A stretch of DNA of 53,298 nt, taken from positions 1-53,298 of the forward strand of contig JAFULG010000029.1 in NCBI GenBank assembly GCA_017473435.1, in the 5' to 3' direction. Under the pieces are notes generated by a model. It made no database searches. It saw only the letters and a program-made list of their open reading frames with translations, and had not been told where the DNA came from. Made by a program: the position numbers and the translations under genes. Positions 1 to 53,298 of the stretch are shown here, in pieces. This stretch comes from Clostridia bacterium (GTDB taxonomy: Bacteria; Bacillota; Clostridia; Oscillospirales; Acutalibacteraceae). Position 1 is the first letter of the stretch; each line of letters opens with the position of its first letter.

Positions 1-34
1 AAAAGAAAAGGACACCGCTTTTGCGATGTCCTTT
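1..34 (-). terminator. Terminator behind the tRNA-Trp 3' end
   Basis: On the minus strand a stem (positions 7-14 with 27-34, extended by a CGC/GCG inner stem and a TTTT loop) is followed by a T-rich run at 1-6. It sits immediately after the CCA end of the tRNA-Trp fragment, so it is the host terminator of that tRNA transcript. Confidence 0.75.
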
Positions 35-78
35 GGCAGGGGCAGAAGGGCTCGAACCCTCGGCACGCGGTTTTGGAG
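29..78. repeat. attL: 50-bp att repeat, tRNA-Trp 3' half
   Basis: These 50 bases are identical to 38000-38049. Read on the minus strand they form the 3' half of tRNA-Trp: anticodon loop CTCCAAA (anticodon CCA), the 3' anticodon-stem strand, a short variable loop, a T-arm with TTCGAGC loop, the acceptor strand and a genomic CCA end. The repeat stops at the first base of the anticodon loop. A tyrosine-integrase crossover in a tRNA anticodon loop commonly leaves this kind of footprint. The 5' half of the tRNA does not follow (see findings). Confidence 0.9.
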
Positions 79-119
79 AATGATATAACCTTTAGATTTA
101 TAAGGCTTCACAGCACTTC

Positions 120-139
120 TGACCCCCGAGCTGACCCCC
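120..139 (+). repeat. Arm-type repeat pair, left prophage end
   Basis: Two direct copies of TGACCCCC (120-127, 132-139) are separated by 4 bp. The same 8-4-8 layout recurs at the right end of the prophage (37868-37887). The pair starts 41 bases inside the att repeat. The likely role is as integrase or excisionase arm-binding sites. The repeats are seen directly; the role is inferred. Confidence 0.6.
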
Positions 140-320
140 TACACCTTCCTCCACCCCACAACCTTAATTTCCTCATTGTCAATTTCTTCAACCACAGGCT
201 TATAAATTTTCCCGTCACTACCTTCGGCATAACCGTCAAAAACAAAAACAATTACACCGTTATCAAGCACAGCCACAAAAAGCGGATTTTTAACTTCTTT
301 TTCTTTTTATAAATTTTCAT
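139..320 (-). CDS. 60-aa prophage-end protein requiring a -1 frameshift
   Basis: An ATG at 320 with an AGGAG ribosome site opens a frame that stops after 22 codons. After eight codons the frame crosses tandem AAA AAG AAA AAG codons. A -1 slip there joins MKIYKKKK to a long frame rich in beta-type residues (EVKNPLFVAVLDNG and onwards) that ends KVVGWRKV at 139, giving 60 aa. The downstream frame has no start codon of its own, so initiation at 320 plus slippage is the simplest way to make the protein. AAA AAG tandems are known slippery codons in bacteria. A genuine decay mutation or a sequencing indel in the A-run would look the same. It is the last gene before attL, beyond the late terminator, a typical place for a separately expressed accessory gene. 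Function unknown. Confidence 0.5.
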
Positions 321-425
321 TCTGTCAACTCCTATGAATTATTATATTTATAAAGAAACAACCTATGTAAAAAACATTTTCACATCTTCACCCTTTTAAT
401 ATATTCTCAAATAACAACAAAAGTA

Positions 426-467
426 ACAAAAAAACAGCCCCGAAGGAACACAAATCCTTCGGGGCTT
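426..467 (-). terminator. Terminator of the late operon
   Basis: The minus strand carries a 12-13 bp GC-rich stem (436-447 pairing with 455-467) followed by a T-run at 426-434. It lies just after the holin gene and ends the leftward late operon. Confidence 0.9.
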
Positions 468-471
468 CTCT

Positions 472-774
472 TTATTCACTTATACCCTGCGTGAGCTTGT
501 ACACCTCAGCTTCAATCATAGCAACAACTTCTTCAGTGTTAAAAACAATGCCCTTTTCAAGAAGGAACGATACAACATACTCCTTCTTCTGCTGACCTGT
601 CTTGCTGCCGTAAAGCTGTTCTGCTGCCTTAACGGCCACGGATACCCATCTACGGAGCTCCTCGGTCTTTTCGGCAGTGAGCTTCTTTCTGATTAGAGGG
701 ATTACAAAGGTTGTGATGAGCGTTGCAAGCAGCGCAATGACCGCCTGCAGGAGTTCTGTGTAATCGATATTCAT
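472..774 (-). CDS. Phage holin, LL-H type
   Basis: A 100-aa protein with one N-terminal hydrophobic segment (about residues 7-28, LLQAVIALLATLITTFVIPL) and a long charged helical C-terminal part. This matches the LL-H holin family (Phage_holin_6_1), which forms inner-membrane lesions that release endolysin at the end of the lytic cycle. It is the last gene of the late operon, just before the terminator at 426-467. A second short membrane protein (1290-1568) lies two genes upstream, so either could be the main holin. The family call is from recognised sequence pattern. Confidence 0.75.
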   Translation of the reverse strand: MNIDYTELLQAVIALLATLITTFVIPLIRKKLTAEKTEELRRWVSVAVKAAEQLYGSKTGQQKKEYVVSFLLEKGIVFNTEEVVAMIEAEVYKLTQGISE

Positions 775-786
775 TTTAACTCCTCC

Positions 787-1269
787 TTATTCAACAATGT
801 ACCAGTCTTCGGAAAGCATATCAGACTGACTTGCAAGCCAACCTGTGAGAACCGCTTCCCTGCCAGTGCTGTCGTGAGTATACATTCTGATGGAGCCAAG
901 ACAAAGAAGCTCTTCCTTGTCGTCGAAACATTCAAGAAGTCTTTCGTCTCTGCACCACTCTTTTTTGATTTTTGCTTCAGGAAGGAGCCAAAGATACATA
1001 CCCTTCCCGTTCCAACCTTTTCTTGCAACCTTCTTACCCTTCTTCAGAGCTTCAATTGCAAGACCGAAGGTCATGTGATCACATTCGCGGTAAGCTTCCT
1101 CAAAAACCTTCTTCGGTGACCAGGAAGTGTAACCGTCAGGATACTCAACAAAGTTGCGCTCCTCGGCAGCAACCTCGTTTGACAGCATTACCCAACCCTT
1201 GAAAGCGTTGTACGCTCCTCTCGTCATCGGTTTTGCCTTGATTTCCTTTGTTCCTATATACTTTTTCAT
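787..1269 (-). CDS. Tad2-like anti-Thoeris protein with N-terminal fusion
   Basis: A 160-aa protein; the start is the ATG at 1269 preceded by AGAAAGG, not the longer upstream frame. Residues about 66-160 match DUF2829/Tad2: MTFGLAIEALKKGKKVARKG, then a W-N-G-K-G-M-Y run, a late WLASQSDML and a terminal EDWYIVE. Tad2 proteins are known to bind the cyclic ADP-ribose-type signal made by the Thoeris TIR sensor and so block abortive defence. Residues 1-65 (MKKYIGTKEIKAKPMTRGAY, then a VEYPDGYTSWSPK segment) form a separate small module common in Clostridial phage proteins. The gene lies between two membrane proteins in the lysis cassette, so it may be expressed only late, or also from the lysogen as a moron. 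Binding residues were not verified. Confidence 0.75.
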   Translation of the reverse strand: MKKYIGTKEIKAKPMTRGAYNAFKGWVMLSNEVAAEERNFVEYPDGYTSWSPKKVFEEAYRECDHMTFGLAIEALKKGKKVARKGWNGKGMYLWLLPEAKIKKEWCRDERLLECFDDKEELLCLGSIRMYTHDSTGREAVLTGWLASQSDMLSEDWYIVE

Positions 1270-1289
1270 TTTTATCAACCTTTCTTTAA

Positions 1290-1568
1290 TTATTGATGAG
1301 CCTTTTTGTTGAGATGCTTTTCCATCTCGTTTATTGCTTGAGTTACCGGTCCGTTGCACCCCTGCTCCTTAAGTCCCTTGAGTGCCGCAAGCACACCGTA
1401 ACAAATCACCGTCTGTTCTTCCTTAAGAGCCTTGATTTCAACGTCCTGCTTATTCTGTTTAAGTATCCAGCGGTAAACTGCAAACATACCGCCGAACACC
1501 ACAGTAGCCGCCCCGAGTATTTCTGCAATAACCAGGAGCAGGTCCTTGAGAAGTATCGCTTCATCCAT
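1290..1568 (-). CDS. Small membrane protein, putative holin or holin-like
   Basis: A 92-aa protein with one clear hydrophobic stretch (residues about 8-35, LLLVIAEILGAATVVFGGMF) followed by a charged, helical C-terminus with two cysteines. The start lies 9 bases after the endolysin stop. Small one-segment proteins at this position in Clostridial prophages are usually called holin-like or haemolysin XhlA-like, and are sometimes mislabelled as transporter subunits. Membrane topology and position next to the endolysin support a lysis role; no catalytic or family-defining motif is visible. Confidence 0.55.
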   Translation of the reverse strand: MDEAILLKDLLLVIAEILGAATVVFGGMFAVYRWILKQNKQDVEIKALKEEQTVICYGVLAALKGLKEQGCNGPVTQAINEMEKHLNKKAHQ

Positions 1569-1577
1569 CTTCTCACC

Positions 1578-2321
1578 TCATATCTTCGTACAGTAGTCGA
1601 GGCAGACCCAACCGGAGGGGGTGCGTCCCCAATTACTTTTGACCTCATAAACAGTAAACTCAACACCCATTACATATCCGTCAGCCTTGTAACGGACAAG
1701 CTCGTAAATCTGAGCACGAGCGTTTTTAGTAAATTCATCGTATGTCTTTTTGCGGTTGTTTGTGCCGGGACCCGTTCTGACATGAAGCAAGGAAGCATCC
1801 GTAACACGGTAGTCACCCTTGAGGTAAACCTTCTTTTTCTGTAAAGCCTCAACATCAACAGGGAAAAGGATAAAGCCCTGGAATTCGTAGCCTCTTGCGA
1901 GGTCATATCCCGACTGCTTTGTGTAGGTTCTGCTTCGGAAGCGTTCACCACCGTAAACACTTTCACTCGTTACAATGTCACCGTTTGCTTTCACCTGTTC
2001 AACAACAGCAACGTGACCTGCACCGTCGCTTTCGGTCCAAAGCTTACCCTTTTTCCAGCAGGCAACGGCGAAAAGCTTCGGTGTCTGACTTCTCTTGTAG
2101 CCGTCCTCGGTATAGCCGTACCAGTCCTCGGCGTTTCTGCGTGAAAGCTTCGGGGTATAGCCTAAAAGCTCCGTCCATCTTCCCCAGGTATAACCTACAC
2201 AGTTTGGCAGGCAGGAGCCGTTTTCAATTTCAATGCAACGGTTCAAGCCGCTCGCTGAGGTGTGTATGTAGTTTTTGTTCTTCTTATCGGGAGCAGTTGT
2301 GCGGAGTGTGTAGTTTTCCAT
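1578..2321 (-). CDS. Endolysin: CHAP peptidase/amidase with SH3 domain
   Basis: A 247-aa lysin. The start is the ATG at 2321, with AGGAAAGG about nine bases upstream; a longer frame exists but lacks a good ribosome site. Residues 25-155 look like a CHAP domain: the nucleophile is probably C41 in LPNCVGYTWGRW and the general base H103 in GAGHVAVVE, with acidic or polar residues in TSESV just after. Residues about 165-247 (LKGDYRVTDASLLHVRTGPG to GWVCLDYCTKI) form a bacterial SH3 cell-wall-binding domain. The enzyme would cleave peptidoglycan peptide or amide bonds after holin release. No signal peptide is seen, so export depends on a holin. It is the first large gene of the lysis cassette. Confidence 0.85.
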   Translation of the reverse strand: MENYTLRTTAPDKKNKNYIHTSASGLNRCIEIENGSCLPNCVGYTWGRWTELLGYTPKLSRRNAEDWYGYTEDGYKRSQTPKLFAVACWKKGKLWTESDGAGHVAVVEQVKANGDIVTSESVYGGERFRSRTYTKQSGYDLARGYEFQGFILFPVDVEALQKKKVYLKGDYRVTDASLLHVRTGPGTNNRKKTYDEFTKNARAQIYELVRYKADGYVMGVEFTVYEVKSNWGRTPSGWVCLDYCTKI

Positions 2322-2326
2322 CTGTA

Positions 2327-2452
2327 TCATCCTTTCCTTAAAAAACTGAATATGGCACGAAGCCACGCAATAGGTGACCGAAGCGTATTAAACAGCTTCC
2401 CCACGTTAGCCAACATTTTGCCGTGAAAATCCTGAACAGGAGAATTCATCAT
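2327..2452 (-). CDS. 41-aa basic amphipathic peptide before the endolysin
   Basis: A short frame, MMNSPVQDFHGKMLANVGKL continuing to FSFLRKG, starts at 2452 (or 2449) behind an AAAAGGGGGTGAT ribosome site and stops six bases before the endolysin ATG. The strong ribosome site, tight coupling and absence of an alternative use for this stretch argue that it is real. The C-terminal half (TLRSPIAWLRAIFSFLRK) is an amphipathic or hydrophobic helix with four basic residues. Possible roles are a lysis accessory peptide or a leader peptide for translational coupling. I do not recognise the family. Confidence 0.5.
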   Translation of the reverse strand: MMNSPVQDFHGKMLANVGKLFNTLRSPIAWLRAIFSFLRKG

Positions 2453-2481
2453 ATTATCACCCCCTTTTAAAAAAGCTCACG

Positions 2482-2511
2482 AAAAAAGCCACCCGGTGAA
2501 AGGGTGACTTT
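2482..2511 (-). terminator. Terminator after the tail adhesin gene
   Basis: On the minus strand AAGTCACCC pairs with GGGTGGCTT around a short loop, followed by a T-run. It separates the structural genes from the lysis cassette, so the lysis genes may depend on readthrough or antitermination. Confidence 0.75.
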
Positions 2512-2570
2512 ATCGTGTCTTTGATTTTTTCTCGCAGTATCTGTAACGGTGATATTAACATAAGTTGCTT

Positions 2571-5500
2571 TTAAGGCACGATATATTGCACTTCAAAATA
2601 AACATCATAAACGCACACCTTATAGTATTTTTTATTAAAAAGACTACCTGTTCCTTCTGCCTCAACATTAACACGTATACCACTTCTAATAAGATCTGTA
2701 ATAGTTGCCGTCGTTGGCAAAGTGTTATCCGATGCAACTTTTTTATCCCAATTCTCCTTTAATGCATTAAGGTCAGCTTCTATTGAGTAGTATTGAGGTG
2801 AAACTGCAACTTTGTTAATTATTGTTGTGTATTCCCCGGCATTAATCGTTAAAAGGGTTCCGTTTGAAAGCACAGAATCTTTAAGATAACAACGGTTTTG
2901 CACTTTACATATACCATTGTTATTTTCAGATGAAGCTCTTACAAAAGAAGTCCATTTAATTACTTCTGCACCGCTTGGTATAGCATTGTCACGAACATAA
3001 AAACCTTCAGAGCCGTGACCGGATTCGGCAGCTCGATAAGCACAAGTATCGATATTATCATCTATTGCCTTTTCTCGGTCGGTCATATAACCCAATAAAT
3101 CCCAATCGTGTTCGTTTGGTTTAATGCGAATGGTGTAAACTATAGGTTCATATATAGCAGTATAAATAGTATTATCGCTTGTAACTGCTGTCACTTCTCT
3201 ATCCCAACCTTTAAAGGTATTGTATGGCTTTGAAGGGTTAGCAGTAGGTGTTTTCGGAATGTCACCATACGGTACAGTTTGCTCACTTACAACACTTCCA
3301 TCATAGTTAATGAACTTAACTGTAAATTTCAGCACCTCATATTGGGCTGTGATTGTTACATCTTCAGCAGGCATTGTTGAAGGAACTTGTTTATCCCAAC
3401 CCTTGAAGTCATAACCTGTTCTTGCAATTTCAGAAGGTGGTGTTAACGGAGAACCGTAGGCGAGCGTATACTCGATTTTCTGTTCGTCTGTTCCCTCAAA
3501 ATCCTTATAGCCGATAAACGTGATTGTGTAATAGTTAATCCTGTACTGTGCCGTATAAATAGCATCACCCTCAACCAAATCAACCGACTTGTCCCAACCG
3601 ATGAAATCGTGACCTTCTCTTGTAGGAGTAGGTATAAACGGCATTGAACCATACTCATAAGGCTCGTCATCGGGATTAAGAATAGTGCCATCCCAGTTCT
3701 TGAATGTAATCGTATAGCTTCTTATATGCTCGGTAAATACTGCGGTGTACACAACGTTACCCTTGACAGAAGATGTACCACTTACCACATTGTCTGTTAC
3801 ATCGGCATCCCAACCGAGGAATCTGTACTCAAACTCATCCGTCCAAGGCTTAACAGGTGTTGCTCCGTTGTATTCGGGCATTTTACCATAAGGCTCTTTT
3901 TCGTCAGTTTCAAGGACTGTGCCGTTATAATTCTTCCATATAACTTCGTATTCATTGACAGCCTCTGCATAAGTAGCAAAATAATCAATATTGCCTGTTA
4001 CCTCGGTTATGTCGATATGCCATTTACTGAACGTGTAAGAATACTGTGCATCGCCTTGCTTTATGGGTGTTGCTCCGTTATAGCTTGGTGTTGTACCATA
4101 AGGAACGTCCTTATCGGTTTCAAGCACAGTACCGTCTTCGTTTCTCCAGGTGATAGTATATTTTCTTACTGTTTCTGAATATTTAGCCGTGTAAGCTGCA
4201 TCACCTGTAACTGCTACAACTTCAGGAATCCATTTGTCAAACTCATAGTCATATTGAGCTGTATCAGGTCTTGTAGGATTTCCACAGAAAGGTGTTACAC
4301 CGTAAGCTACAAGTGAGCTTTGGAGAACCTTGCCGTCATAGTCAAGGAAGTCTATCATATACTTTCTTAAAATGTTGTCATAAACCGCATAATAAGTGAT
4401 ATCCTCGTTGCCTACATTTGCAGGAATATTAACCACGTTTGAGCCGTCAAGACTCCAACCCTTGAACGAGAAGTCGTACTGTGCTGTGCTTACCCTTGCC
4501 GGATTTGCAGGAACGGTAATATGACCGCCTTCGTAAAGGTGAAGCTCGCTTACAACCTCGTCATCGTTCATAAACTTAACCACATTGACTCTGTGTTCAC
4601 TGAATACAGCTTCGTATGTGATTGAGTAATCGTCACCGCATACATCTACAACGCCGATTTCGCCTGTTTCAGCGTTTCTCCAATATTCGAAGTGATAATC
4701 ATATGTTGCACCGTCAATCACCTTTGAATAACTCTCAAGGTCATCGGGAACGGCAATAACTCTTTCGCCGTCAAGGTCATAATAGATGTTTGTGAGGTTG
4801 CCGTTGATAGGAACAATGCTTCCTCTGTCATCCTTGAAGGTAACAAAGTATTTCTTGTATTCATCAAAGACAGCATTAACAGTTGTATCGGCTGTAATGT
4901 TCTTGAGGTCATTGTCCCAAGAATTGAAGATGAACTTGCTTGTGTCACTTTCAGCCTTTGTCGGTGTGCTGATGATATTCTCTGTAATCGGGTCGACACA
5001 GTCGGCACCGTCATATACGATAATCGGTGTACAAGCAAGGACACCCTCGATATAGAAGCTTACAACTGAAGTGATATGCTCATATACAATGTTGATGTTC
5101 GGGTATCTTCTCACCATTTCAGCGTAATCATTCGAAGTGATTGTTCCGCAGTAGATTGTGCCACCGATAACAGCCTTATCAAGCGTGTTGCCCTGTTCAT
5201 CAAGACCTCTGAAGGTATCGAATTTATTGTACAAGGTAAAGATTTCTTCTGCTGTGTCGACATTCATTTCAATTCCGAGAAGTCTTACTCGGCTGTTATT
5301 CTGAATAACATTGAGAATTGCTTCAAAATCAAACAAGCCGTAGTCAACACCTTCAAGACGGAGTGTTGAAATATTGCTGAACGTAGGGATCGAGAAGTCT
5401 GTCAGCATCGGCTGATTCTGAATAATCAAGGAAGTTACTGCTCCGGGAAGGTGCAGCTTTTTCAGAATACCGCCATTGGGAACTTTAACACCTGTGATTG

Positions 5501-8500
5501 CCGAGCCTTCAGCGTAAACCTCTTCAATATTGGCACAACCGCTGACATCAACAACAGATGTCAAGCCTGTGCAGTTTCTTATATCGAGCTTTGACAGCAG
5601 GCTTAAGTTACCGATTGTCAGAGTGTTAAGGTTCGGATTTTCGTATCCTTCCGCACCGTCACCGAGCTTCACTTCAGTAAGCCTTGTAGCCATTGAGAAG
5701 TTTGCCATACCTACCTTAAGACCGCTTAAGTCACCTACGCTTGCAAGCTGTGAAGCCGAATAGATAGCAATAACACCGTGATTGCCGTTTTCAAGCGGAT
5801 TTTTCAGCGTATAGGATTTCGGTGTTTCTCCGTCACCTCTTAAAGCTCTTTTCTGAACAAGAATGTTATCAAACTTGATACTTGCGTAAATATCGGCATA
5901 AGGTGTGATTGTGATGTCCGATACCGCATAAGGACGGAGCATAATATACTCTGTCAGGCTGTCCGCTGCAACATACTTACTGTCGAGATAGCGGAAACGG
6001 TTATACAGCCACCATTGTCTTTGTGACTCCTTTGAGCCTTGTAGCATTTCAAGGTAAGTGTTGTCACCGTCATTGACAAGAGGATCGGTGTACTTGAACT
6101 TTGCATCCTCGTTGAAGATTGCCTCGCCCCAAGATTGCTGATGCTCTCTGAAACGCTTTTCAACCTCTTCATAAGAGAAGGCCTTAAGCTTTCTCAACTC
6201 CTGATACATCAGCATTATTTCATCAGCAAAGGCAAGTCTTAAATTCACATAAAGCACCGAGTCCTGACCGTTGTAAACCTTTGTGCCGTTTATAAGGTCT
6301 GTATCCTCAAGCCAATAGCCGAATTTCAGCTCACCTTCGTTGTTGATGCCTATTGCAGTATCATAGTCATAGGGAAGAATAAGGAACTTTCCGTCCTCAT
6401 CAAATCTTGTCGGGAATGCGTTCTTTGCTCTGTTATCAACCATAAGGAAAGTTTCCGTGAAAATGTAGTTGAATATAAGAGCATTAACATTTGCGTAAGT
6501 TGCAAGCTCGCTTCTGAACGTTTCAAGCCTTGCCTGTTTTTCTGCCTCTGTGTTAACCGCTGTTGTGTCCGTTGATTTCAGCCAAGAAACAAACCTCTGT
6601 AGGTTCTCTGTATCCGTATTGTCTTCGGGATAACGTGCTTCAAAGGTCTGCATCCACAAGGGAAGCTCTTTCTTTTTGACAGTATCGTAATAGGTTGACT
6701 CAAAATCATCACTCTTGAAAACAGCCATTTCTGTTTCATTGGTGAGGATTTCCCACGATTCGTCACCCTCTGAAAAGCCGAATACTTCCGCTGTCGCCTT
6801 ATCATTGTTGAAGTTGTATTTGCCAAGGAAGTTATAATTGCTACCGTCATAATAGAACATAAGGCAAGGATAGCCCTCAATGCCCTGTCTTACTCGGCTG
6901 TCAGTTTTCTGTGGCGGAGTCTTTACCGGGCAGATTTCATCGTAAAGCATTACAAGCTCAACGTTGTTTGCACCTTCCGAAGAAGCAACGTCAGCCTTAA
7001 AGGTAAATACATCAGTCGGCATAGAGTTTTCACGAAGCTGATAGGTGTAACGAGAAACACCGTTGATTGTAAATCCGTTTTTGAATTTGATTTTATAATT
7101 CTTTCGTGAGTAGAACTGCGAAGATGTACCCTGAACGTCAATTTCTGCTCCGTAGAATGTGAAGCTTCTTTCCGGGTGCAAGGGGTCAACGTATTTACCG
7201 CTGACTATCTTTTTGTCATCCTTGAACTGTGGAAGGTCCGAATAGCTGTCTGCATCAATCACGAAATAAGGAGTGCCTTTATCGTGTATCTTTGTGATAT
7301 CGACATTGCCGTAAGCATCGAACACGTCATTGCGTTCAGCTCTTCTGATAAGCTCTTCAATATCCTGCGTATCTGCAATCCAATTGTCGAGTGATTGATA
7401 CCTTGAGAGATTGTTGCTGTACACTCTGATGCAATAGATGTCCGTTGTACAGAAGTCAGAGCCGATGGAGATGCCTACAGGCTCTGATTGTGAGAAGTCA
7501 TCATCCTCACCATACTGAACACAAGCCGACTCAATACCGTTGATGTACAGAGAAATAAGTCGGTTTTCGGCTTTCTTCTGCACGGTAAAGGTGATTCTTA
7601 TATGCTCGTTTTCTTTGTACTGCCTTGAAATCTCACTCAATTCCGACTTAAGCAACGCTTCTTGTGCCGTAATCTTGAGTCCTCTGTTACCACTCCAGCA
7701 AGAGATAACTGTTGCATTAGGATTAAGTACATCCCTTGTTGCAAACTCAAACTCGATTGTCTTTCCGCTTGTACGGAAGTCGGTTTCAAATACGTTAAGC
7801 GGAATATAAACTCTCGCATTACCTTTGACTCGGAGAACGGTATCACCATTTACAGGTTGCCAGCCATCAGAAACAAAGTTGAAGTTTTGCAGGTCAGCCT
7901 TAATGTTGCCGTAAGACCAATCAGATGGACTTATGCTTGTGTCCTGATTGCTTCTGCCCTTTGCGTTAAGGTAAAGCTCAAGGCTGCCTGTTTCCGCTGT
8001 TACATCAATCTTGTTTTCAACGCTTGTGAAAGATATAACCCTCTTGACCTCACCACCGACAGAGAAACTTATCTGTGTTTCTCCCACATTTTCAGCCTTA
8101 TATGATAAAAGCTGTACTGTTCTGTCAACTGTTCGGGTAGTGCTGAAGCCGAAGTTATCTGTTATCGTTACTTCCGTAGTCAGAAGCTGTGGTGTGTATG
8201 CTATCCACTCAATAGGCACCGTTGCATACTGTTTGACGGATTTTGTGCTGAATGCACTTGAGATAATAGGCTCTGTGTTGCCTTCCTCATAGCAGATAAG
8301 GTCATACACAAGTCGGTTACTTTCAACAGGCTCTCCGTCAATTTCACAGGTGAAATATACCTCAAAGGTGTGGTTTCCGTGAGATTGTGTAGGAATGGTA
8401 AAAGGCTGCTCTCTGTTACTTGCCGTAACTACCTGTGTGATAGGTTTGCCGTTTTCGTCAAGGATAGGATTGCCGTCCATAAGGAAATGAACGGTTTTCT

Positions 8501-9251
8501 CAACCGCACCGACAGGAATATAGCTGAAGCCGATATCGCCTGTATAAGCCTGCGTAGCATCAAAATAAGAGGATACGCTGACTTTGATTGTGGTGACAGT
8601 AAACTTATATGTTTTGCTGTTGCCGTAAAGGTCAGAGATTGTTATTTCAACCTGATTTGCTCCGAGAAGAAGATAGTTTGAAACATCAACCTCTATATCG
8701 CCCTGTTGCTCTTCGTAAAAACGCTTGACAGTACCGTCCACAGCAATTGCTATTGTGCCGTTACCTGTGCTTAAGTCATCCTCGATTGACGACCAAGTAA
8801 AAGACATTTTACAAGAAGCACCGTAGGTAACTGTCTTTGACAGCCATCCGCTTGTATTGGTAACAGTAAGCTCGGCATTATTTGAACTGCCACCGCCTCC
8901 GCCCGATAAGACAACCCAACCGCCTAAAGAGTTTTTAAACCGAAGCAGAGGTGTAGCTGTTGAAGTATCGACCCACAATGTATAGTGGCTTTCTGTCGGT
9001 GCTTCAGCTCCTACATAAACGCAGCTTTGAGTGATGACAGGCTTTTCTTCTTCCTGCTCTCTTTCAATCTCGCCAATCCTCAAGTCAGTGTCAACCATAT
9101 ACTGATTCAACACTTTGGTGAGGTTATTTATCATAATATCTTGTTTCGATGTATCACCTTGAGCAGATTTCATCTGCCCAAGGTTGTACTTTCGTTCAAT
9201 ATCAGCAGGAGTACGCACACCCTGCCTGTCCTGTTTGCTCATATCCGTCAC
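2571..9251 (-). CDS. 2226-aa tail fibre/adhesin with InlB-B-like repeats
   Basis: A giant virion protein at the distal end of the structural genes. N-terminal about 130 aa: a short helical region and a Gly-rich linker ending SGGGGGSSN, likely particle attachment. Next come beta-sandwich-like domains and a LamG/concanavalin-like region (about residues 430-620). A central module (about 690-1100) resembles CotH-type domains in phage adhesins, with VDNRAKNAFPTRFDEDGKF then LILPYDYDTAIG. A leucine-rich-repeat-like stretch follows (about 1200-1330, NLSLLSKLDIRNCTGLTSV). At about 1390-2030 there are roughly nine tandem repeats of the InlB-B/Flg_new (Listeria-Bacteroides) type, each beginning like YTITFKNWDG and ending like GWDK...YTAQY. 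A unique C-terminal cap ends the protein. The role is inferred as receptor binding on the host surface. No RGD or enzymatic glycosidase motif was identified. Confidence 0.8.
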   Translation of the reverse strand: MTDMSKQDRQGVRTPADIERKYNLGQMKSAQGDTSKQDIMINNLTKVLNQYMVDTDLRIGEIEREQEEEKPVITQSCVYVGAEAPTESHYTLWVDTSTATPLLRFKNSLGGWVVLSGGGGGSSNNAELTVTNTSGWLSKTVTYGASCKMSFTWSSIEDDLSTGNGTIAIAVDGTVKRFYEEQQGDIEVDVSNYLLLGANQVEITISDLYGNSKTYKFTVTTIKVSVSSYFDATQAYTGDIGFSYIPVGAVEKTVHFLMDGNPILDENGKPITQVVTASNREQPFTIPTQSHGNHTFEVYFTCEIDGEPVESNRLVYDLICYEEGNTEPIISSAFSTKSVKQYATVPIEWIAYTPQLLTTEVTITDNFGFSTTRTVDRTVQLLSYKAENVGETQISFSVGGEVKRVISFTSVENKIDVTAETGSLELYLNAKGRSNQDTSISPSDWSYGNIKADLQNFNFVSDGWQPVNGDTVLRVKGNARVYIPLNVFETDFRTSGKTIEFEFATRDVLNPNATVISCWSGNRGLKITAQEALLKSELSEISRQYKENEHIRITFTVQKKAENRLISLYINGIESACVQYGEDDDFSQSEPVGISIGSDFCTTDIYCIRVYSNNLSRYQSLDNWIADTQDIEELIRRAERNDVFDAYGNVDITKIHDKGTPYFVIDADSYSDLPQFKDDKKIVSGKYVDPLHPERSFTFYGAEIDVQGTSSQFYSRKNYKIKFKNGFTINGVSRYTYQLRENSMPTDVFTFKADVASSEGANNVELVMLYDEICPVKTPPQKTDSRVRQGIEGYPCLMFYYDGSNYNFLGKYNFNNDKATAEVFGFSEGDESWEILTNETEMAVFKSDDFESTYYDTVKKKELPLWMQTFEARYPEDNTDTENLQRFVSWLKSTDTTAVNTEAEKQARLETFRSELATYANVNALIFNYIFTETFLMVDNRAKNAFPTRFDEDGKFLILPYDYDTAIGINNEGELKFGYWLEDTDLINGTKVYNGQDSVLYVNLRLAFADEIMLMYQELRKLKAFSYEEVEKRFREHQQSWGEAIFNEDAKFKYTDPLVNDGDNTYLEMLQGSKESQRQWWLYNRFRYLDSKYVAADSLTEYIMLRPYAVSDITITPYADIYASIKFDNILVQKRALRGDGETPKSYTLKNPLENGNHGVIAIYSASQLASVGDLSGLKVGMANFSMATRLTEVKLGDGAEGYENPNLNTLTIGNLSLLSKLDIRNCTGLTSVVDVSGCANIEEVYAEGSAITGVKVPNGGILKKLHLPGAVTSLIIQNQPMLTDFSIPTFSNISTLRLEGVDYGLFDFEAILNVIQNNSRVRLLGIEMNVDTAEEIFTLYNKFDTFRGLDEQGNTLDKAVIGGTIYCGTITSNDYAEMVRRYPNINIVYEHITSVVSFYIEGVLACTPIIVYDGADCVDPITENIISTPTKAESDTSKFIFNSWDNDLKNITADTTVNAVFDEYKKYFVTFKDDRGSIVPINGNLTNIYYDLDGERVIAVPDDLESYSKVIDGATYDYHFEYWRNAETGEIGVVDVCGDDYSITYEAVFSEHRVNVVKFMNDDEVVSELHLYEGGHITVPANPARVSTAQYDFSFKGWSLDGSNVVNIPANVGNEDITYYAVYDNILRKYMIDFLDYDGKVLQSSLVAYGVTPFCGNPTRPDTAQYDYEFDKWIPEVVAVTGDAAYTAKYSETVRKYTITWRNEDGTVLETDKDVPYGTTPSYNGATPIKQGDAQYSYTFSKWHIDITEVTGNIDYFATYAEAVNEYEVIWKNYNGTVLETDEKEPYGKMPEYNGATPVKPWTDEFEYRFLGWDADVTDNVVSGTSSVKGNVVYTAVFTEHIRSYTITFKNWDGTILNPDDEPYEYGSMPFIPTPTREGHDFIGWDKSVDLVEGDAIYTAQYRINYYTITFIGYKDFEGTDEQKIEYTLAYGSPLTPPSEIARTGYDFKGWDKQVPSTMPAEDVTITAQYEVLKFTVKFINYDGSVVSEQTVPYGDIPKTPTANPSKPYNTFKGWDREVTAVTSDNTIYTAIYEPIVYTIRIKPNEHDWDLLGYMTDREKAIDDNIDTCAYRAAESGHGSEGFYVRDNAIPSGAEVIKWTSFVRASSENNNGICKVQNRCYLKDSVLSNGTLLTINAGEYTTIINKVAVSPQYYSIEADLNALKENWDKKVASDNTLPTTATITDLIRSGIRVNVEAEGTGSLFNKKYYKVCVYDVYFEVQYIVP

Positions 9252-9254
9252 CTC

Positions 9255-12200
9255 TCAATCCCATGTAATACGGCCATTGTCTTCGACCTTGAATCCCGCC
9301 TTTTCAAGTACGGTTTTCTTTTCGGCTGTTGTAAGCTTCAGTCCGTTTACATATTCAATGATTTCAGCATTATAATCATCGTATGAGTTGTACTCACTTC
9401 TGAAAAGCAGATGCTTTGCACCCTCGGGAATATCAAGGCTCCAGATGTACGCCTTCTTCTTTTCCTTGGCACTTCCGCTGATTGAGTTTCCGTTCTCATC
9501 CTTATCAGCTTTGATGTCATACAGCTCACTTGTCATTTTTCTGTAGTCCACAACGCTGTCATAGAAAGCTTTTGAGAATGTTGCCTTGTCAGGATTGTTA
9601 GCTGCCCAGGAGTAGTCATCGTTCGGAAGATGTATCCACTTTTCAATATTTTCCTTATAGTGTTTTACGGATACCCCCTCTTCTTGAAGAGCCTTATACA
9701 ATTCGGGCTTCAAAGCCTTCATATCGTACACATCCTTATTGCTCCAATACTCACCTGGAGTGATACCGAGTATGCCTGTTACCTCTTTTTGCTTTTTGAG
9801 CTGCTCATCGGTAAGCTTCTGCCACTCGCCCTCATCATTGAACCGGTACTGTATTCCGCCGACCTTTGCGTACCTCTTATCAATCTTTACATCCTCGTAA
9901 CCGTTCAGGGCCTTCTTTGCCGTTTCGTTAATCTGCTTCTGAATGTCACGCACCTGCTCGAATTTAAGCTTATCGGAAAGGTCGCTGTTCTGTATCTCTC
10001 TTTTCTGCTTATAAAGGTCGCTGATTTCAGAGCTTACGGAGCTGATGTACTTGTACTTGAGCTTATCCTCATCCGTGGCATTCTTTGAATTCGATTTAAC
10101 CTTAAGCTCATCACTTAAGCTGAAGAAATCAGATGGATTGTTATTCTTAAGTACACTGTCAGCAGTAAATTGGTCTATAAGCGGAGCTATTACATTTCCG
10201 AGGAGGGAATTGTCTCCCCTTTCAGCCTCGGGCGTAAGTGCGGGAAGTATAATATCCCCCACAAATCCGCTGTACTGATTAAGGACATAATTGATTTTGT
10301 AAGGACTGATACCAGTATTCTCGCCCAACCATTTACTTACAGAATCAATAGCCTCATCATATTGCTCTTTTGCAGGCAAATCCTGGAGCCTCGTCGGTAT
10401 CAAGTCCTCACCGTACCAAGTTTTACCCTTATAAGCCTGAATAAGCGGAGCCGCAACATTGTTTTCAATCGGATTATTAGGTGCAATGTTGTTAATAACA
10501 GATTCAGAAACCTCTTTTATTGAATCGCTGATATTATCCCAATCAAATCCGTCATCATTAAAAAGCCCGTAAATCTGTTCAGCCAATTCCTGAAACACCG
10601 CCGCTGTTCTGCCTTTTGGAATACGCACAAACTGTCCGTCGCCGTATTTTGCAATAACATAATAGTTATCCTTTATGTAATCGGAAAGTTCTTCATATTC
10701 TTCTTCGTCCTTCCAAAGAAGCTCATTAAACAAAAGCACAGGCAAACTCGACAGTGCGTATTTGCCAACAAGCTTCATTATCCCTTTGAACCCCTCTGCT
10801 TTTGCCCGTCTGATGTTTCTCACATGCTGTGCGGCACCTTGAACAGAAGCATTAAGGAAAGTTGCACCGTTTCGGTTGAGGTACTTGGTAATGTCACCGC
10901 CATCGGAGAAATCCGTGGTCACCCTTGCGGCATCCAACATGGCAGCCTCTACCGTGGCACCTTTTTTTCTGCTTGCAATATACTCTGCAAGCCTCGGGAT
11001 GGCTTCCACAAAGTCGTTAACTCTGCTGATTCCGTCAGGAACTATACCTACTGTTTTCCTGATGATGCCTTTTTCTTTTTCAAAGGTGTTACTTTCCCTG
11101 TCAAAATAGGTGTTGGATTTACCGCCGTTTTCCCAATATTCCTGCACATATTTACCCTTTCCTGTAAGTAATTCGCCAGCTGCCTGCGGCATATTGAAAT
11201 ATGTAGCCGTGGGATGCTGCGAGTTAAATATAACCTCCTGTGCATCCCTCAAAGAATTTCGTGATGTGAAAAACAGACTTAATTCGGTAAGCAACTTTTT
11301 ATGCCAGCTGCTTGCGGTGTGAGGCACCTTAAACGTCTTTGACAAACCTTCAGGTGTCGGCTTAAGAGCCTCGTACATTTCCTCTTTGATATTGAAGGTG
11401 ACTCTCTTTCCGTTTTCAAACACCGTGAATGTGGGTGCGTTCCCGTCAACACCGGGCTTAATAAGGCTTCCGTCGTCAAGAAGCGGTACATTGTCAATAA
11501 TCTCATCAGCAGTCACATTGGAAACAACCTCATCAGTATATAGAGCGTTTTTCAGCTCAACACCGAATGCGTTTTTGTCAATTGCTTTGAACACCTGTGT
11601 TGTTCTGTGAGCCAAAGTGTTAAGCAGTGTTTCCATGGTGGAATTACCGCCTGTCGACTTCTTGATGGGAGCCGAGATACCTACACCCTTTCCGCCTCTC
11701 TTAACGCTTTCATCTGTAAGTCTTTCAATCGGTATATAGTTAGGATATTTCTTCGCCCACAAATCAGCAGTTTCCTGCGTAAGCAGACCGCCGGCAACCA
11801 TCATCTGTCTGAGATAGTCATTGTAAGCGTACACATCCTTGGCCCATTCCTTAAATTCGGGATGCTGTTCCTGAAGCTTATTCGCAGTTTTTAATGATGC
11901 TTCTGCAGTTATGTCATATCCGAAAACAGGCTTGTCCTCTTTCATTCTGTCAACATTAAGGCGGTGCTTCATGTAAAGGTCAAATTCCTTTTCAAGCCCT
12001 GACTTTGTAATCTGATCACGGATTGCTTTAAGCGACTTCGTGTTGCCCTTACCGTTTTCCATGAAGTATTGAGCTTTGGCTTCGGAACGGTCCTTCCACA
12101 TTTTGTACTTATCCTCTACCGCACGGTTTTTGGTCTGAAGTGCAAAGGTTTCAAATACCGAGCCCTTACTTACAAAGTTTCTGACAAATGAAGGCCACAT

Positions 12201-15200
12201 CCTGTCTTTGTTTTTCTTCGGGTCACCCGCTTTAACCTGTGACTCTCCAAGTATTTCTTCACTTGGTCGCTGTTCTGTCTTCTGATCAGTCGCGACCTCG
12301 CTCTCATCAAGCATAGGAAATAAATTTTCTTTGACCGCTTCCTTCTTTTTCGTTTCAATCGGAACATGTCCTACAGGAACGAGCGCCTGCTGTTCGGCTA
12401 TAGGTGTGTTCTGCGTTGTACCGTCTGCACCCTTTACCCTGAAATCCTTACCCGTAATCTCGTGACGCATCGGTGCGACTATGTTGCCAGTGTTTTTACT
12501 TTTGGCAGAAAGAGAAAAGCTATCCGATGTATTGACATTTTCGGTGGAATCGGGTATACTATCACTAGGAGCAATACTTTCATAAGCTGGTGCGATTAGT
12601 GCATCACCTTCACTGAATGTATTGCTCTTATTATTTACTCTAATAAGATTTTTCTCTCTTATCTGTCGGTTTATATATTCTCTAAAATTGTCACGTCCGA
12701 AAACGGTGGCAATTTTATTTGTTTGAATAAAAACACGGTTGCATTGAGCAATTTCGTCAATGAAAACGGGCACATTTATAACATTTCCATTATCATCTTT
12801 AAACTCTGTTACCAGCAAAAAGTAATTTTCTCTCCTCGATGAATCACTCGAATTCTTCGTGCCTCGATATGCCTCTTTGACATTATCAAGGCTATCAATT
12901 ATCTTCAAAAAGTATTCTTCACCTATTCCGTGATAATGAGTGTGATTGTCTACTTTTAAGCCAAGTTTTTGTGCTTCAGCTTCCGTAAAAACATTTTCTC
13001 TTATATGAGAAGCATTCATTACCATTTTATGGTTTTTAACCCCTTTTTGAGAAAGCATTATTTCAGGAGTTTCATCACGCAACAGAACTTCGTTACGATA
13101 ATTCTTATCATAAAGTGCCTTGTGCAATTCACTTTCAGCATTAGCTGACAAACTATATTTAGCATTCACACCGCCCTCATCGGCGGTGCTTTTTTCTGCC
13201 ATAGCTTCCTTATATGCCTTCTCAAAGCTCCTCTTGACCTTTTCAAACTCCCTTGCTTCCTTACTTCCTGCGGAAGCGACCTTGCAAAGGTATTTGACTT
13301 CATCCCACAGTCTTTGAAAAACGTTCCTGTTTTCAACTGAAATCTGCTTGATGAAATCATAATCCGTTAAAAGGTAGTCACCCACAAGCTCGGAAACAAG
13401 CTCCGCCTCGGCCTTTGATGAATTTTCAACACCGTCGTAAAGTGCCTCTATCTCTGCAAGCTTGCCCTTGATATCAAGACCCTTACTTTCGGCGTATTTA
13501 AAAAGAGCTTCCTTAAGGTCAACGTAAGCACCCGTCTTTTCAAGACGGTGGGTTATCTCGTGACCCGTTGTCCTGTTAAGCAGCTTATCTGAATCGAGGT
13601 TGAGAACAACGCCCTCATCGGTTATCATACCGTTGATAACCGTTTCACCGCTTTTGACCTTTTCAAGGGCTGTCTTCATTGCAGCAAGGAGCTTTGTCTG
13701 TGCTTCGGTTCTTTCTACCTCGGGTATGCTTTCAAGCTCACTTATCCTTTTGCCCTGGCGCTCAATGAATTCCGCCTTAATCTGTTCACCGCTTCTGAAA
13801 TCAAAAACAGTGCCCGTATCACCGGCAATGGTCGCCTGAAGCTCAACAAGGTCACGCACACGGTTTGTGTTGTTGGCATTGGCTTTCACCGCATTTTCTA
13901 GTGTTTTCTTGGCGGCATCGCTGTGCTTTGAATTTTCAAACTTGCTTACATCCGCCTTGAAGCTTTCCTTGGCTCTGTCAAGCTCTCTGTATGTCTCCTC
14001 AAGCTTACTGCCTTCAACAAGCTTACGCACGTTCTCACCGAGCGTCGCCTTAAGTCCCTCGGCCGTTGTCTTGCCTTCCGCCTTCACATTTTCAAGCCCG
14101 TTCTTAAGGTTTTCAACATTCTTCTCCATAGCGGCAAGCTCATCCTTGATTGAAGCCTGACGGTCCTGCTGTTCACCTGTCATATCCCCACGCTTCATTT
14201 TGTTAAGAGTGTCATACTCCTGCTGAAGTGTGTTCATTTTGTTCTGTATTCCTTCAATCATATCGTTGAAGGTTTTCTCTTTGCCCTTGGTGTCATCGGT
14301 TGCCTTTTTATAGCTTTCATAATCCTTGCCACCGAGAACACTCTCAATGGTGTCTGTGCTGATATATCCCTTTTCAAGGGCAGTGTATACCTCGTCGCGG
14401 ATTTTCTTTTTTTCCTTGGAAGTGAGAGCTTCCCCCTCCGCTTCCTTTTCGGCAATAAGGTTTTCAATTTCCTTATCAACAACCTTCTGCTCATTGTTGG
14501 AAAGTCCCGTAACATAGTCCGTACCCTTAATTTTGTGTGCGGCAATATCCATACCTTCAAACAATCCGCCCGTAATCATACCGCCAAGGAAGGATTCCCA
14601 CGCATCCTGTGAGCTGAATATTTCATTAAATTCCTTCTCATTGAGATATGTAAGCTTTTTACCGATTGAGGATATAAGGTCGGAAACCACCTCCTCGGCA
14701 CCTTCACCCACGGTGTTGATACCCCACTTCGCAAGGGTCTGCAATGTCTTACCTGAAAGAGCCCTCGCAACACTCTGAACTGCATTCTCCGTGAGGGTCT
14801 GACCGCCGAGTTTTACACCATTGAACACCTGGTCGCCTGCCATTTCAGCAGCGGCGGTCATAATACCGCTGGCCATTGCTCCTTCAAAGCTTGCTCCTTC
14901 TCTGAGCGCTTCCTCAACCTCTCCGCCGCCTGCGGTAAAACCTGTCATCAGGTAGCCCATACCTCCACCGAAAATGGTACCCACAAGCTTTGTTGCCGCC
15001 GTGTTACCGATTGATTTTATAACACCGCCGAGCTTGTCTCCCATCACCGATGCAGCACCTGCATCAAGCCCTGTCATTTCCTTTACGGGCGCGCTGATGA
15101 GCTTCTTTGCAATGTCATCCTCGTTATAAAGATCCTTTTTTACAAACTCCGTAGTTCCCTTCGTGGCGGCCTTTTGCATCGAGTTGAAGCTTTTTGCAAT

Positions 15201-15641
15201 GCTTCCCGCCTGCTCCTTCTTTCCTGTAAGAGCTGCGAACGCCATCGCATCATTTGAAAGCTGTCCCATCTGTGCATTGCCAAGGAGCGTAGACACACCG
15301 GCAAAGCTGTCAATGAGCTTCTCGGGAGCTCCTGCAAAGCCTGATGTAAGTTTTTCTGCAACATCAACTCCGGTACCGAGGATGGTCTTGGTTATGTCAC
15401 CGAACTGATAACCGTCATCAAAGTAACTGCTCTTTTTAAACCATGTGCGATCATCTTCTTTTTCCTTCGTGCTCGTCGTTACTGTCGGTGTGAACTTTTT
15501 AACAGGAGCTATGTCATCAACAGGCTTTACAAGCCGACCACCTGACTGCTTACCGGTTGTTACCGTCACCTTTTGTTCCTGCTGCGTCTGCTTCTTGCGT
15601 TTATTTTGAATTCCTATCAGCTCTTCATAAGTTAAAGCCAT
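9255..15641 (-). CDS. 2128-aa polyvalent ejection protein: protease, MuF-C, LPD38
   Basis: A very large internal-virion type protein. Order: a basic N-terminus; a Gly/Ala-rich hydrophobic region (about 85-370, many GG and AG steps) suited to membrane insertion; a coiled coil (about 380-600); and a predicted zinc metalloprotease with TTGHEITHRLE (H694, E695, H698) and a candidate third ligand in AEAELVSEL about 50 residues later. A MuF-C/PBECR-like nuclease module follows (about 835-1005), with NHTHYHGIG, FLLVTEFKDDNGN and NKIATVFGRDNF. The last 1000 residues include an LPD38-like region (about 1500-1900, DFSDGGD then FLNASVQGAAQHVRNI). Polyvalent phage proteins of this kind are co-packaged and injected with DNA. 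It lies between the coiled-coil virion gene and the adhesin, where podoviruses keep ejection proteins. Catalysis is unproven. Confidence 0.75.
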   Translation of the reverse strand: MALTYEELIGIQNKRKKQTQQEQKVTVTTGKQSGGRLVKPVDDIAPVKKFTPTVTTSTKEKEDDRTWFKKSSYFDDGYQFGDITKTILGTGVDVAEKLTSGFAGAPEKLIDSFAGVSTLLGNAQMGQLSNDAMAFAALTGKKEQAGSIAKSFNSMQKAATKGTTEFVKKDLYNEDDIAKKLISAPVKEMTGLDAGAASVMGDKLGGVIKSIGNTAATKLVGTIFGGGMGYLMTGFTAGGGEVEEALREGASFEGAMASGIMTAAAEMAGDQVFNGVKLGGQTLTENAVQSVARALSGKTLQTLAKWGINTVGEGAEEVVSDLISSIGKKLTYLNEKEFNEIFSSQDAWESFLGGMITGGLFEGMDIAAHKIKGTDYVTGLSNNEQKVVDKEIENLIAEKEAEGEALTSKEKKKIRDEVYTALEKGYISTDTIESVLGGKDYESYKKATDDTKGKEKTFNDMIEGIQNKMNTLQQEYDTLNKMKRGDMTGEQQDRQASIKDELAAMEKNVENLKNGLENVKAEGKTTAEGLKATLGENVRKLVEGSKLEETYRELDRAKESFKADVSKFENSKHSDAAKKTLENAVKANANNTNRVRDLVELQATIAGDTGTVFDFRSGEQIKAEFIERQGKRISELESIPEVERTEAQTKLLAAMKTALEKVKSGETVINGMITDEGVVLNLDSDKLLNRTTGHEITHRLEKTGAYVDLKEALFKYAESKGLDIKGKLAEIEALYDGVENSSKAEAELVSELVGDYLLTDYDFIKQISVENRNVFQRLWDEVKYLCKVASAGSKEAREFEKVKRSFEKAYKEAMAEKSTADEGGVNAKYSLSANAESELHKALYDKNYRNEVLLRDETPEIMLSQKGVKNHKMVMNASHIRENVFTEAEAQKLGLKVDNHTHYHGIGEEYFLKIIDSLDNVKEAYRGTKNSSDSSRRENYFLLVTEFKDDNGNVINVPVFIDEIAQCNRVFIQTNKIATVFGRDNFREYINRQIREKNLIRVNNKSNTFSEGDALIAPAYESIAPSDSIPDSTENVNTSDSFSLSAKSKNTGNIVAPMRHEITGKDFRVKGADGTTQNTPIAEQQALVPVGHVPIETKKKEAVKENLFPMLDESEVATDQKTEQRPSEEILGESQVKAGDPKKNKDRMWPSFVRNFVSKGSVFETFALQTKNRAVEDKYKMWKDRSEAKAQYFMENGKGNTKSLKAIRDQITKSGLEKEFDLYMKHRLNVDRMKEDKPVFGYDITAEASLKTANKLQEQHPEFKEWAKDVYAYNDYLRQMMVAGGLLTQETADLWAKKYPNYIPIERLTDESVKRGGKGVGISAPIKKSTGGNSTMETLLNTLAHRTTQVFKAIDKNAFGVELKNALYTDEVVSNVTADEIIDNVPLLDDGSLIKPGVDGNAPTFTVFENGKRVTFNIKEEMYEALKPTPEGLSKTFKVPHTASSWHKKLLTELSLFFTSRNSLRDAQEVIFNSQHPTATYFNMPQAAGELLTGKGKYVQEYWENGGKSNTYFDRESNTFEKEKGIIRKTVGIVPDGISRVNDFVEAIPRLAEYIASRKKGATVEAAMLDAARVTTDFSDGGDITKYLNRNGATFLNASVQGAAQHVRNIRRAKAEGFKGIMKLVGKYALSSLPVLLFNELLWKDEEEYEELSDYIKDNYYVIAKYGDGQFVRIPKGRTAAVFQELAEQIYGLFNDDGFDWDNISDSIKEVSESVINNIAPNNPIENNVAAPLIQAYKGKTWYGEDLIPTRLQDLPAKEQYDEAIDSVSKWLGENTGISPYKINYVLNQYSGFVGDIILPALTPEAERGDNSLLGNVIAPLIDQFTADSVLKNNNPSDFFSLSDELKVKSNSKNATDEDKLKYKYISSVSSEISDLYKQKREIQNSDLSDKLKFEQVRDIQKQINETAKKALNGYEDVKIDKRYAKVGGIQYRFNDEGEWQKLTDEQLKKQKEVTGILGITPGEYWSNKDVYDMKALKPELYKALQEEGVSVKHYKENIEKWIHLPNDDYSWAANNPDKATFSKAFYDSVVDYRKMTSELYDIKADKDENGNSISGSAKEKKKAYIWSLDIPEGAKHLLFRSEYNSYDDYNAEIIEYVNGLKLTTAEKKTVLEKAGFKVEDNGRITWD

Positions 15642-15653
15642 ATCACACCGTCC

Positions 15654-16712
15654 TTATTTGTTTTTCATTCTGCTGTTCATAATAGAATTTTGAGTATCAA
15701 GCTTGAGATTATTTGAAATTATTTGAGAAGTTGTAGGCTGTGTATATGTTTTCACAAGAACAGGCTTGCTACCGCTTGTATCAACCTTTGCCTCTCCCGA
15801 AGCTACCATCTTCTTTACAGTATTGTCGCTTATCGGCCCTTTACCTAAAGCAAGCTTTTCCTTGGAAGAAACCACGGTACCCGTTTCCTCGTCATCTTCA
15901 TCCAAATAATAATCGTCATAATCATAGCTGCCACCACCGCTGCTATAAGAATACCCCCCACCACTCCCACTACTGCCACTTGCTGCAAGCGATTCATTGA
16001 ACTGCCTTTTCTCTTCCTCGAGCTGTTCATTGAACTGTCTTATCTGCTCTGCAAGTGCATTTTCTGTATTGATCTGATTAAGCACATTCTGATAACGCTG
16101 ATAATATGTGTCCTCAAGCTCACGTTTTGCTTGTGCTTTTGAAAGTACAAGCTGATTCTTATACTGAAAGCCCTGCAATGAAAGCTCCAAGGACTGTTTC
16201 AGGGTGTTATATGCGATTTCAGCAAGCACACTGCTGTTCTGAAGCTGTGCTTCCTTTATTGCGTTATCATAGTTAAGTACAGCTCTGACGTAAGCCTCTC
16301 TTGCCGCTGCCACTCGTTTCTGATATGCCGTGTACATGGCAACCTGCGAGCTTTCACTGTAACCGCTATGAGCAAGACCTGCTGAAGCCTGTTTTTCAGC
16401 ATTTGTGCCGTAATCGTTACTCTGCTTCTGCCAATCAACATATGCACCCGATTGCTCCTTCAGATAATCCTTGTGAGCCTGCTCTTTCTGCTGTTCAACC
16501 TTCTCAATGGCAAAATCAGTCTGCTGCTGTTGCAGCTGTGTCTGCTTGTCACCGTACTGCTTAATCGCATCGGTCTGCTGCTGAAAATACTTGTCAGAGC
16601 TGTTTATCATATTATCGTAGGTCTTGTCCGATTCCTTGACCGCCGCATTTTTCTGCGATGTCACCTCGGTAAAACGCTTGTCATTGTAATCTATTTCGTA
16701 GCCTGTAGCCAT
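15654..16712 (-). CDS. Coiled-coil internal virion/ejection protein
   Basis: A 352-aa protein that is almost entirely alpha-helical and Gln/Lys/Glu-rich to about residue 245 (KQTQLQQQQTDFAIEKVEQQ is typical). A low-complexity Gly/Ser/Tyr linker and an acidic patch (DYDDYYLDEDDEE) follow, then a short conserved-looking tail. There is no signal peptide or membrane segment. The position directly upstream of the 2128-aa ejection protein and downstream of the propeller-like tail protein fits a second internal virion protein. No family was recognised with certainty. Confidence 0.6.
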   Translation of the reverse strand: MATGYEIDYNDKRFTEVTSQKNAAVKESDKTYDNMINSSDKYFQQQTDAIKQYGDKQTQLQQQQTDFAIEKVEQQKEQAHKDYLKEQSGAYVDWQKQSNDYGTNAEKQASAGLAHSGYSESSQVAMYTAYQKRVAAAREAYVRAVLNYDNAIKEAQLQNSSVLAEIAYNTLKQSLELSLQGFQYKNQLVLSKAQAKRELEDTYYQRYQNVLNQINTENALAEQIRQFNEQLEEEKRQFNESLAASGSSGSGGGYSYSSGGGSYDYDDYYLDEDDEETGTVVSSKEKLALGKGPISDNTVKKMVASGEAKVDTSGSKPVLVKTYTQPTTSQIISNNLKLDTQNSIMNSRMKNK

Positions 16713-16717
16713 TTATA

Positions 16718-18409
16718 TCACCTCTTTACATACCCGCCGATAAAGCATTCAAGTGTAGCTGTTTCAAGGCTGAACCTTGTCTTAGAGTAGAATTTCAGCT
16801 GAATGTCCTTGAATTTCTTACACTTGATTCTGCTTACAAAGGAATCATTGATGTTTTCATAAGTGCCGATAAGCTCAAAGTCCGTCTTTTCGGTTTTTGC
16901 ATAAACTGAAATATCACCTGTCGCCTCAACAACACATCCTCTTTTGTTTGTGGTCTTTACATATTGAGGATGCTTAAATTTATCCTTTGGTGTCACCCAA
17001 TAGCTTTCAACGTTGCTCTTGGTGTCCGTAAGCGTATAGATTCCATCCTCTGTGCCTAAATACAAGACACCCTTGTTCACTTTTGCACAAGTGATTTTCT
17101 TGTCAAATTCCCAATAAAACCACTCATACTCAAAGTGATTCTCGTTGGTGAATACTGCTCGGCTGTCGGCAAGATAAGCTTTGTTGCCGATAATGACGAT
17201 CAGATAACCTTCCCACTCTTCGAGAATCATATCAGCGTAGTCAGCCTCTGCAATAAGCTTTCGGTCAACAAGGATGCTTCTGTGTGAGATTACCTGCTCT
17301 GTTGTGATATCACCGCTGACACCTTCCATGCCTCGGTCACTGAAGAAGACAATATCATCGTTAAAGTTGATTGCTTTACCGATACAGCCTGTCGAAATGC
17401 TTGAGTGTGTGTTCGGATAAATCTTTCCGTACTCGCTGTCAATGGTAGGTGTATGGTAGAATACTGTGGTATTAGCCTGTGACGGCTCTTTAAACACCCA
17501 CAGAACGTTGTTACCTGCCACCATATCCATTACCCTTGCCGTATCCAGTCCCTCGTTATAATAGTCCAAATCGGAGCAATATGTAGGATCATTGAGACTA
17601 CAATGCCAAATCATATTCGGATAATCGGGATTACCGCTGAAAAACACTCTGTTATCAAAAAGCTCCAGCATCGTACATTTCAGTATCCTGCTTTTATCAA
17701 TAGCCTTTTTGTACTTGATGCTCACATTGTCTTGTCCGTCAGTTAACGGTGCCGCAGGAGCTGTCGTGAAGGTTATCTTGCTCTTCGCGTAATCAACTGT
17801 GAAATTCGTTGTTTCCTTATCATTCACCGTGACTACAGGCATAAAATCATCGTCAATGGTAGGAGAATCAACAAAAAATTCCTTGCTTTTCCCGTCAGCA
17901 AGGAATGTGTTTATTCTATAATCAGAGAGCATATTTACATCTTCGTATGTCTTACCACCGCCTGAAGGCTTCCTCGCAATGGATGTGGTAGGCACATAGC
18001 CTTCAACCTTACCAATACTTACTCCGTTATACTGAAGGTAATTTGCTCCGTCCTTGAAAAACCAGATGTTGTTGTATATGAAAGCGTTGCTCTTTGCAGC
18101 CTCAACGCCCTCATAAAGCAATTCGTTTTTGTTGCCTGCTTCTTCACCGATAACCTTGTAAAGCTTCGTGCCGCTGTGAACAATCATCATTTCGGTGCTT
18201 CCTGCTTTGTAGAAGTATATGCCGTAAACAGTTTCATCAAATACTGAAAGCAGTTCCTTGTCAGGTCTTGTTCTTATGCTCTCGGTTTCCTTGTAATCCT
18301 TCCACATATTTATACTGTCGGGACTTCTCACAAGGTTGATTTCTTCACCTCTGAAGTCGACTCCACGGAATCCGTAATAGACTCTCGGTATTAAATCTCC
18401 ACTTGCCAT
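16718..18409 (-). CDS. Beta-propeller-like head-tail stabilisation protein
   Basis: A 563-aa beta-rich protein starting MASGDLIPRVYYGFRGVDFR, with repeated short strands and W/Y-rich blades (NNIWFFKDGANYLQYNG, WHCSLNDPTYCSDLDYYNEG, DDIVFFSDRGMEGVSGDI). This resembles the gp10-like packaged-DNA-stabilisation or tail-nozzle proteins of short-tailed phages, which plug the head after packaging. Its start overlaps the stop of the preceding adaptor gene by one base, showing translational coupling. The assignment rests on overall pattern and gene order (capsid, adaptor, propeller, ejection proteins), not on a single diagnostic motif. Confidence 0.6.
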   Translation of the reverse strand: MASGDLIPRVYYGFRGVDFRGEEINLVRSPDSINMWKDYKETESIRTRPDKELLSVFDETVYGIYFYKAGSTEMMIVHSGTKLYKVIGEEAGNKNELLYEGVEAAKSNAFIYNNIWFFKDGANYLQYNGVSIGKVEGYVPTTSIARKPSGGGKTYEDVNMLSDYRINTFLADGKSKEFFVDSPTIDDDFMPVVTVNDKETTNFTVDYAKSKITFTTAPAAPLTDGQDNVSIKYKKAIDKSRILKCTMLELFDNRVFFSGNPDYPNMIWHCSLNDPTYCSDLDYYNEGLDTARVMDMVAGNNVLWVFKEPSQANTTVFYHTPTIDSEYGKIYPNTHSSISTGCIGKAINFNDDIVFFSDRGMEGVSGDITTEQVISHRSILVDRKLIAEADYADMILEEWEGYLIVIIGNKAYLADSRAVFTNENHFEYEWFYWEFDKKITCAKVNKGVLYLGTEDGIYTLTDTKSNVESYWVTPKDKFKHPQYVKTTNKRGCVVEATGDISVYAKTEKTDFELIGTYENINDSFVSRIKCKKFKDIQLKFYSKTRFSLETATLECFIGGYVKR

Positions 18410-18972
18410 TAAATCCTTACACCGCCTTCCACAATTATGCCGCTCATGTTATATCGCGGGTCAAGCTGCAGTTTCATTGTTTCGTATCTGTCGGAATAAA
18501 TTTTACCGTAAGATGTTGACACATCGCTCTTAAGAAGATCACCTGCAACACCGTAAGGCATAATTTCAAGTACATCAGAGGGAAGCTCAAACTCATATCC
18601 CTTTGCATTGGTCTTTTCCGTGATTCTTTCGGGATAGATGAAGAAGTCAATTCCCATTGTTCCGCTTTCAAGAGCCTTTATAACCGTCCCTTGTGCCTTG
18701 AACTCATGGGCAACGCCCTCAACAAGGTTAAGCTGATAAACCTCATATCCGCTTTCCTTTTCAATTCGCGAATAGTCAATCAGCTCTCCTGTGTTGACTT
18801 CAATTTCAATATACTTAGGCAGTTTCTTCATGCGTACCAATTCAAACATAATCTGATTGATAACATCGTTTATCTTCGTTGCTATGTCAGGATCATCAGT
18901 CAGCAGCTCGCTTTCAGGGTTAAGCTCTTCAATAAGCCCCAACACCTTCTTTTTCATTTCAAGTAGTGTCAT
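18409..18972 (-). CDS. Head-tail adaptor/tail accessory protein
   Basis: A 187-aa protein starting MTLLEMKKKVLGLIEELNPE. A helical N-terminus with a KINDVINQIMFELVRM helix leads into a beta-containing middle and a C-terminal helical pair, ending YNMSGIIVEGGVRI. The layout matches gp4-like adaptors of podoviruses that attach under the portal. The ribosome site AGGCGGTG precedes the ATG. It lies directly upstream of, and overlaps, the propeller-like stabilisation gene, the usual order in short-tailed phages. Confidence 0.55.
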   Translation of the reverse strand: MTLLEMKKKVLGLIEELNPESELLTDDPDIATKINDVINQIMFELVRMKKLPKYIEIEVNTGELIDYSRIEKESGYEVYQLNLVEGVAHEFKAQGTVIKALESGTMGIDFFIYPERITEKTNAKGYEFELPSDVLEIMPYGVAGDLLKSDVSTSYGKIYSDRYETMKLQLDPRYNMSGIIVEGGVRI

Positions 18973-18984
18973 ACTGTCACCGCC

Positions 18985-19887
18985 TTATTTAGAAAAATAT
19001 GTAAAGCCGAATGTAATCTCGTTTGCAAAGCTTGCATTGAAATCATCCAGACCGCTTGCAATTACTACGCCAAACGAGGGCTCAATGTATACTTTAGGTG
19101 CTTCTTCAAGATAATAATCGCCGACCTCGCTATAGCTACTATCGCTATACGTGGTTATCAGGCTCGGAGAAAAAAATATTGCTGCAGGCTTGTATGCACT
19201 CTTGATCTGAAAGAGATTTATAAGACCTGTCTGGTTTAAATCGCCTCTGATGGATACTGTGCCGCTAATAATGTTACCCTGTTTAAAAACAGATACATTA
19301 GACACCGTATTTCCGGCATACACTTGATTGATAAAGGCCTCGGATATATCCTCGATAGTTCTTGTAGCAAAATTGTCATGCACATACTGCTTATTCACAG
19401 CATCCGTAGCGTTCACAGGGGCCGGGACATTACAAATAGGCTTGGAGTTTGCATTCAACTGACTATCATTTTTGATAAAGTTTTCGTCAATATACTTCTT
19501 AGCTTCCTCATGCTTATCGTCAGTATATTTCTTGGCTTCATTATCTTTAGCGTCAACATATTTTTTGTTTGTCGCATCCGCATTCTCTATCGGATCTGCT
19601 AAGTTGTAAATGTTTTTGCCAAGTGCATCAAGCGCTCCGCTTAATTCAAGAGAACCCGTTTCGCCGGGTTTGCCCTCGAGAGAAGAAATCCATTCCTCAA
19701 CCGTGCCCTCGAAGCCCAACTTAACTGCAATACCGTAAGCAGATATTGAAACGAGCCACTCCTCTTCAGTTCCCTTAAAGCCGTGCTTAACTGCAATTTC
19801 ATAAGCCGAATATCCGGGTATCTTCTTAAGCAGATGGATATTACCCACCAAAGACTCTCTTGTTTCTGTATTACCCTTTATACTCAT
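18985..19887 (-). CDS. Head fibre-like virion protein with tandem repeats
   Basis: A 300-aa protein. Residues about 27-70 contain two related copies of a 22-residue unit, SAYEIAVKHGFKGTEEEW and SAYGIAVKLGFEGTVEEW, a motif often seen in Clostridial phage fibres before a collagen-like or Gly-rich hinge (here EGKPGETG). A helical stalk with Ala/Lys/Glu repeats follows (YVDAKDNEAKKYTDDKHEEA), then a beta-rich C-terminal head. This looks like a head decoration fibre or short tail fibre. It overlaps the next upstream gene by four bases (ATGA type), so the two are likely co-translated partners. Confidence 0.55.
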   Translation of the reverse strand: MSIKGNTETRESLVGNIHLLKKIPGYSAYEIAVKHGFKGTEEEWLVSISAYGIAVKLGFEGTVEEWISSLEGKPGETGSLELSGALDALGKNIYNLADPIENADATNKKYVDAKDNEAKKYTDDKHEEAKKYIDENFIKNDSQLNANSKPICNVPAPVNATDAVNKQYVHDNFATRTIEDISEAFINQVYAGNTVSNVSVFKQGNIISGTVSIRGDLNQTGLINLFQIKSAYKPAAIFFSPSLITTYSDSSYSEVGDYYLEEAPKVYIEPSFGVVIASGLDDFNASFANEITFGFTYFSK

Positions 19888-20435
19888 AACTCTTCCCCCT
19901 TAAGCTGTGTAACTTCCGCTTCAAGAGCGTTTATTTTGTCAAGCATTGCAAGAAAAGCCCTTGCTACTGCACCGTTTTCTATCGGGCGCTTTGAAAGCGG
20001 GTCAAGCTCCTCATCAACCTCGCGGGGGTTTTCAGGAGTAGCAGGCTCTTCATCTAAATCAGGCTTGCCGCCTTCAGGATACAACCTGAAAATCTTTGCT
20101 CCGTCCTCGTCATAGCCCATAATGGTCTGTGGTTTTGTGTCGGGGTTGAGAACAATCTCATACCAGTAGTCTGTCGGCTTGTTTATTACCTCACCGATTT
20201 TTGTATCTTCCTTGTCAAGGTAGATTTCAACATCCTCGGAAGGTGTGGTAACAGCAAAATCCTTTTGCATTACAACATTTTCGCATTCCTTTTTACCGTA
20301 CACGCTTATTCTTACAATGTCACTGGGCTGAAAAATATACTTTTCCTCGCTTTCCCTGTCCTTGGCGGAAACACCGAAGTAAAGCACGTCGCCCCTCGTA
20401 ATATTTATGGTACCGTCGCTTTCAATCGTAAACAA
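19884..20435 (-). CDS. Virion protein, probable fibre-base partner
   Basis: A 183-aa protein read from a TTG at 20435, nine bases after AAAGGAG; the nearby ATG opens a frame that stops at once. The N-terminus (DGTINITRGDVLYFGVSAKD) matches the opening of many phage baseplate or fibre-anchor proteins with a beta-sandwich fold. A Pro/Glu linker (PDLDEEPATPENPREVDEEL) and a C-terminal coiled coil (ARAFLAMLDKINALEAEV) follow. Its stop overlaps the start of the repeat-containing fibre gene, suggesting a fibre-anchor plus fibre pair. Exact function is not established. Confidence 0.5.
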   Translation of the reverse strand: MFTIESDGTINITRGDVLYFGVSAKDRESEEKYIFQPSDIVRISVYGKKECENVVMQKDFAVTTPSEDVEIYLDKEDTKIGEVINKPTDYWYEIVLNPDTKPQTIMGYDEDGAKIFRLYPEGGKPDLDEEPATPENPREVDEELDPLSKRPIENGAVARAFLAMLDKINALEAEVTQLKGEEL

Positions 20436-20456
20436 TCTTCATCGCTCCTTTCTTTT

Positions 20457-20511
20457 CATTAGCACAGAATTTCTCTGTGTTAATGAAAGGAAGGGAGAGC
20501 CTTCCTCTCCC
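20457..20511. other. Two adjacent intergenic hairpins in the late operon
   Basis: Stem 1 pairs CATTA/CACAGA with CTCTGTG/TAATG (20458-20486). Stem 2 is GGGAGAG with CTCTCCC (20493-20511). Neither has a long T-run on the minus strand, so they look more like mRNA-stability or partial-termination structures that tune expression downstream of the capsid region. Confidence 0.45.
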
Positions 20512-20513
20512 GT

Positions 20514-20864
20514 TTACGGGTTAATATCGGTATTATCCTTGTAAATCTCTTTTACAGAGTTGATTTCCTCTTCAAGATCCTTGAGCTTATACACCGCCAC
20601 GTCAGGCACAATATATCCCTCTTTCTCGGTCCACAGTATGACCGTGCCCTCAGGGAGCTCCTCGGTCTGCACGCTGTGAAGGGTGTTCTTGATACCGCAC
20701 TGCGTCCATTCCTTGTTGATTTCCGTGGTCAGCACACAGTTTTCAAGTGTCTGATGAACTTCTCCGTTGTCTGTTTTTTCATCAAATTTCATTTCCTTTG
20801 TTACGGTTCTGCCGTAGTACTGTTTAAGGCTCGGTCTGACCGTAAATAATTCGTTGTTTTTCAT
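20514..20864 (-). CDS. Small virion-region protein, unknown
   Basis: A 116-aa protein starting MKNNELFTVRPSLKQYYGRT behind AAAGGAG. It has mixed alpha/beta character with a conserved-looking EELPEGTVILWTEKEGYIVP segment and a C-terminal helix. It lies between the major capsid gene and the fibre-pair genes, with hairpins on both sides. Candidates are a capsid decoration or head-completion protein. I do not recognise a family. Confidence 0.45.
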   Translation of the reverse strand: MKNNELFTVRPSLKQYYGRTVTKEMKFDEKTDNGEVHQTLENCVLTTEINKEWTQCGIKNTLHSVQTEELPEGTVILWTEKEGYIVPDVAVYKLKDLEEEINSVKEIYKDNTDINP

Positions 20865-20887
20865 AAATAAACTCCTTTATAAAATAA

Positions 20888-20911
20888 CGGGAGAGGCATC
20901 AGCCCCTCCCG
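20888..20911 (-). other. Hairpin after the major capsid gene
   Basis: A ten-base-pair stem with one mismatch (888-897 with 902-911) and a four-base loop, lying six bases after the capsid stop. There is no strong T-run. It probably helps keep capsid mRNA abundant relative to downstream genes. Confidence 0.5.
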
Positions 20912-20916
20912 CGTTC

Positions 20917-21756
20917 TTATTTTGCTGTCTTCATGACATAGATTTCTTCGGGACGGACGATTTCCGCGCCGAATACATAAAGGCCCTTGACAGCGTCTGT
21001 GAAGGCATCCTCGGGACGGTAGCCTTCTACCTTGTCGATCTGCTCGGCAAAGGCAACAGCCTTGTCTGTGCGGAGAATGTTGTAGTATGCACCCTCACTC
21101 TCTGCAAGGCAGTTTTCAATGCACACATATGCATTGTTGATTTTACCCACAGCACCCTTCTTAAGAATTTCGGGGTTGTTTGTGGAAAGCTCTGTGAGCT
21201 GCTGACGGTAGGTTGTGAACACCTTGGGGGCAACCTCAAGGTAATAGGTATCTGTCACCTTACAGTTGTTACCGTAAAGGGTTGCAAAACCGTCCTCAAC
21301 GCTTTCCATCGCGTTTTTGTTGGTGAGTGCAATTACGCTTGCGCTTGCGGCAACCTTGCCATCATCAGCTGCAGTCTTGATGATTTCGGCAACGTACTTG
21401 TCACCCTCAAGTGCAAGGCCCTTACTTGCCTCGTCGGTGAGTGCTTCCATAAGACCGGGAACGCTCTGAGCAGTAACAATATCCTCAACTTCAAAATTGA
21501 AGTAATGATACTGGTCAAGCCTTAAGGTAAGTGAGCCGTCACCGGCACTTTCTCTTACAAGAGGTGTACCGGGCACATACTTACGGATGGTGGGACGGTT
21601 TACAGAGAGGATCTTAACCTCTTTTGCGTTCTTTGATTCCTTCTGATACTGAAAATTACAGTGATTACGAAGGGAAGTGATTGTGTCAAGTGAGCGCAGA
21701 ATAGATGCACTCCATACGGTACGCTGAAAATGTGCTACAGTATTAGGTACTGCCAT
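20917..21756 (-). CDS. Major capsid protein
   Basis: A 279-aa protein starting MAVPNTVAHFQRTVWSASIL. The N-arm (RTVWSASILRSLDTITSLRN), the beta-rich P-domain region (YHYFNFEVEDIVTAQSVPG) and the long helix (LMEALTDEASKGLALEGDKY) are typical of HK97-fold major capsid proteins. Its size is at the short end for the fold. It directly follows a helical, Glu-rich scaffold gene, and portal and terminase are upstream, so the assignment is mainly by context plus fold pattern. No prohead-protease gene or cleavable delta domain is seen, consistent with a separate scaffold. Confidence 0.75.
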   Translation of the reverse strand: MAVPNTVAHFQRTVWSASILRSLDTITSLRNHCNFQYQKESKNAKEVKILSVNRPTIRKYVPGTPLVRESAGDGSLTLRLDQYHYFNFEVEDIVTAQSVPGLMEALTDEASKGLALEGDKYVAEIIKTAADDGKVAASASVIALTNKNAMESVEDGFATLYGNNCKVTDTYYLEVAPKVFTTYRQQLTELSTNNPEILKKGAVGKINNAYVCIENCLAESEGAYYNILRTDKAVAFAEQIDKVEGYRPEDAFTDAVKGLYVFGAEIVRPEEIYVMKTAK

Positions 21757-21789
21757 GATACTTCATCCTTTCTTTTAAAAGGGAAGCAA

Positions 21790-22581
21790 TTATTTGGAAG
21801 TCATCGAGCGTCTTACGGCCTTCCATACCTCGGGATTTGCAAGGTCTTCCTCGGACATCCTGCTTATTTCATCAGGGGTGTAATAATCCTTTACGCCGCC
21901 TTCTATCGCCGTGCTTTTAATGCTTCCCATAGGTTTGATTTCTTTTTTAGGTTGTGTTTTTGTGTAGATATCGTATATCTCTGTGATAGGCGTCCTTGAA
22001 CCCTCGAATTTGCTTTTGAAGGTTTTGAAATCATCACTTTCATACACATCCTTGGGTACACCGATTTTATCAAGCTCTCTGCTTGTTTCGATCTTGTTGA
22101 TATGCTCTGCAAGCTTAACAAACAAGGCCTTCTCTCTTGGTGTCATATTCTGGGCGCCCTTTGCCTTAAGGCGTTCCGCTTCCTCAATTACCTCGTCAAA
22201 TCCCTCACCTATAATCTCGTCCGCTTCAGCCCTTGCCAGAATCTCCGTATCCCTTTCGGAAAACTCAGGCTTCGGAGAAAATTCAACTCCCTTGCCCTCA
22301 TAAAACTCCTTGAGAGCGGAGGTTATTTCCCCGACTGTGTTAAGACCCGTACCCTTTTTCAAAACGTCAACAAGTCCGCCGTATTCTTCGTCGTACTTCT
22401 TGCGTAATTTTGCTTCCTTACGGGCCGCTCTTTTACCGGCTGCCTCGTTCACTTTCTCGTGAAACTGCTCCTCGGTATAGATTGCCGCAGGCTCTGTGAC
22501 CTGCTCAACAATTTCTTCTGTGGTTGTTGCGTCCACATTTTCAGCACCCGTTTCGGGCACAAGGTTTTCATTGATTTCCAT
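21790..22581 (-). CDS. Capsid scaffolding protein
   Basis: A 263-aa, highly charged helical protein with an acidic N-terminus (ENLVPETGAENVDATTTEEI), a basic coiled coil (AAGKRAARKEAKLRKKYDEE) and a polar C-terminus ending WKAVRRSMTSK, where scaffolds often bind capsid protein. It sits between portal and capsid genes, the classic scaffold slot. The ribosome site GAAAGGAT precedes the ATG. The similarity is in composition and position rather than a specific motif. Confidence 0.7.
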   Translation of the reverse strand: MEINENLVPETGAENVDATTTEEIVEQVTEPAAIYTEEQFHEKVNEAAGKRAARKEAKLRKKYDEEYGGLVDVLKKGTGLNTVGEITSALKEFYEGKGVEFSPKPEFSERDTEILARAEADEIIGEGFDEVIEEAERLKAKGAQNMTPREKALFVKLAEHINKIETSRELDKIGVPKDVYESDDFKTFKSKFEGSRTPITEIYDIYTKTQPKKEIKPMGSIKSTAIEGGVKDYYTPDEISRMSEEDLANPEVWKAVRRSMTSK

Positions 22582-22663
22582 AATGATTATCCTTTCACAT
22601 TTTTTAGGTGGTGTTTTGCTTCACCGATTCCATACAGTTTAACGACATAAATGCTTGGTCAAT

Positions 22664-22703
22664 ATAAAAAAGCAACTGCTCGGAACTTCCGAATAGTTGC
22701 TTA
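22664..22703 (-). terminator. Terminator between 62-aa gene and scaffold gene
   Basis: On the minus strand AGCAACT pairs with AGTTGCT and TCGGAA with TTCCGA, followed by a T-run. The upstream gene's TAA stop lies inside the stem. It would reduce transcription into scaffold and capsid genes unless a new promoter or antitermination acts; a TTGACC box lies just beyond (about 22655-22660). Confidence 0.7.
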
Positions 22704-22889
22704 ATTAACATTTATATTCACATTTTTTTTTGCCTCTGCGTTATACGCTCCGCATTCTTCTCCGAGGCAGTTCACAAACTCTGCTGCGTTATTCTGATAT
22801 TCGGTATAACTTGTTTGATTACCGTTTTCATCGTACTGCATAGTGGTTTGCGTAACTATCTTCCTGCTTACCGCATAAGGACATTTCAT
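22701..22889 (-). CDS. Small Cys-containing phage protein, unknown
   Basis: A 62-aa protein, MKCPYAVSRKIVTQTTMQYD continuing to ECGAYNAEAKKNVNINVN. Three cysteines (one near the start, then C-L-G-E-E-C) could form a small metal site. Proteins of this pattern recur next to portal genes in Clostridial prophages. Ribosome site GAGGAGTGA. Function unknown. Confidence 0.5.
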   Translation of the reverse strand: MKCPYAVSRKIVTQTTMQYDENGNQTSYTEYQNNAAEFVNCLGEECGAYNAEAKKNVNINVN

Positions 22890-22899
22890 AACTTACTCA

Positions 22900-24669
22900 T
22901 CACTCCTCCAATTCTTCATCACTCGGAAGCTCCTCTTCAGCTTCGGCAACTTTACCTTCTGCTTCAGCCAAATCCTTTTCCATATCAAGCTGTGCCATTG
23001 CATCAGCCATCATTGAGGATTGCTGTTCGTCATCACCCATAAGGAACATCTGTGCCCTCTGCTGCAGTTGCTGTGCCTGTGCCTGAATAAGGGCAATCTT
23101 ACGCTGCTCATCTTCCATGTACTCAATAACATCGAGTATCTTTTGTTTCGGAGCCACACTGTCATCATCAAGTGCTTTTGCATAGGCCTTCAGCGCACTG
23201 AGGTTTTCCACGTTGAAATAGCCCTTAACAAGCAGGTTTTCCATAGTCATTTCCTGGGCAAACTTGTCAAATACACCCTTAGGGGTTATATCGATATTAA
23301 CCGTTGCCTGAAGAGCTCGCAGAACAGACTGCGGCACTCTTACAACCTGCACCGTTTCATTGCCGAGCTCATCCCTTACTTCTTCTTCGAGATTGATACC
23401 GTTTGTCGAATACTCGATAAGATACTCAAGCCAAATCCTTGCTACATCTTCTATAAAGTTCTTATATGCCTCTCTCTGCTCCGTCATCGGAGCCTGTGAG
23501 GCCTGCTGAACGGCAAGGATTGCTTTGCCCGATGCAGTTTCAGGGTTAACCTGGCCTGTTGCTGTTTCACCTGCACCCGCCAGCTCTCTTGTCGTTTGTA
23601 TAAGGTCCTCGCGCAGTTGCTTAACATCTGGTGACATCTGTGCCGGAGAAACTGTGGCAATGAGCTTGCGCACATCGTCAACGTTCTGTCCTTGAGTCTT
23701 TATCGTTGCACCTACAGTGTCAAGCTCCTTAACATTGGCAATCTTGCTTGCATCAACAACCTTGTAGGGATAAGCCTGGTTTTTAACCGTCAGCACTCGT
23801 CTCATTTCAGTTTTGTTGACTTCTATCTGATTGGGGATGAGGTATCTGACCTCACCCTCACCTCTTGCAGAGCCTTCCTTACCTTCCCAGTTTAAATGAG
23901 CGACGGGATAAAGCTTTATACCGATATCCGTATCCTTGACTATATCAAGATAACGGGAGGAAATCGAATAATGGACGGTACCGTTTTTTCTGTACAGCTT
24001 GTAGACAAGAGTAACCATATCGTTTACTTCTTCCTTTGCCGCCTCTCCGCTTTCCTCATAGTTGTCCTTATCACCGACAATAAACTCCGTATCCTCTGTA
24101 CTCACACCGTTCTCGAGAGCAAACTCCACAGCCTCCGATACCGACACCCTCTTACGAATGATGATATAAGGTTGTGTCTGTATGTTATCATCGTTTTCGT
24201 TGCCGTAATAGATATCGTTTTTCTTTACAACAACGTTTTCGGGCATCATCGTTTCACTGTCAAAATTAACATAGAGAATACCCTCATCGTTTATGGCAGC
24301 ATCCTTGGTGATTTCTCTGCCCTTGGCGTCCATCTTATCCTGCTCCCATATTCTGTGAGCATATCTGTTGAGCATAGCACAGTAGGATCCTGCCCGCTTT
24401 GCAAATTCCTTGTTGGTGAAATTCTGCGATGAATAATCAATGGCATAAAGGTTGCTGTGTATAACGGACAGCTTGTACTTTACAATAGGCTTTATGAAGT
24501 TTATCTGCACCGGCTCCACTCCGCCGAGCTTTGCACCTGCCCACTGATCGCCGTTGTACATTCTGTAGTTGCGGTCAGTGTCTGAATATGTACCCATCCT
24601 TCGGTGGTAATTTCTGCCCTTGTCGTAAAGTCCCCAGCTCGGGGTTTCTTTTATTTCTTCCGTTCTCAT
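22900..24669 (-). CDS. Portal protein
   Basis: A 589-aa protein starting MRTEEIKETPSWGLYDKGRN. It carries an early RNYRMYNGDQWAG segment, a conserved-looking KPIVKYKLSVIHSNLYA helix, a central beta-hinge region, and a Gln-rich C-terminal helical barrel (LIQAQAQQLQQRAQMFLMG) ending in an acidic tail. This matches portals of short-tailed phages, the dodecameric ring through which DNA enters and leaves the capsid. It lies one small gene after TerL, and its ATG overlaps the stop of that gene. The family call is from architecture and gene order. Confidence 0.8.
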   Translation of the reverse strand: MRTEEIKETPSWGLYDKGRNYHRRMGTYSDTDRNYRMYNGDQWAGAKLGGVEPVQINFIKPIVKYKLSVIHSNLYAIDYSSQNFTNKEFAKRAGSYCAMLNRYAHRIWEQDKMDAKGREITKDAAINDEGILYVNFDSETMMPENVVVKKNDIYYGNENDDNIQTQPYIIIRKRVSVSEAVEFALENGVSTEDTEFIVGDKDNYEESGEAAKEEVNDMVTLVYKLYRKNGTVHYSISSRYLDIVKDTDIGIKLYPVAHLNWEGKEGSARGEGEVRYLIPNQIEVNKTEMRRVLTVKNQAYPYKVVDASKIANVKELDTVGATIKTQGQNVDDVRKLIATVSPAQMSPDVKQLREDLIQTTRELAGAGETATGQVNPETASGKAILAVQQASQAPMTEQREAYKNFIEDVARIWLEYLIEYSTNGINLEEEVRDELGNETVQVVRVPQSVLRALQATVNIDITPKGVFDKFAQEMTMENLLVKGYFNVENLSALKAYAKALDDDSVAPKQKILDVIEYMEDEQRKIALIQAQAQQLQQRAQMFLMGDDEQQSSMMADAMAQLDMEKDLAEAEGKVAEAEEELPSDEELEE

Positions 24670-24914
24670 CAGCTCACATCCTTCTGTCCTATGCCTGTAC
24701 CGTCATAGTTGTCAATATTCTCCATAATAAGGTCATACTTTTTCTTTTCAGCTTCCGCTGCTTTTCTGCTCTTTTCCTCTCTGTATACCCTCACAGGATT
24801 AAGCACAGGCAGTTCCACAGTTTCACCCTTTGAAACCTTCTGTCCCACTCTTGCACCAACCAAAAAGCACACTATACAAAGTGTGCCGATAGCTAAAATC
24901 ATTAAAATTTCCAT
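24669..24914 (-). CDS. Single-span membrane protein between TerL and portal
   Basis: An 81-aa protein with an N-terminal transmembrane helix (MEILMILAIGTLCIVCFLVG) and a cytoplasmic, charged coiled-coil tail ending DGTGIGQKDVS. The start is backed by AAGGAG, and its stop overlaps the portal start by one base. Topology suggests a membrane-associated assembly or exclusion factor, but no function can be assigned. Confidence 0.55.
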   Translation of the reverse strand: MEILMILAIGTLCIVCFLVGARVGQKVSKGETVELPVLNPVRVYREEKSRKAAEAEKKKYDLIMENIDNYDGTGIGQKDVS

Positions 24915-24925
24915 AACCTTGCTCC

Positions 24926-26716
24926 TTAAATCACTACTATTTTTTCACCGTAGTCGTAATATGCTCCGCTTTCCGGCTCTGTGCTGAAATTAAAGTGAGG
25001 GCTTACAATTATCGGCTCCTCATTGAAAATAACCTGCTCTCTTATCTGATGAGCTATCGCAAGCCCCATCATCTGATCATCGTGTCCGCCTTCCGGAGCT
25101 TCAATCTTTCCCTTATCGTTACGGATAATCGTCAGAAGCTCCTCGAGAGTATCCCTGTCATTGATAGTGTCGCAATGCTCTCTGACAATCTCAACCAAAC
25201 GAGAAAGTATGGCAGGCCTTGTAAGCGTTGTAGTCTTGAAGCCGAACCTCTTCTCCGTCTTTCCCGTGTAAGTATCAAGCACCTCTCTTATGTACTGCTT
25301 CGGATATCCGAGCCTCTGCAGCTCCATAATGGGGAAGGTGTCAAAGTTAGCCTCAATGCCGATAAGTGCATCCTTGTAGTACTTGCCCAGACAGTACATC
25401 TGTTTTGTATATTGGTCGGCGTCAAACTGCTGTTTAAGTACCGCAACCTGATTGCCGCTTCTTGCATCGAGTACGTGACCTGTAAAAAAGTCACTTCCAT
25501 CCCCCGCAGTATCACCACCTATACAGTACTCGGTAAACACAGGCTGATTGGGCACATTGAAAATCTTAATGTACCCGTTTTTATCGTTCACCCATCGGAT
25601 GTTACTTATTTTCAGACCGTCGTAGTCATAAATGAAGTATCCTGTTTTCATAGGCTCAGGCACGTGCTCAAGCCTTACAAGTATTGTTTCCGTATCAAAA
25701 ATATTCTTACCCGAAAGCAAGAAAGCCTCTGACGGAGTACAGGGATACTCCTGCTTTATAAGGTCCTTATCGAGATATTTTTCGTATTTCTTGTAATACC
25801 AGTAAAGCTGTTCCGGTTCAAGCTTCTTTTCATCCGCAAGCCACTTCAAGCGGCGGTTTATCCAACTGTCCTTAGATGTGATGAACGCAAGAAAATCCGC
25901 CTTTTCCTCTTCAGAATAAAATTCAATTCTGTACTCCTTTGTCCTCCACCATTCGTAAAAGCAGTTAATGTGAACACCGCTGTCCCACATTTTCTGATAA
26001 TCGTTATAACCGTTTGCCGTGCTTTCGTAAATCTTGATGCAGTTACGGGTAAAAGCTTCTCCTAAAGCTGCCTGAATTGACGATATACCGTCCTTCCAGA
26101 ATGCACACTCAGAGCCGTGAAAAAAGTTAACTGTTCTCGATCTGCCGACGTCCTTTGTTGCCGTATCTACTGCCCAGGAACTGTTGATTCTCTCAAAGAG
26201 CAGCTGCTTACGGTTGTTGAACTTCTCTGTAGGTTTAAGTACCTCGGGGAGCTGTCCGTAGGGGAATTTTGCCTTGTTCTGAAATATTGCCTCGGCGTTG
26301 TCGCTCTTATCCGCAAGTGTATACCCCTGAAAATTTCGGTTGAGTATGCTGCAGGAGAGCTGATATGCCGTTACAAGCGTCGTAAAGCCCTGCTGACGTC
26401 CTTTCAGAACCAACAGAGAGATATCTGTTATCCTTCCCTCTTCAAAGTCCTTCTTGGCTTGATTTAAGGTGTTTATAAAATCACGCTGAACATCGTTGAA
26501 AAAGAAGGGCATTGTCCTTTGATTTTTGTCAACAACCACAAAAACAAGCTCAATCAGCTTTTCAGGATTGGCTCTTACTTCGTCAAGCAGCTCCCTGCTT
26601 TTCATCAGCTCATTACCGATGGCAGCCCTTAACTTCCTGTCAAAGTCAATACAATGCTTCTCTTCCCACTTTTCTCTCCTTTTTTCAATGAGAAAATCCG
26701 CTGTCGCACTGCTCAT
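24926..26716 (-). CDS. terL: Terminase large subunit
   Basis: A 596-aa packaging motor. The N-terminal ATPase has an adenine-binding Q region (FFFNDVQRDFINTLNQAKKD) and a Walker A-like KGRQQGFTT (about residues 105-113). A short acidic segment (FHGSECAFWKDG) follows where Walker B would be expected. The C-terminal RNase-H-fold nuclease shows IGGDTAGDGSDFFTGHVLD, IGIEANFDTFPIMELQ and the late GGHDDQMMGLAIAH acidic triplet. It cuts concatemeric DNA and translocates it into the prohead. The ATG overlaps the TerS stop (ATGA), so the two subunits are translationally coupled. Confidence 0.92.
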   Translation of the reverse strand: MSSATADFLIEKRREKWEEKHCIDFDRKLRAAIGNELMKSRELLDEVRANPEKLIELVFVVVDKNQRTMPFFFNDVQRDFINTLNQAKKDFEEGRITDISLLVLKGRQQGFTTLVTAYQLSCSILNRNFQGYTLADKSDNAEAIFQNKAKFPYGQLPEVLKPTEKFNNRKQLLFERINSSWAVDTATKDVGRSRTVNFFHGSECAFWKDGISSIQAALGEAFTRNCIKIYESTANGYNDYQKMWDSGVHINCFYEWWRTKEYRIEFYSEEEKADFLAFITSKDSWINRRLKWLADEKKLEPEQLYWYYKKYEKYLDKDLIKQEYPCTPSEAFLLSGKNIFDTETILVRLEHVPEPMKTGYFIYDYDGLKISNIRWVNDKNGYIKIFNVPNQPVFTEYCIGGDTAGDGSDFFTGHVLDARSGNQVAVLKQQFDADQYTKQMYCLGKYYKDALIGIEANFDTFPIMELQRLGYPKQYIREVLDTYTGKTEKRFGFKTTTLTRPAILSRLVEIVREHCDTINDRDTLEELLTIIRNDKGKIEAPEGGHDDQMMGLAIAHQIREQVIFNEEPIIVSPHFNFSTEPESGAYYDYGEKIVVI

Positions 26717-27123
26717 ATCAAATCTTCCAGCTTCGAATCAACTTCGATTTTCTGTTTCTCACTCCAGCCCTTGAAGTTGTTCGCAAGGCTGAATCTTGCA
26801 CCGGCAGCGCCCTCCTTATCAAAGAGCCTCTCCTCGGTGTAAGCCTCCACGCGCGCCTTCGCGCGTGTTATCGTGTCCATAAATTCTTCTTTTTCCTGAT
26901 AGTTGAGAAGGGTCTGACGACTGTTGAAACCTAACGCCAGGGCAAGGCCTGTAATGGTTAAAGGCTTAGCATCAACATACACGGGATTACCGTGCTTGTC
27001 TGTCATAACATTGCCCTCATCATCGGTCAGAATATGTCCCTTACAGCTCTCAAAATACTCTTCTATAAGCTTTTCAAGCTGTTTTTTGTTCTTAAATTTA
27101 GGCGGTCTGCCTCTTTCTGCCAT
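26713..27123 (-). CDS. terS: Terminase small subunit
   Basis: A 136-aa protein starting MAERGRPPKFKNKKQLEKLI. It has a basic N-terminus, a helix-turn-helix-like segment (LTITGLALALGFNSRQTLLN), a dimerisation helix (EEFMDTITRAKARVEAYTEE) and the FSLANNFKGWSEKQKIEV tail seen in many terminase small subunits. It recognises the packaging site and loads TerL. It is the first gene of the late operon, after a structured 200-bp gap that could contain its packaging site. Confidence 0.85.
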   Translation of the reverse strand: MAERGRPPKFKNKKQLEKLIEEYFESCKGHILTDDEGNVMTDKHGNPVYVDAKPLTITGLALALGFNSRQTLLNYQEKEEFMDTITRAKARVEAYTEERLFDKEGAAGARFSLANNFKGWSEKQKIEVDSKLEDLI

Positions 27124-27189
27124 CTGATTCAGCTCCTTCCTTCGTAACTATTTGCCCTGCAGGAGCTTAACGGACAGGGCGTAAATATT

Positions 27190-27300
27190 AACTCCTTAAT
27201 GCAGAAGCAGGAGATGACCCAATGCCCGGGGCCGTAGACTTCTGCACATCCCGCTCATAACAAGAAAAGCACCCGACCTCTCCGTCAGATGCTTTTCTCT
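27190..27300. other. Structured gap between early and late operons
   Basis: The 212-bp gap 27124-27335 has no convincing gene. It contains a 15-bp imperfect hairpin (27262-27299, both arms AAAAGCA-type) that could terminate leftward early transcripts, and a second stem (GCAGAAG 27201-27207 with CTTCTGC 27239-27245) enclosing a GC-rich loop. It lies directly upstream of terS, where a late promoter, pac/cos site or antitermination target would be expected. The assignment is inference. Confidence 0.45.
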
Positions 27301-27335
27301 ACAATATCATTTTATCATAAAAGTATTGCCCCGTT

Positions 27336-27743
27336 TTATCCCTTTTTCACTTTATCCAACAAAAAGAAGAACTTCCGTCTGTAAGTATAAAACATCCTTT
27401 GACCGCACGGCACAATCCCCAGCTGACTGTAGCCGATGCCCTCGGTGACATTCTTTTTCAGATACGCCAAAACGCCCACGTCGTCACCGCAGGCATTTTT
27501 AAGTGTATCGTCAATTATTTTCAGCTCTTCCCTTAATCTTGTCGCCCTCATAGCCTTCTGCTCCGTAGGCTTACCGGGCAAGCCACCATTAACAGCAACC
27601 TCAGCACTTACACACGAGGATGTGTAAATCTGACCGAGCTCTTCCTTTTTCTCCCGGTACTGCAAGCAGAACTCCTTAAGCTCACGATACCTGTGATTAC
27701 TTATCCCGTATTCATCTAAAAGCCTCAAGTTATATGACCTCAA
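27336..27743 (-). CDS. Putative late-gene transcription regulator
   Basis: A 135-aa basic protein starting at a TTG (27743), nine bases after GGAGG and overlapping the previous stop. It ends with YSQLGIVPCGQRMFYTYRRK then FFFLLDKVKKG, a signature seen in Clostridial prophage proteins located immediately before terS. The last gene before terminase in such genomes is usually an ArpU/RinA-like or sigma-region-4-like late activator. Position and the basic helical C-terminus support this; the DNA-binding domain is not proven. Confidence 0.5.
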   Translation of the reverse strand: MRSYNLRLLDEYGISNHRYRELKEFCLQYREKKEELGQIYTSSCVSAEVAVNGGLPGKPTEQKAMRATRLREELKIIDDTLKNACGDDVGVLAYLKKNVTEGIGYSQLGIVPCGQRMFYTYRRKFFFLLDKVKKG

Positions 27744-27982
27744 ATCTCAATAACCTCCATGAACTCAACCTCACAATAATACCCGAACCGCCGCCTCTGA
27801 CACAGCTCGCAGGTGCCCTTCTCACGCCCGGGCTTTATGTAGTTCACATCCTTCACCGTGCGAAAGCCCTTCTTCATGCTCTCCGCACAGGGCTTACAGA
27901 GTAACGGCTCGTCACCTTCCGTCTCTGAAAGGGAAGAGGGAACGCTTGCGGTGGAAGGGTCAACCGGCTTCTCCTTCCTCAC
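27740..27982 (-). CDS. Small zinc-ribbon-like protein
   Basis: An 80-aa protein from a GTG start overlapping the previous stop (GTGA). It has C-K-P-C early and C-E-L-C followed by RRFGYYCEVEFMEVIEI, so four to five cysteines in zinc-binding spacing. Similar short Cys4 proteins lie near the end of early operons in Clostridial prophages. Function unknown. Confidence 0.5.
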   Translation of the reverse strand: MRKEKPVDPSTASVPSSLSETEGDEPLLCKPCAESMKKGFRTVKDVNYIKPGREKGTCELCQRRRFGYYCEVEFMEVIEI

Positions 27983-28494
27983 TTCCTCACCCCCTCCAGC
28001 TTCTCACTCACAAGGCCTTCCTCATCCTGCAGGCATTGTCTTATGTCGGCCTCGCTGACGTATCCCGTGTTCACGCTTGCGGCAACCTCGTTGATGCCCT
28101 TAAGCACACGGTTGCATCTTTCCTGACTGAACTTGTACTGATGCATAAGCACATATATAAGCACCACCGTCAGTGCATCCTCTGCAGCATAAACACCGCC
28201 TACGTAGTCACTCTTGAACCAGGCGGGACGGTTGCGGTGCTCTGTGTCAAGCTCCACACCGTATTCAGCCTCGAGAAAGCTCATCACCTCGCCCAGGCTC
28301 CTCCTGCCCTCCTTAACGTCAAGGGCAACCTTGTTGAAGGAGGTGTGAATCTGCTTTATTCGAGTGTTGCTGTATCTGAGCTTGTCCGAGAGCACCGAGT
28401 CAAGGTAAAGAGAGAGCCGTGAAAGGGCAACGGTCATTCCCGTATCATAGAGCCGCTTTCTTTTCAGCTCCTTATTCACCGCCGCACATTTCAC
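27979..28494 (-). CDS. Early-operon protein, unknown
   Basis: A 171-aa, mostly helical protein from a GTG start with GTAGGTGA upstream. Recognisable pieces are RRSLGEVMSFLEAEYGVELD and a hydrophobic helix (ALTVVLIYVLMHQYKF), probably core rather than membrane. No family recognised. It lies between the 162-aa protein and the zinc-ribbon gene in the same transcript. Confidence 0.45.
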   Translation of the reverse strand: MKCAAVNKELKRKRLYDTGMTVALSRLSLYLDSVLSDKLRYSNTRIKQIHTSFNKVALDVKEGRRSLGEVMSFLEAEYGVELDTEHRNRPAWFKSDYVGGVYAAEDALTVVLIYVLMHQYKFSQERCNRVLKGINEVAASVNTGYVSEADIRQCLQDEEGLVSEKLEGVRK

Positions 28495-28547
28495 TTTGTA
28501 TCACCTACTTTCACGCCTTTTTGGTCTTCACTCACCTTTTTCACCTC

Positions 28548-29036
28548 TTACTCAACCTTTCTGAAGCGGGTGTCATACCACCCTGTTGCGGTCCTGAGCC
28601 AGCTTTCTTTATTTTTTTCTTCGGAAGAAAGCTCCAGACCTTCCGCCGCTTTATCAAACGCCGCATTAACGTCCTTCATCAGCTCGGCATCCTTCCTTTC
28701 GGGGCTCCTCCACTCCGCCACAAGGTCAGGCAGGTCACATATGTCAATGCTACCGTCCTTTGCCTTGTCAATCAGGAAGTGGGAAAAATCAGCAACAGCC
28801 TCATCGTGAGCATTTTCACAAGCTTCACGGTACGCCCTCATCGCCCCCTTGTTTATTGCAACAAGGTTTTCGAGGTTATTAATCTCTGCCTTTTGGCGGT
28901 TGATAAGGTCGAGGGCATTTGCAGTCAATTCTGTAAAACACTTAACTTTTTCCATTTCGCACAACGGACATTCAAGACATCTATTGTAGGGAGAACCGCA
29001 ACACTCCAAAGCCTTTATAATCTCGTTATCTGTCAT
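28548..29036 (-). CDS. Cys-rich N-terminus plus coiled coil, phage protein
   Basis: A 162-aa protein starting MTDNEIIKALECC. Five or six cysteines in the first 35 residues (ECCGSPYNRCLECPLCEMEK) form a small metal-binding knuckle, followed by ALDLINRQKAEINNLENLVA and more helices. This N-terminal design is very common in early-region proteins of Clostridial phages. The role is unknown. The start overlaps the preceding stop. Confidence 0.55.
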   Translation of the reverse strand: MTDNEIIKALECCGSPYNRCLECPLCEMEKVKCFTELTANALDLINRQKAEINNLENLVAINKGAMRAYREACENAHDEAVADFSHFLIDKAKDGSIDICDLPDLVAEWRSPERKDAELMKDVNAAFDKAAEGLELSSEEKNKESWLRTATGWYDTRFRKVE

Positions 29037-29224
29037 TTACCCTCACCGCCTTTACTCACACAAAGCTGAAACGCGTTAACCTGACCCTCAAGGAAGGCAA
29101 TCGTCCGTGACTGCTCAACAATCTGAAACCTTGCCTCATCGAGCTCATGCAGGAGCTTCTGCTGTTCTTCGTGCATCAGCTCCAAAGTCTTTTCATAATC
29201 GCAAACGGCTCTATCTTCACTCAC
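29033..29224 (-). CDS. 63-aa coiled-coil protein
   Basis: Read from a GTG overlapping the previous stop. Nearly all helix, with heptad-like spacing (LMHEEQQKLLHELDEARFQI). Possibly a protein-interaction adaptor. No family recognised. Confidence 0.45.
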   Translation of the reverse strand: MSEDRAVCDYEKTLELMHEEQQKLLHELDEARFQIVEQSRTIAFLEGQVNAFQLCVSKGGEGK

Positions 29225-29421
29225 TTCTCCTCACCTCCTTTATCCTCCTTAAACCACCAGCAGAAAAATCTGACAAGCAAATGCAGCACTGACCAACCGA
29301 AAACACCAATGGCAAGGAGCATAATAACAACCGCCTTTAGGCTTATGGGTACCGAAGCGGCAACAACCATGACGGCGAAAGCAACAACAGCTACAACGAT
29401 TAAAATAAGAGTCTTAACCAT
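29221..29421 (-). CDS. Two-span small membrane protein
   Basis: A 66-aa protein with two hydrophobic helices (MVKTLILIVVAVVAFAVMVV and LKAVVIMLLAIGVFGW), ending in a charged tail. Its start overlaps the end of the Lar-like gene. A superinfection-exclusion role is possible for an early-region membrane protein, but nothing specific is visible. Confidence 0.45.
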   Translation of the reverse strand: MVKTLILIVVAVVAFAVMVVAASVPISLKAVVIMLLAIGVFGWSVLHLLVRFFCWWFKEDKGGEEK

Positions 29422-29719
29422 CCCCGCTCACCTCATTACTGTAGCTTCCCGTTTTTTCACAGTCAGACTCTGCCGGGGCGTGCCTCCTGTTCCACAACTC
29501 GGTGGCAATCTTCTCGGCTTGCTCTTCGGTGTAACGTGTACTTTCATCAGGCTTACCCTTGCTGTTCATACAAGGGGTGTTTATAAAAATCAGCTTTGTC
29601 CTCAGACCGCACTCTTTACACACAACAGCTCTTGCCTTTAATATATATACGCTGGTGTGCTTCATTTCCGCCTCACCGTCGCAACAAGGACAACGCTTGA
29701 GGTCAATACTTTCACTCAT
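29414..29719 (-). CDS. Lar-like restriction alleviation protein
   Basis: A 101-aa protein starting at the ATG 29719 behind GGAGGATGAGG; the longer frame upstream overlaps another gene. It has LKRCPCCDGEAEMKHTS, then VVCKECGLRTKLIF and the ending ATELWNRRHA, the Cys4 pattern and W-N-R-R finish of Lar-family proteins. Rac-prophage Lar is known to reduce type I restriction of unmodified DNA by modulating the host restriction-modification enzyme. Many phage members are only inferred to share this. It overlaps the 53-aa Cys protein by eight bases. Confidence 0.7.
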   Translation of the reverse strand: MSESIDLKRCPCCDGEAEMKHTSVYILKARAVVCKECGLRTKLIFINTPCMNSKGKPDESTRYTEEQAEKIATELWNRRHAPAESDCEKTGSYSNEVSGDG

Positions 29720-29873
29720 CGCCCTCATCCTCCTTCTTTGGGAAATCCTCGCAAGCAATTTCACCGTGCCAAGTTTCCTGCCTTTCTTTACTGCAGGAGC
29801 CAAAGCAGGCAAGCTCACTTTCAAAAAGTGCACAGTCGCCGCAGTAATTTGGCTCGTTTATATATCCTGCCAT
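29712..29873 (-). CDS. 53-aa cysteine-cluster protein
   Basis: A small frame, MAGYINEPNYCGDCALFESE continuing to KKEDEGDE, begins at 29873 with AAAGGAG eight bases upstream, six bases after the VRR-NUC stop. It has five cysteines (C-G-D-C, then C, C and C), typical of a small zinc protein. Its end overlaps the Lar-like start, so the two are translationally coupled. Too short for usual gene callers, but the signals are strong. Function unknown. Confidence 0.6.
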   Translation of the reverse strand: MAGYINEPNYCGDCALFESELACFGSCSKERQETWHGEIACEDFPKKEDEGDE

Positions 29874-29878
29874 TATTT

Positions 29879-30406
29879 TTACTCCTTTTCCTCAAGATAA
29901 TTTTCAATAACCTTTGCCGCCTCTTCCCAGCCGTAGCACCTTACAGCCTTGTTCCCGTACTTCCCGAGAAGCTGTAACCACGTTTTCTGTGCCTGTGAGG
30001 TAGTGCTGTCCTTCCTTCTCTTAAGCTCAATATAAAGGGAGTGATACTTACCTCTTGCCACAGGCAAATGTATGTCAGGAATGCCTCTTTTCATTCCTTC
30101 CTTTTTCATTTTGCGACCCGTCGCCTTACTGCGCTTGCCCTCATTGGGTATGTGATAAAGAAGAGTCAGCTCGGGATACCTGAAGCAGAGCCTGTCCGCC
30201 CACTCAAAGAGAGCCTGCTGCTCCTCCGACTCCGTAGGAACGGGTAGCTCCTTTTCACTCTTGCTCTTGTTGAGAGCCTTCGGACATAGTATCGTCCCTT
30301 CGAGAGATTCTGTTATGTCTTTAACGGTAGGATTTCTCATATGGCTTACGTGATAACTGCACATCAGCTCGGGGCAGTCTGACTTGTTGCAGTAGACCTT
30401 ACTCAT
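29879..30406 (-). CDS. VRR-NUC domain nuclease
   Basis: A 175-aa protein from the ATG at 30406 that overlaps the end of ssb. Four cysteines near the N-terminus (YCNKSDCPELMCSYH) may bind metal. The VRR-NUC core follows with ESEEQQALFEWADRL, YHIPNEGKRS, then GIPDIHLPVARGKYHSLYIE and LKRR, giving the D...ExK catalytic pattern, and ending CYGWEEAAKVIENYL. VRR-NUC proteins are Holliday-junction or flap nucleases in phage replication and recombination modules. The position next to SSB and Rep agrees. Confidence 0.82.
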   Translation of the reverse strand: MSKVYCNKSDCPELMCSYHVSHMRNPTVKDITESLEGTILCPKALNKSKSEKELPVPTESEEQQALFEWADRLCFRYPELTLLYHIPNEGKRSKATGRKMKKEGMKRGIPDIHLPVARGKYHSLYIELKRRKDSTTSQAQKTWLQLLGKYGNKAVRCYGWEEAAKVIENYLEEKE

Positions 30407-30842
30407 AGTCCTCATCCCCCACAATCTCATCAAAATCACCGGGCACGGCCGTTGAGTAATAACCTGTATCCGCTTCCTTGCCTCGCCTTTCGGGAGAGGT
30501 GTCACGAGGTGACGGAGAGGGCTGACCTTCTATCTTCTTCCCCTCACAAAAGCTCACCTCAACCGCAACAATCTCAAAGGTGTTTCTCTTTACTCCTTTG
30601 CCGTCCGTATAAGAGCCTGTCTGAATCCTGCCCTGCACCGCAATCATCGAGCCCTTGCGAAAATACTTCTCCACAAAATTTGCCGCACCGCCGAAGCAGA
30701 TAACCGGGATAAAATCTGCCACACGGTCGCCGCCGTTACGCTCAACCGCCATACGAAAGCGGCATATCTCCTTGCCTGATGTGGCAACTCTCAGCTCGGG
30801 GTCAGCCGTAAGCCTTCCTATTATCGTTGCACTGTTCAGCAT
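30399..30842 (-). CDS. ssb: Single-stranded DNA-binding protein
   Basis: A 147-aa OB-fold protein: MLNSATIIGRLTADPELRVA, then the V-C-F-G-G-A-A-type strand and GSMIAVQGRIQTGSYTDGKG. The C-terminus is a Pro/Ser linker and an acidic tail ending DFDEIVGDEDYE, lacking the usual DDDIPF tip. That suggests altered contact with host replisome partners. It overlaps both flanking genes. Confidence 0.92.
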   Translation of the reverse strand: MLNSATIIGRLTADPELRVATSGKEICRFRMAVERNGGDRVADFIPVICFGGAANFVEKYFRKGSMIAVQGRIQTGSYTDGKGVKRNTFEIVAVEVSFCEGKKIEGQPSPSPRDTSPERRGKEADTGYYSTAVPGDFDEIVGDEDYE

Positions 30843-31054
30843 TTTTCCTGATCCTTCCTTTCGGGAAGCTGTATTCCGGGAACTCGCATAAGCAAAAGCG
30901 TATCTCCTGACTTGCGGACCATAAGAGCCCCCCAGGCACTCATACCGTTTCTTTTTACTGCAAGCATCATGCCTCTTGCTGTGCTTTGGTCATAATATTG
31001 TTCAATTTCCTTGCGAATTTCTTCTTCGCTTTCGCTTGTTTTCATCAAAAGCAT
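30836..31054 (-). CDS. 72-aa early protein, unknown
   Basis: Starts MLLMKTSESEEEIRKEIEQY behind GGAGG. An acidic helix leads into a small beta hairpin (SGDTLLLMRVPGIQLP). The stop overlaps the ssb start, so it is translationally coupled to SSB. No family recognised. Confidence 0.45.
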   Translation of the reverse strand: MLLMKTSESEEEIRKEIEQYYDQSTARGMMLAVKRNGMSAWGALMVRKSGDTLLLMRVPGIQLPERKDQEKC

Positions 31055-31056
31055 AT

Positions 31057-31548
31057 TTAAACCTCCATAATTATTTTTCTGATAATTTCAATATTTTCGG
31101 GAGTGTTTTCCAGGCTACCGCAAGACCACATCTTCACACCGATATTTTTGAACATCTTCTCTGCCGACTGCGGAGGAATAACCCGCGGAAGCAGCTCAAA
31201 GAAAAGTGTTTTGTAAATTTCCTTGAGGGTAAGCTCCTGAGTATTCAGCTTTGCCTCTGCCTGACTTGCCCTCATCCGTCTTTTATGGTCCTCCTGATAT
31301 ATTCTCGCCTGAAGAACGGTACCTCTGTACTCAGTTAAATAAGCGTTTTTGTATTCACTGCCTTTTTCAAAAAGATCATCTTTCGTAACATTTTTTAAAA
31401 TCTTATGCCCGACAAACAACCTTTTCAAATCCTCATAGCAATTCACATCACATCTGTAAATCAAATCCTCCGGCAAAGGTTCATTATGACGTGCGGCATC
31501 TCTTATACGCTCAAACCTTGCAACTATTTCTTCGTATTCTTTTGTCAT
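31057..31548 (-). CDS. 163-aa early protein next to Rep, unknown
   Basis: A helical, charged protein (MTKEYEEIVARFERIRDAAR at the start; LKEIYKTLFFELLPRVIPP in the middle). It begins two bases after the Rep stop, so it could be a replication accessory such as a primase or loader partner. No Walker or zinc motif is visible. Function not assigned. Confidence 0.45.
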   Translation of the reverse strand: MTKEYEEIVARFERIRDAARHNEPLPEDLIYRCDVNCYEDLKRLFVGHKILKNVTKDDLFEKGSEYKNAYLTEYRGTVLQARIYQEDHKRRMRASQAEAKLNTQELTLKEIYKTLFFELLPRVIPPQSAEKMFKNIGVKMWSCGSLENTPENIEIIRKIIMEV

Positions 31549-31550
31549 AT

Positions 31551-32288
31551 CTATTCCAGCCTTATCATCGAATATTTGAAGAAGCAGTACCCGAAGGCAT
31601 CCACTCCCTCCCGTATTGTGTCAACGTCAACAATGTAACCGGGCAATGGCTTCACCCACCGTCTGTAGGTGTTTGCCCTCTTGACAATTTTCCTTGTTAT
31701 CCTCGGCTCAATCATATTTCTTGAACAGCTGTACCTCTTGCCCATAAGCCTGCCGACTGTTCTGAAGGTCTTATCCGAGTACTTCATAAGATAGCTTGCA
31801 AGCAATCTGTAGTCACCGTGCTCATCAAGCGGAGTGCAGGTTACACGGCCGTGCTCCCAACACCTGCGGCACTCTGCAAGGCTTATCTCGTTCATAACAA
31901 TATGAACATGTCTTGACCCCCTCTCACCGATTTCAAACACATACACATACTTGAATTCAAGCTTAGCTCTACTGAACACCGCCCTCATCCTGCGAAGGAA
32001 GACATCCTTATCGTGCTTCATCTGCTCGGGAGTGCGGTACGGGTCACCGGGCTTTCTCTTGTAGTTGAGTACAAGATGATAGTCACCCTCCCTGAAGTTG
32101 GTGTTGAGGATCCAACGAAGCTTGTCCTCCGCATTCCTGCGGTTGACCTCTTCCATCTGCCAGGAGGTTTCCTTTGACTTGGGAGCACGCGGGGCTCTCT
32201 CCACGCTCTTGTCCCGAGCCTTGTAGCAATGGTAGTATTTCTTCTCGATCGTCGCACCTGCAACAACCGTCATTTCAACGTACGCCAC
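31551..32288 (-). CDS. HUH endonuclease Rep-like protein (Rep ORF2/G2P type)
   Basis: A 245-aa protein from a GTG at 32288 with GAGGAGG upstream. FREGDYHLVLNYKRKPGDP forms the first strand, YVYVFEIGERGSRHVHIVMN carries the HUH pair H127 and H129, and YRLLASYLMKYSDK supplies candidate catalytic tyrosines (Y166, Y170). This is the layout of rolling-circle replication initiators, which nick one strand and stay covalently linked through tyrosine. Homologous Rep_ORF2-type proteins occur in Bacillota prophages and plasmids. With ssb and VRR-NUC it forms the replication module; no helicase or primase is visible. The 229-bp leader upstream carries opposite-strand signals. Confidence 0.75.
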   Translation of the reverse strand: MAYVEMTVVAGATIEKKYYHCYKARDKSVERAPRAPKSKETSWQMEEVNRRNAEDKLRWILNTNFREGDYHLVLNYKRKPGDPYRTPEQMKHDKDVFLRRMRAVFSRAKLEFKYVYVFEIGERGSRHVHIVMNEISLAECRRCWEHGRVTCTPLDEHGDYRLLASYLMKYSDKTFRTVGRLMGKRYSCSRNMIEPRITRKIVKRANTYRRWVKPLPGYIVDVDTIREGVDAFGYCFFKYSMIRLE

Positions 32289-32404
32289 ACCTTACCTCCT
32301 CACCGTGAATATGTTCTAAACTTAATATTGTTAAGAGCCGTTTCAAGAGGACTTTCACCTCTTCATTTTTTAATGCTTATTTGTAAATTTAAATACCTTC
32401 CGCG

Positions 32405-32430
32405 TAGGGGAGCCCCCCGTGTGGGCTCCC
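32405..32430. other. Hairpin in the rep leader
   Basis: GGGAGCCC pairs with GGGCTCCC around a short loop (32407-32430). It sits in the non-coding leader between the 105-aa gene and rep, with no T-run on either side, so it is more a structural or translational element than a terminator. It lies in the same leader as the antisense promoter. Confidence 0.5.
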
Positions 32431-32445
32431 TCACTCAAGCCGCAG

Positions 32446-32475
32446 TTGACTTTGTGCCACGGAAAGTGCTATAAT
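32446..32475 (+). promoter_or_regulatory. Antisense promoter within the early operon
   Basis: TTGACT (32446-32451) and TATAAT (32470-32475) with 18-bp spacing, reading rightward against the leftward early genes. This close match to a sigma-70 promoter has no plus-strand gene behind it. Confidence 0.55.
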
Positions 32476-32481
32476 ATATGT

Positions 32482-32550
32482 AGGTTATTTACCTTACCGC
32501 CTTCGGGCTTCCTCACATCAGTTGCCGCTGCTGTGGGGGTTTTCTTTTTC
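32482..32550 (+). ncRNA. Candidate antisense RNA upstream of rep
   Basis: Starting about seven bases after the TATAAT box, a roughly 70-base transcript would end at a hairpin (CACA-CAG at 32514-32521 with CTG-TGTG at 32528-32535) followed by a GGGGTTTTCTTTTT run. It overlaps the 3' end of the 105-aa gene and the rep leader on the opposite strand. Antisense RNAs controlling Rep synthesis are known in rolling-circle plasmids; here the function is inferred from promoter, size and position only. Confidence 0.4.
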
Positions 32551-32835
32551 TACGGTGCTTTCAAACTGCTCAATGAAGGTTTCAAGCCCTGCTATTGACA
32601 TTGCAAAGTAGTTGGTCATACTCTCAAGCTGTTCGTCGGTAAAATTTTTGTTCATAACTGTACTTGTTGCGATTTCGGTTAACCTGTGTGCAAATTTCTT
32701 CGACAATTTGACAAGCTTAACTTCAACCGCCATTCTCGGACTTTTTGACGCCAGTATGTCGAGCATCATATCAATTGCCGCATCCTGCACCTCGGATTCT
32801 CTTTTTTTCTCTTCGATATCAAAAAATATACCCAT
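32518..32835 (-). CDS. 105-aa early protein, unknown
   Basis: An all-helical protein starting MGIFFDIEEKKRESEVQDAA, with DEQLESMTNYFAMSIAGLET later. Small, acidic at both ends. It is the last gene before the long rep leader, and its 3' end overlaps the candidate antisense RNA. No family recognised. Confidence 0.45.
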   Translation of the reverse strand: MGIFFDIEEKKRESEVQDAAIDMMLDILASKSPRMAVEVKLVKLSKKFAHRLTEIATSTVMNKNFTDEQLESMTNYFAMSIAGLETFIEQFESTVEKENPHSSGN

Positions 32836-32857
32836 TGTTGTACCTTCTTTTCATTAT

Positions 32858-33259
32858 TTAAGACTCAATTTTTCTCTCAACGCCCGTTGTGATGCGTTTA
32901 CTGATTTTTATGCTCTTATCTGAGCTTGTCATTGTCACCTTGCCGATGCCCGGTATCTGCACCGTGAGGCTTCTCACGTCACCGTCAGCAAGATTCTCAA
33001 TGAAAGCCTCAAGTCCCTTGCGGATGTTGTCTACCTTTTCTTCGTCAACAATACCGTCCTCAGACCCGCTGAACGGGTTATATTCCATAACACCGATAAG
33101 CTCAATTTTTGCCTCATCAATCTTCTGCAAACGCCTGCGCGCCGAATTAGCACCCGGGCAGGAGCACTTCTTGATTGCTTCTTTTTTTCTCTCCGCCTCT
33201 GTAGGCAGGTCGCTTATAAAGGTCTGACCGCAATACTCACATACTGCTATCTGTTCCAC
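32858..33259 (-). CDS. Zinc-finger early protein, unknown
   Basis: A 133-aa protein from GTG at 33259 with AAGGAGGTGA. C-E-Y-C near the start and C-S-C-P later make a four-cysteine zinc knuckle (IAVCEYCGQTF, KKCSCPGAN). The C-terminal half (SLTVQIPGIGKVTMTSSDKS) is beta-rich. Probably a nucleic-acid or protein adaptor. The start lies inside the end of the DUF3846 gene. Confidence 0.5.
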   Translation of the reverse strand: MEQIAVCEYCGQTFISDLPTEAERKKEAIKKCSCPGANSARRRLQKIDEAKIELIGVMEYNPFSGSEDGIVDEEKVDNIRKGLEAFIENLADGDVRSLTVQIPGIGKVTMTSSDKSIKISKRITTGVERKIES

Positions 33260-33608
33260 TGCTGTTCACCTCCTTGTCCTCTTTGTCGCAGGTGCCCTTC
33301 GGCAACCCGTACACTGTTTTTATTTCCTCAACATCCGCATCGGTGAGGCTTCTGAAATCGTCCTTGCCGTTCTTACATACAAAGAACGTGCCGCAGATGA
33401 TATCATCCCCCGTGCATCTGTTAATAGGTAAACCTCTGAGCTTGTGCTCCTCATTGACAACAAGCAGCATCCCCGGAAGGAGAATGTCCCTTGTCACCTC
33501 AATGGGCTTGCCCACAATCTCATACATTGCCTCAAGGCTGTCCTTGAGGAATTTCTCGTAATGCTCCTTATCAGGCTCAACCACCATTACCCTGAGCTTA
33601 CTTTTCAT
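33237..33608 (-). CDS. DUF3846-like protein
   Basis: A 123-aa protein; the start is the ATG at 33608, seven bases after GGAGGTG. The core has LRVMVVEPDKEHYEKFLKDS, LEAMYEIVGKPIEVTRDI, NEEHKLRGLPINR and DDIICGTFFVCKNGKDDFRS, the sequence order of DUF3846. These proteins are frequent in early regions of prophages and conjugative elements near DNA-modification or anti-restriction genes, but no biochemical role is established. It overlaps the zinc-finger gene by 23 bases. Confidence 0.7.
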   Translation of the reverse strand: MKSKLRVMVVEPDKEHYEKFLKDSLEAMYEIVGKPIEVTRDILLPGMLLVVNEEHKLRGLPINRCTGDDIICGTFFVCKNGKDDFRSLTDADVEEIKTVYGLPKGTCDKEDKEVNSSGTDSSM

Positions 33609-33613
33609 CCTCA

Positions 33614-33877
33614 TCACCTCCCGCACTGAACGGCGCCGCTTCTGAGCTTCAGCGCTATATTCTCCTCACGGAGCTTCTTGACCTGCTTGGCTATAAGGCA
33701 CCCTGCCTCGTAATAGCCCGCAACAAGTCCCTTCTGCTTTGCAACCTCAAGCTGAAGGCTTTGGTTTTCCACACGGAGGTTTTTGTTTTCCTCCCTGAGC
33801 CTTGCAAGCTCTGTAGTAAGCTCATCTGTAAAGGGCCTTGCTTTTTCTGTGCTTTTCTTCTTAAGCGGATTTTTCAT
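33614..33877 (-). CDS. Coiled-coil early protein
   Basis: An 87-aa protein with a long leucine-zipper-like coil (ELARLREENKNLRVENQSLQ) and a second coil near the end. Ribosome site AAGGGGGAG. It overlaps the excisionase-like gene by 17 bases. Probably a small regulator or scaffold; no family recognised. Confidence 0.45.
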   Translation of the reverse strand: MKNPLKKKSTEKARPFTDELTTELARLREENKNLRVENQSLQLEVAKQKGLVAGYYEAGCLIAKQVKKLREENIALKLRSGAVQCGR

Positions 33878-34082
33878 CGGTTACTCCCCCTTCAACAAGT
33901 TTTCTGATTTCATTTTTACTGAAAACCCAGCTGTTCCCCACCTTAAGTGCGGGTATCGTGCCCTCCCTCGCCCACTTGCGGACGGTACGGACCGTCTTGT
34001 TCATCAGAAGGGCCACTTCATCGGGAGAAAGGGTAACAGGCATCTGTTCCCAGTTCCTTATGTAGGTATATCTTTGTCGCAT
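33861..34082 (-). CDS. Excisionase/MerR-like DNA-binding protein
   Basis: A 73-aa winged-helix protein: VTLSPDEVALLMNKTVRTVR, then KWAREGTIPALKVGNSWVF and KNEIRKLVEGG, the classic DNA-binding excisionase-family pattern. It is the second gene behind the Cro-like gene, and could direct excision with the integrase or act as a regulator. Ribosome site AAAGGAGG. Confidence 0.75.
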   Translation of the reverse strand: MRQRYTYIRNWEQMPVTLSPDEVALLMNKTVRTVRKWAREGTIPALKVGNSWVFSKNEIRKLVEGGVTDEKSA

Positions 34083-34116
34083 TTTTTATCCTCCTTTGGT
34101 CGGTTGGGTGTTGATG

Positions 34117-34305
34117 TCAACTTGCGAATTTATCAAGGCCCACATTCAACGCTTTACATATTGCAAAATACTCCTCGACGGTTATTTTTCTTTTATCGTT
34201 CATCATTGCCGAGAAAGTATTTGCAGGGATATTCGCCTTTTCCGCAACAGCGGACATTTTTAAACCCGACTCTGAAATATAATTTCTAATTTCTGCACCT
34301 AACAT
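34117..34305 (-). CDS. Cro-like XRE-family regulator
   Basis: A 62-aa protein: MLGAEIRNYISESGLKMSAV, then AEKANIPANTFSAMMNDKRK and ICKALNVGLDKFAS, a complete HTH-XRE domain with no extra domain. It is the first gene of the leftward early operon, divergent from the CI-like repressor, with three palindromic operators between. This is the arrangement of a lambda-like switch. Ribosome site GAGGAGGTGA. Confidence 0.8.
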   Translation of the reverse strand: MLGAEIRNYISESGLKMSAVAEKANIPANTFSAMMNDKRKITVEEYFAICKALNVGLDKFAS

Positions 34306-34321
34306 TTATATCACCTCCTCG

Positions 34322-34413
34322 ATTACAGTTTCTCTGTAATTCACCTGCATTATATTACAGTTTCCCTGTACTGTCAATAGTTTTTCGATAAATTATTTCA
34401 GATTTTCTGTATT
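34322..34413. promoter_or_regulatory. Three-site operator of the lysis-lysogeny switch
   Basis: Three related palindromes: ATTACAG-TTTCT-CTGTAAT (34322-34340, perfect), ATTACAG-TTTCC-CTGTACT (34354-34372) and TTTCAG-ATTTT-CTGTAT (about 34395-34413). The second fills the spacer of the leftward promoter and the first lies just downstream of its -10. The third is upstream of the rightward promoter. This fits repressor/Cro binding; seen directly, role inferred. Confidence 0.8.
34349..34377 (-). promoter_or_regulatory. Leftward early promoter
   Basis: A perfect TTGACA (34372-34377) and TATAAT (34349-34354) with 17-bp spacing on the minus strand. It is covered by the middle operator and drives the Cro-like gene and early operon. 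Confidence 0.85.
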
Positions 34414-34419
34414 TTTCTA

Positions 34420-34448
34420 TTGATTTTCAAGAATTAGCGTGTTATTAT
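34420..34448 (+). promoter_or_regulatory. Rightward repressor promoter
   Basis: TTGATT (34420-34425) and TATTAT (34443-34448), 17-bp spacing, 21 bases before the repressor ATG. It is weaker than the leftward promoter, as expected for a maintenance promoter. Confidence 0.6.
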
Positions 34449-34469
34449 GTGGTAAAAGGAGGCGTTAAC

Positions 34470-34835
34470 ATGGGTAACATCAGAGATGAAATATCAAAAA
34501 ATCTCCTCTTTTTCAGAAAGAGGAGTGGTATGACACAAAAAGAACTTGCCAATCTACTTGGAGTAAAAAACTCCGCTGTTTCAAATTGGGAAAAAGGTGT
34601 AAACTCAATAGATATAGAAACACTTTTTAAAGCTTGCACTATCTTCAATATTTCCGTAAACGATATGTACGGAATATATAACAATGAAACTGAAGCATAC
34701 TCTAAAGATTTTTTAGAGTATTACGAACTTCTTACCCAGCTCGATCCGATTGACCGTGCTGAAATTCGCGGTATGATGAAACAAATGTTGCGAGCTGATA
34801 AATATTCAGATAAAAGCAACTCGAAGCTGGCATAG
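34470..34835 (+). CDS. CI-like XRE-family repressor
   Basis: A 121-aa protein from ATG at 34470 with AAAGGAGG upstream; a GTG further upstream is not used. An HTH-XRE domain fills residues 5-65 (RKRSGMTQKELANLLGVKNS and VSNWEKGVNSIDIETLFKAC), followed by a short helical tail (YYELLTQLDPIDRAEIRGMM). There is no LexA-like peptidase domain, so induction must differ from classical RecA-mediated autocleavage. Divergent from the Cro-like gene. Confidence 0.82.
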   Translation: MGNIRDEISKNLLFFRKRSGMTQKELANLLGVKNSAVSNWEKGVNSIDIETLFKACTIFNISVNDMYGIYNNETEAYSKDFLEYYELLTQLDPIDRAEIRGMMKQMLRADKYSDKSNSKLA

Positions 34836-34869
34836 GAAAGGTAACATAATCTATCTTGAAGTAAAAAAA

Positions 34870-34888
34870 TAGCCGCCCTCGGGCGGCA
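34870..34888 (-). terminator. Hairpin after the repressor, best as leftward terminator
   Basis: GCCGCC-CTCG-GGCGGC with a T-run when read on the minus strand (34863-34869). On the plus strand no U-run follows at once, so repressor transcripts may read on into the nuclease gene. A second stem of similar sequence (CCGCC-CTCA-GGCGG) lies at 34987-35000, just before the nuclease ribosome site. Confidence 0.5.
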
Positions 34889-35017
34889 GAAAAAAATTTT
34901 TTAAAATTTTGTGTTACTTTCTTGTTTTTTCGACACTATATATACGGAATAGTATATTTATTTTACTATTACTATTATTAAAAAATCCGCCCTCAGGCGG
35001 TGGGAAGAAGATATAAA

Positions 35018-36571
35018 ATGATAGATAAAGTATTGGAAGTTATTTCAAATTGCTTTCAATTTTTAAAAAGTATAGACTTGGGAAATGTTGTAACATTTCT
35101 TTTTATTGCTTTTGTAGCGTTTATTATTATTTTTGATTTAATAGCAAAAATAAAAAAGAAAATATGGGATACGCCACAAAATAAAATTAAAGAGTTGGAA
35201 GAAAAACTTGCAGAGTACAAAAAAATTGAAGAAGAAACCCACTGCAAGTTAATTGAAAGATTGAATAATGCAGACGATATTGATTCTAACATTATAATAC
35301 CTGAACTTACTGACATAATTCTTTGTCACCATTTAAAAACCGCATCCAGCGCTCTTTCAAAATCTGTATATTCTTCGCTTTATTTAGCCGAAAACGAAAA
35401 AGAAGAATTGCGATATAGATTGTATAAAGCTATCAATAGTCAATATAAATTTGATTTTTTGACATATTTATATCCTGAACTTCTCACTATTTTTTCAAAT
35501 AATAGAGTCAATAAAAACATAAAGCCAAAAGAAAGTTTAGATATGACCGAAATAAAACAGATCGTAAATTATCTGCGAAAATATCCCAATGTAGTTCAAC
35601 TAAAAAACCGAGTAGATTTTTTAGAAGCATCTAAATCTAATTTAACAGCTATTCCTTATATGGCTCGAATTATGGCTGACTATGAGACATATGGTATTGA
35701 GGAATTGAGACAACAATTGGATTGGGGTCATTCACAAGTTAGAATGAAGAAAGTAAAATCATTAATCACTTTGAGAAAAGAAACCAAAGAGATGCTTGAA
35801 AAGTATAAATCATCCGAATATCAGCTCGCTTATTTACTTGAACTTTATCCCGCTCTGCAGGATGTTATAGATTGCGAATTCAATCAGCTTCCCATAACTG
35901 ATTTTACACAAATTTCCGACTATGATAAGACCAGAGATTTTCTCTCTAAAGAAGAATATCAAGCTCTTTCTACTGTAGAAAGGAATCAACTTGCCCTCGA
36001 CAGATATAAAAATTCAAAGAATAAATCAAAGTGGCAAATCGGCAGAGACTATGAATTATATGTCGGATATAAGTATTCCTTAAAAGGATACACGATTGAC
36101 TATACCGGCTCGTATATGAAGTTAGAAGACCTGGGCAGAGATTTGATTGCGAAAAAAGACGGAACGATATTAATAATTCAATGTAAATACTGGTCTTCAT
36201 CAAAGCTCATTCACGAAAAACATATAACACAACTTTACGGAACAACCGTGTGTTACTGCTTTGAACACAATTTACCTCTTAAAAATGTAAAAGGCGTTTT
36301 AATCACTAATATTACTCTGTCTGATACAGCTAAAAAAATGGCTGACTATTTAGGCATACAGTATGCTGAAAACTTTAAAAAACACGATTTTCCTTGTATT
36401 AAATGCAATATCGGTCACGATGAATTCGGTTCAACAAAAATATATCACCTTCCTTTTGACCAACAGTATGATGTAACAAAAATTGATGCCCCCGGTGAGT
36501 TTTATGCAATGACCGTAAAAGAAGCCGAGGACGCAGGATTCAGAAGAGCGTTTAAATGGCATTCAACATAA
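35018..36571 (+). CDS. Mrr-like nuclease with membrane anchor and C-terminal module
   Basis: A 517-aa protein from ATG 35018 (GGAAGAAG upstream). Residues about 24-44 form a transmembrane helix (VVTFLFIAFVAFIIIFD), followed by a coiled coil (KIKELEEKLAEYKKIEEETH) and a long helical middle. Residues about 338-455 are an Mrr-type restriction-endonuclease fold: E346 in GRDYELYVGYKY, D375 in LEDLGRDLIAKKDG and Q388-x-K390 in LIIQCKYWSS. The C-terminus (about 462-517) has IYHLPFDQQYDVTK and EAEDAGFRRAFKWHS, resembling the small 'sunset' module of some secreted or membrane nucleases. It sits in the lysogeny block and is markedly AT-richer than its neighbours, typical of a horizontally moved defence or exclusion gene. 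Function inferred. Confidence 0.65.
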   Translation: MIDKVLEVISNCFQFLKSIDLGNVVTFLFIAFVAFIIIFDLIAKIKKKIWDTPQNKIKELEEKLAEYKKIEEETHCKLIERLNNADDIDSNIIIPELTDIILCHHLKTASSALSKSVYSSLYLAENEKEELRYRLYKAINSQYKFDFLTYLYPELLTIFSNNRVNKNIKPKESLDMTEIKQIVNYLRKYPNVVQLKNRVDFLEASKSNLTAIPYMARIMADYETYGIEELRQQLDWGHSQVRMKKVKSLITLRKETKEMLEKYKSSEYQLAYLLELYPALQDVIDCEFNQLPITDFTQISDYDKTRDFLSKEEYQALSTVERNQLALDRYKNSKNKSKWQIGRDYELYVGYKYSLKGYTIDYTGSYMKLEDLGRDLIAKKDGTILIIQCKYWSSSKLIHEKHITQLYGTTVCYCFEHNLPLKNVKGVLITNITLSDTAKKMADYLGIQYAENFKKHDFPCIKCNIGHDEFGSTKIYHLPFDQQYDVTKIDAPGEFYAMTVKEAEDAGFRRAFKWHST

Positions 36572-36573
36572 AA

Positions 36574-36598
36574 CAAAAAAGCTCCCCTTTCAGGGAGC
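36574..36598 (-). terminator. Terminator between nuclease and integrase, leftward-facing
   Basis: GCTCCC (36581-36586) pairs with GGGAGC (36593-36598); the T-run lies on the minus-strand side (36574-36580). It may be bidirectional. It would stop leftward transcripts entering the lysogeny block from the integrase side. Confidence 0.5.
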
Positions 36599-36633
36599 GA
36601 AGATCTCACCAACCGACCAAAGTGATGAGAAGA

Positions 36634-36679
36634 AGTAATCCGACCGAAAGGTAGTACTGCACCCTACCTGAGGATTACT
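36634..36679. other. Nested inverted repeat before the integrase
   Basis: An outer stem (AGTAATCC 36634-36641 with GGATTACT 36672-36679) and an inner stem (AGGTAG 36649-36654 with CTACCT 36664-36669), about 50 bases before the integrase ATG. No T-run, so not a terminator. Possible operator, folded leader or recombination site. Confidence 0.5.
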
Positions 36680-36727
36680 CTGTCATTTTACCACAAATTA
36701 CTATAAAAATCAAGGAGTTGACAGAAT

Positions 36728-37855
36728 ATGTACAAAAAAAGAAGCGACGGAAGGTACCGTACCAAGGTCTACGATGCAGAAAAAGGCAAGTACAAGTATA
36801 TTTACGCCACAACGGTGCAGGAGCTCAAGAAAAAGGAAGCGGAGCTCAGGGCTCAGCTTGATAAAGGGATTGATGTTTCCTCTGCTGATGATACCTTCAC
36901 TCAATGGCTCACCCGCCTTAAAAAGGTTCGTGAAACCGAGCTTACCGAAAGTGAATACAGTACCTTCTGTTACCGTGCGGATTTCTTCGCCGGGCACGTG
37001 GGACACCTTCCCCTGAAGAGCATCAATCAGCAGCTCCTTCAACCTTTTGTCAATGAGCTGTGGAACGAAAACCCCGCAACAGGCAAACCCTCATCAAAAC
37101 GTACCCTGCAAAGATACATTGCATCCGCATCAGCCGTCTTTGAATACGCCATAGAAAACCGAGCAACCGAGTTTAATCCCTGCCAATACCTTAAGGTACC
37201 TAAACAGGCAGTTGTTGAAGAACGTCGGGCTCTCTCCCCTGCTGAACGTAAATGGGTAGAGGAAACACCGCACCGGGCACAACCTGCAGCAATGCTCATG
37301 ATGTACTCGGGTCTACGTCGCGGCGAAGCCACGGCTCTGCTCTGGTCTGACGTGGATTTTGAAAACCACACCATTACCGTCAACAAATCTTATGATTTTA
37401 AGAACAACTGTATCAAAAAGCCTAAAACAAAAGCAGGCACAAGAATTGTTTCCGTTCCCGCAAGGCTCATCGCATATCTTTCCTCACTTGATAAAAAGAG
37501 CTTATATGTTCTCACCACCGCCACGGGAAAGATGATGACGAACGATGCCTGGCACAGCTTGTGGAACAGTTACATTTGTGACCTTAATTTGAAATACGGT
37601 ACATCAATTGAAAAACGTAACAAATATGATCCCCGAGGCAACATGTTAACAATAGAACCCTTCACCCCGCACTGCTTACGTCACACTTTCTGCACAATAA
37701 TGTATGAAGCGGGAATAGATGTTCTAACGGCCAAGGAGCAGATGGGTCATAGTGATGTAAAAACTACTTTAGCAATTTATACTCACCTTGACGGTCAACA
37801 CAAAAAGAAGAATATATCCAAGCTTAATGAATATCTGCAGACAGGCACCGAGTAA
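36728..37855 (+). CDS. int: Tyrosine integrase
   Basis: A 375-aa recombinase. N-terminal arm-binding (AP2-like) and core-binding (SAM-like, about 55-150) domains precede the catalytic domain. Catalytic residues visible: R197 in MMYSGLRRGEA, K235 in PKTKAGTRI (probable), H315 and R318 in FTPHCLRHTFC, H341 in MGHSDVKTT and nucleophile Y351 in AIYTHLD. Ribosome site AAGGAG. The stop codon lies inside a terminator loop, about 145 bases before the right att repeat. It integrates into the 3' half of tRNA-Trp, as the repeats show. Confidence 0.95.
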   Translation: MYKKRSDGRYRTKVYDAEKGKYKYIYATTVQELKKKEAELRAQLDKGIDVSSADDTFTQWLTRLKKVRETELTESEYSTFCYRADFFAGHVGHLPLKSINQQLLQPFVNELWNENPATGKPSSKRTLQRYIASASAVFEYAIENRATEFNPCQYLKVPKQAVVEERRALSPAERKWVEETPHRAQPAAMLMMYSGLRRGEATALLWSDVDFENHTITVNKSYDFKNNCIKKPKTKAGTRIVSVPARLIAYLSSLDKKSLYVLTTATGKMMTNDAWHSLWNSYICDLNLKYGTSIEKRNKYDPRGNMLTIEPFTPHCLRHTFCTIMYEAGIDVLTAKEQMGHSDVKTTLAIYTHLDGQHKKKNISKLNEYLQTGTE

Positions 37856-37868
37856 TCGGTGCTTTTTT
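37845..37868 (+). terminator. Integrase terminator
   Basis: GCACCGA-GTAA-TCGGTGC followed by six Ts (37863-37868). The integrase stop codon is in the loop, and the last T starts the arm-type repeat that follows. Confidence 0.88.
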
Positions 37869-37887
37869 GACCCCCATTTTGACCCCC
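37868..37887 (+). repeat. Arm-type repeat pair, right prophage end
   Basis: TGACCCCC twice with a 4-bp gap (37868-37875, 37880-37887), matching 120-139 in sequence and spacing. About 112 bases from the right att repeat. Probable integrase arm sites. Confidence 0.6.
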
Positions 37888-37949
37888 ACATTTACGGATT
37901 TATAGGGCGTTTTATGTACTTTTATGTCACCTTGCCTTTTGAAAACACA

Positions 37950-37990
37950 AAAAGAAAAAAGCCCGAAACCCTTGTAAAATCAAGGCTTTT
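37950..37990 (-). terminator. Phage-supplied terminator for the tRNA-Trp end
   Basis: On the minus strand AAAGCC pairs with GGGCTTT around an inner CCTTG/CAAGG stem, followed by a T-rich tract. It lies just after the CCA end of the right tRNA fragment and replaces the host terminator at 1-34. Confidence 0.65.
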
Positions 37991-37999
37991 CAGACTTTT

Positions 38000-38049
38000 T
38001 CCTTTGGCAGGGGCAGAAGGGCTCGAACCCTCGGCACGCGGTTTTGGAG
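38000..38049. repeat. attR: 50-bp att repeat, tRNA-Trp 3' half
   Basis: Identical to 29-78. In an ordinary integration the tRNA 5' half should continue to the right of this copy on the minus strand. It does not; unrelated sequence with its own arm-like repeats follows. Confidence 0.9.
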
Positions 38050-38090
38050 GATAGTATTCTTTCCTTATTTGATGCGGTTTCAGAGGCTTC

Positions 38091-38110
38091 GGGGGACATA
38101 TCGAGGGACA
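38091..38110. repeat. Arm-like repeat pair to the right of attR
   Basis: GGGGGACA (38091-38098), 4 bp, GAGGGACA (38103-38110). It starts 41 bases beyond the att repeat, exactly as the left pair starts 41 bases inside attL, but G-rich on the opposite strand. This suggests the end of another integrase-type element. Confidence 0.5.
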
Positions 38111-38161
38111 TATAACAATATTTTTGTAGTTATTTTGTCTTACTTTCCCGTACATTCGACC

Positions 38162-38208
38162 AACCTCCTATTATGCGGTAAAATGAAGCTACCAAATAAC
38201 AGGAGGTT
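38162..38208 (+). promoter_or_regulatory. RBS-sequestering hairpin
   Basis: AACCTCCT (38162-38169) can pair with AGGAGGTT (38201-38208), extended by TTA/TAA and GGTA/TACC. The right arm is the ribosome site of the 51-aa gene. Readthrough RNA entering from the left would mask the site. Confidence 0.6.
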
Positions 38209-38213
38209 TTATT

Positions 38214-38369
38214 ATGAGAAGAAAAATCAAAGTCAAGTTTACGGATTTTGAGTGCAATCTTTTAATCAACGGTATGAATGAGTTTCGCAATATGCTTTTG
38301 GCAGAGGACTTGCCTACAGAGGATGTTGACGAATTACTTTTAAAACTCATTGATATTTATGAAAAGTAA
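38214..38369 (+). CDS. 51-aa mobile-element protein
   Basis: MRRKIKVKFTDFECNLLING continuing to KLIDIYEK, with a perfect AGGAGG site. Small acidic helical proteins of this sort precede DUF6809 and TnpV genes in Clostridial mobilisable or conjugative elements. Function unknown. The ribosome site can be masked by the hairpin at 38162-38208. Confidence 0.55.
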   Translation: MRRKIKVKFTDFECNLLINGMNEFRNMLLAEDLPTEDVDELLLKLIDIYEK

Positions 38370-38382
38370 GGAGTGATTTTTA

Positions 38383-38661
38383 ATGTCGAGTATTATAGAA
38401 GAATTTTATTACGGCAACATTGAACCGCAGGCACTTTCTACAGAACTCACATCTAAACTGAAAAAGAAGCTGAATGCTCTCGTTAAGAAAGAAGAAGAAT
38501 TGACGGCAATGCTACCTGAAAAGGAAAAGGAGCTGTTCACAAATTATGTGCTTACTTATAATGAGTTTTCAAGTATCAGCAATTCTGACAGCTTTATTTC
38601 CGGTTTTCGGCTCGGTGCAAGATTTACATATGATACTTTTATAACTAAAACGAAAGGATGA
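38383..38661 (+). CDS. DUF6809-like mobile-element protein
   Basis: A 92-aa helical protein: IIEEFYYGNIEPQALSTELT at the start and SFISGFRLGARFTYDTF near the end, the pattern of a small family common in Clostridial transposons (DUF6809). It lies between the 51-aa gene and tnpV, ribosome site AAGGAGTGA. Role unknown. Confidence 0.6.
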   Translation: MSSIIEEFYYGNIEPQALSTELTSKLKKKLNALVKKEEELTAMLPEKEKELFTNYVLTYNEFSSISNSDSFISGFRLGARFTYDTFITKTKG

Positions 38662-38666
38662 TTCTT

Positions 38667-39029
38667 ATGTCAAAGATTACATACCGTCAGGTTGGTGATT
38701 ATTTAATACCTAATCTCAAACTGCCACCCGAAGAGATAAAAGTTACTCTAGGTAAGTGGGGTATGCTTTACAAGGACTATCTTAACAAGAAAAAGAAAGT
38801 GGTATTTTCTACCCTCCTTGCGGAAGGCAAACTTTATCAACACTGTGCAGAAATAGAGAATCAGGCGAGGAATATGTTTGATACTCTTGTAGAGCAGATG
38901 AAAAAAGCCGAAGGCGTTACTGAAAAACTGAAAGAAGACAACCAACTTGAGTGGATACAGAGAATGGAAAACATTCAGCAACGGGCAAGTGAGATTGTTT
39001 GTAATGAACTGATATATAGTCAAAACTAA
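38667..39029 (+). CDS. tnpV: TnpV-family transposon protein
   Basis: A 120-aa protein from ATG 38667 (AAAGG nine bases upstream; an ATG at 38658 is too close). It has MSKITYRQVGDYLIPNLKLP, then RLGKWGMLY-like GKWGMLYKDYLNKKK and EGKLYQHCAEIENQAR, the signature of TnpV, an accessory protein first named on Tn4451-type mobilisable transposons. Its biochemical role is not well defined. Here no transposase, relaxase or recombinase accompanies it, so this is a remnant or one end of an element. Confidence 0.8.
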   Translation: MSKITYRQVGDYLIPNLKLPPEEIKVTLGKWGMLYKDYLNKKKKVVFSTLLAEGKLYQHCAEIENQARNMFDTLVEQMKKAEGVTEKLKEDNQLEWIQRMENIQQRASEIVCNELIYSQN

Positions 39030-39039
39030 TTAATCGAGA

Positions 39040-39075
39040 AAAGCACGACTTACAATAAAATGTAGGTCGTGCTTT
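39040..39075. terminator. Bidirectional terminator, tnpV and ECF operon
   Basis: AAAGCACGAC (39040-39049) pairs with GTCGTGCTTT (39066-39075) with extra inner pairs. It lies between convergent tnpV and the ECF fusion gene and has T-rich ends on both strands. Confidence 0.8.
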
Positions 39076-39094
39076 GATTTATACTGTTAAGTTC

Positions 39095-41737
39095 TCACTC
39101 CACCAGCCCATACTTAACCTTGATTCTGTCCATTTTCTCAAGCATAGGCTCTGCCGCAAGCATTATGAAAAGTGCTGTGCCGAAACCGTGAACTAAATCC
39201 ATCGGCAGACCGCTTATGTAATAAGCCATAAGCATTTTAAATGTAACGGTCTGAGATGATACCATAAATGCGGCGGCGGGGTTCATTATACCACCGTAAA
39301 TTATAACTGCCGTAAAGGCACCGAAAATTGCAAGTGAAAGTCTGCTTCTACGAAGCAATCCCTTTTTGAAAAGCACACCCGCAAGAAAACCTATTATTCC
39401 CATTGCAAACATCTGCCACGGTGTCCACGGTCCTTGTGAAAAGAGCATGTTTGACAGAAGCATTGTTACTGCGCCTACAAGAAAGCCTGCTTCACCACCA
39501 AAGGCAACACCTGCAATAATGGTTAATGCAAGAACCGGCTTGAACTGCGGAAGCATAAAGAAAAGACTTCTGCCTGCAATTCCTATTGCACAAAGAACTG
39601 CTATTGTTACAAGCTCTCTTGCTTTTGGCTTTCTGCCCTCAAAGATAAGCAGAAAAGGCAGCATACATTCAAGAAGCACAAGTAAAGCGACAATATTATA
39701 CTGACGGTCATCAAGGTAGAATATCCCTGAAAAAATTGTCAGAGGTATAAAAAGCAATATAGCAACAGAAGCAACAATTGTTCTTTTGCTCAGGTTTCGT
39801 TTTTCTTTCGGTGTCTGTATTGCTATGGGCGGTTCACTTCGTCTGCCTATGGCAAACAGAAAGCAAGACAAGGCAACGAATAATACACCATACAAGGATA
39901 ATTGCTGTTTACCCTCGACGCTGATTCCAGATGCATTTATAAGGGCGGATAAATCAGATATTCCTGTTGCATATAAGAATACACCGAGAGCAGTAAGCCC
40001 AGAAGCCGCTGCAAGTATCTTTCTCCATAATTTAAGAGGTTCAGGCTTGAAATTTGTGCTTCTTGCTGTCGGCTTCGGCAAGGGTGAAATTTCGTTTTCA
40101 TCTTCTGTTCTGCTGATTTCTCCGCCACAGGAAATAATAACGTCATTTACCGTAACAGCATCGGGAATAAGATGCCTTGCCATTCGGTTGGCAGAGGTCG
40201 TATAAAAGCTATTACCTGAAAAGAATTCACGTGGAGTACCTTCCGCTACAAGATTGCCGTCAAAAAACATACCGCATTTGTGAGCATATTCTGCACAGAA
40301 AGCCACATCATGGCTGACCATAAGTACCGTGACACCCTGTGAAGTCAGCTTGTTTATAATTCTTGCAAAGCTTACCTTGAATTCGGCATCAAGTCCCTTT
40401 GTCGGCTCGTCAAGAAGAAGTATATCAGGAGCAGTAAGCAACACCTTTGCAAGAGCAGTTCTTTGCTGTTCACCGCCTGATACATCATAAGGGTGACGGT
40501 CTAAAAGCTCCGTAAGCTCGCAAAGTGAAACCACCCGTGCAACCTGTTCTTCCTTTTCTTTTTTTGATATTTTAACTGTGCTTAAAGCTTCAAACAAATC
40601 CTCTCTGACGGTCTTTTTCACGAAAAGAGCCTGAGGATTCTGCGGAAGAAACGCAACCTTACCGCCAAGGGTAACACTACCTCTGTAAGCCTTACGAAGT
40701 CCCGATATTACCTTGAGCGTAGTTGTTTTACCTGCACCGTTGCCGCCGAGAATAGCATAAAATTCTCCCTTATGTAAAGTAAGTGAAAAGCCCTTCACTA
40801 CATCAGGTAGGTCTTTTTCATATCTGAACCATAGTTCGTCACAATGTAAAGTGATTTCATCACTGCATGTGTGCTGTGCCTGTTCTTCGAGTGGTAAAAG
40901 CTTCTTTTGCTTGTTGAATTCCGACAGAAAATCGCTGCCCTCACGGACTGTCAGCGGACAAGGTAAATCTGTTTTTGTTCCTGCCCACACTCTCATAGCA
41001 GTAGGCATTGCAAGAAACATACCGCTGTCTCTGTCACGCAGATGAAGTCCGACCCTTTGAGGTGCATCATCACAGATGATTTTGCCCTTTTCCATTACAA
41101 TCGCCCTTGTAGCAAAGGGAAAAGCTTCTTCAAGTCGGTGTTCGGTGAGAATGACAGTTATGCCGAGTTCACGGTTAATCTTACCCAAAAGAGCAAGGAA
41201 GTCCGATGCTGCAATAGGGTCAAGCTGTGCCGTCGGCTCGTCGAGAATAAGCACTTCGGGATTCATACACATAACAGATGCAAGACTTAAAAGCTGCTTC
41301 TGACCGCCCGAAAGCTCTGTTACATTTTTATAAAACCAGTTTTCTATACCGAAAAAAGCGGCAACCTCTGCAACTCTTCGGCGGATTGTCGGAGTATCAA
41401 GACCAAGGCTTTCAAGACCGAAGGCAAGCTCATGCCATACCTTGTCTGTTACAACCTGATTGTCGGGTGACTGCTGAACAAAGCCTATTTCCTGCGACTG
41501 AATACGTTCATCATTATCTGAAAGAAGCTTGTCATTATAACAGATTTCTCCTGTTCTTCTTCCGTGAGGAGTAAGGCAGGTTTTGAGATGTCTCAGCAGT
41601 GTTGATTTACCGCAACCCGAAGGACCGCAGAGAACAAGAAATTCACCCTGCGAAATATCGAAGGAGATATTAGAAAGGGCATTGTTTTCTATTTCCGGAT
41701 AAGCAAAGCTTAAATTTCTGAAACTAAAGCTTCCCAT
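39095..41737 (-). CDS. ECF transporter fusion: two ATPases plus predicted S-component
   Basis: An 880-aa polypeptide joining parts normally encoded by three genes. ATPase 1: Walker A CGPSGCGKST (about 37-46), signature ELSGGQKQLL (141-150), Walker B VLILDEPT (162-169). ATPase 2: Walker A GGNGAGKTTT (331-340), signature VSGGEQQR (419-426), Walker B ILLLDEPTKG. After a polar linker (about 510-565), residues 570-875 carry eight or so hydrophobic helices, including LVTIAVLCAIGIAGRSLFFM and a GGEAGFLVGAVTMLLSNMLF stretch, like the substrate-binding S-component of cobalamin-type ECF importers. ATP hydrolysis would drive uptake together with EcfT encoded just upstream. The whole operon lies behind a cobalamin riboswitch, so a corrinoid substrate is the best inference. 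Start ATG has AAGGAGG and overlaps ecfT by 28 bases. Confidence 0.82.
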   Translation of the reverse strand: MGSFSFRNLSFAYPEIENNALSNISFDISQGEFLVLCGPSGCGKSTLLRHLKTCLTPHGRRTGEICYNDKLLSDNDERIQSQEIGFVQQSPDNQVVTDKVWHELAFGLESLGLDTPTIRRRVAEVAAFFGIENWFYKNVTELSGGQKQLLSLASVMCMNPEVLILDEPTAQLDPIAASDFLALLGKINRELGITVILTEHRLEEAFPFATRAIVMEKGKIICDDAPQRVGLHLRDRDSGMFLAMPTAMRVWAGTKTDLPCPLTVREGSDFLSEFNKQKKLLPLEEQAQHTCSDEITLHCDELWFRYEKDLPDVVKGFSLTLHKGEFYAILGGNGAGKTTTLKVISGLRKAYRGSVTLGGKVAFLPQNPQALFVKKTVREDLFEALSTVKISKKEKEEQVARVVSLCELTELLDRHPYDVSGGEQQRTALAKVLLTAPDILLLDEPTKGLDAEFKVSFARIINKLTSQGVTVLMVSHDVAFCAEYAHKCGMFFDGNLVAEGTPREFFSGNSFYTTSANRMARHLIPDAVTVNDVIISCGGEISRTEDENEISPLPKPTARSTNFKPEPLKLWRKILAAASGLTALGVFLYATGISDLSALINASGISVEGKQQLSLYGVLFVALSCFLFAIGRRSEPPIAIQTPKEKRNLSKRTIVASVAILLFIPLTIFSGIFYLDDRQYNIVALLVLLECMLPFLLIFEGRKPKARELVTIAVLCAIGIAGRSLFFMLPQFKPVLALTIIAGVAFGGEAGFLVGAVTMLLSNMLFSQGPWTPWQMFAMGIIGFLAGVLFKKGLLRRSRLSLAIFGAFTAVIIYGGIMNPAAAFMVSSQTVTFKMLMAYYISGLPMDLVHGFGTALFIMLAAEPMLEKMDRIKVKYGLVE

Positions 41738-42600
41738 TTTTTCTCCTCCTTATAATTTAAAATAACGGGTGTTATTGAGAGTGCAGTAAACACACAGTAA
41801 AAGGGTATTGTTGTCATATCAAAGGCTGCATATCGTATATCGGGAAAATATCTGAAGCCGAAAGAGTCAAGCATTGTTCCCGCTACGAGAAATAAGTCGC
41901 AAAACGAAAACCATATAAGAGCATATTTATCTCTTTTCTGAAAGTTGTAAATAGAAAAAGCAGTTCTTCCTTTTAATCCGTAGCCACGGCTTTTCATACT
42001 GTCAGCAGTTTCAATGGCATTTTCAAGTGACCAGGTTATCATAATAGAAAAAATATGTATTGCAGTTTTAGTTCTCTCAAAAATACTGCCGTTTGAAACA
42101 TCTCTTCCGATACTTCTCTGTGCATCGGCAACAGTCATCATCTGCGACTTGAATTTTGGCACAAAACGAAGTGACATACTTAAAACAAGAGATAATGCAG
42201 GTATAATCTTGCCGAAAAGATAAATGAATTTATCGGTAGTCATAACACGGCTGAAGGATGAAAACCACATAATCAGTGTAATTATCATTGCTCCTGCCGA
42301 TAAACCATAAAGAATGCTTTCAAGGGTAAGAGGATTGCCGTTTGAAAAATAAAGCAGAATTGTTTTGCCTTCGTGGTTAAAGGCAGGATTTACAAAGGCT
42401 GTAATAATCACCATCGGCAGACAATATTTCAGAAGAAATAAAACACTCTTTTTTCCGTTGATGCTTACCGCATAGATAATCGCACAGCAAAGGGAAATCA
42501 CCTGTGCCAAAGGATGAGTCAGCACAAGCGAAAAGCCTATTACCAATGAAAAATAAAGTAAATTTATAAAAGGATGATAATCCGAAAAGCTATCACGCAT
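41710..42600 (-). CDS. ecfT: ECF transporter transmembrane subunit EcfT
   Basis: A 296-aa membrane protein; I choose ATG 42600 over a TTG 15 bases upstream because GGACGGA fits it better. Several hydrophobic helices are followed by the two coupling-helix motifs of EcfT: ADAQRSIG and ADSMKSRGYG (A-x-x-x-R-S/G type), which dock on the ATPases. It links the S-component to the fused ATPases of the next gene. It starts about 20 bases after the DUF4430 lipoprotein gene, in the same operon. Confidence 0.88.
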   Translation of the reverse strand: MRDSFSDYHPFINLLYFSLVIGFSLVLTHPLAQVISLCCAIIYAVSINGKKSVLFLLKYCLPMVIITAFVNPAFNHEGKTILLYFSNGNPLTLESILYGLSAGAMIITLIMWFSSFSRVMTTDKFIYLFGKIIPALSLVLSMSLRFVPKFKSQMMTVADAQRSIGRDVSNGSIFERTKTAIHIFSIMITWSLENAIETADSMKSRGYGLKGRTAFSIYNFQKRDKYALIWFSFCDLFLVAGTMLDSFGFRYFPDIRYAAFDMTTIPFYCVFTALSITPVILNYKEEKKWEALVSEI

Positions 42601-42621
42601 AATAATTCCGTCCAAATATCA

Positions 42622-43758
42622 TTATTGAGCACCCGCTAACCAATCACAGCCTACATCTCTGCCAAGGTCACAGGTATATCTCCATTCAACCTTTTCGCCA
42701 TCCTTAAGCTGATAACGTGAGCAGCCGTAATTAGGATACCAACCGTCAACGGCATACATCCATCCTGAAAGAGCACCGCAATCGAATTCATAAAGATTAT
42801 GAATACCCTCAACATAAGCACTGTTATAAACAGGTGTCCATGATGCCTCCATATGAATACCTTTTTCCCTGCACACTCGCTGAAGTACATCATAAACAGA
42901 TTCACCCTCATAGAAGGTAACAGTTGTCGGTGCAAGAATCACACCGTCTGAAGGAACAAGCTCACGCTTATCCGGGTCTAAATCGGGAAGATTATTGAGA
43001 ATTGTTGAGCATTCAATAGAGAAAGTGCAGGTGTATGCTTTTTTAGTATTAACTTCTTGATTTTCAGGCTCAACAGGCATAGGCTTACCCTCGGGAACAG
43101 GGTCAGTATCGTATTTATCCTTCATTGTGCTTTTGCCGTCAGAATAAACACGGTTATCTTCCTCCTTTGTTCCGGAAAGGTAATCGTCGCCCTGTACGGG
43201 AGATGAATTGTTCTGTGTGGTACTGTTTGTTTCCTGCTGTGTTGTTGTAGCAGATTCTGTAATCTCTGCATCATCAGGAAGAATAAAAAAATCAGGCACT
43301 ATTTTATTTACAGAAATATTCAGTATGCTTGTTTTGCTTCCTGTTAAAGAAACCGAATAAACTGCCAAGCCGTCTTTATATGCAGTTGCACCCTGCGAAC
43401 TCCATTTCTCGTTTAAATGAATTGATAAAAGCACAGGGAATCCGAAACCTTCTTTTTCGGTTAATTTCACATTCAGACCGTCGGCTGTTTTGCTTAAAGC
43501 TACAGCTAAATTTATATCCTTGGCTTCTGTTATATCACTGCCGAAAACAGTCCATTCATATTTTATTCCGTCAGAATTACCCTCAAAAACAGCGATCGCA
43601 TTTTCATTTTTTATCTTTTCAATCACAGCTTTTTCAATAACACCGTTTTCAGGTATTGCTATCGGCTCATTAAGATTCACCTGCGAAAAATTACCGCTAC
43701 AGCCGCAAAGGCATATAATCATTATAAAAACAAGACTTAAGCTTATTATTCTTTTCAT
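42622..43758 (-). CDS. DUF4430 (transcobalamin C-terminal-like) lipoprotein
   Basis: A 378-aa protein from ATG 43758 (AGGTG upstream); a GTG three codons earlier overlaps the upstream gene's stop. Residues 1-20 are a lipoprotein signal (MKRIISLSLVFIMIICLCGC) with the lipobox cysteine at about position 20, so it is anchored on the outer face of the membrane. A first beta-rich domain is followed by a Thr/Gln/Pro-rich linker (about 165-240). The C-terminal DUF4430 domain (about 270-365) shows TFYEGESVYDVLQRVCREKG, then SGWMYAVDGWYPNYGCSRYQ and KDGEKVEWRYT. DUF4430 is related to the C-terminal beta domain of transcobalamin and intrinsic factor that caps cobalamin. Direct cobalamin binding is inferred. 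It lies between the cohesin gene and ecfT. Confidence 0.82.
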   Translation of the reverse strand: MKRIISLSLVFIMIICLCGCSGNFSQVNLNEPIAIPENGVIEKAVIEKIKNENAIAVFEGNSDGIKYEWTVFGSDITEAKDINLAVALSKTADGLNVKLTEKEGFGFPVLLSIHLNEKWSSQGATAYKDGLAVYSVSLTGSKTSILNISVNKIVPDFFILPDDAEITESATTTQQETNSTTQNNSSPVQGDDYLSGTKEEDNRVYSDGKSTMKDKYDTDPVPEGKPMPVEPENQEVNTKKAYTCTFSIECSTILNNLPDLDPDKRELVPSDGVILAPTTVTFYEGESVYDVLQRVCREKGIHMEASWTPVYNSAYVEGIHNLYEFDCGALSGWMYAVDGWYPNYGCSRYQLKDGEKVEWRYTCDLGRDVGCDWLAGAQ

Positions 43759-43759
43759 T

Positions 43760-44386
43760 TTATTCACCTGCCACTATTTTTCCGTTTTTAACCTTTAATG
43801 TACCTGTTGTCATAGCAAGACTTTGTGTTTCATCAGAAGAAGCAAAAACAGCATCTTCAAAAATCAGGTCACAGACATCACCGCTTCTCATACTTCCTCT
43901 CAGGCGGAATTTAAGTCGGAGAACCACATTATCATCTTCAGCGAGAAGCTCCTTGCTGAAAGCATTTTTACCACCCGTTGTATCAAGGTACATAATGTTG
44001 ATTTTACCTGTTTTATTACATTGGTCGGGATTTACACTCCATTCGGGAAGAGTCTGCTGAACTTCATTTTCATCACTGCGGATAAACACATTTCCCTCTT
44101 CCACACCGAGAAATTCGAGTCTTGATGAGTCGAAGGAAATACTCATGCTTGCCGCAGGATAAATCACTTCACCGAGTGAAGAAATCGTTACATCAAGAGT
44201 GAATTCATCCGTTTCGGACACGCTTATTTTCTGCGGTGTTTCAATAGTCAGAACAGGTGTTCCCATTAACTTGTCTTTGCCGACTAAAAGAAAAACAGTT
44301 ATCAGCAAAGCAATAACCAAAACACCTATACCTGTTCCGATGATAATTTTCTTTTTGTTTTCAGGACTTATTATTACTTTGCTCAT
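43760..44386 (-). CDS. Membrane-anchored cohesin-domain protein
   Basis: A 208-aa protein. An N-terminal transmembrane helix (about 13-35, IIIGTGIGVLVIALLITVFL) leaves the rest outside. Residues 45-200 form a cohesin-like beta sandwich: LTIETPQKISVSETDEFTLD, then SISFDSSRLEFLGVEEGN and a long KFRLRGSMRSGDVCDLIFED end. Cohesins bind dockerins. The next upstream gene encodes a secreted protein with a C-terminal dockerin, so this protein may hold it at the cell surface. Stop and next start are one base apart, showing coupling to the DUF4430 lipoprotein. Confidence 0.72.
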   Translation of the reverse strand: MSKVIISPENKKKIIIGTGIGVLVIALLITVFLLVGKDKLMGTPVLTIETPQKISVSETDEFTLDVTISSLGEVIYPAASMSISFDSSRLEFLGVEEGNVFIRSDENEVQQTLPEWSVNPDQCNKTGKINIMYLDTTGGKNAFSKELLAEDDNVVLRLKFRLRGSMRSGDVCDLIFEDAVFASSDETQSLAMTTGTLKVKNGKIVAGE

Positions 44387-44404
44387 AATTGTTCTCCTTG
44401 TTTA

Positions 44405-44440
44405 AATCATGGGGATGAGAATGTTCCCACCCCCATGATT
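44405..44440 (-). other. Intercistronic hairpin between dockerin and cohesin genes
   Basis: AATCATGGGG (44405-44414) pairs with CCCCATGATT (44431-44440). No T-run follows on the minus strand, so it is probably an mRNA stability or partial-termination element that sets the ratio of the large secreted protein to the membrane components. Confidence 0.55.
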
Positions 44441-44447
44441 GAATTGT

Positions 44448-47297
44448 TTATTTGCTTGTGTTAAGGGTTGCCGCCTTTGTAACAACAATATATTCACTGC
44501 CGTCAACAAACTTTTCAACAATACCCAAAGCATCAAATGTATTGATTCTGCTGTCACCGTTTACGTTAAGAGAAAGTATCTCATCATCCTCAGGTGCATC
44601 GGTTTTGCGAAGCCATGTATCAACTGCTGAAAGTGCATCCTGAGCGTTGATTACACCGTCACCGTTTGTGTCACCGAAGGTGATTTCAGCAGCTTTTTCC
44701 TGTGTGAATGTAAAGTTCTTTTTATCCACAAACTTTGTCATATCAATAGAAGAATTGACCAAGGCAACATAGGTAGAAACACCTGTTTTGGCAGAGATTT
44801 CCTTGCTGTATCTGAACTCATATGTAAATGCTCCGTCTGAATATGTAAGCTTGTTCACATTATCAACACCTGCAACAGCCACTGCAACAGCCTTTTTCTC
44901 TGAAGGAATAAGATCAACGCCATCACCTGTATAAAGGCATACTGCACTGTAGGAGATTCCCTTGACTACATTTACTGTACCACCGGCCTTTGAGGTATCA
45001 ACAACAATCATTGAGTTATCATCAGAAGAGTCAGATGTAAGCTTGATTGACATGCCGCCGATATTTACTGAAAGTCTGTCATTTTCTTTCGCGCTGTCAG
45101 CCTTTAAGGTAATTGTGAAAAGTTCGGCAGGGAAGGAATTTCCGCTGACAGTTATATTGTTATGATTATTTGCATCGAAATAAACGATACGAAGCTTTCC
45201 TGTTTCTGCTTCAAGGTTATAGCTTACAGAGCCGCTCTTAAGTCTGTCTGATGCTGTAACCGATGCTACACTTAAACCGTCAGGAATATTAACAATAAGG
45301 TCAATAAGCTTATAGCCTGCCGCATTATCCCACTGGTCAATGCTTACAGTAGCATTAAAGGTCGCACCGCTATCATCTGTAATTTCAGAGGGCATACCAA
45401 GGCTTGCCTTGGGTTTACCGATAACAATCTCTTCCTTTTCACCGAAGGATACATCACTGTAATCAAAGAGTGCTGTTTTACCGTTCACAAAACGGTTGTA
45501 TGATACAAGAGCGTAACAAGCCTGGTCTGTTGCCATAGCATTTGATTCTGTGCCCTGATGAGCAAACATTCTGTCTTTTTCAACATAGTATGTAAGAAGA
45601 TTATCTACAGCAGATTTGCCGTTTTTGATAAATCTTGCATCTGTATCGGGATTGATTCCCCATGTGGTAAGAGCAACAATAGCCCACGCACAGCTTTCTG
45701 ATGTTTCTCCGCTTCCGTAAGGGAAGCCGCCTGTTGCAAGCTGTGAATCGGAGAGCCATTCTATTGCTTCTGCACAAGCAGCAGCAACCTCAGGCTGATT
45801 GCGATAAGGATAAAGAGCTGTAAGTGTCATACAGGTAATATCAACATTAGAGGGCTGAGTCTTTGAAGTTACCAAAGACCAACCGCCGTCATCATGTCTT
45901 GCATCAAGAATTGAATCTACACACTGCTGACGGATTGTGGAATCAGAGGTAGAATAATTGTTTGAATCAAGGGCAATAAGAGTCCATATTGTACCGTTAA
46001 GACCCTGCTTTTTAATCCAATTTATGCCGTTTTTACTGTAAGCATCAACAAGGTTCCAATTGCCTACGCTTGTTGCATCCTTGCCGATAGCAGAAAGAGC
46101 AACAATCAGACGAGAGTTTTCTGTAGATTTGTTTTTATCAAGAGCACCGTTCAGATTGATGCTTGATGCGGTAGTATTCACAGTTTCAACAATGCGGTTA
46201 TAGTAATCGGTAAAATATGCATTACTCTTATCGAAATATTCACCACGTGCAAGGGAGAATACTGTCCATTCACCTGCATTTGTACCGAAAGCGGGAGCCT
46301 TTACAGTATTTGCAAGTTGTGCCATAGTAGCGTTGAGCACGGCACTTACATCCTGAGGCTGACGTGAAGAGGAAGGCTCATCTTCACCGCCCACTGTAAT
46401 TTTTGCATAAGCGGGAGCTGATACAATACAGGGTGCTCCGGTTTCAAGGAGATAGTCACAGGAAGAATGCGTGCCGTCATCAGAGCCGTTTGCACCGTAG
46501 CACCAAAGATAATATGTGCCGGGCTTACTGATAGTAATATCAACATTACCGTCACCATCAGTAGTTAGAGTACCCTCTGCTTTTCCGTAGGTTTTGCCGT
46601 AATATACTTCATAATCTGCGGCACCGTAGATATAAGCTTCACCAAACATCAGGTCACAGAATGAGTGCATAAGCTTAACAGATTTTGTTTTACCTGCCTG
46701 TACTTCAAAATCATGCACCAGATTGCCCTTTTCATCTGCGAAGAAATGGAAGCCACCAAGAGAATCCCAAAGGAAGCTGAAGCACTCAAAGCTTGCAACA
46801 TCAAGGAAATCTCCTGCTTCAAGCACGATTCTGTCAGATGTTGCACCGACTGTCATATAATCGCTTGACTGTGACTCGTCAACAGGAAAATCACCGTTGT
46901 GGAAATACATAAGATTTTCTGTAAAGCCGAAGATACCACCCTTGAAATATGAAGAACCGGGAAGTGCATCGAAATTAACGTCACCCCAATCACCGCCGTA
47001 AAGCTCTTCGTGAGCGTAAATAAGAAGCTGTAAGGCTGTTGTTTCATATTCACCGTCACCGTCGGCATCATACAGCATATTATCAAGACCGTATTCTGTC
47101 AGGTCAACTTTTTCTATCTTGTCAAGCTCTATGGGAAGATAAACTATAGGATTATTGTTTTTGTCATTGATATATCTTCCGTCAAAGCTGATAGAAAGAT
47201 ATACGTATTCTTTTTCCACTGCAATTGATGTTAACGGTATAGCACTGATTATCATCACAATTGCAAGAAACAGGCTTAATACTTTCTTTTTCATCAT
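44448..47297 (-). CDS. Secreted toroid protein with DUF4430-like, cohesin-like and dockerin parts
   Basis: A 949-aa exported protein. Signal peptide 1-26 (MMKKKVLSLFLAIVMIISAI). Residues about 30-200 resemble a DUF4430/beta-grasp segment (TALQLLIYAHEELYGGDWGD, FKGGIFGFTENLMYFHNG). A further beta domain follows to 300. Residues about 315-610 are an alpha/alpha toroid of the prenyltransferase/squalene-cyclase type, with repeats such as DARHDDGGWSL (466-475), QLATGGFPYGSGETSESCAW and TDQACYALVSYNR. Residues about 630-780 look cohesin-like (ASLGMPSEITDDSGATFNAT). The C-terminus is a type I dockerin with two calcium-loop motifs, GDTNGDGVINAQDALSAVD and VNGDSRINTFDALG (872-935). The toroid is the fold of the N-terminal domain of intrinsic factor and transcobalamin. 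Corrinoid binding is inferred from fold plus riboswitch. Confidence 0.75.
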   Translation of the reverse strand: MMKKKVLSLFLAIVMIISAIPLTSIAVEKEYVYLSISFDGRYINDKNNNPIVYLPIELDKIEKVDLTEYGLDNMLYDADGDGEYETTALQLLIYAHEELYGGDWGDVNFDALPGSSYFKGGIFGFTENLMYFHNGDFPVDESQSSDYMTVGATSDRIVLEAGDFLDVASFECFSFLWDSLGGFHFFADEKGNLVHDFEVQAGKTKSVKLMHSFCDLMFGEAYIYGAADYEVYYGKTYGKAEGTLTTDGDGNVDITISKPGTYYLWCYGANGSDDGTHSSCDYLLETGAPCIVSAPAYAKITVGGEDEPSSSRQPQDVSAVLNATMAQLANTVKAPAFGTNAGEWTVFSLARGEYFDKSNAYFTDYYNRIVETVNTTASSINLNGALDKNKSTENSRLIVALSAIGKDATSVGNWNLVDAYSKNGINWIKKQGLNGTIWTLIALDSNNYSTSDSTIRQQCVDSILDARHDDGGWSLVTSKTQPSNVDITCMTLTALYPYRNQPEVAAACAEAIEWLSDSQLATGGFPYGSGETSESCAWAIVALTTWGINPDTDARFIKNGKSAVDNLLTYYVEKDRMFAHQGTESNAMATDQACYALVSYNRFVNGKTALFDYSDVSFGEKEEIVIGKPKASLGMPSEITDDSGATFNATVSIDQWDNAAGYKLIDLIVNIPDGLSVASVTASDRLKSGSVSYNLEAETGKLRIVYFDANNHNNITVSGNSFPAELFTITLKADSAKENDRLSVNIGGMSIKLTSDSSDDNSMIVVDTSKAGGTVNVVKGISYSAVCLYTGDGVDLIPSEKKAVAVAVAGVDNVNKLTYSDGAFTYEFRYSKEISAKTGVSTYVALVNSSIDMTKFVDKKNFTFTQEKAAEITFGDTNGDGVINAQDALSAVDTWLRKTDAPEDDEILSLNVNGDSRINTFDALGIVEKFVDGSEYIVVTKAATLNTSK

Positions 47298-47309
47298 GTA
47301 AACACTCCT

Positions 47310-47624
47310 TTATTCGTTTTTGTTTTCATTGGAAGCTTTCTGCTTGTTGGCGTTTTCTCTGCGTCTTTCTAATTTCTGACGTGCTGAAATAGTCTGATTT
47401 TTAGATTTGCATGCTGCCCGTTTTTTCTTTTTGGATTTTTCAGGAACGGACTTTGCTTCCTTTAACCCTGCAGATTCCAACGCCCTTGGCCAAGGACCGA
47501 GGAAGGCTTTGATTCGTGACCTTGTCGGTTCATCAAAATCATCCTTTTTCGGAAGCCTTCCGAGTTCTTCGGCCTTTTGTCTTAAAAGTTCTTCCGCCCA
47601 GGACTTTTTATCATCTGATGTCAC
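47310..47624 (-). CDS. Small basic protein with HNH-associated-repeat-like motif
   Basis: A 104-aa protein from a GTG at 47624, seven bases after AAAGGAGGG. The core (RQKAEELGRLPKKDDFDEPT, then RIKAFLGPWPRALESAGL) matches the short repeat associated with homing endonucleases and various DNA-binding proteins. The C-terminal 40 residues are almost all Lys/Arg/Asn. It is the first gene behind the cobalamin riboswitch terminator, an odd place for such a protein. It may be a regulator or a chance insertion. No catalytic HNH residues are present. Confidence 0.55.
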   Translation of the reverse strand: MTSDDKKSWAEELLRQKAEELGRLPKKDDFDEPTRSRIKAFLGPWPRALESAGLKEAKSVPEKSKKKKRAACKSKNQTISARQKLERRRENANKQKASNENKNE

Positions 47625-47730
47625 TTATCAACCCTCCTTTACATAACGATAAAAAAATACTCTTTCAACCAAACAGGTCAAAAGAGTACAACAGATTCAA
47701 AGCACGGTTAAACAGACTCTGAGTTTAAAC

Positions 47731-47790
47731 AAAACAAAAAAGAATGCAAACCCAAAGCCGCAATACGGCGATAAATCGGTTGCACTCTTC
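47731..47790 (-). terminator. Expression-platform terminator of the cobalamin riboswitch
   Basis: On the minus strand GTGCAACC pairs with GGGTTTGCAT (one bulge), with a short inner CGCC/GGCG-type stem, followed by a T-rich tract (47728-47741). It lies about 80 bases after the aptamer core and about 110 before the first gene. Ligand binding would favour termination. Confidence 0.75.
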
Positions 47791-47814
47791 TCACCAAAGT
47801 TGTGTTGAACCTAA

Positions 47815-48005
47815 AAAGACACGGCAGGTATCCTGACTTATGATGCAGCAGATAAAACTGCTTATGAGAGCACTCCTTCTCAGAAAAAATCCAATGGTTA
47901 TAATGCTCTCTCTTGTCAAATACAGTAATGGCGGTTGTTCAGGATTCGAACCTGATTCCCTATTTACATCTACTCAGCTTACAACTTTTCAAAACCGTAT
48001 CTTCT
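47815..48005 (-). promoter_or_regulatory. Cobalamin riboswitch
   Basis: On the minus strand the conserved elements appear in order: a GGGAATCAGGTTCGAATCC segment, GAACAACCGCCATTACTGTA, and then the hallmark AGTCAGGATACCTGCC (about 47823-47838) closing the aptamer. This is the order and approximate size of an adenosylcobalamin-type riboswitch. It controls the leftward operon 47624-39095, turning it off when corrinoid is plentiful. The TTCGAATCC in the middle resembles a tRNA T-arm but belongs to the aptamer. Confidence 0.85.
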
Positions 48006-48072
48006 TATATCAGTATTTAATTTTGTTTATTATAGCATTTGTTATTTAATTTTTCAATAGATTGCAAAGAAT

Positions 48073-48747
48073 TTATTCATCCACTCTGTAAAGCATACAG
48101 GGTCTGCCACCTGTTTCGTAATTAATTTCGCCCTGAACCTTACCCAACTCGACAAGATAGTTCATATATCTTCTTATTGTTACTGCTGTAAGACCTGTCC
48201 TTTCAGCGATTTCATCACCTGTTAACCATTTGCTTTTATTAGACCTGAGTTCTGTAAGAATGGTTTCAAGAGTTTTTTCCTGTATTCCCTTCGGGTGCAT
48301 ATCCTCACCTTTCTTACGGAATGAATCCATTATGAAATCTATGCTTTTCTGATTTAATGTATCGAGCTCACTCAGAGCCTTGTTTTGTGCCGTAAATTTC
48401 TGAAGAGCCATCTGAAATCTGTCAAAGGTAAAGGGCTTAACAAGATAATCAACTATACCAAGATGCAAAGCTTCTTCAAGGGATTCACGGTCATTTGCGG
48501 CTGTTACCATAATAACATCTGCGGATATCTGCTTTTTTCTTATCTGCCTTAAGGTTTCAAAGCCGTCAAGCTTAGGCATATAAACATCCATAATTATAAG
48601 ATCAACGCTTTCGTTTTCCAAAAATTCAAGAGCAGATATACCGTCTTTGCATTTACCGCAGACAGAAAAGCTTTTGTTTTTCAGAACATACTGTTCATTT
48701 ATCATAGCAACCATAGGGTCATCTTCAACGATTAAAACCTTATACAT
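48073..48747 (-). CDS. Response regulator, CitB/DcuR type
   Basis: A 224-aa protein. The receiver domain starts MYKVLIVEDDPMVAMINEQY, with phospho-acceptor D in LIIMDVYMPKLDGF (about residue 54) and K in VDYLVKPFTF. The C-terminus (about 160-224, NKSKWLTGDEIAERTGLTAV, then RYMNYLVELGKV) is the winged-helix seen in citrate/malate-type regulators. It starts 17 bases after the histidine kinase gene and is its cognate partner. Target genes are not in view; the divergent SemiSWEET-like gene is a candidate. Confidence 0.88.
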   Translation of the reverse strand: MYKVLIVEDDPMVAMINEQYVLKNKSFSVCGKCKDGISALEFLENESVDLIIMDVYMPKLDGFETLRQIRKKQISADVIMVTAANDRESLEEALHLGIVDYLVKPFTFDRFQMALQKFTAQNKALSELDTLNQKSIDFIMDSFRKKGEDMHPKGIQEKTLETILTELRSNKSKWLTGDEIAERTGLTAVTIRRYMNYLVELGKVQGEINYETGGRPCMLYRVDE

Positions 48748-48764
48748 TTTTCTGCTCCTTTCGC

Positions 48765-50399
48765 TTATTTCTTAAAGCTGACAGTAAAAGAGGTTCCGAC
48801 ACCTTCCTGTGATTCCACATTTATGCTGCCACCTGCATTTTCCGTGATAGTTTTTACCTGATAAAGACCTGTTCCTCTGCCTGCTCCTTTTGTTGAAAAT
48901 CCGTTTTCAAATATATGCTCAATGTATTCTTCGGCAATACCTGTACCTGTGTCATCAGTAGTAATAAGAAGTGCTCCCGGCTTGGAGAACATACCGAACA
49001 GTAATTCCTTTTGACCGTCATAGCTCATACTATTCATTGCTTCAAAGGCGTTGTCAATAAGATTACCAATAACCGTAACAAGGAGCTCCGAGGGAAGATG
49101 AATATCTGCCGGAGAATAATAACAACCTTCTCTTAAAATGAATCTGACATTAAGCTCCGATGCTCTTGCAATCTTACCAATGAGAAGAGCAGCCACAGCA
49201 GGCTCATTTATACAATTCATAACCTTGCTTATGGTTTCTCTTTGTACCATAGTTATATTCTGTATATACGAGGTGGCCTCGCCGTACATTTCCATCTGAA
49301 TGAGTCCGAGAATAACATGAAGCTTGTTTGTAAAATCGTGATTGTTGGCTCTCATAGAATCCACAAGATATCTTGTGCCTGTAAGGTCCTCCATAAGCTT
49401 GGTGTATTCCTTTCTGTCGTGAAGAATACCGATAGCTCCCACAACGTCATCATCCTCTTTTACAGGTATAGTGTCAATGAGAATGTTATCGTCACCAGAA
49501 CTGACGGAAACCTTTGTATCAGGACTGCAAAGCAAATTAAGAGCAGGAACGTCTTCGGTTAAATCACTTATATTTTTACCGATAAGCTCATCCTCTCTGC
49601 CATCGCTTGTAAGAATTTTTACAGCAGATTTATTTGCAAACTGAACCTCTCCGTTATTATTTACCGCTACAATGCCTTCATCAAGAGATTCCAGGATATT
49701 ATCACGCATACGGAACATAGAAGTAAAAACATCAGGCTCATAGCCTAAGAGACTTTCCTTTATCTTGCCTGAAAGCTCTGCAGAAATAAGAAGCTCCATA
49801 AGAATTGCAACTATCGTAATAAGGGTAAAGGTAAGAAAAATCTGAAAGACCTCAGCCTTTACATTTTTCATAAGCATAATCGCCATTACAAAGCCGATGT
49901 AATCACCGTTTTCATCATAAATTGCAGCATAAGCTCTTCTCTGAGTGCCTGAGGGACCATTATCTGTCGTTGTGTAATATCCTTCTGAATTAGTAACAAA
50001 ATCAGGAGTTGTACCGTCATAAACAGTGCCTATCAGTTCATGGCTTGAATGATAGAGTCTTTTACCGTCTATGCCGATTACAGAGATAACATCAATATCC
50101 TCAAGGGTATCCTTTAATGAATCAAGGTATTCGGAAAACACAGTATAATAAACATCATCAGAATAATCCTTTCCCGTAAGAAACGGAGTTTTTGCAATGG
50201 CTTCTGCAACATTCTGCAAATTGCGGTCACGGCGGTTTGTTTCAAACTGAAGATTTATAAAGGTCCCTGAAAAACCAAGAAACAGTGCGAGTGTAGTAAT
50301 TAGAATTGCCTGAAACCTGAAGGACATCTTCTGAATACCGGCAAGAGTATTTGCTTTTTTTATCTTATCTTTTTGAGTTTTTGCTTTTTTATCTGACAT
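48765..50399 (-). CDS. Sensor histidine kinase, CitA/DcuS type
   Basis: A 544-aa kinase. Two transmembrane helices (about 28-50 and 186-206) flank an extracellular PAS/Cache-like sensor with YSDDVYYTVFSEYLDSLKDT. A cytoplasmic PAS domain follows (about 230-330). The dimerisation helix has NNHDFTNKLH with phospho-acceptor H354, the SpoOB-like type of this family. The ATPase domain has the N-box GNLIDNAFEAM (445-455) and G-boxes DDTGTGI and GRGTGLYQV. The family senses small carboxylates such as citrate, malate or fumarate; the ligand here is unknown. Transcribed away from the SemiSWEET-like gene. Confidence 0.9.
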   Translation of the reverse strand: MSDKKAKTQKDKIKKANTLAGIQKMSFRFQAILITTLALFLGFSGTFINLQFETNRRDRNLQNVAEAIAKTPFLTGKDYSDDVYYTVFSEYLDSLKDTLEDIDVISVIGIDGKRLYHSSHELIGTVYDGTTPDFVTNSEGYYTTTDNGPSGTQRRAYAAIYDENGDYIGFVMAIMLMKNVKAEVFQIFLTFTLITIVAILMELLISAELSGKIKESLLGYEPDVFTSMFRMRDNILESLDEGIVAVNNNGEVQFANKSAVKILTSDGREDELIGKNISDLTEDVPALNLLCSPDTKVSVSSGDDNILIDTIPVKEDDDVVGAIGILHDRKEYTKLMEDLTGTRYLVDSMRANNHDFTNKLHVILGLIQMEMYGEATSYIQNITMVQRETISKVMNCINEPAVAALLIGKIARASELNVRFILREGCYYSPADIHLPSELLVTVIGNLIDNAFEAMNSMSYDGQKELLFGMFSKPGALLITTDDTGTGIAEEYIEHIFENGFSTKGAGRGTGLYQVKTITENAGGSINVESQEGVGTSFTVSFKK

Positions 50400-50582
50400 G
50401 ATGAAGGACTTCTTTCTTTTGGCTTATGCTTATATGATAATAGATATCTTACCTTTTGAAAAGGTTTTGAAAGTAAAATAAATGAGAAAAAACAGAAAAA
50501 CTCTTTTTAATCTTTCGAATAATTGTTCATCGGAAATATCAGTGCTAATATGTGCTCAACAAAAAAACAAAGGAGCGATATT

Positions 50583-50855
50583 ATGGGGGCAATATTCGAA
50601 ACAATTATGCTTGTATGCTTCGGCTTTTCATGGCCGATGAATCTTATCAAGGCATACAATGCAAAAACTGCAAAGGGTACAAGTCTGCCTTTCATTCTGC
50701 TTATTATTACAGGATATATTGCAGGTATTACAGCAAAGATTGTAGGCGGTCATATTAACTATGTTCTTGTAGCGTACATAATTAATCTTGCTATTGTTCT
50801 TATGAATCTTGCGGTTTACTTCAGGAATTCTTCTCTTGACAAAAAGAGCGTATAA
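50583..50855 (+). CDS. SemiSWEET/PQ-loop-like small transporter
   Basis: A 90-aa protein from ATG 50583 with AAAGGAG. Three transmembrane helices; the PQ-loop-like motif is GFSWPMNLIKAYNAKTAKGT in helix 1. SemiSWEETs are half-transporters for sugars that work as dimers, but substrate cannot be read from sequence. It is divergent from the CitA/DcuS-type kinase and is followed 13 bases later by the SGNH-fold gene. Confidence 0.75.
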   Translation: MGAIFETIMLVCFGFSWPMNLIKAYNAKTAKGTSLPFILLIITGYIAGITAKIVGGHINYVLVAYIINLAIVLMNLAVYFRNSSLDKKSV

Positions 50856-50868
50856 GGAGGAAGAATTA

Positions 50869-51435
50869 ATGGTTCAGACAAAAAATTATACTATGCTTAA
50901 CTCTCTTGCTGAAAAAGGCGGTACAGTTATTTTCGGAGGCAAGGAAGATACTTCTATACCTCTTTGTGAATTAAAGCAATCCTTTGACCTCAGCTCTGAT
51001 TTTTACAACAGAAGCTTTGAGAAGCTCAGCGTCACTAATGCCAAGGAGCTTTATAAGAACTACATATCTGAGCTTGTACCTGACACGGTTTTTCTCCACA
51101 TCGGTGAAAACGATTTAACTATGTTTCAGGAGGACAGCAACAAATTTATCAATCTCTACCGTGAGCTTATAGAAGAAATCAGAAGTAGCAATAAAAAGTG
51201 CCGCATAGCAATTGTGTCACTAAAAAATTATGAAAGTGATGCTGTTATTACAAAGTTAAATGAACAGCTTAAATACCTTGCGGATTCTGAGAGATGTGAA
51301 TTTGCCGACATATCCGAAAAGAAAATATGGAATCCGAAAGGAACAAGAGATACAGTTTCATTTGCATATTCTTTAGGATTAAAGACTCAGAAGCCTTTGT
51401 ATGATTTGGTTAAGATTTTGTTTTGTTACGCTTAA
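50869..51435 (+). CDS. SGNH-hydrolase-fold protein with degenerate active site
   Basis: A 188-aa protein from ATG 50869 behind AAGGAGG. Strand and loop order follow GDSL/SGNH esterases: VIFGGKEDTSIPL where block I should carry G-D-S, and VFLHIGENDLTMF matching block III (G-x-N-D). The catalytic serine is not at its usual place, and the block V D-x-x-H is not visible near the end. It may therefore be a non-catalytic or strongly diverged family member, perhaps a carbohydrate-binding partner of the SemiSWEET-like protein encoded 13 bases upstream. Confidence 0.6.
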   Translation: MVQTKNYTMLNSLAEKGGTVIFGGKEDTSIPLCELKQSFDLSSDFYNRSFEKLSVTNAKELYKNYISELVPDTVFLHIGENDLTMFQEDSNKFINLYRELIEEIRSSNKKCRIAIVSLKNYESDAVITKLNEQLKYLADSERCEFADISEKKIWNPKGTRDTVSFAYSLGLKTQKPLYDLVKILFCYA

Positions 51436-51459
51436 TCTTGCATTTTGAAAATGATAACA

Positions 51460-51501
51460 AACCTCCTTGCTTCGGCTCACACCGATTCAAGGAGGTTTTT
51501 T
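51460..51501. terminator. Terminator between convergent genes
   Basis: AACCTCCTTG (51460-51469) pairs with CAAGGAGGTT (51488-51497), followed by Ts. It ends the SGNH-fold gene and faces the next leftward gene. Confidence 0.85.
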
Positions 51502-51503
51502 CG

Positions 51504-52361
51504 TTATATATTAATCTTTACCGCAGACACACCGCCCATTTCAGGCTTTTTCTCCATAAACCCTTCGGGTATTCTGCTTTCATACATTTCCATATATGAT
51601 GCAGAACCGAGATAAGCAGAGATGTTAGTCCTCGGCATAATAACCCACTCACAATCAGGCTCTTTGTTTGCGATGTAGTATTCAGCAAGAGTAATCATAA
51701 GCCTTTCGGTTTTCGCATCTGCATTGTATGACCTGATTTTATCAAGTATTTCATCGGATAAAACCACCGCTTCAGTACGCAACGGTCCGAGAACAAGTGC
51801 ATCTGCAATAGCTGTATCAAATAGCAACGGAAAATCTGCAGAAGACCTGTCATTGTAAACTGAATATTGAAACTGTATCAGCTTTCTGCTCCATGTATCT
51901 TCAATGGCTTTCAAGGTCTTCTTTTCGGCAAAGCAGTGGAGCTTCTTTGTAACATCCTCTTTGTTCTTCCTGATGTAAGTGGAAAGAGAATGGAGGTATC
52001 TGTAATACCATCCGGCACCGTTTTCATCAACGATGTTCGGGAACTCACTGTGAAGCTCAGGAAAAGAGGTGTGAAAAGTTAACGCCTTGTTTGATACGGT
52101 TTCATAAGGTAGACTGCACCAAGCACATAAGAAACGTCTTGCTTCTTCTGTTCTCTCATAAGGATCATCGGTACGAAGAGTACCGTCAGCATTATGAAAA
52201 AGATAACCTCTTGCAAGAATGGTAAATATACGGTTGAAGCCCTTGTTCTTTTTGATAATAGTTGTTGAAAATCTGCCCATAAAAGCAGTTGATTGCTTAC
52301 TCTCCGCAAGGAAAACGGGAGTGTCGGTATATGCTTTGTATTCAAGCCATTCATTAGTCAT
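51504..52361 (-). CDS. Unrecognised 285-aa protein
   Basis: Starts at ATG 52361 (GGAAGGGAG upstream), four bases after the stop of the upstream gene. Mixed alpha/beta: TAFMGRFSTTIIKKNKGFNR near the start, WYYRYLHSLSTYIRKNKEDV in the middle, and CEWVIMPRTNISAYLGSASY near the end. No signal peptide, membrane helix or known catalytic motif. Probably acts with the upstream gene. Function unknown. Confidence 0.5.
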   Translation of the reverse strand: MTNEWLEYKAYTDTPVFLAESKQSTAFMGRFSTTIIKKNKGFNRIFTILARGYLFHNADGTLRTDDPYERTEEARRFLCAWCSLPYETVSNKALTFHTSFPELHSEFPNIVDENGAGWYYRYLHSLSTYIRKNKEDVTKKLHCFAEKKTLKAIEDTWSRKLIQFQYSVYNDRSSADFPLLFDTAIADALVLGPLRTEAVVLSDEILDKIRSYNADAKTERLMITLAEYYIANKEPDCEWVIMPRTNISAYLGSASYMEMYESRIPEGFMEKKPEMGGVSAVKINI

Positions 52362-52365
52362 AAAC

Positions 52366-53298
52366 TTATTCTCCCTTCCTTGCAAATCTGTTGATGTGCC
52401 TGTAATAAGCATCGTAAAGGAAATCACGCTTACCGAGAGCTACAATGTATTTTACGGAAGCGTTGAAAGAGATAACATGAGTTTCGATTATCCTTGCCGC
52501 TTCTTTTGAAACAGTTTCACGGTAGTTGCCTACGGGATTTCTGAGGTAGGCTTTTACCATTAAGGTAAGCTCCTCGGAATCGTTGGGATATTGCATAGCA
52601 GAAGCACTTGCAGAGATATTGTAGTTTCGTGTTTCAGTAATAATATCTGGTAACAGTTTGTACCCGCCGAAACGGAAATCTGCAAAGATGTCATAATACT
52701 CTCTGTACTCTGTTTCAGGTAGATGCTTTATGAGAAAGGCATATCTTTCATCCTCTTTCATAAAGTGCCAATTCTCGTTTCTTACCGCAAAATATATCTC
52801 ATTTACTCGTTCTTCAGGTAAGTTGATGAATACTGCAGAAAGCTCATCAGCTTCATAATCATTTTCCTTGTTCTGCATATACAGAATGCGGTTGATGTCG
52901 TTATGCTTAGCTTTTATGTTGCTTGCGGCTTTTCGTCTTGCACGGATTCTCTTGAGGCAGGTTTCATAATCTGCTATTACTCTGCTAACATAGTCAAGTA
53001 TCTTCGGGTCAAGCTTCTTTTCCCAACCGGGATTCTTTGCAAAGGTGAAAAGCTCACTTGCATCAGCCTGATGAATTTTTGCCCTCGGTGTATTCTTTTT
53101 CAGTTCTCTTGCAAAATACGGTAGCTTTTCAAGGTTAGAGCTAACCTCATCCCAATTCTGTCCTTCAAAGAATTTCTTGAAGCGTTCATCAAAGGTAGGC
53201 TCATACCAACGGCGCTTACCCTCTGCCTTTTCAATGAGAGCCTTGTATTTAAGGAAGGATGTTCTTTCAGCTTTGTTGGTTTCAAGATATTCTGTCAA
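52366..53298 (-). CDS. Unrecognised protein, start outside or at window edge
   Basis: At least 310 aa. The frame is open to the window edge, where the first codon is TTG, so the true start is uncertain. Helical and charged (KAERTSFLKYKALIEKAEGK, RRKAASNIKAKHNDINRILY), with no known domain. It is immediately followed by the 285-aa gene and likely forms an operon with it. Function unknown. Confidence 0.5.
   Translation of the reverse strand: MTEYLETNKAERTSFLKYKALIEKAEGKRRWYEPTFDERFKKFFEGQNWDEVSSNLEKLPYFARELKKNTPRAKIHQADASELFTFAKNPGWEKKLDPKILDYVSRVIADYETCLKRIRARRKAASNIKAKHNDINRILYMQNKENDYEADELSAVFINLPEERVNEIYFAVRNENWHFMKEDERYAFLIKHLPETEYREYYDIFADFRFGGYKLLPDIITETRNYNISASASAMQYPNDSEELTLMVKAYLRNPVGNYRETVSKEAARIIETHVISFNASVKYIVALGKRDFLYDAYYRHINRFARKGE

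What the first reader, a model, noticed from the sequence alone, without database searches (positions are those of the whole stretch)
39095..48005. Riboswitch-controlled split transcobalamin-like capture system with cohesin-dockerin tethering and a fused ECF importer
Seen: cobalamin riboswitch, then a secreted protein with an intrinsic-factor-type alpha/alpha toroid plus dockerin, a membrane cohesin, a DUF4430 (transcobalamin C-domain-like) lipoprotein, EcfT, and an ATPase-ATPase-S fusion. Known: in animals the toroid and DUF4430-like domain are one chain that sandwiches cobalamin; dockerins bind cohesins; riboswitches of this class respond to cobalamin. Inference: the binder's two halves are separate and assembled on the surface to hand corrinoid to the ECF importer. 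I do not know of this full combination being described.
Basis: partly seen in the sequence, partly recalled or inferred. Interest (0 to 1): 0.88.

Follow-up and report, generated by a model that had tools for sequence, protein, structure and literature searches.

The report
Tethered transcobalamin-like vitamin B12 importer
A bacterium appears to catch vitamin B12 outside the cell with relatives of our own B12-carrier proteins, clip the catcher to its membrane with the fastener known from cellulose-degrading complexes, and pass the vitamin to a dedicated importer; the core was predicted in 2007, but the clip and the importer pairing look new.

Summary
In detail: one minus-strand unit carries a cobalamin riboswitch (75.9 bits), a small HNH-repeat gene, a secreted toroid-dockerin protein, a membrane cohesin, a DUF4430 lipoprotein, EcfT and an EcfA-EcfA-S fusion. 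Support for corrinoid uptake: the S-domain profile's best solved match is a chain of ECF-CbrT, the B12 importer (E 2.1e-18; riboflavin RibU 2.4e-4); the DUF4430-family profile's five best solved matches are all transcobalamin-2 (best E 0.0025); 40 of 59 sampled toroid loci have a same-strand cobalamin riboswitch upstream; both cobalamin riboswitches of this genome precede DUF4430 genes. The genome's only dockerin and both its cohesin domains lie in this operon. Over 85 loci, dockerin toroid and membrane cohesin occur together in 5 and neither in 80; other toroids end in SLH, membrane or sortase-like tails, so the dockerin looks like one of several exchangeable surface anchors. Corrections: the toroid protein also holds an internal cohesin and a probable degenerate DUF4430-like N-terminal domain, so it is not simply half a binder, and bacterial toroid/DUF4430/CbiO/CbiQ operons were predicted to scavenge B12 in 2007. 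Ligand binding, hand-over and cohesin-dockerin contact were not tested.

The parts
48029..48057 (-). promoter-like site TTGAAA-17-TATAAT with TG before the second hexamer
   Evidence: 11 of 12 consensus positions (27 such sites found in the scanned region, 19.8 expected by shuffling, so position is the main argument)
47806..48014 (-). cobalamin riboswitch aptamer RF00174
   Evidence: 75.9 bits, E 5.3e-17, full length 1-189
47657..47689 (-). terminator-like hairpin followed by a T-run, between aptamer and first gene; candidate expression platform
   Evidence: 13 such sites found, 6.9 expected; fold of 47850-47610 z -3.71
47310..47624 (-). small HNH_repeat protein, 104 aa, function unknown
   Evidence: PF18780 46.1 bits, cut-off 26
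44448..47297 (-). secreted toroid-cohesin-dockerin protein, 949 aa
46374..47222 (-). N-terminal domain, aa 26-308, probably a degenerate DUF4430-like (SLBB) domain
   Evidence: hhalign P 5e-4, probability 32%; 0 of 200 column shuffles reach the score; no Pfam DUF4430 match
45435..46358 (-). alpha/alpha toroid, aa 314-621
45009..45377 (-). cohesin-like domain inside the toroid protein
   Evidence: PF00963 24.9 bits, cut-off 24.1
44526..44675 (-). type I dockerin
   Evidence: PF00404 30.8 bits on the genome, 24.5 bits on the protein; calcium-loop pattern in alignment
43760..44386 (-). membrane protein with one N-terminal hydrophobic helix and an outside cohesin domain (43799-44212)
   Evidence: PF00963 35.4 bits, 35.7 bits; helix read from sequence
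42622..43767 (-). lipoprotein with C-terminal DUF4430/SLBB domain (42673-42906)
   Evidence: PF14478 60.7 bits; family profile matches transcobalamin-2; lipobox read from sequence
41710..42615 (-). EcfT transmembrane protein
   Evidence: PF02361 31.8 bits
39095..41737 (-). EcfA-EcfA-S fusion; S domain about 39104-39661
   Evidence: two ABC_tran stretches, PF12822 and PF07155; TIGR04520 330 bits; S profile best solved match 6fnp_A
39040..39075 (.). hairpin just after the operon, possible terminator
   Evidence: 15 pairs (reported there for the + strand; near-palindromic)

Best explanation
A cobalamin-controlled corrinoid scavenging operon. When corrinoid is short the riboswitch lets transcription pass the terminator-like hairpin. 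The toroid protein is secreted and held at the outer face of the membrane because its dockerin binds the cohesin of the single-helix membrane protein. The toroid, with an SLBB domain (its own N-terminal one and/or that of the lipoprotein), captures a corrinoid in the manner of intrinsic factor and transcobalamin; the DUF4430 lipoprotein shares in capture or hand-over; the CbrT-like S domain with EcfT and the two ATPase domains imports it. Shown here: gene set, riboswitch, fold and homology of the parts, genome exclusivity and co-occurrence of dockerin and cohesin, closeness of the S domain to ECF-CbrT. Inferred: corrinoid as ligand of the outside proteins, dockerin-cohesin contact, attenuation, direction and order of hand-over.
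Confidence: 0.75

Rival explanations
1. Same corrinoid system, but the dockerin mainly binds the cohesin domain inside another (or the same) toroid protein, giving chains or closure, with the membrane cohesin as root or with another partner.
For: The toroid protein has its own cohesin domain over the Pfam cut-off, found in 8 of the 9 loci with a membrane cohesin.
Against: L064 keeps dockerin and membrane cohesin at 35% cohesin identity without the internal cohesin. The internal domain is only just over the cut-off and scores weakly against the membrane cohesin.
Confidence: 0.15
2. The toroid is an enzyme (terpene cyclase or a sugar-acting toroid enzyme) that releases or modifies something at the surface, and the importer works alone.
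Against: Cyclase DXDD motif not intact: D-x-D-I-T in the family; secreted; linked to cobalamin riboswitches and DUF4430; fused to DUF4430 in L041, L046, L048.
Confidence: 0.05
3. The importer carries another substrate such as riboflavin or a metal ion, and the riboswitch is a coincidence or a cross-regulation.
For: PF07155 (riboflavin-type S) matches 25 of 25 S domains; CbiQ is named for cobalt.
Against: CbrT entry 2.1e-18 against RibU 2.4e-4; riboswitch linkage over the class. A corrinoid precursor such as cobinamide stays possible, since CbrT binds it too (passage).
Confidence: 0.05

Closest known systems
Bacterial transcobalamin-like SLBB/toroid operons with CbiO and CbiQ (Burroughs et al. 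2007, PMC1796856)
   Same: SLBB (DUF4430) domains, alpha/alpha toroid, CbiO/CbiQ-type importer, two extracellular SLBB proteins, predicted B12 scavenging by bacteria lacking B12 synthesis
   Different: The words cohesin, dockerin, ECF and riboswitch do not occur in the held text (counts 0); no CbrT-type S domain named there; here a dockerin-cohesin tether and A-A-S fusion
ECF-CbrT of Lactobacillus delbrueckii (Santos et al. 2018, PMC5997447, PDB 6FNP)
   Same: CbrT-like S domain, two ECF ATPases, EcfT; cobalamin and cobinamide import shown there
   Different: There the S-component is encoded as nrdJ-cbrS-cbrT-pduO and the energising module is shared by several S-components; here one dedicated A-A-S fusion with toroid and DUF4430 proteins in the operon
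Animal transcobalamin / intrinsic factor
   Different: One soluble chain in animals; here several tethered proteins, sequence kinship of the toroid to them not shown
Non-cellulosomal cohesin-dockerin modules
   Same: Cohesin and dockerin outside a cellulosome
   Different: Those in papers seen (listing; adhesion in ANME partners, passages) concern adhesion or degradation; none seen tethers a vitamin binder
BtuG surface B12 binder of Bacteroides (passage of PMC6977713)
   Same: Surface protein that captures B12 ahead of import
   Different: Beta-propeller working with BtuB in the outer membrane; other fold and transporter

Membership tests
Cobalamin riboswitch RF00174 | Score over Rfam gathering threshold, full length | tested here: met
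   75.9 bits, positions 1-189
Cobalamin riboswitch RF00174 | Ligand-dependent control of expression | not testable with these tools
   layout fits attenuation
ECF transporter | Two ECF ATPase domains, EcfT and an S domain | tested here: met
CbrT-type (B12) S-component | Sequence closest to CbrT among solved S-components | tested here: met
   6fnp_A 2.1e-18, next 2.4e-4; chain A taken as CbrT from its length of 182 residues (inference)
CbrT-type (B12) S-component | Binds and imports cobalamin | not testable with these tools
   none
Transcobalamin / intrinsic factor type binder | SLBB C-terminal domain | tested here: met
   PF14478 60.7 bits; profile matches transcobalamin-2 first, best E only 0.0025
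Transcobalamin / intrinsic factor type binder | Toroid specifically akin to the animal one | tested here: inconclusive
Transcobalamin / intrinsic factor type binder | Sandwiches cobalamin between toroid and SLBB | not testable with these tools
   fused toroid-DUF4430 chains exist in L041, L046, L048
Class II terpene cyclase | Intact DXDD motif | tested here: not met
   family reads D-x-D-I-T where the cyclase has DVDDT; D486 and T488 in 32 of 32
Type I dockerin | Pfam score over cut-off and two calcium-loop repeats | tested here: met
   24.5 bits, cut-off 22.9; alignment of six
Type I dockerin | Calcium-dependent binding to a cohesin | not testable with these tools
   only partners in the genome are in the operon
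Cellulosome | Scaffoldin with several cohesins and several dockerin proteins | tested here: not met
   one dockerin and two cohesin domains in the held genome, 96.9% complete

The most novel reading that the evidence does not exclude
The toroid proteins link head to tail, dockerin of one to internal cohesin of the next, into a chain rooted on the membrane cohesin: a vitamin-catching analogue of a cellulosome that presents many transcobalamin-like sites and relays corrinoid through DUF4430 lipoproteins to an ECF importer that, unlike those characterised, depends on outside binding proteins.
Probability: 0.12. Interest if true: 0.85.

Novelty: new variant of a known kind. Interest (0 to 1): 0.62.

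Why it matters
Many Gram-positive gut bacteria need corrinoids they do not make, and how they catch them outside the membrane is little known. Bacterial relatives of our B12 carriers beside a CbrT-type importer and cobalamin riboswitches give a testable answer, and would make an ECF importer served by outside binders, against the usual picture. A cohesin-dockerin clip used as an exchangeable surface anchor widens what that clip is for. Burroughs et al. 2007 proposed that animals took transcobalamin-like proteins from such bacteria; these operons are a place to test a shared binding mode.

Tried and rejected
Rejected: cellulosome membership; chance co-location of riboswitch and operon; terpene cyclase (motif not intact), although cyclases are the best fold match; the idea that separating toroid and DUF4430 is special to this locus.

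Led nowhere: a home-made B12-box regular expression missed riboswitches that Rfam had found (L036, L038, L045, L064) and was dropped. The toroid profile against solved sequences did not list transcobalamin (no exclusion). The narrow DUF4430 profile A4 gave no meaningful solved match; the broader A7 did. The membrane cohesin found no solved sequence at E up to 1. The AlphaFold2 model rests on 5 sequences, mean pLDDT 45.9; only the toroid is usable, so N-terminal domain, cohesins and dockerin were not tested by fold. The N-terminal domain gave no DUF4430 match in Pfam and only probability 5.7% against A4, against 25-32% with A7.

Rows left out or weak: of 22 matching genomes, G026 (signal peptide only) and G034 (dockerin only) are not toroids, leaving 20 of 59, own included; of 6 genomes with cohesin hits only own and G428 are of this kind; G277 is a 1707-aa protein with several cohesins and G272 a 460-aa protein without the other genes; G254 and G136 were not examined. 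G778 was not examined. G1057 has none of the other genes nearby. L003, L007 and L008 have no scored toroid and are not among the 85 loci. 77 of 85 tails were long enough to scan. The riboswitch count uses 59 of the 60 fetched class loci, G428:C56 left out. L064 and L136-L138 were found by searching with the cohesin, so their co-occurrence is partly by selection, and the Fisher value takes no account of kinship.
Full report
What is there. On the minus strand, from 48057 to about 39040, lies one compact unit. A promoter-like site (48057-48029) precedes a full-length cobalamin riboswitch (48014-47806, 75.9 bits). After 116 bases comes a terminator-like hairpin with a T-run (47689-47657), then an AAAGGAGGG sequence and the first gene. 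The stretch 47850-47610, which holds the 3' end of the aptamer and the hairpin, folds better than 200 of 200 shuffles (z -3.71). This fits transcription attenuation (inference). The genes follow closely or overlap: HNH-repeat protein, toroid-dockerin protein, membrane cohesin, DUF4430 lipoprotein, EcfT, EcfA-EcfA-S fusion, then a 15-pair hairpin at 39075-39040.

Domains. The 949-aa protein has a signal peptide (read from sequence), an N-terminal domain (26-308), a toroid (314-621), a cohesin-like domain, a further conserved stretch and a type I dockerin. The N-terminal domain is probably a degenerate DUF4430 (SLBB) domain: hhalign against 39 SLBB domains gives P 5e-4 and probability 32%, 0 of 200 column shuffles reach the score, and in L005 and L138 the family profile matches this region (46 and 38 bits). 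Against it, Pfam shows no DUF4430 there and the narrower profile A4 gives 5.7%. It is suggestive, not proven. The cohesin protein has one N-terminal hydrophobic helix and the DUF4430 protein a lipobox (read from sequence), so both should sit on the outer face of the membrane.

Importer and DUF4430. A profile of 25 S domains finds among 177,635 solved sequences first a 182-residue chain of 6FNP (2.1e-18), then riboflavin RibU (2.4e-4). 6FNP is the ECF-CbrT entry (passages of PMC5997447); that chain A is CbrT I infer from its length. A profile of 39 SLBB domains finds five transcobalamin-2 sequences as its first five matches (best 0.0025, others 0.08-0.11; aligned to the C-terminal domain).

Relatives. 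The toroid occurs in 20 of 59 genomes of the near set, own included (without G026 and G034), and a toroid match at E 0.001 or better in 115 of 391 genomes of the class. I read 85 loci with a toroid: DUF4430, EcfT and EcfA lie on the same strand in 62, and in 58 of these in the order toroid, EcfT, EcfA; 23 lack one or more of these, some of them cut by contig ends. Toroid and a C-terminal DUF4430 lie in one chain in L041, L046 and L048, and many loci have further SLBB domains on larger proteins.

Riboswitch linkage. Whole-genome searches of 59 class genomes and the own genome show a same-strand RF00174 within 13 kb upstream in 40 of 59 toroid loci (one, in G147, under the cut-off at 29.8 bits); 3 more have it on the opposite strand ahead of a neighbouring SLBB gene, 1 has it downstream, 15 have none, of which 8 have under 5 kb of contig upstream. 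L046 has the AdoCbl-II class. Of the nine dockerin loci, six have the riboswitch (window, L005, L030, L064, L136, L138); in L003, L004 and L137 the contig starts inside the toroid gene. The own genome has two cobalamin riboswitches: this one, and C23:4162-4394, just ahead of a DUF4430 lipoprotein and a small membrane protein. That DUF4430 is marginal (24.6 bits; 23.5 against a cut-off of 23.8).

Cohesin-dockerin. The genome, 96.9% complete, shows one dockerin and two cohesin domains, all in this operon. Among the 85 loci, dockerin toroid and membrane cohesin occur together in 5 and neither in 80 (Fisher 3e-8, not corrected for kinship). Three loci found later with the cohesin profile agree (L136-L138), as does L003, whose toroid is cut off. 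These nine loci (eight genomes; L003 and L004 are two contigs of one) come from at least four families. They keep the order dockerin protein, cohesin, DUF4430, EcfT, except that L030 ends inside its DUF4430 gene. L064, of another family, keeps the pair at 35% cohesin identity without the internal cohesin. The first dockerin loop reads NAQDAL in 6 of 6 aligned. The cohesin is rare: besides own, 1 operon-type hit in 391 class genomes, 3 in 394 order genomes, none in 398 phylum genomes. Other toroid tails carry SLH (41 of 77), DUF4430 (4), LPXTG (2), with dockerin in 5; 18 loci have a C-terminal hydrophobic segment, several after a sortase-like motif (my count). The dockerin thus stands where other relatives have an anchor, the strongest argument for its role.

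Need for corrinoid. CbiD was not found in the genome nor in any of the 20 toroid genomes, against 4 of 38 others (small numbers, and none of the genus has it). The genome has two B12-binding domains over the cut-off; one lies in a 794-aa protein (L065) that I read as methionine synthase (recalled).

Mechanism. Best reading: riboswitch-relieved expression, dockerin-cohesin tethering of the toroid, corrinoid capture between toroid and SLBB, hand-over to the CbrT-like S domain, ATP-driven import. Regulation and tether rest on comparative evidence, binding on homology, hand-over on inference. Main rival: the dockerin binds the internal cohesin and makes chains.

Prior art. Burroughs et al. 2007 (PMC1796856: abstract, passages, part 1 of 2 of section 7, and section 10) described bacterial SLBB-toroid proteins in operons with CbiO and CbiQ, predicted B12 scavenging and surface complexes, and noted that such bacteria usually lack key B12 synthesis enzymes. 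Searches for DUF4430 with cobalamin (2 papers), DUF4430 (6), intrinsic factor/riboswitch/ECF (16), CbrT or transcobalamin (1,407, 25 listed), transcobalamin-like phrases (7), dockerin with cobalamin (14), ECF and CbrT terms (18), non-cellulosomal cohesin or dockerin (18, 12 listed) and riboswitch/ECF/cobamide terms (2) showed no account of the dockerin variant or of outside binders for a CbrT-type importer. Most of these were seen as listings; passages were read in PMC4350170, PMC5997447, PMC7299338, PMC10553843 and PMC6977713. Subscription papers are mostly not held. Hence a new variant of a known, so far predicted, kind.

Noticed in passing
L129 (own genome, C23):4162-5425: Second cobalamin riboswitch ahead of a 149-aa DUF4430 lipoprotein and a 172-aa membrane protein that may be a lone S-component (no Pfam family): possibly a second corrinoid importer using a shared ECF module.
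   Followed up: partly
47310-47624: HNH_repeat protein between riboswitch and toroid; related small genes lie near the toroid in other loci (HNH profile hits in L030, L043, L044, L046, L072, L082, L089; L136, L138). Role unknown.
   Followed up: partly
L136:13028-13175 and 13610-13738: Two cobalamin riboswitches on one strand, one before the HNH-repeat gene and one between it and the toroid gene.
   Followed up: no
L064:11061-19901: Locus with two extra SLBB proteins, one with a toroid too; their C-terminal repeats look like cell-wall-binding CWB2 repeats (recalled, not scanned) beside the dockerin toroid.
   Followed up: no
2571-37855: Prophage-like region next to the operon: phage-type domains in two very large proteins and a tail-fibre match (PF18857, PF18819, PF03906) and an integrase-like ORF at 36728-37855 (read from sequence).
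   Followed up: no
38658-39029 and L129:7237-7656: Similar short ORFs, resembling transposon-borne TnpV (recalled), lie beside both riboswitch-DUF4430 loci of this genome.
   Followed up: no
44448-47297 (toroid): NCBIfam SCO2321_fam membrane protein matches 31 of 32 toroids far under its cut-off for the window member (36 against 300 bits), hinting at actinobacterial relatives.
   Followed up: no
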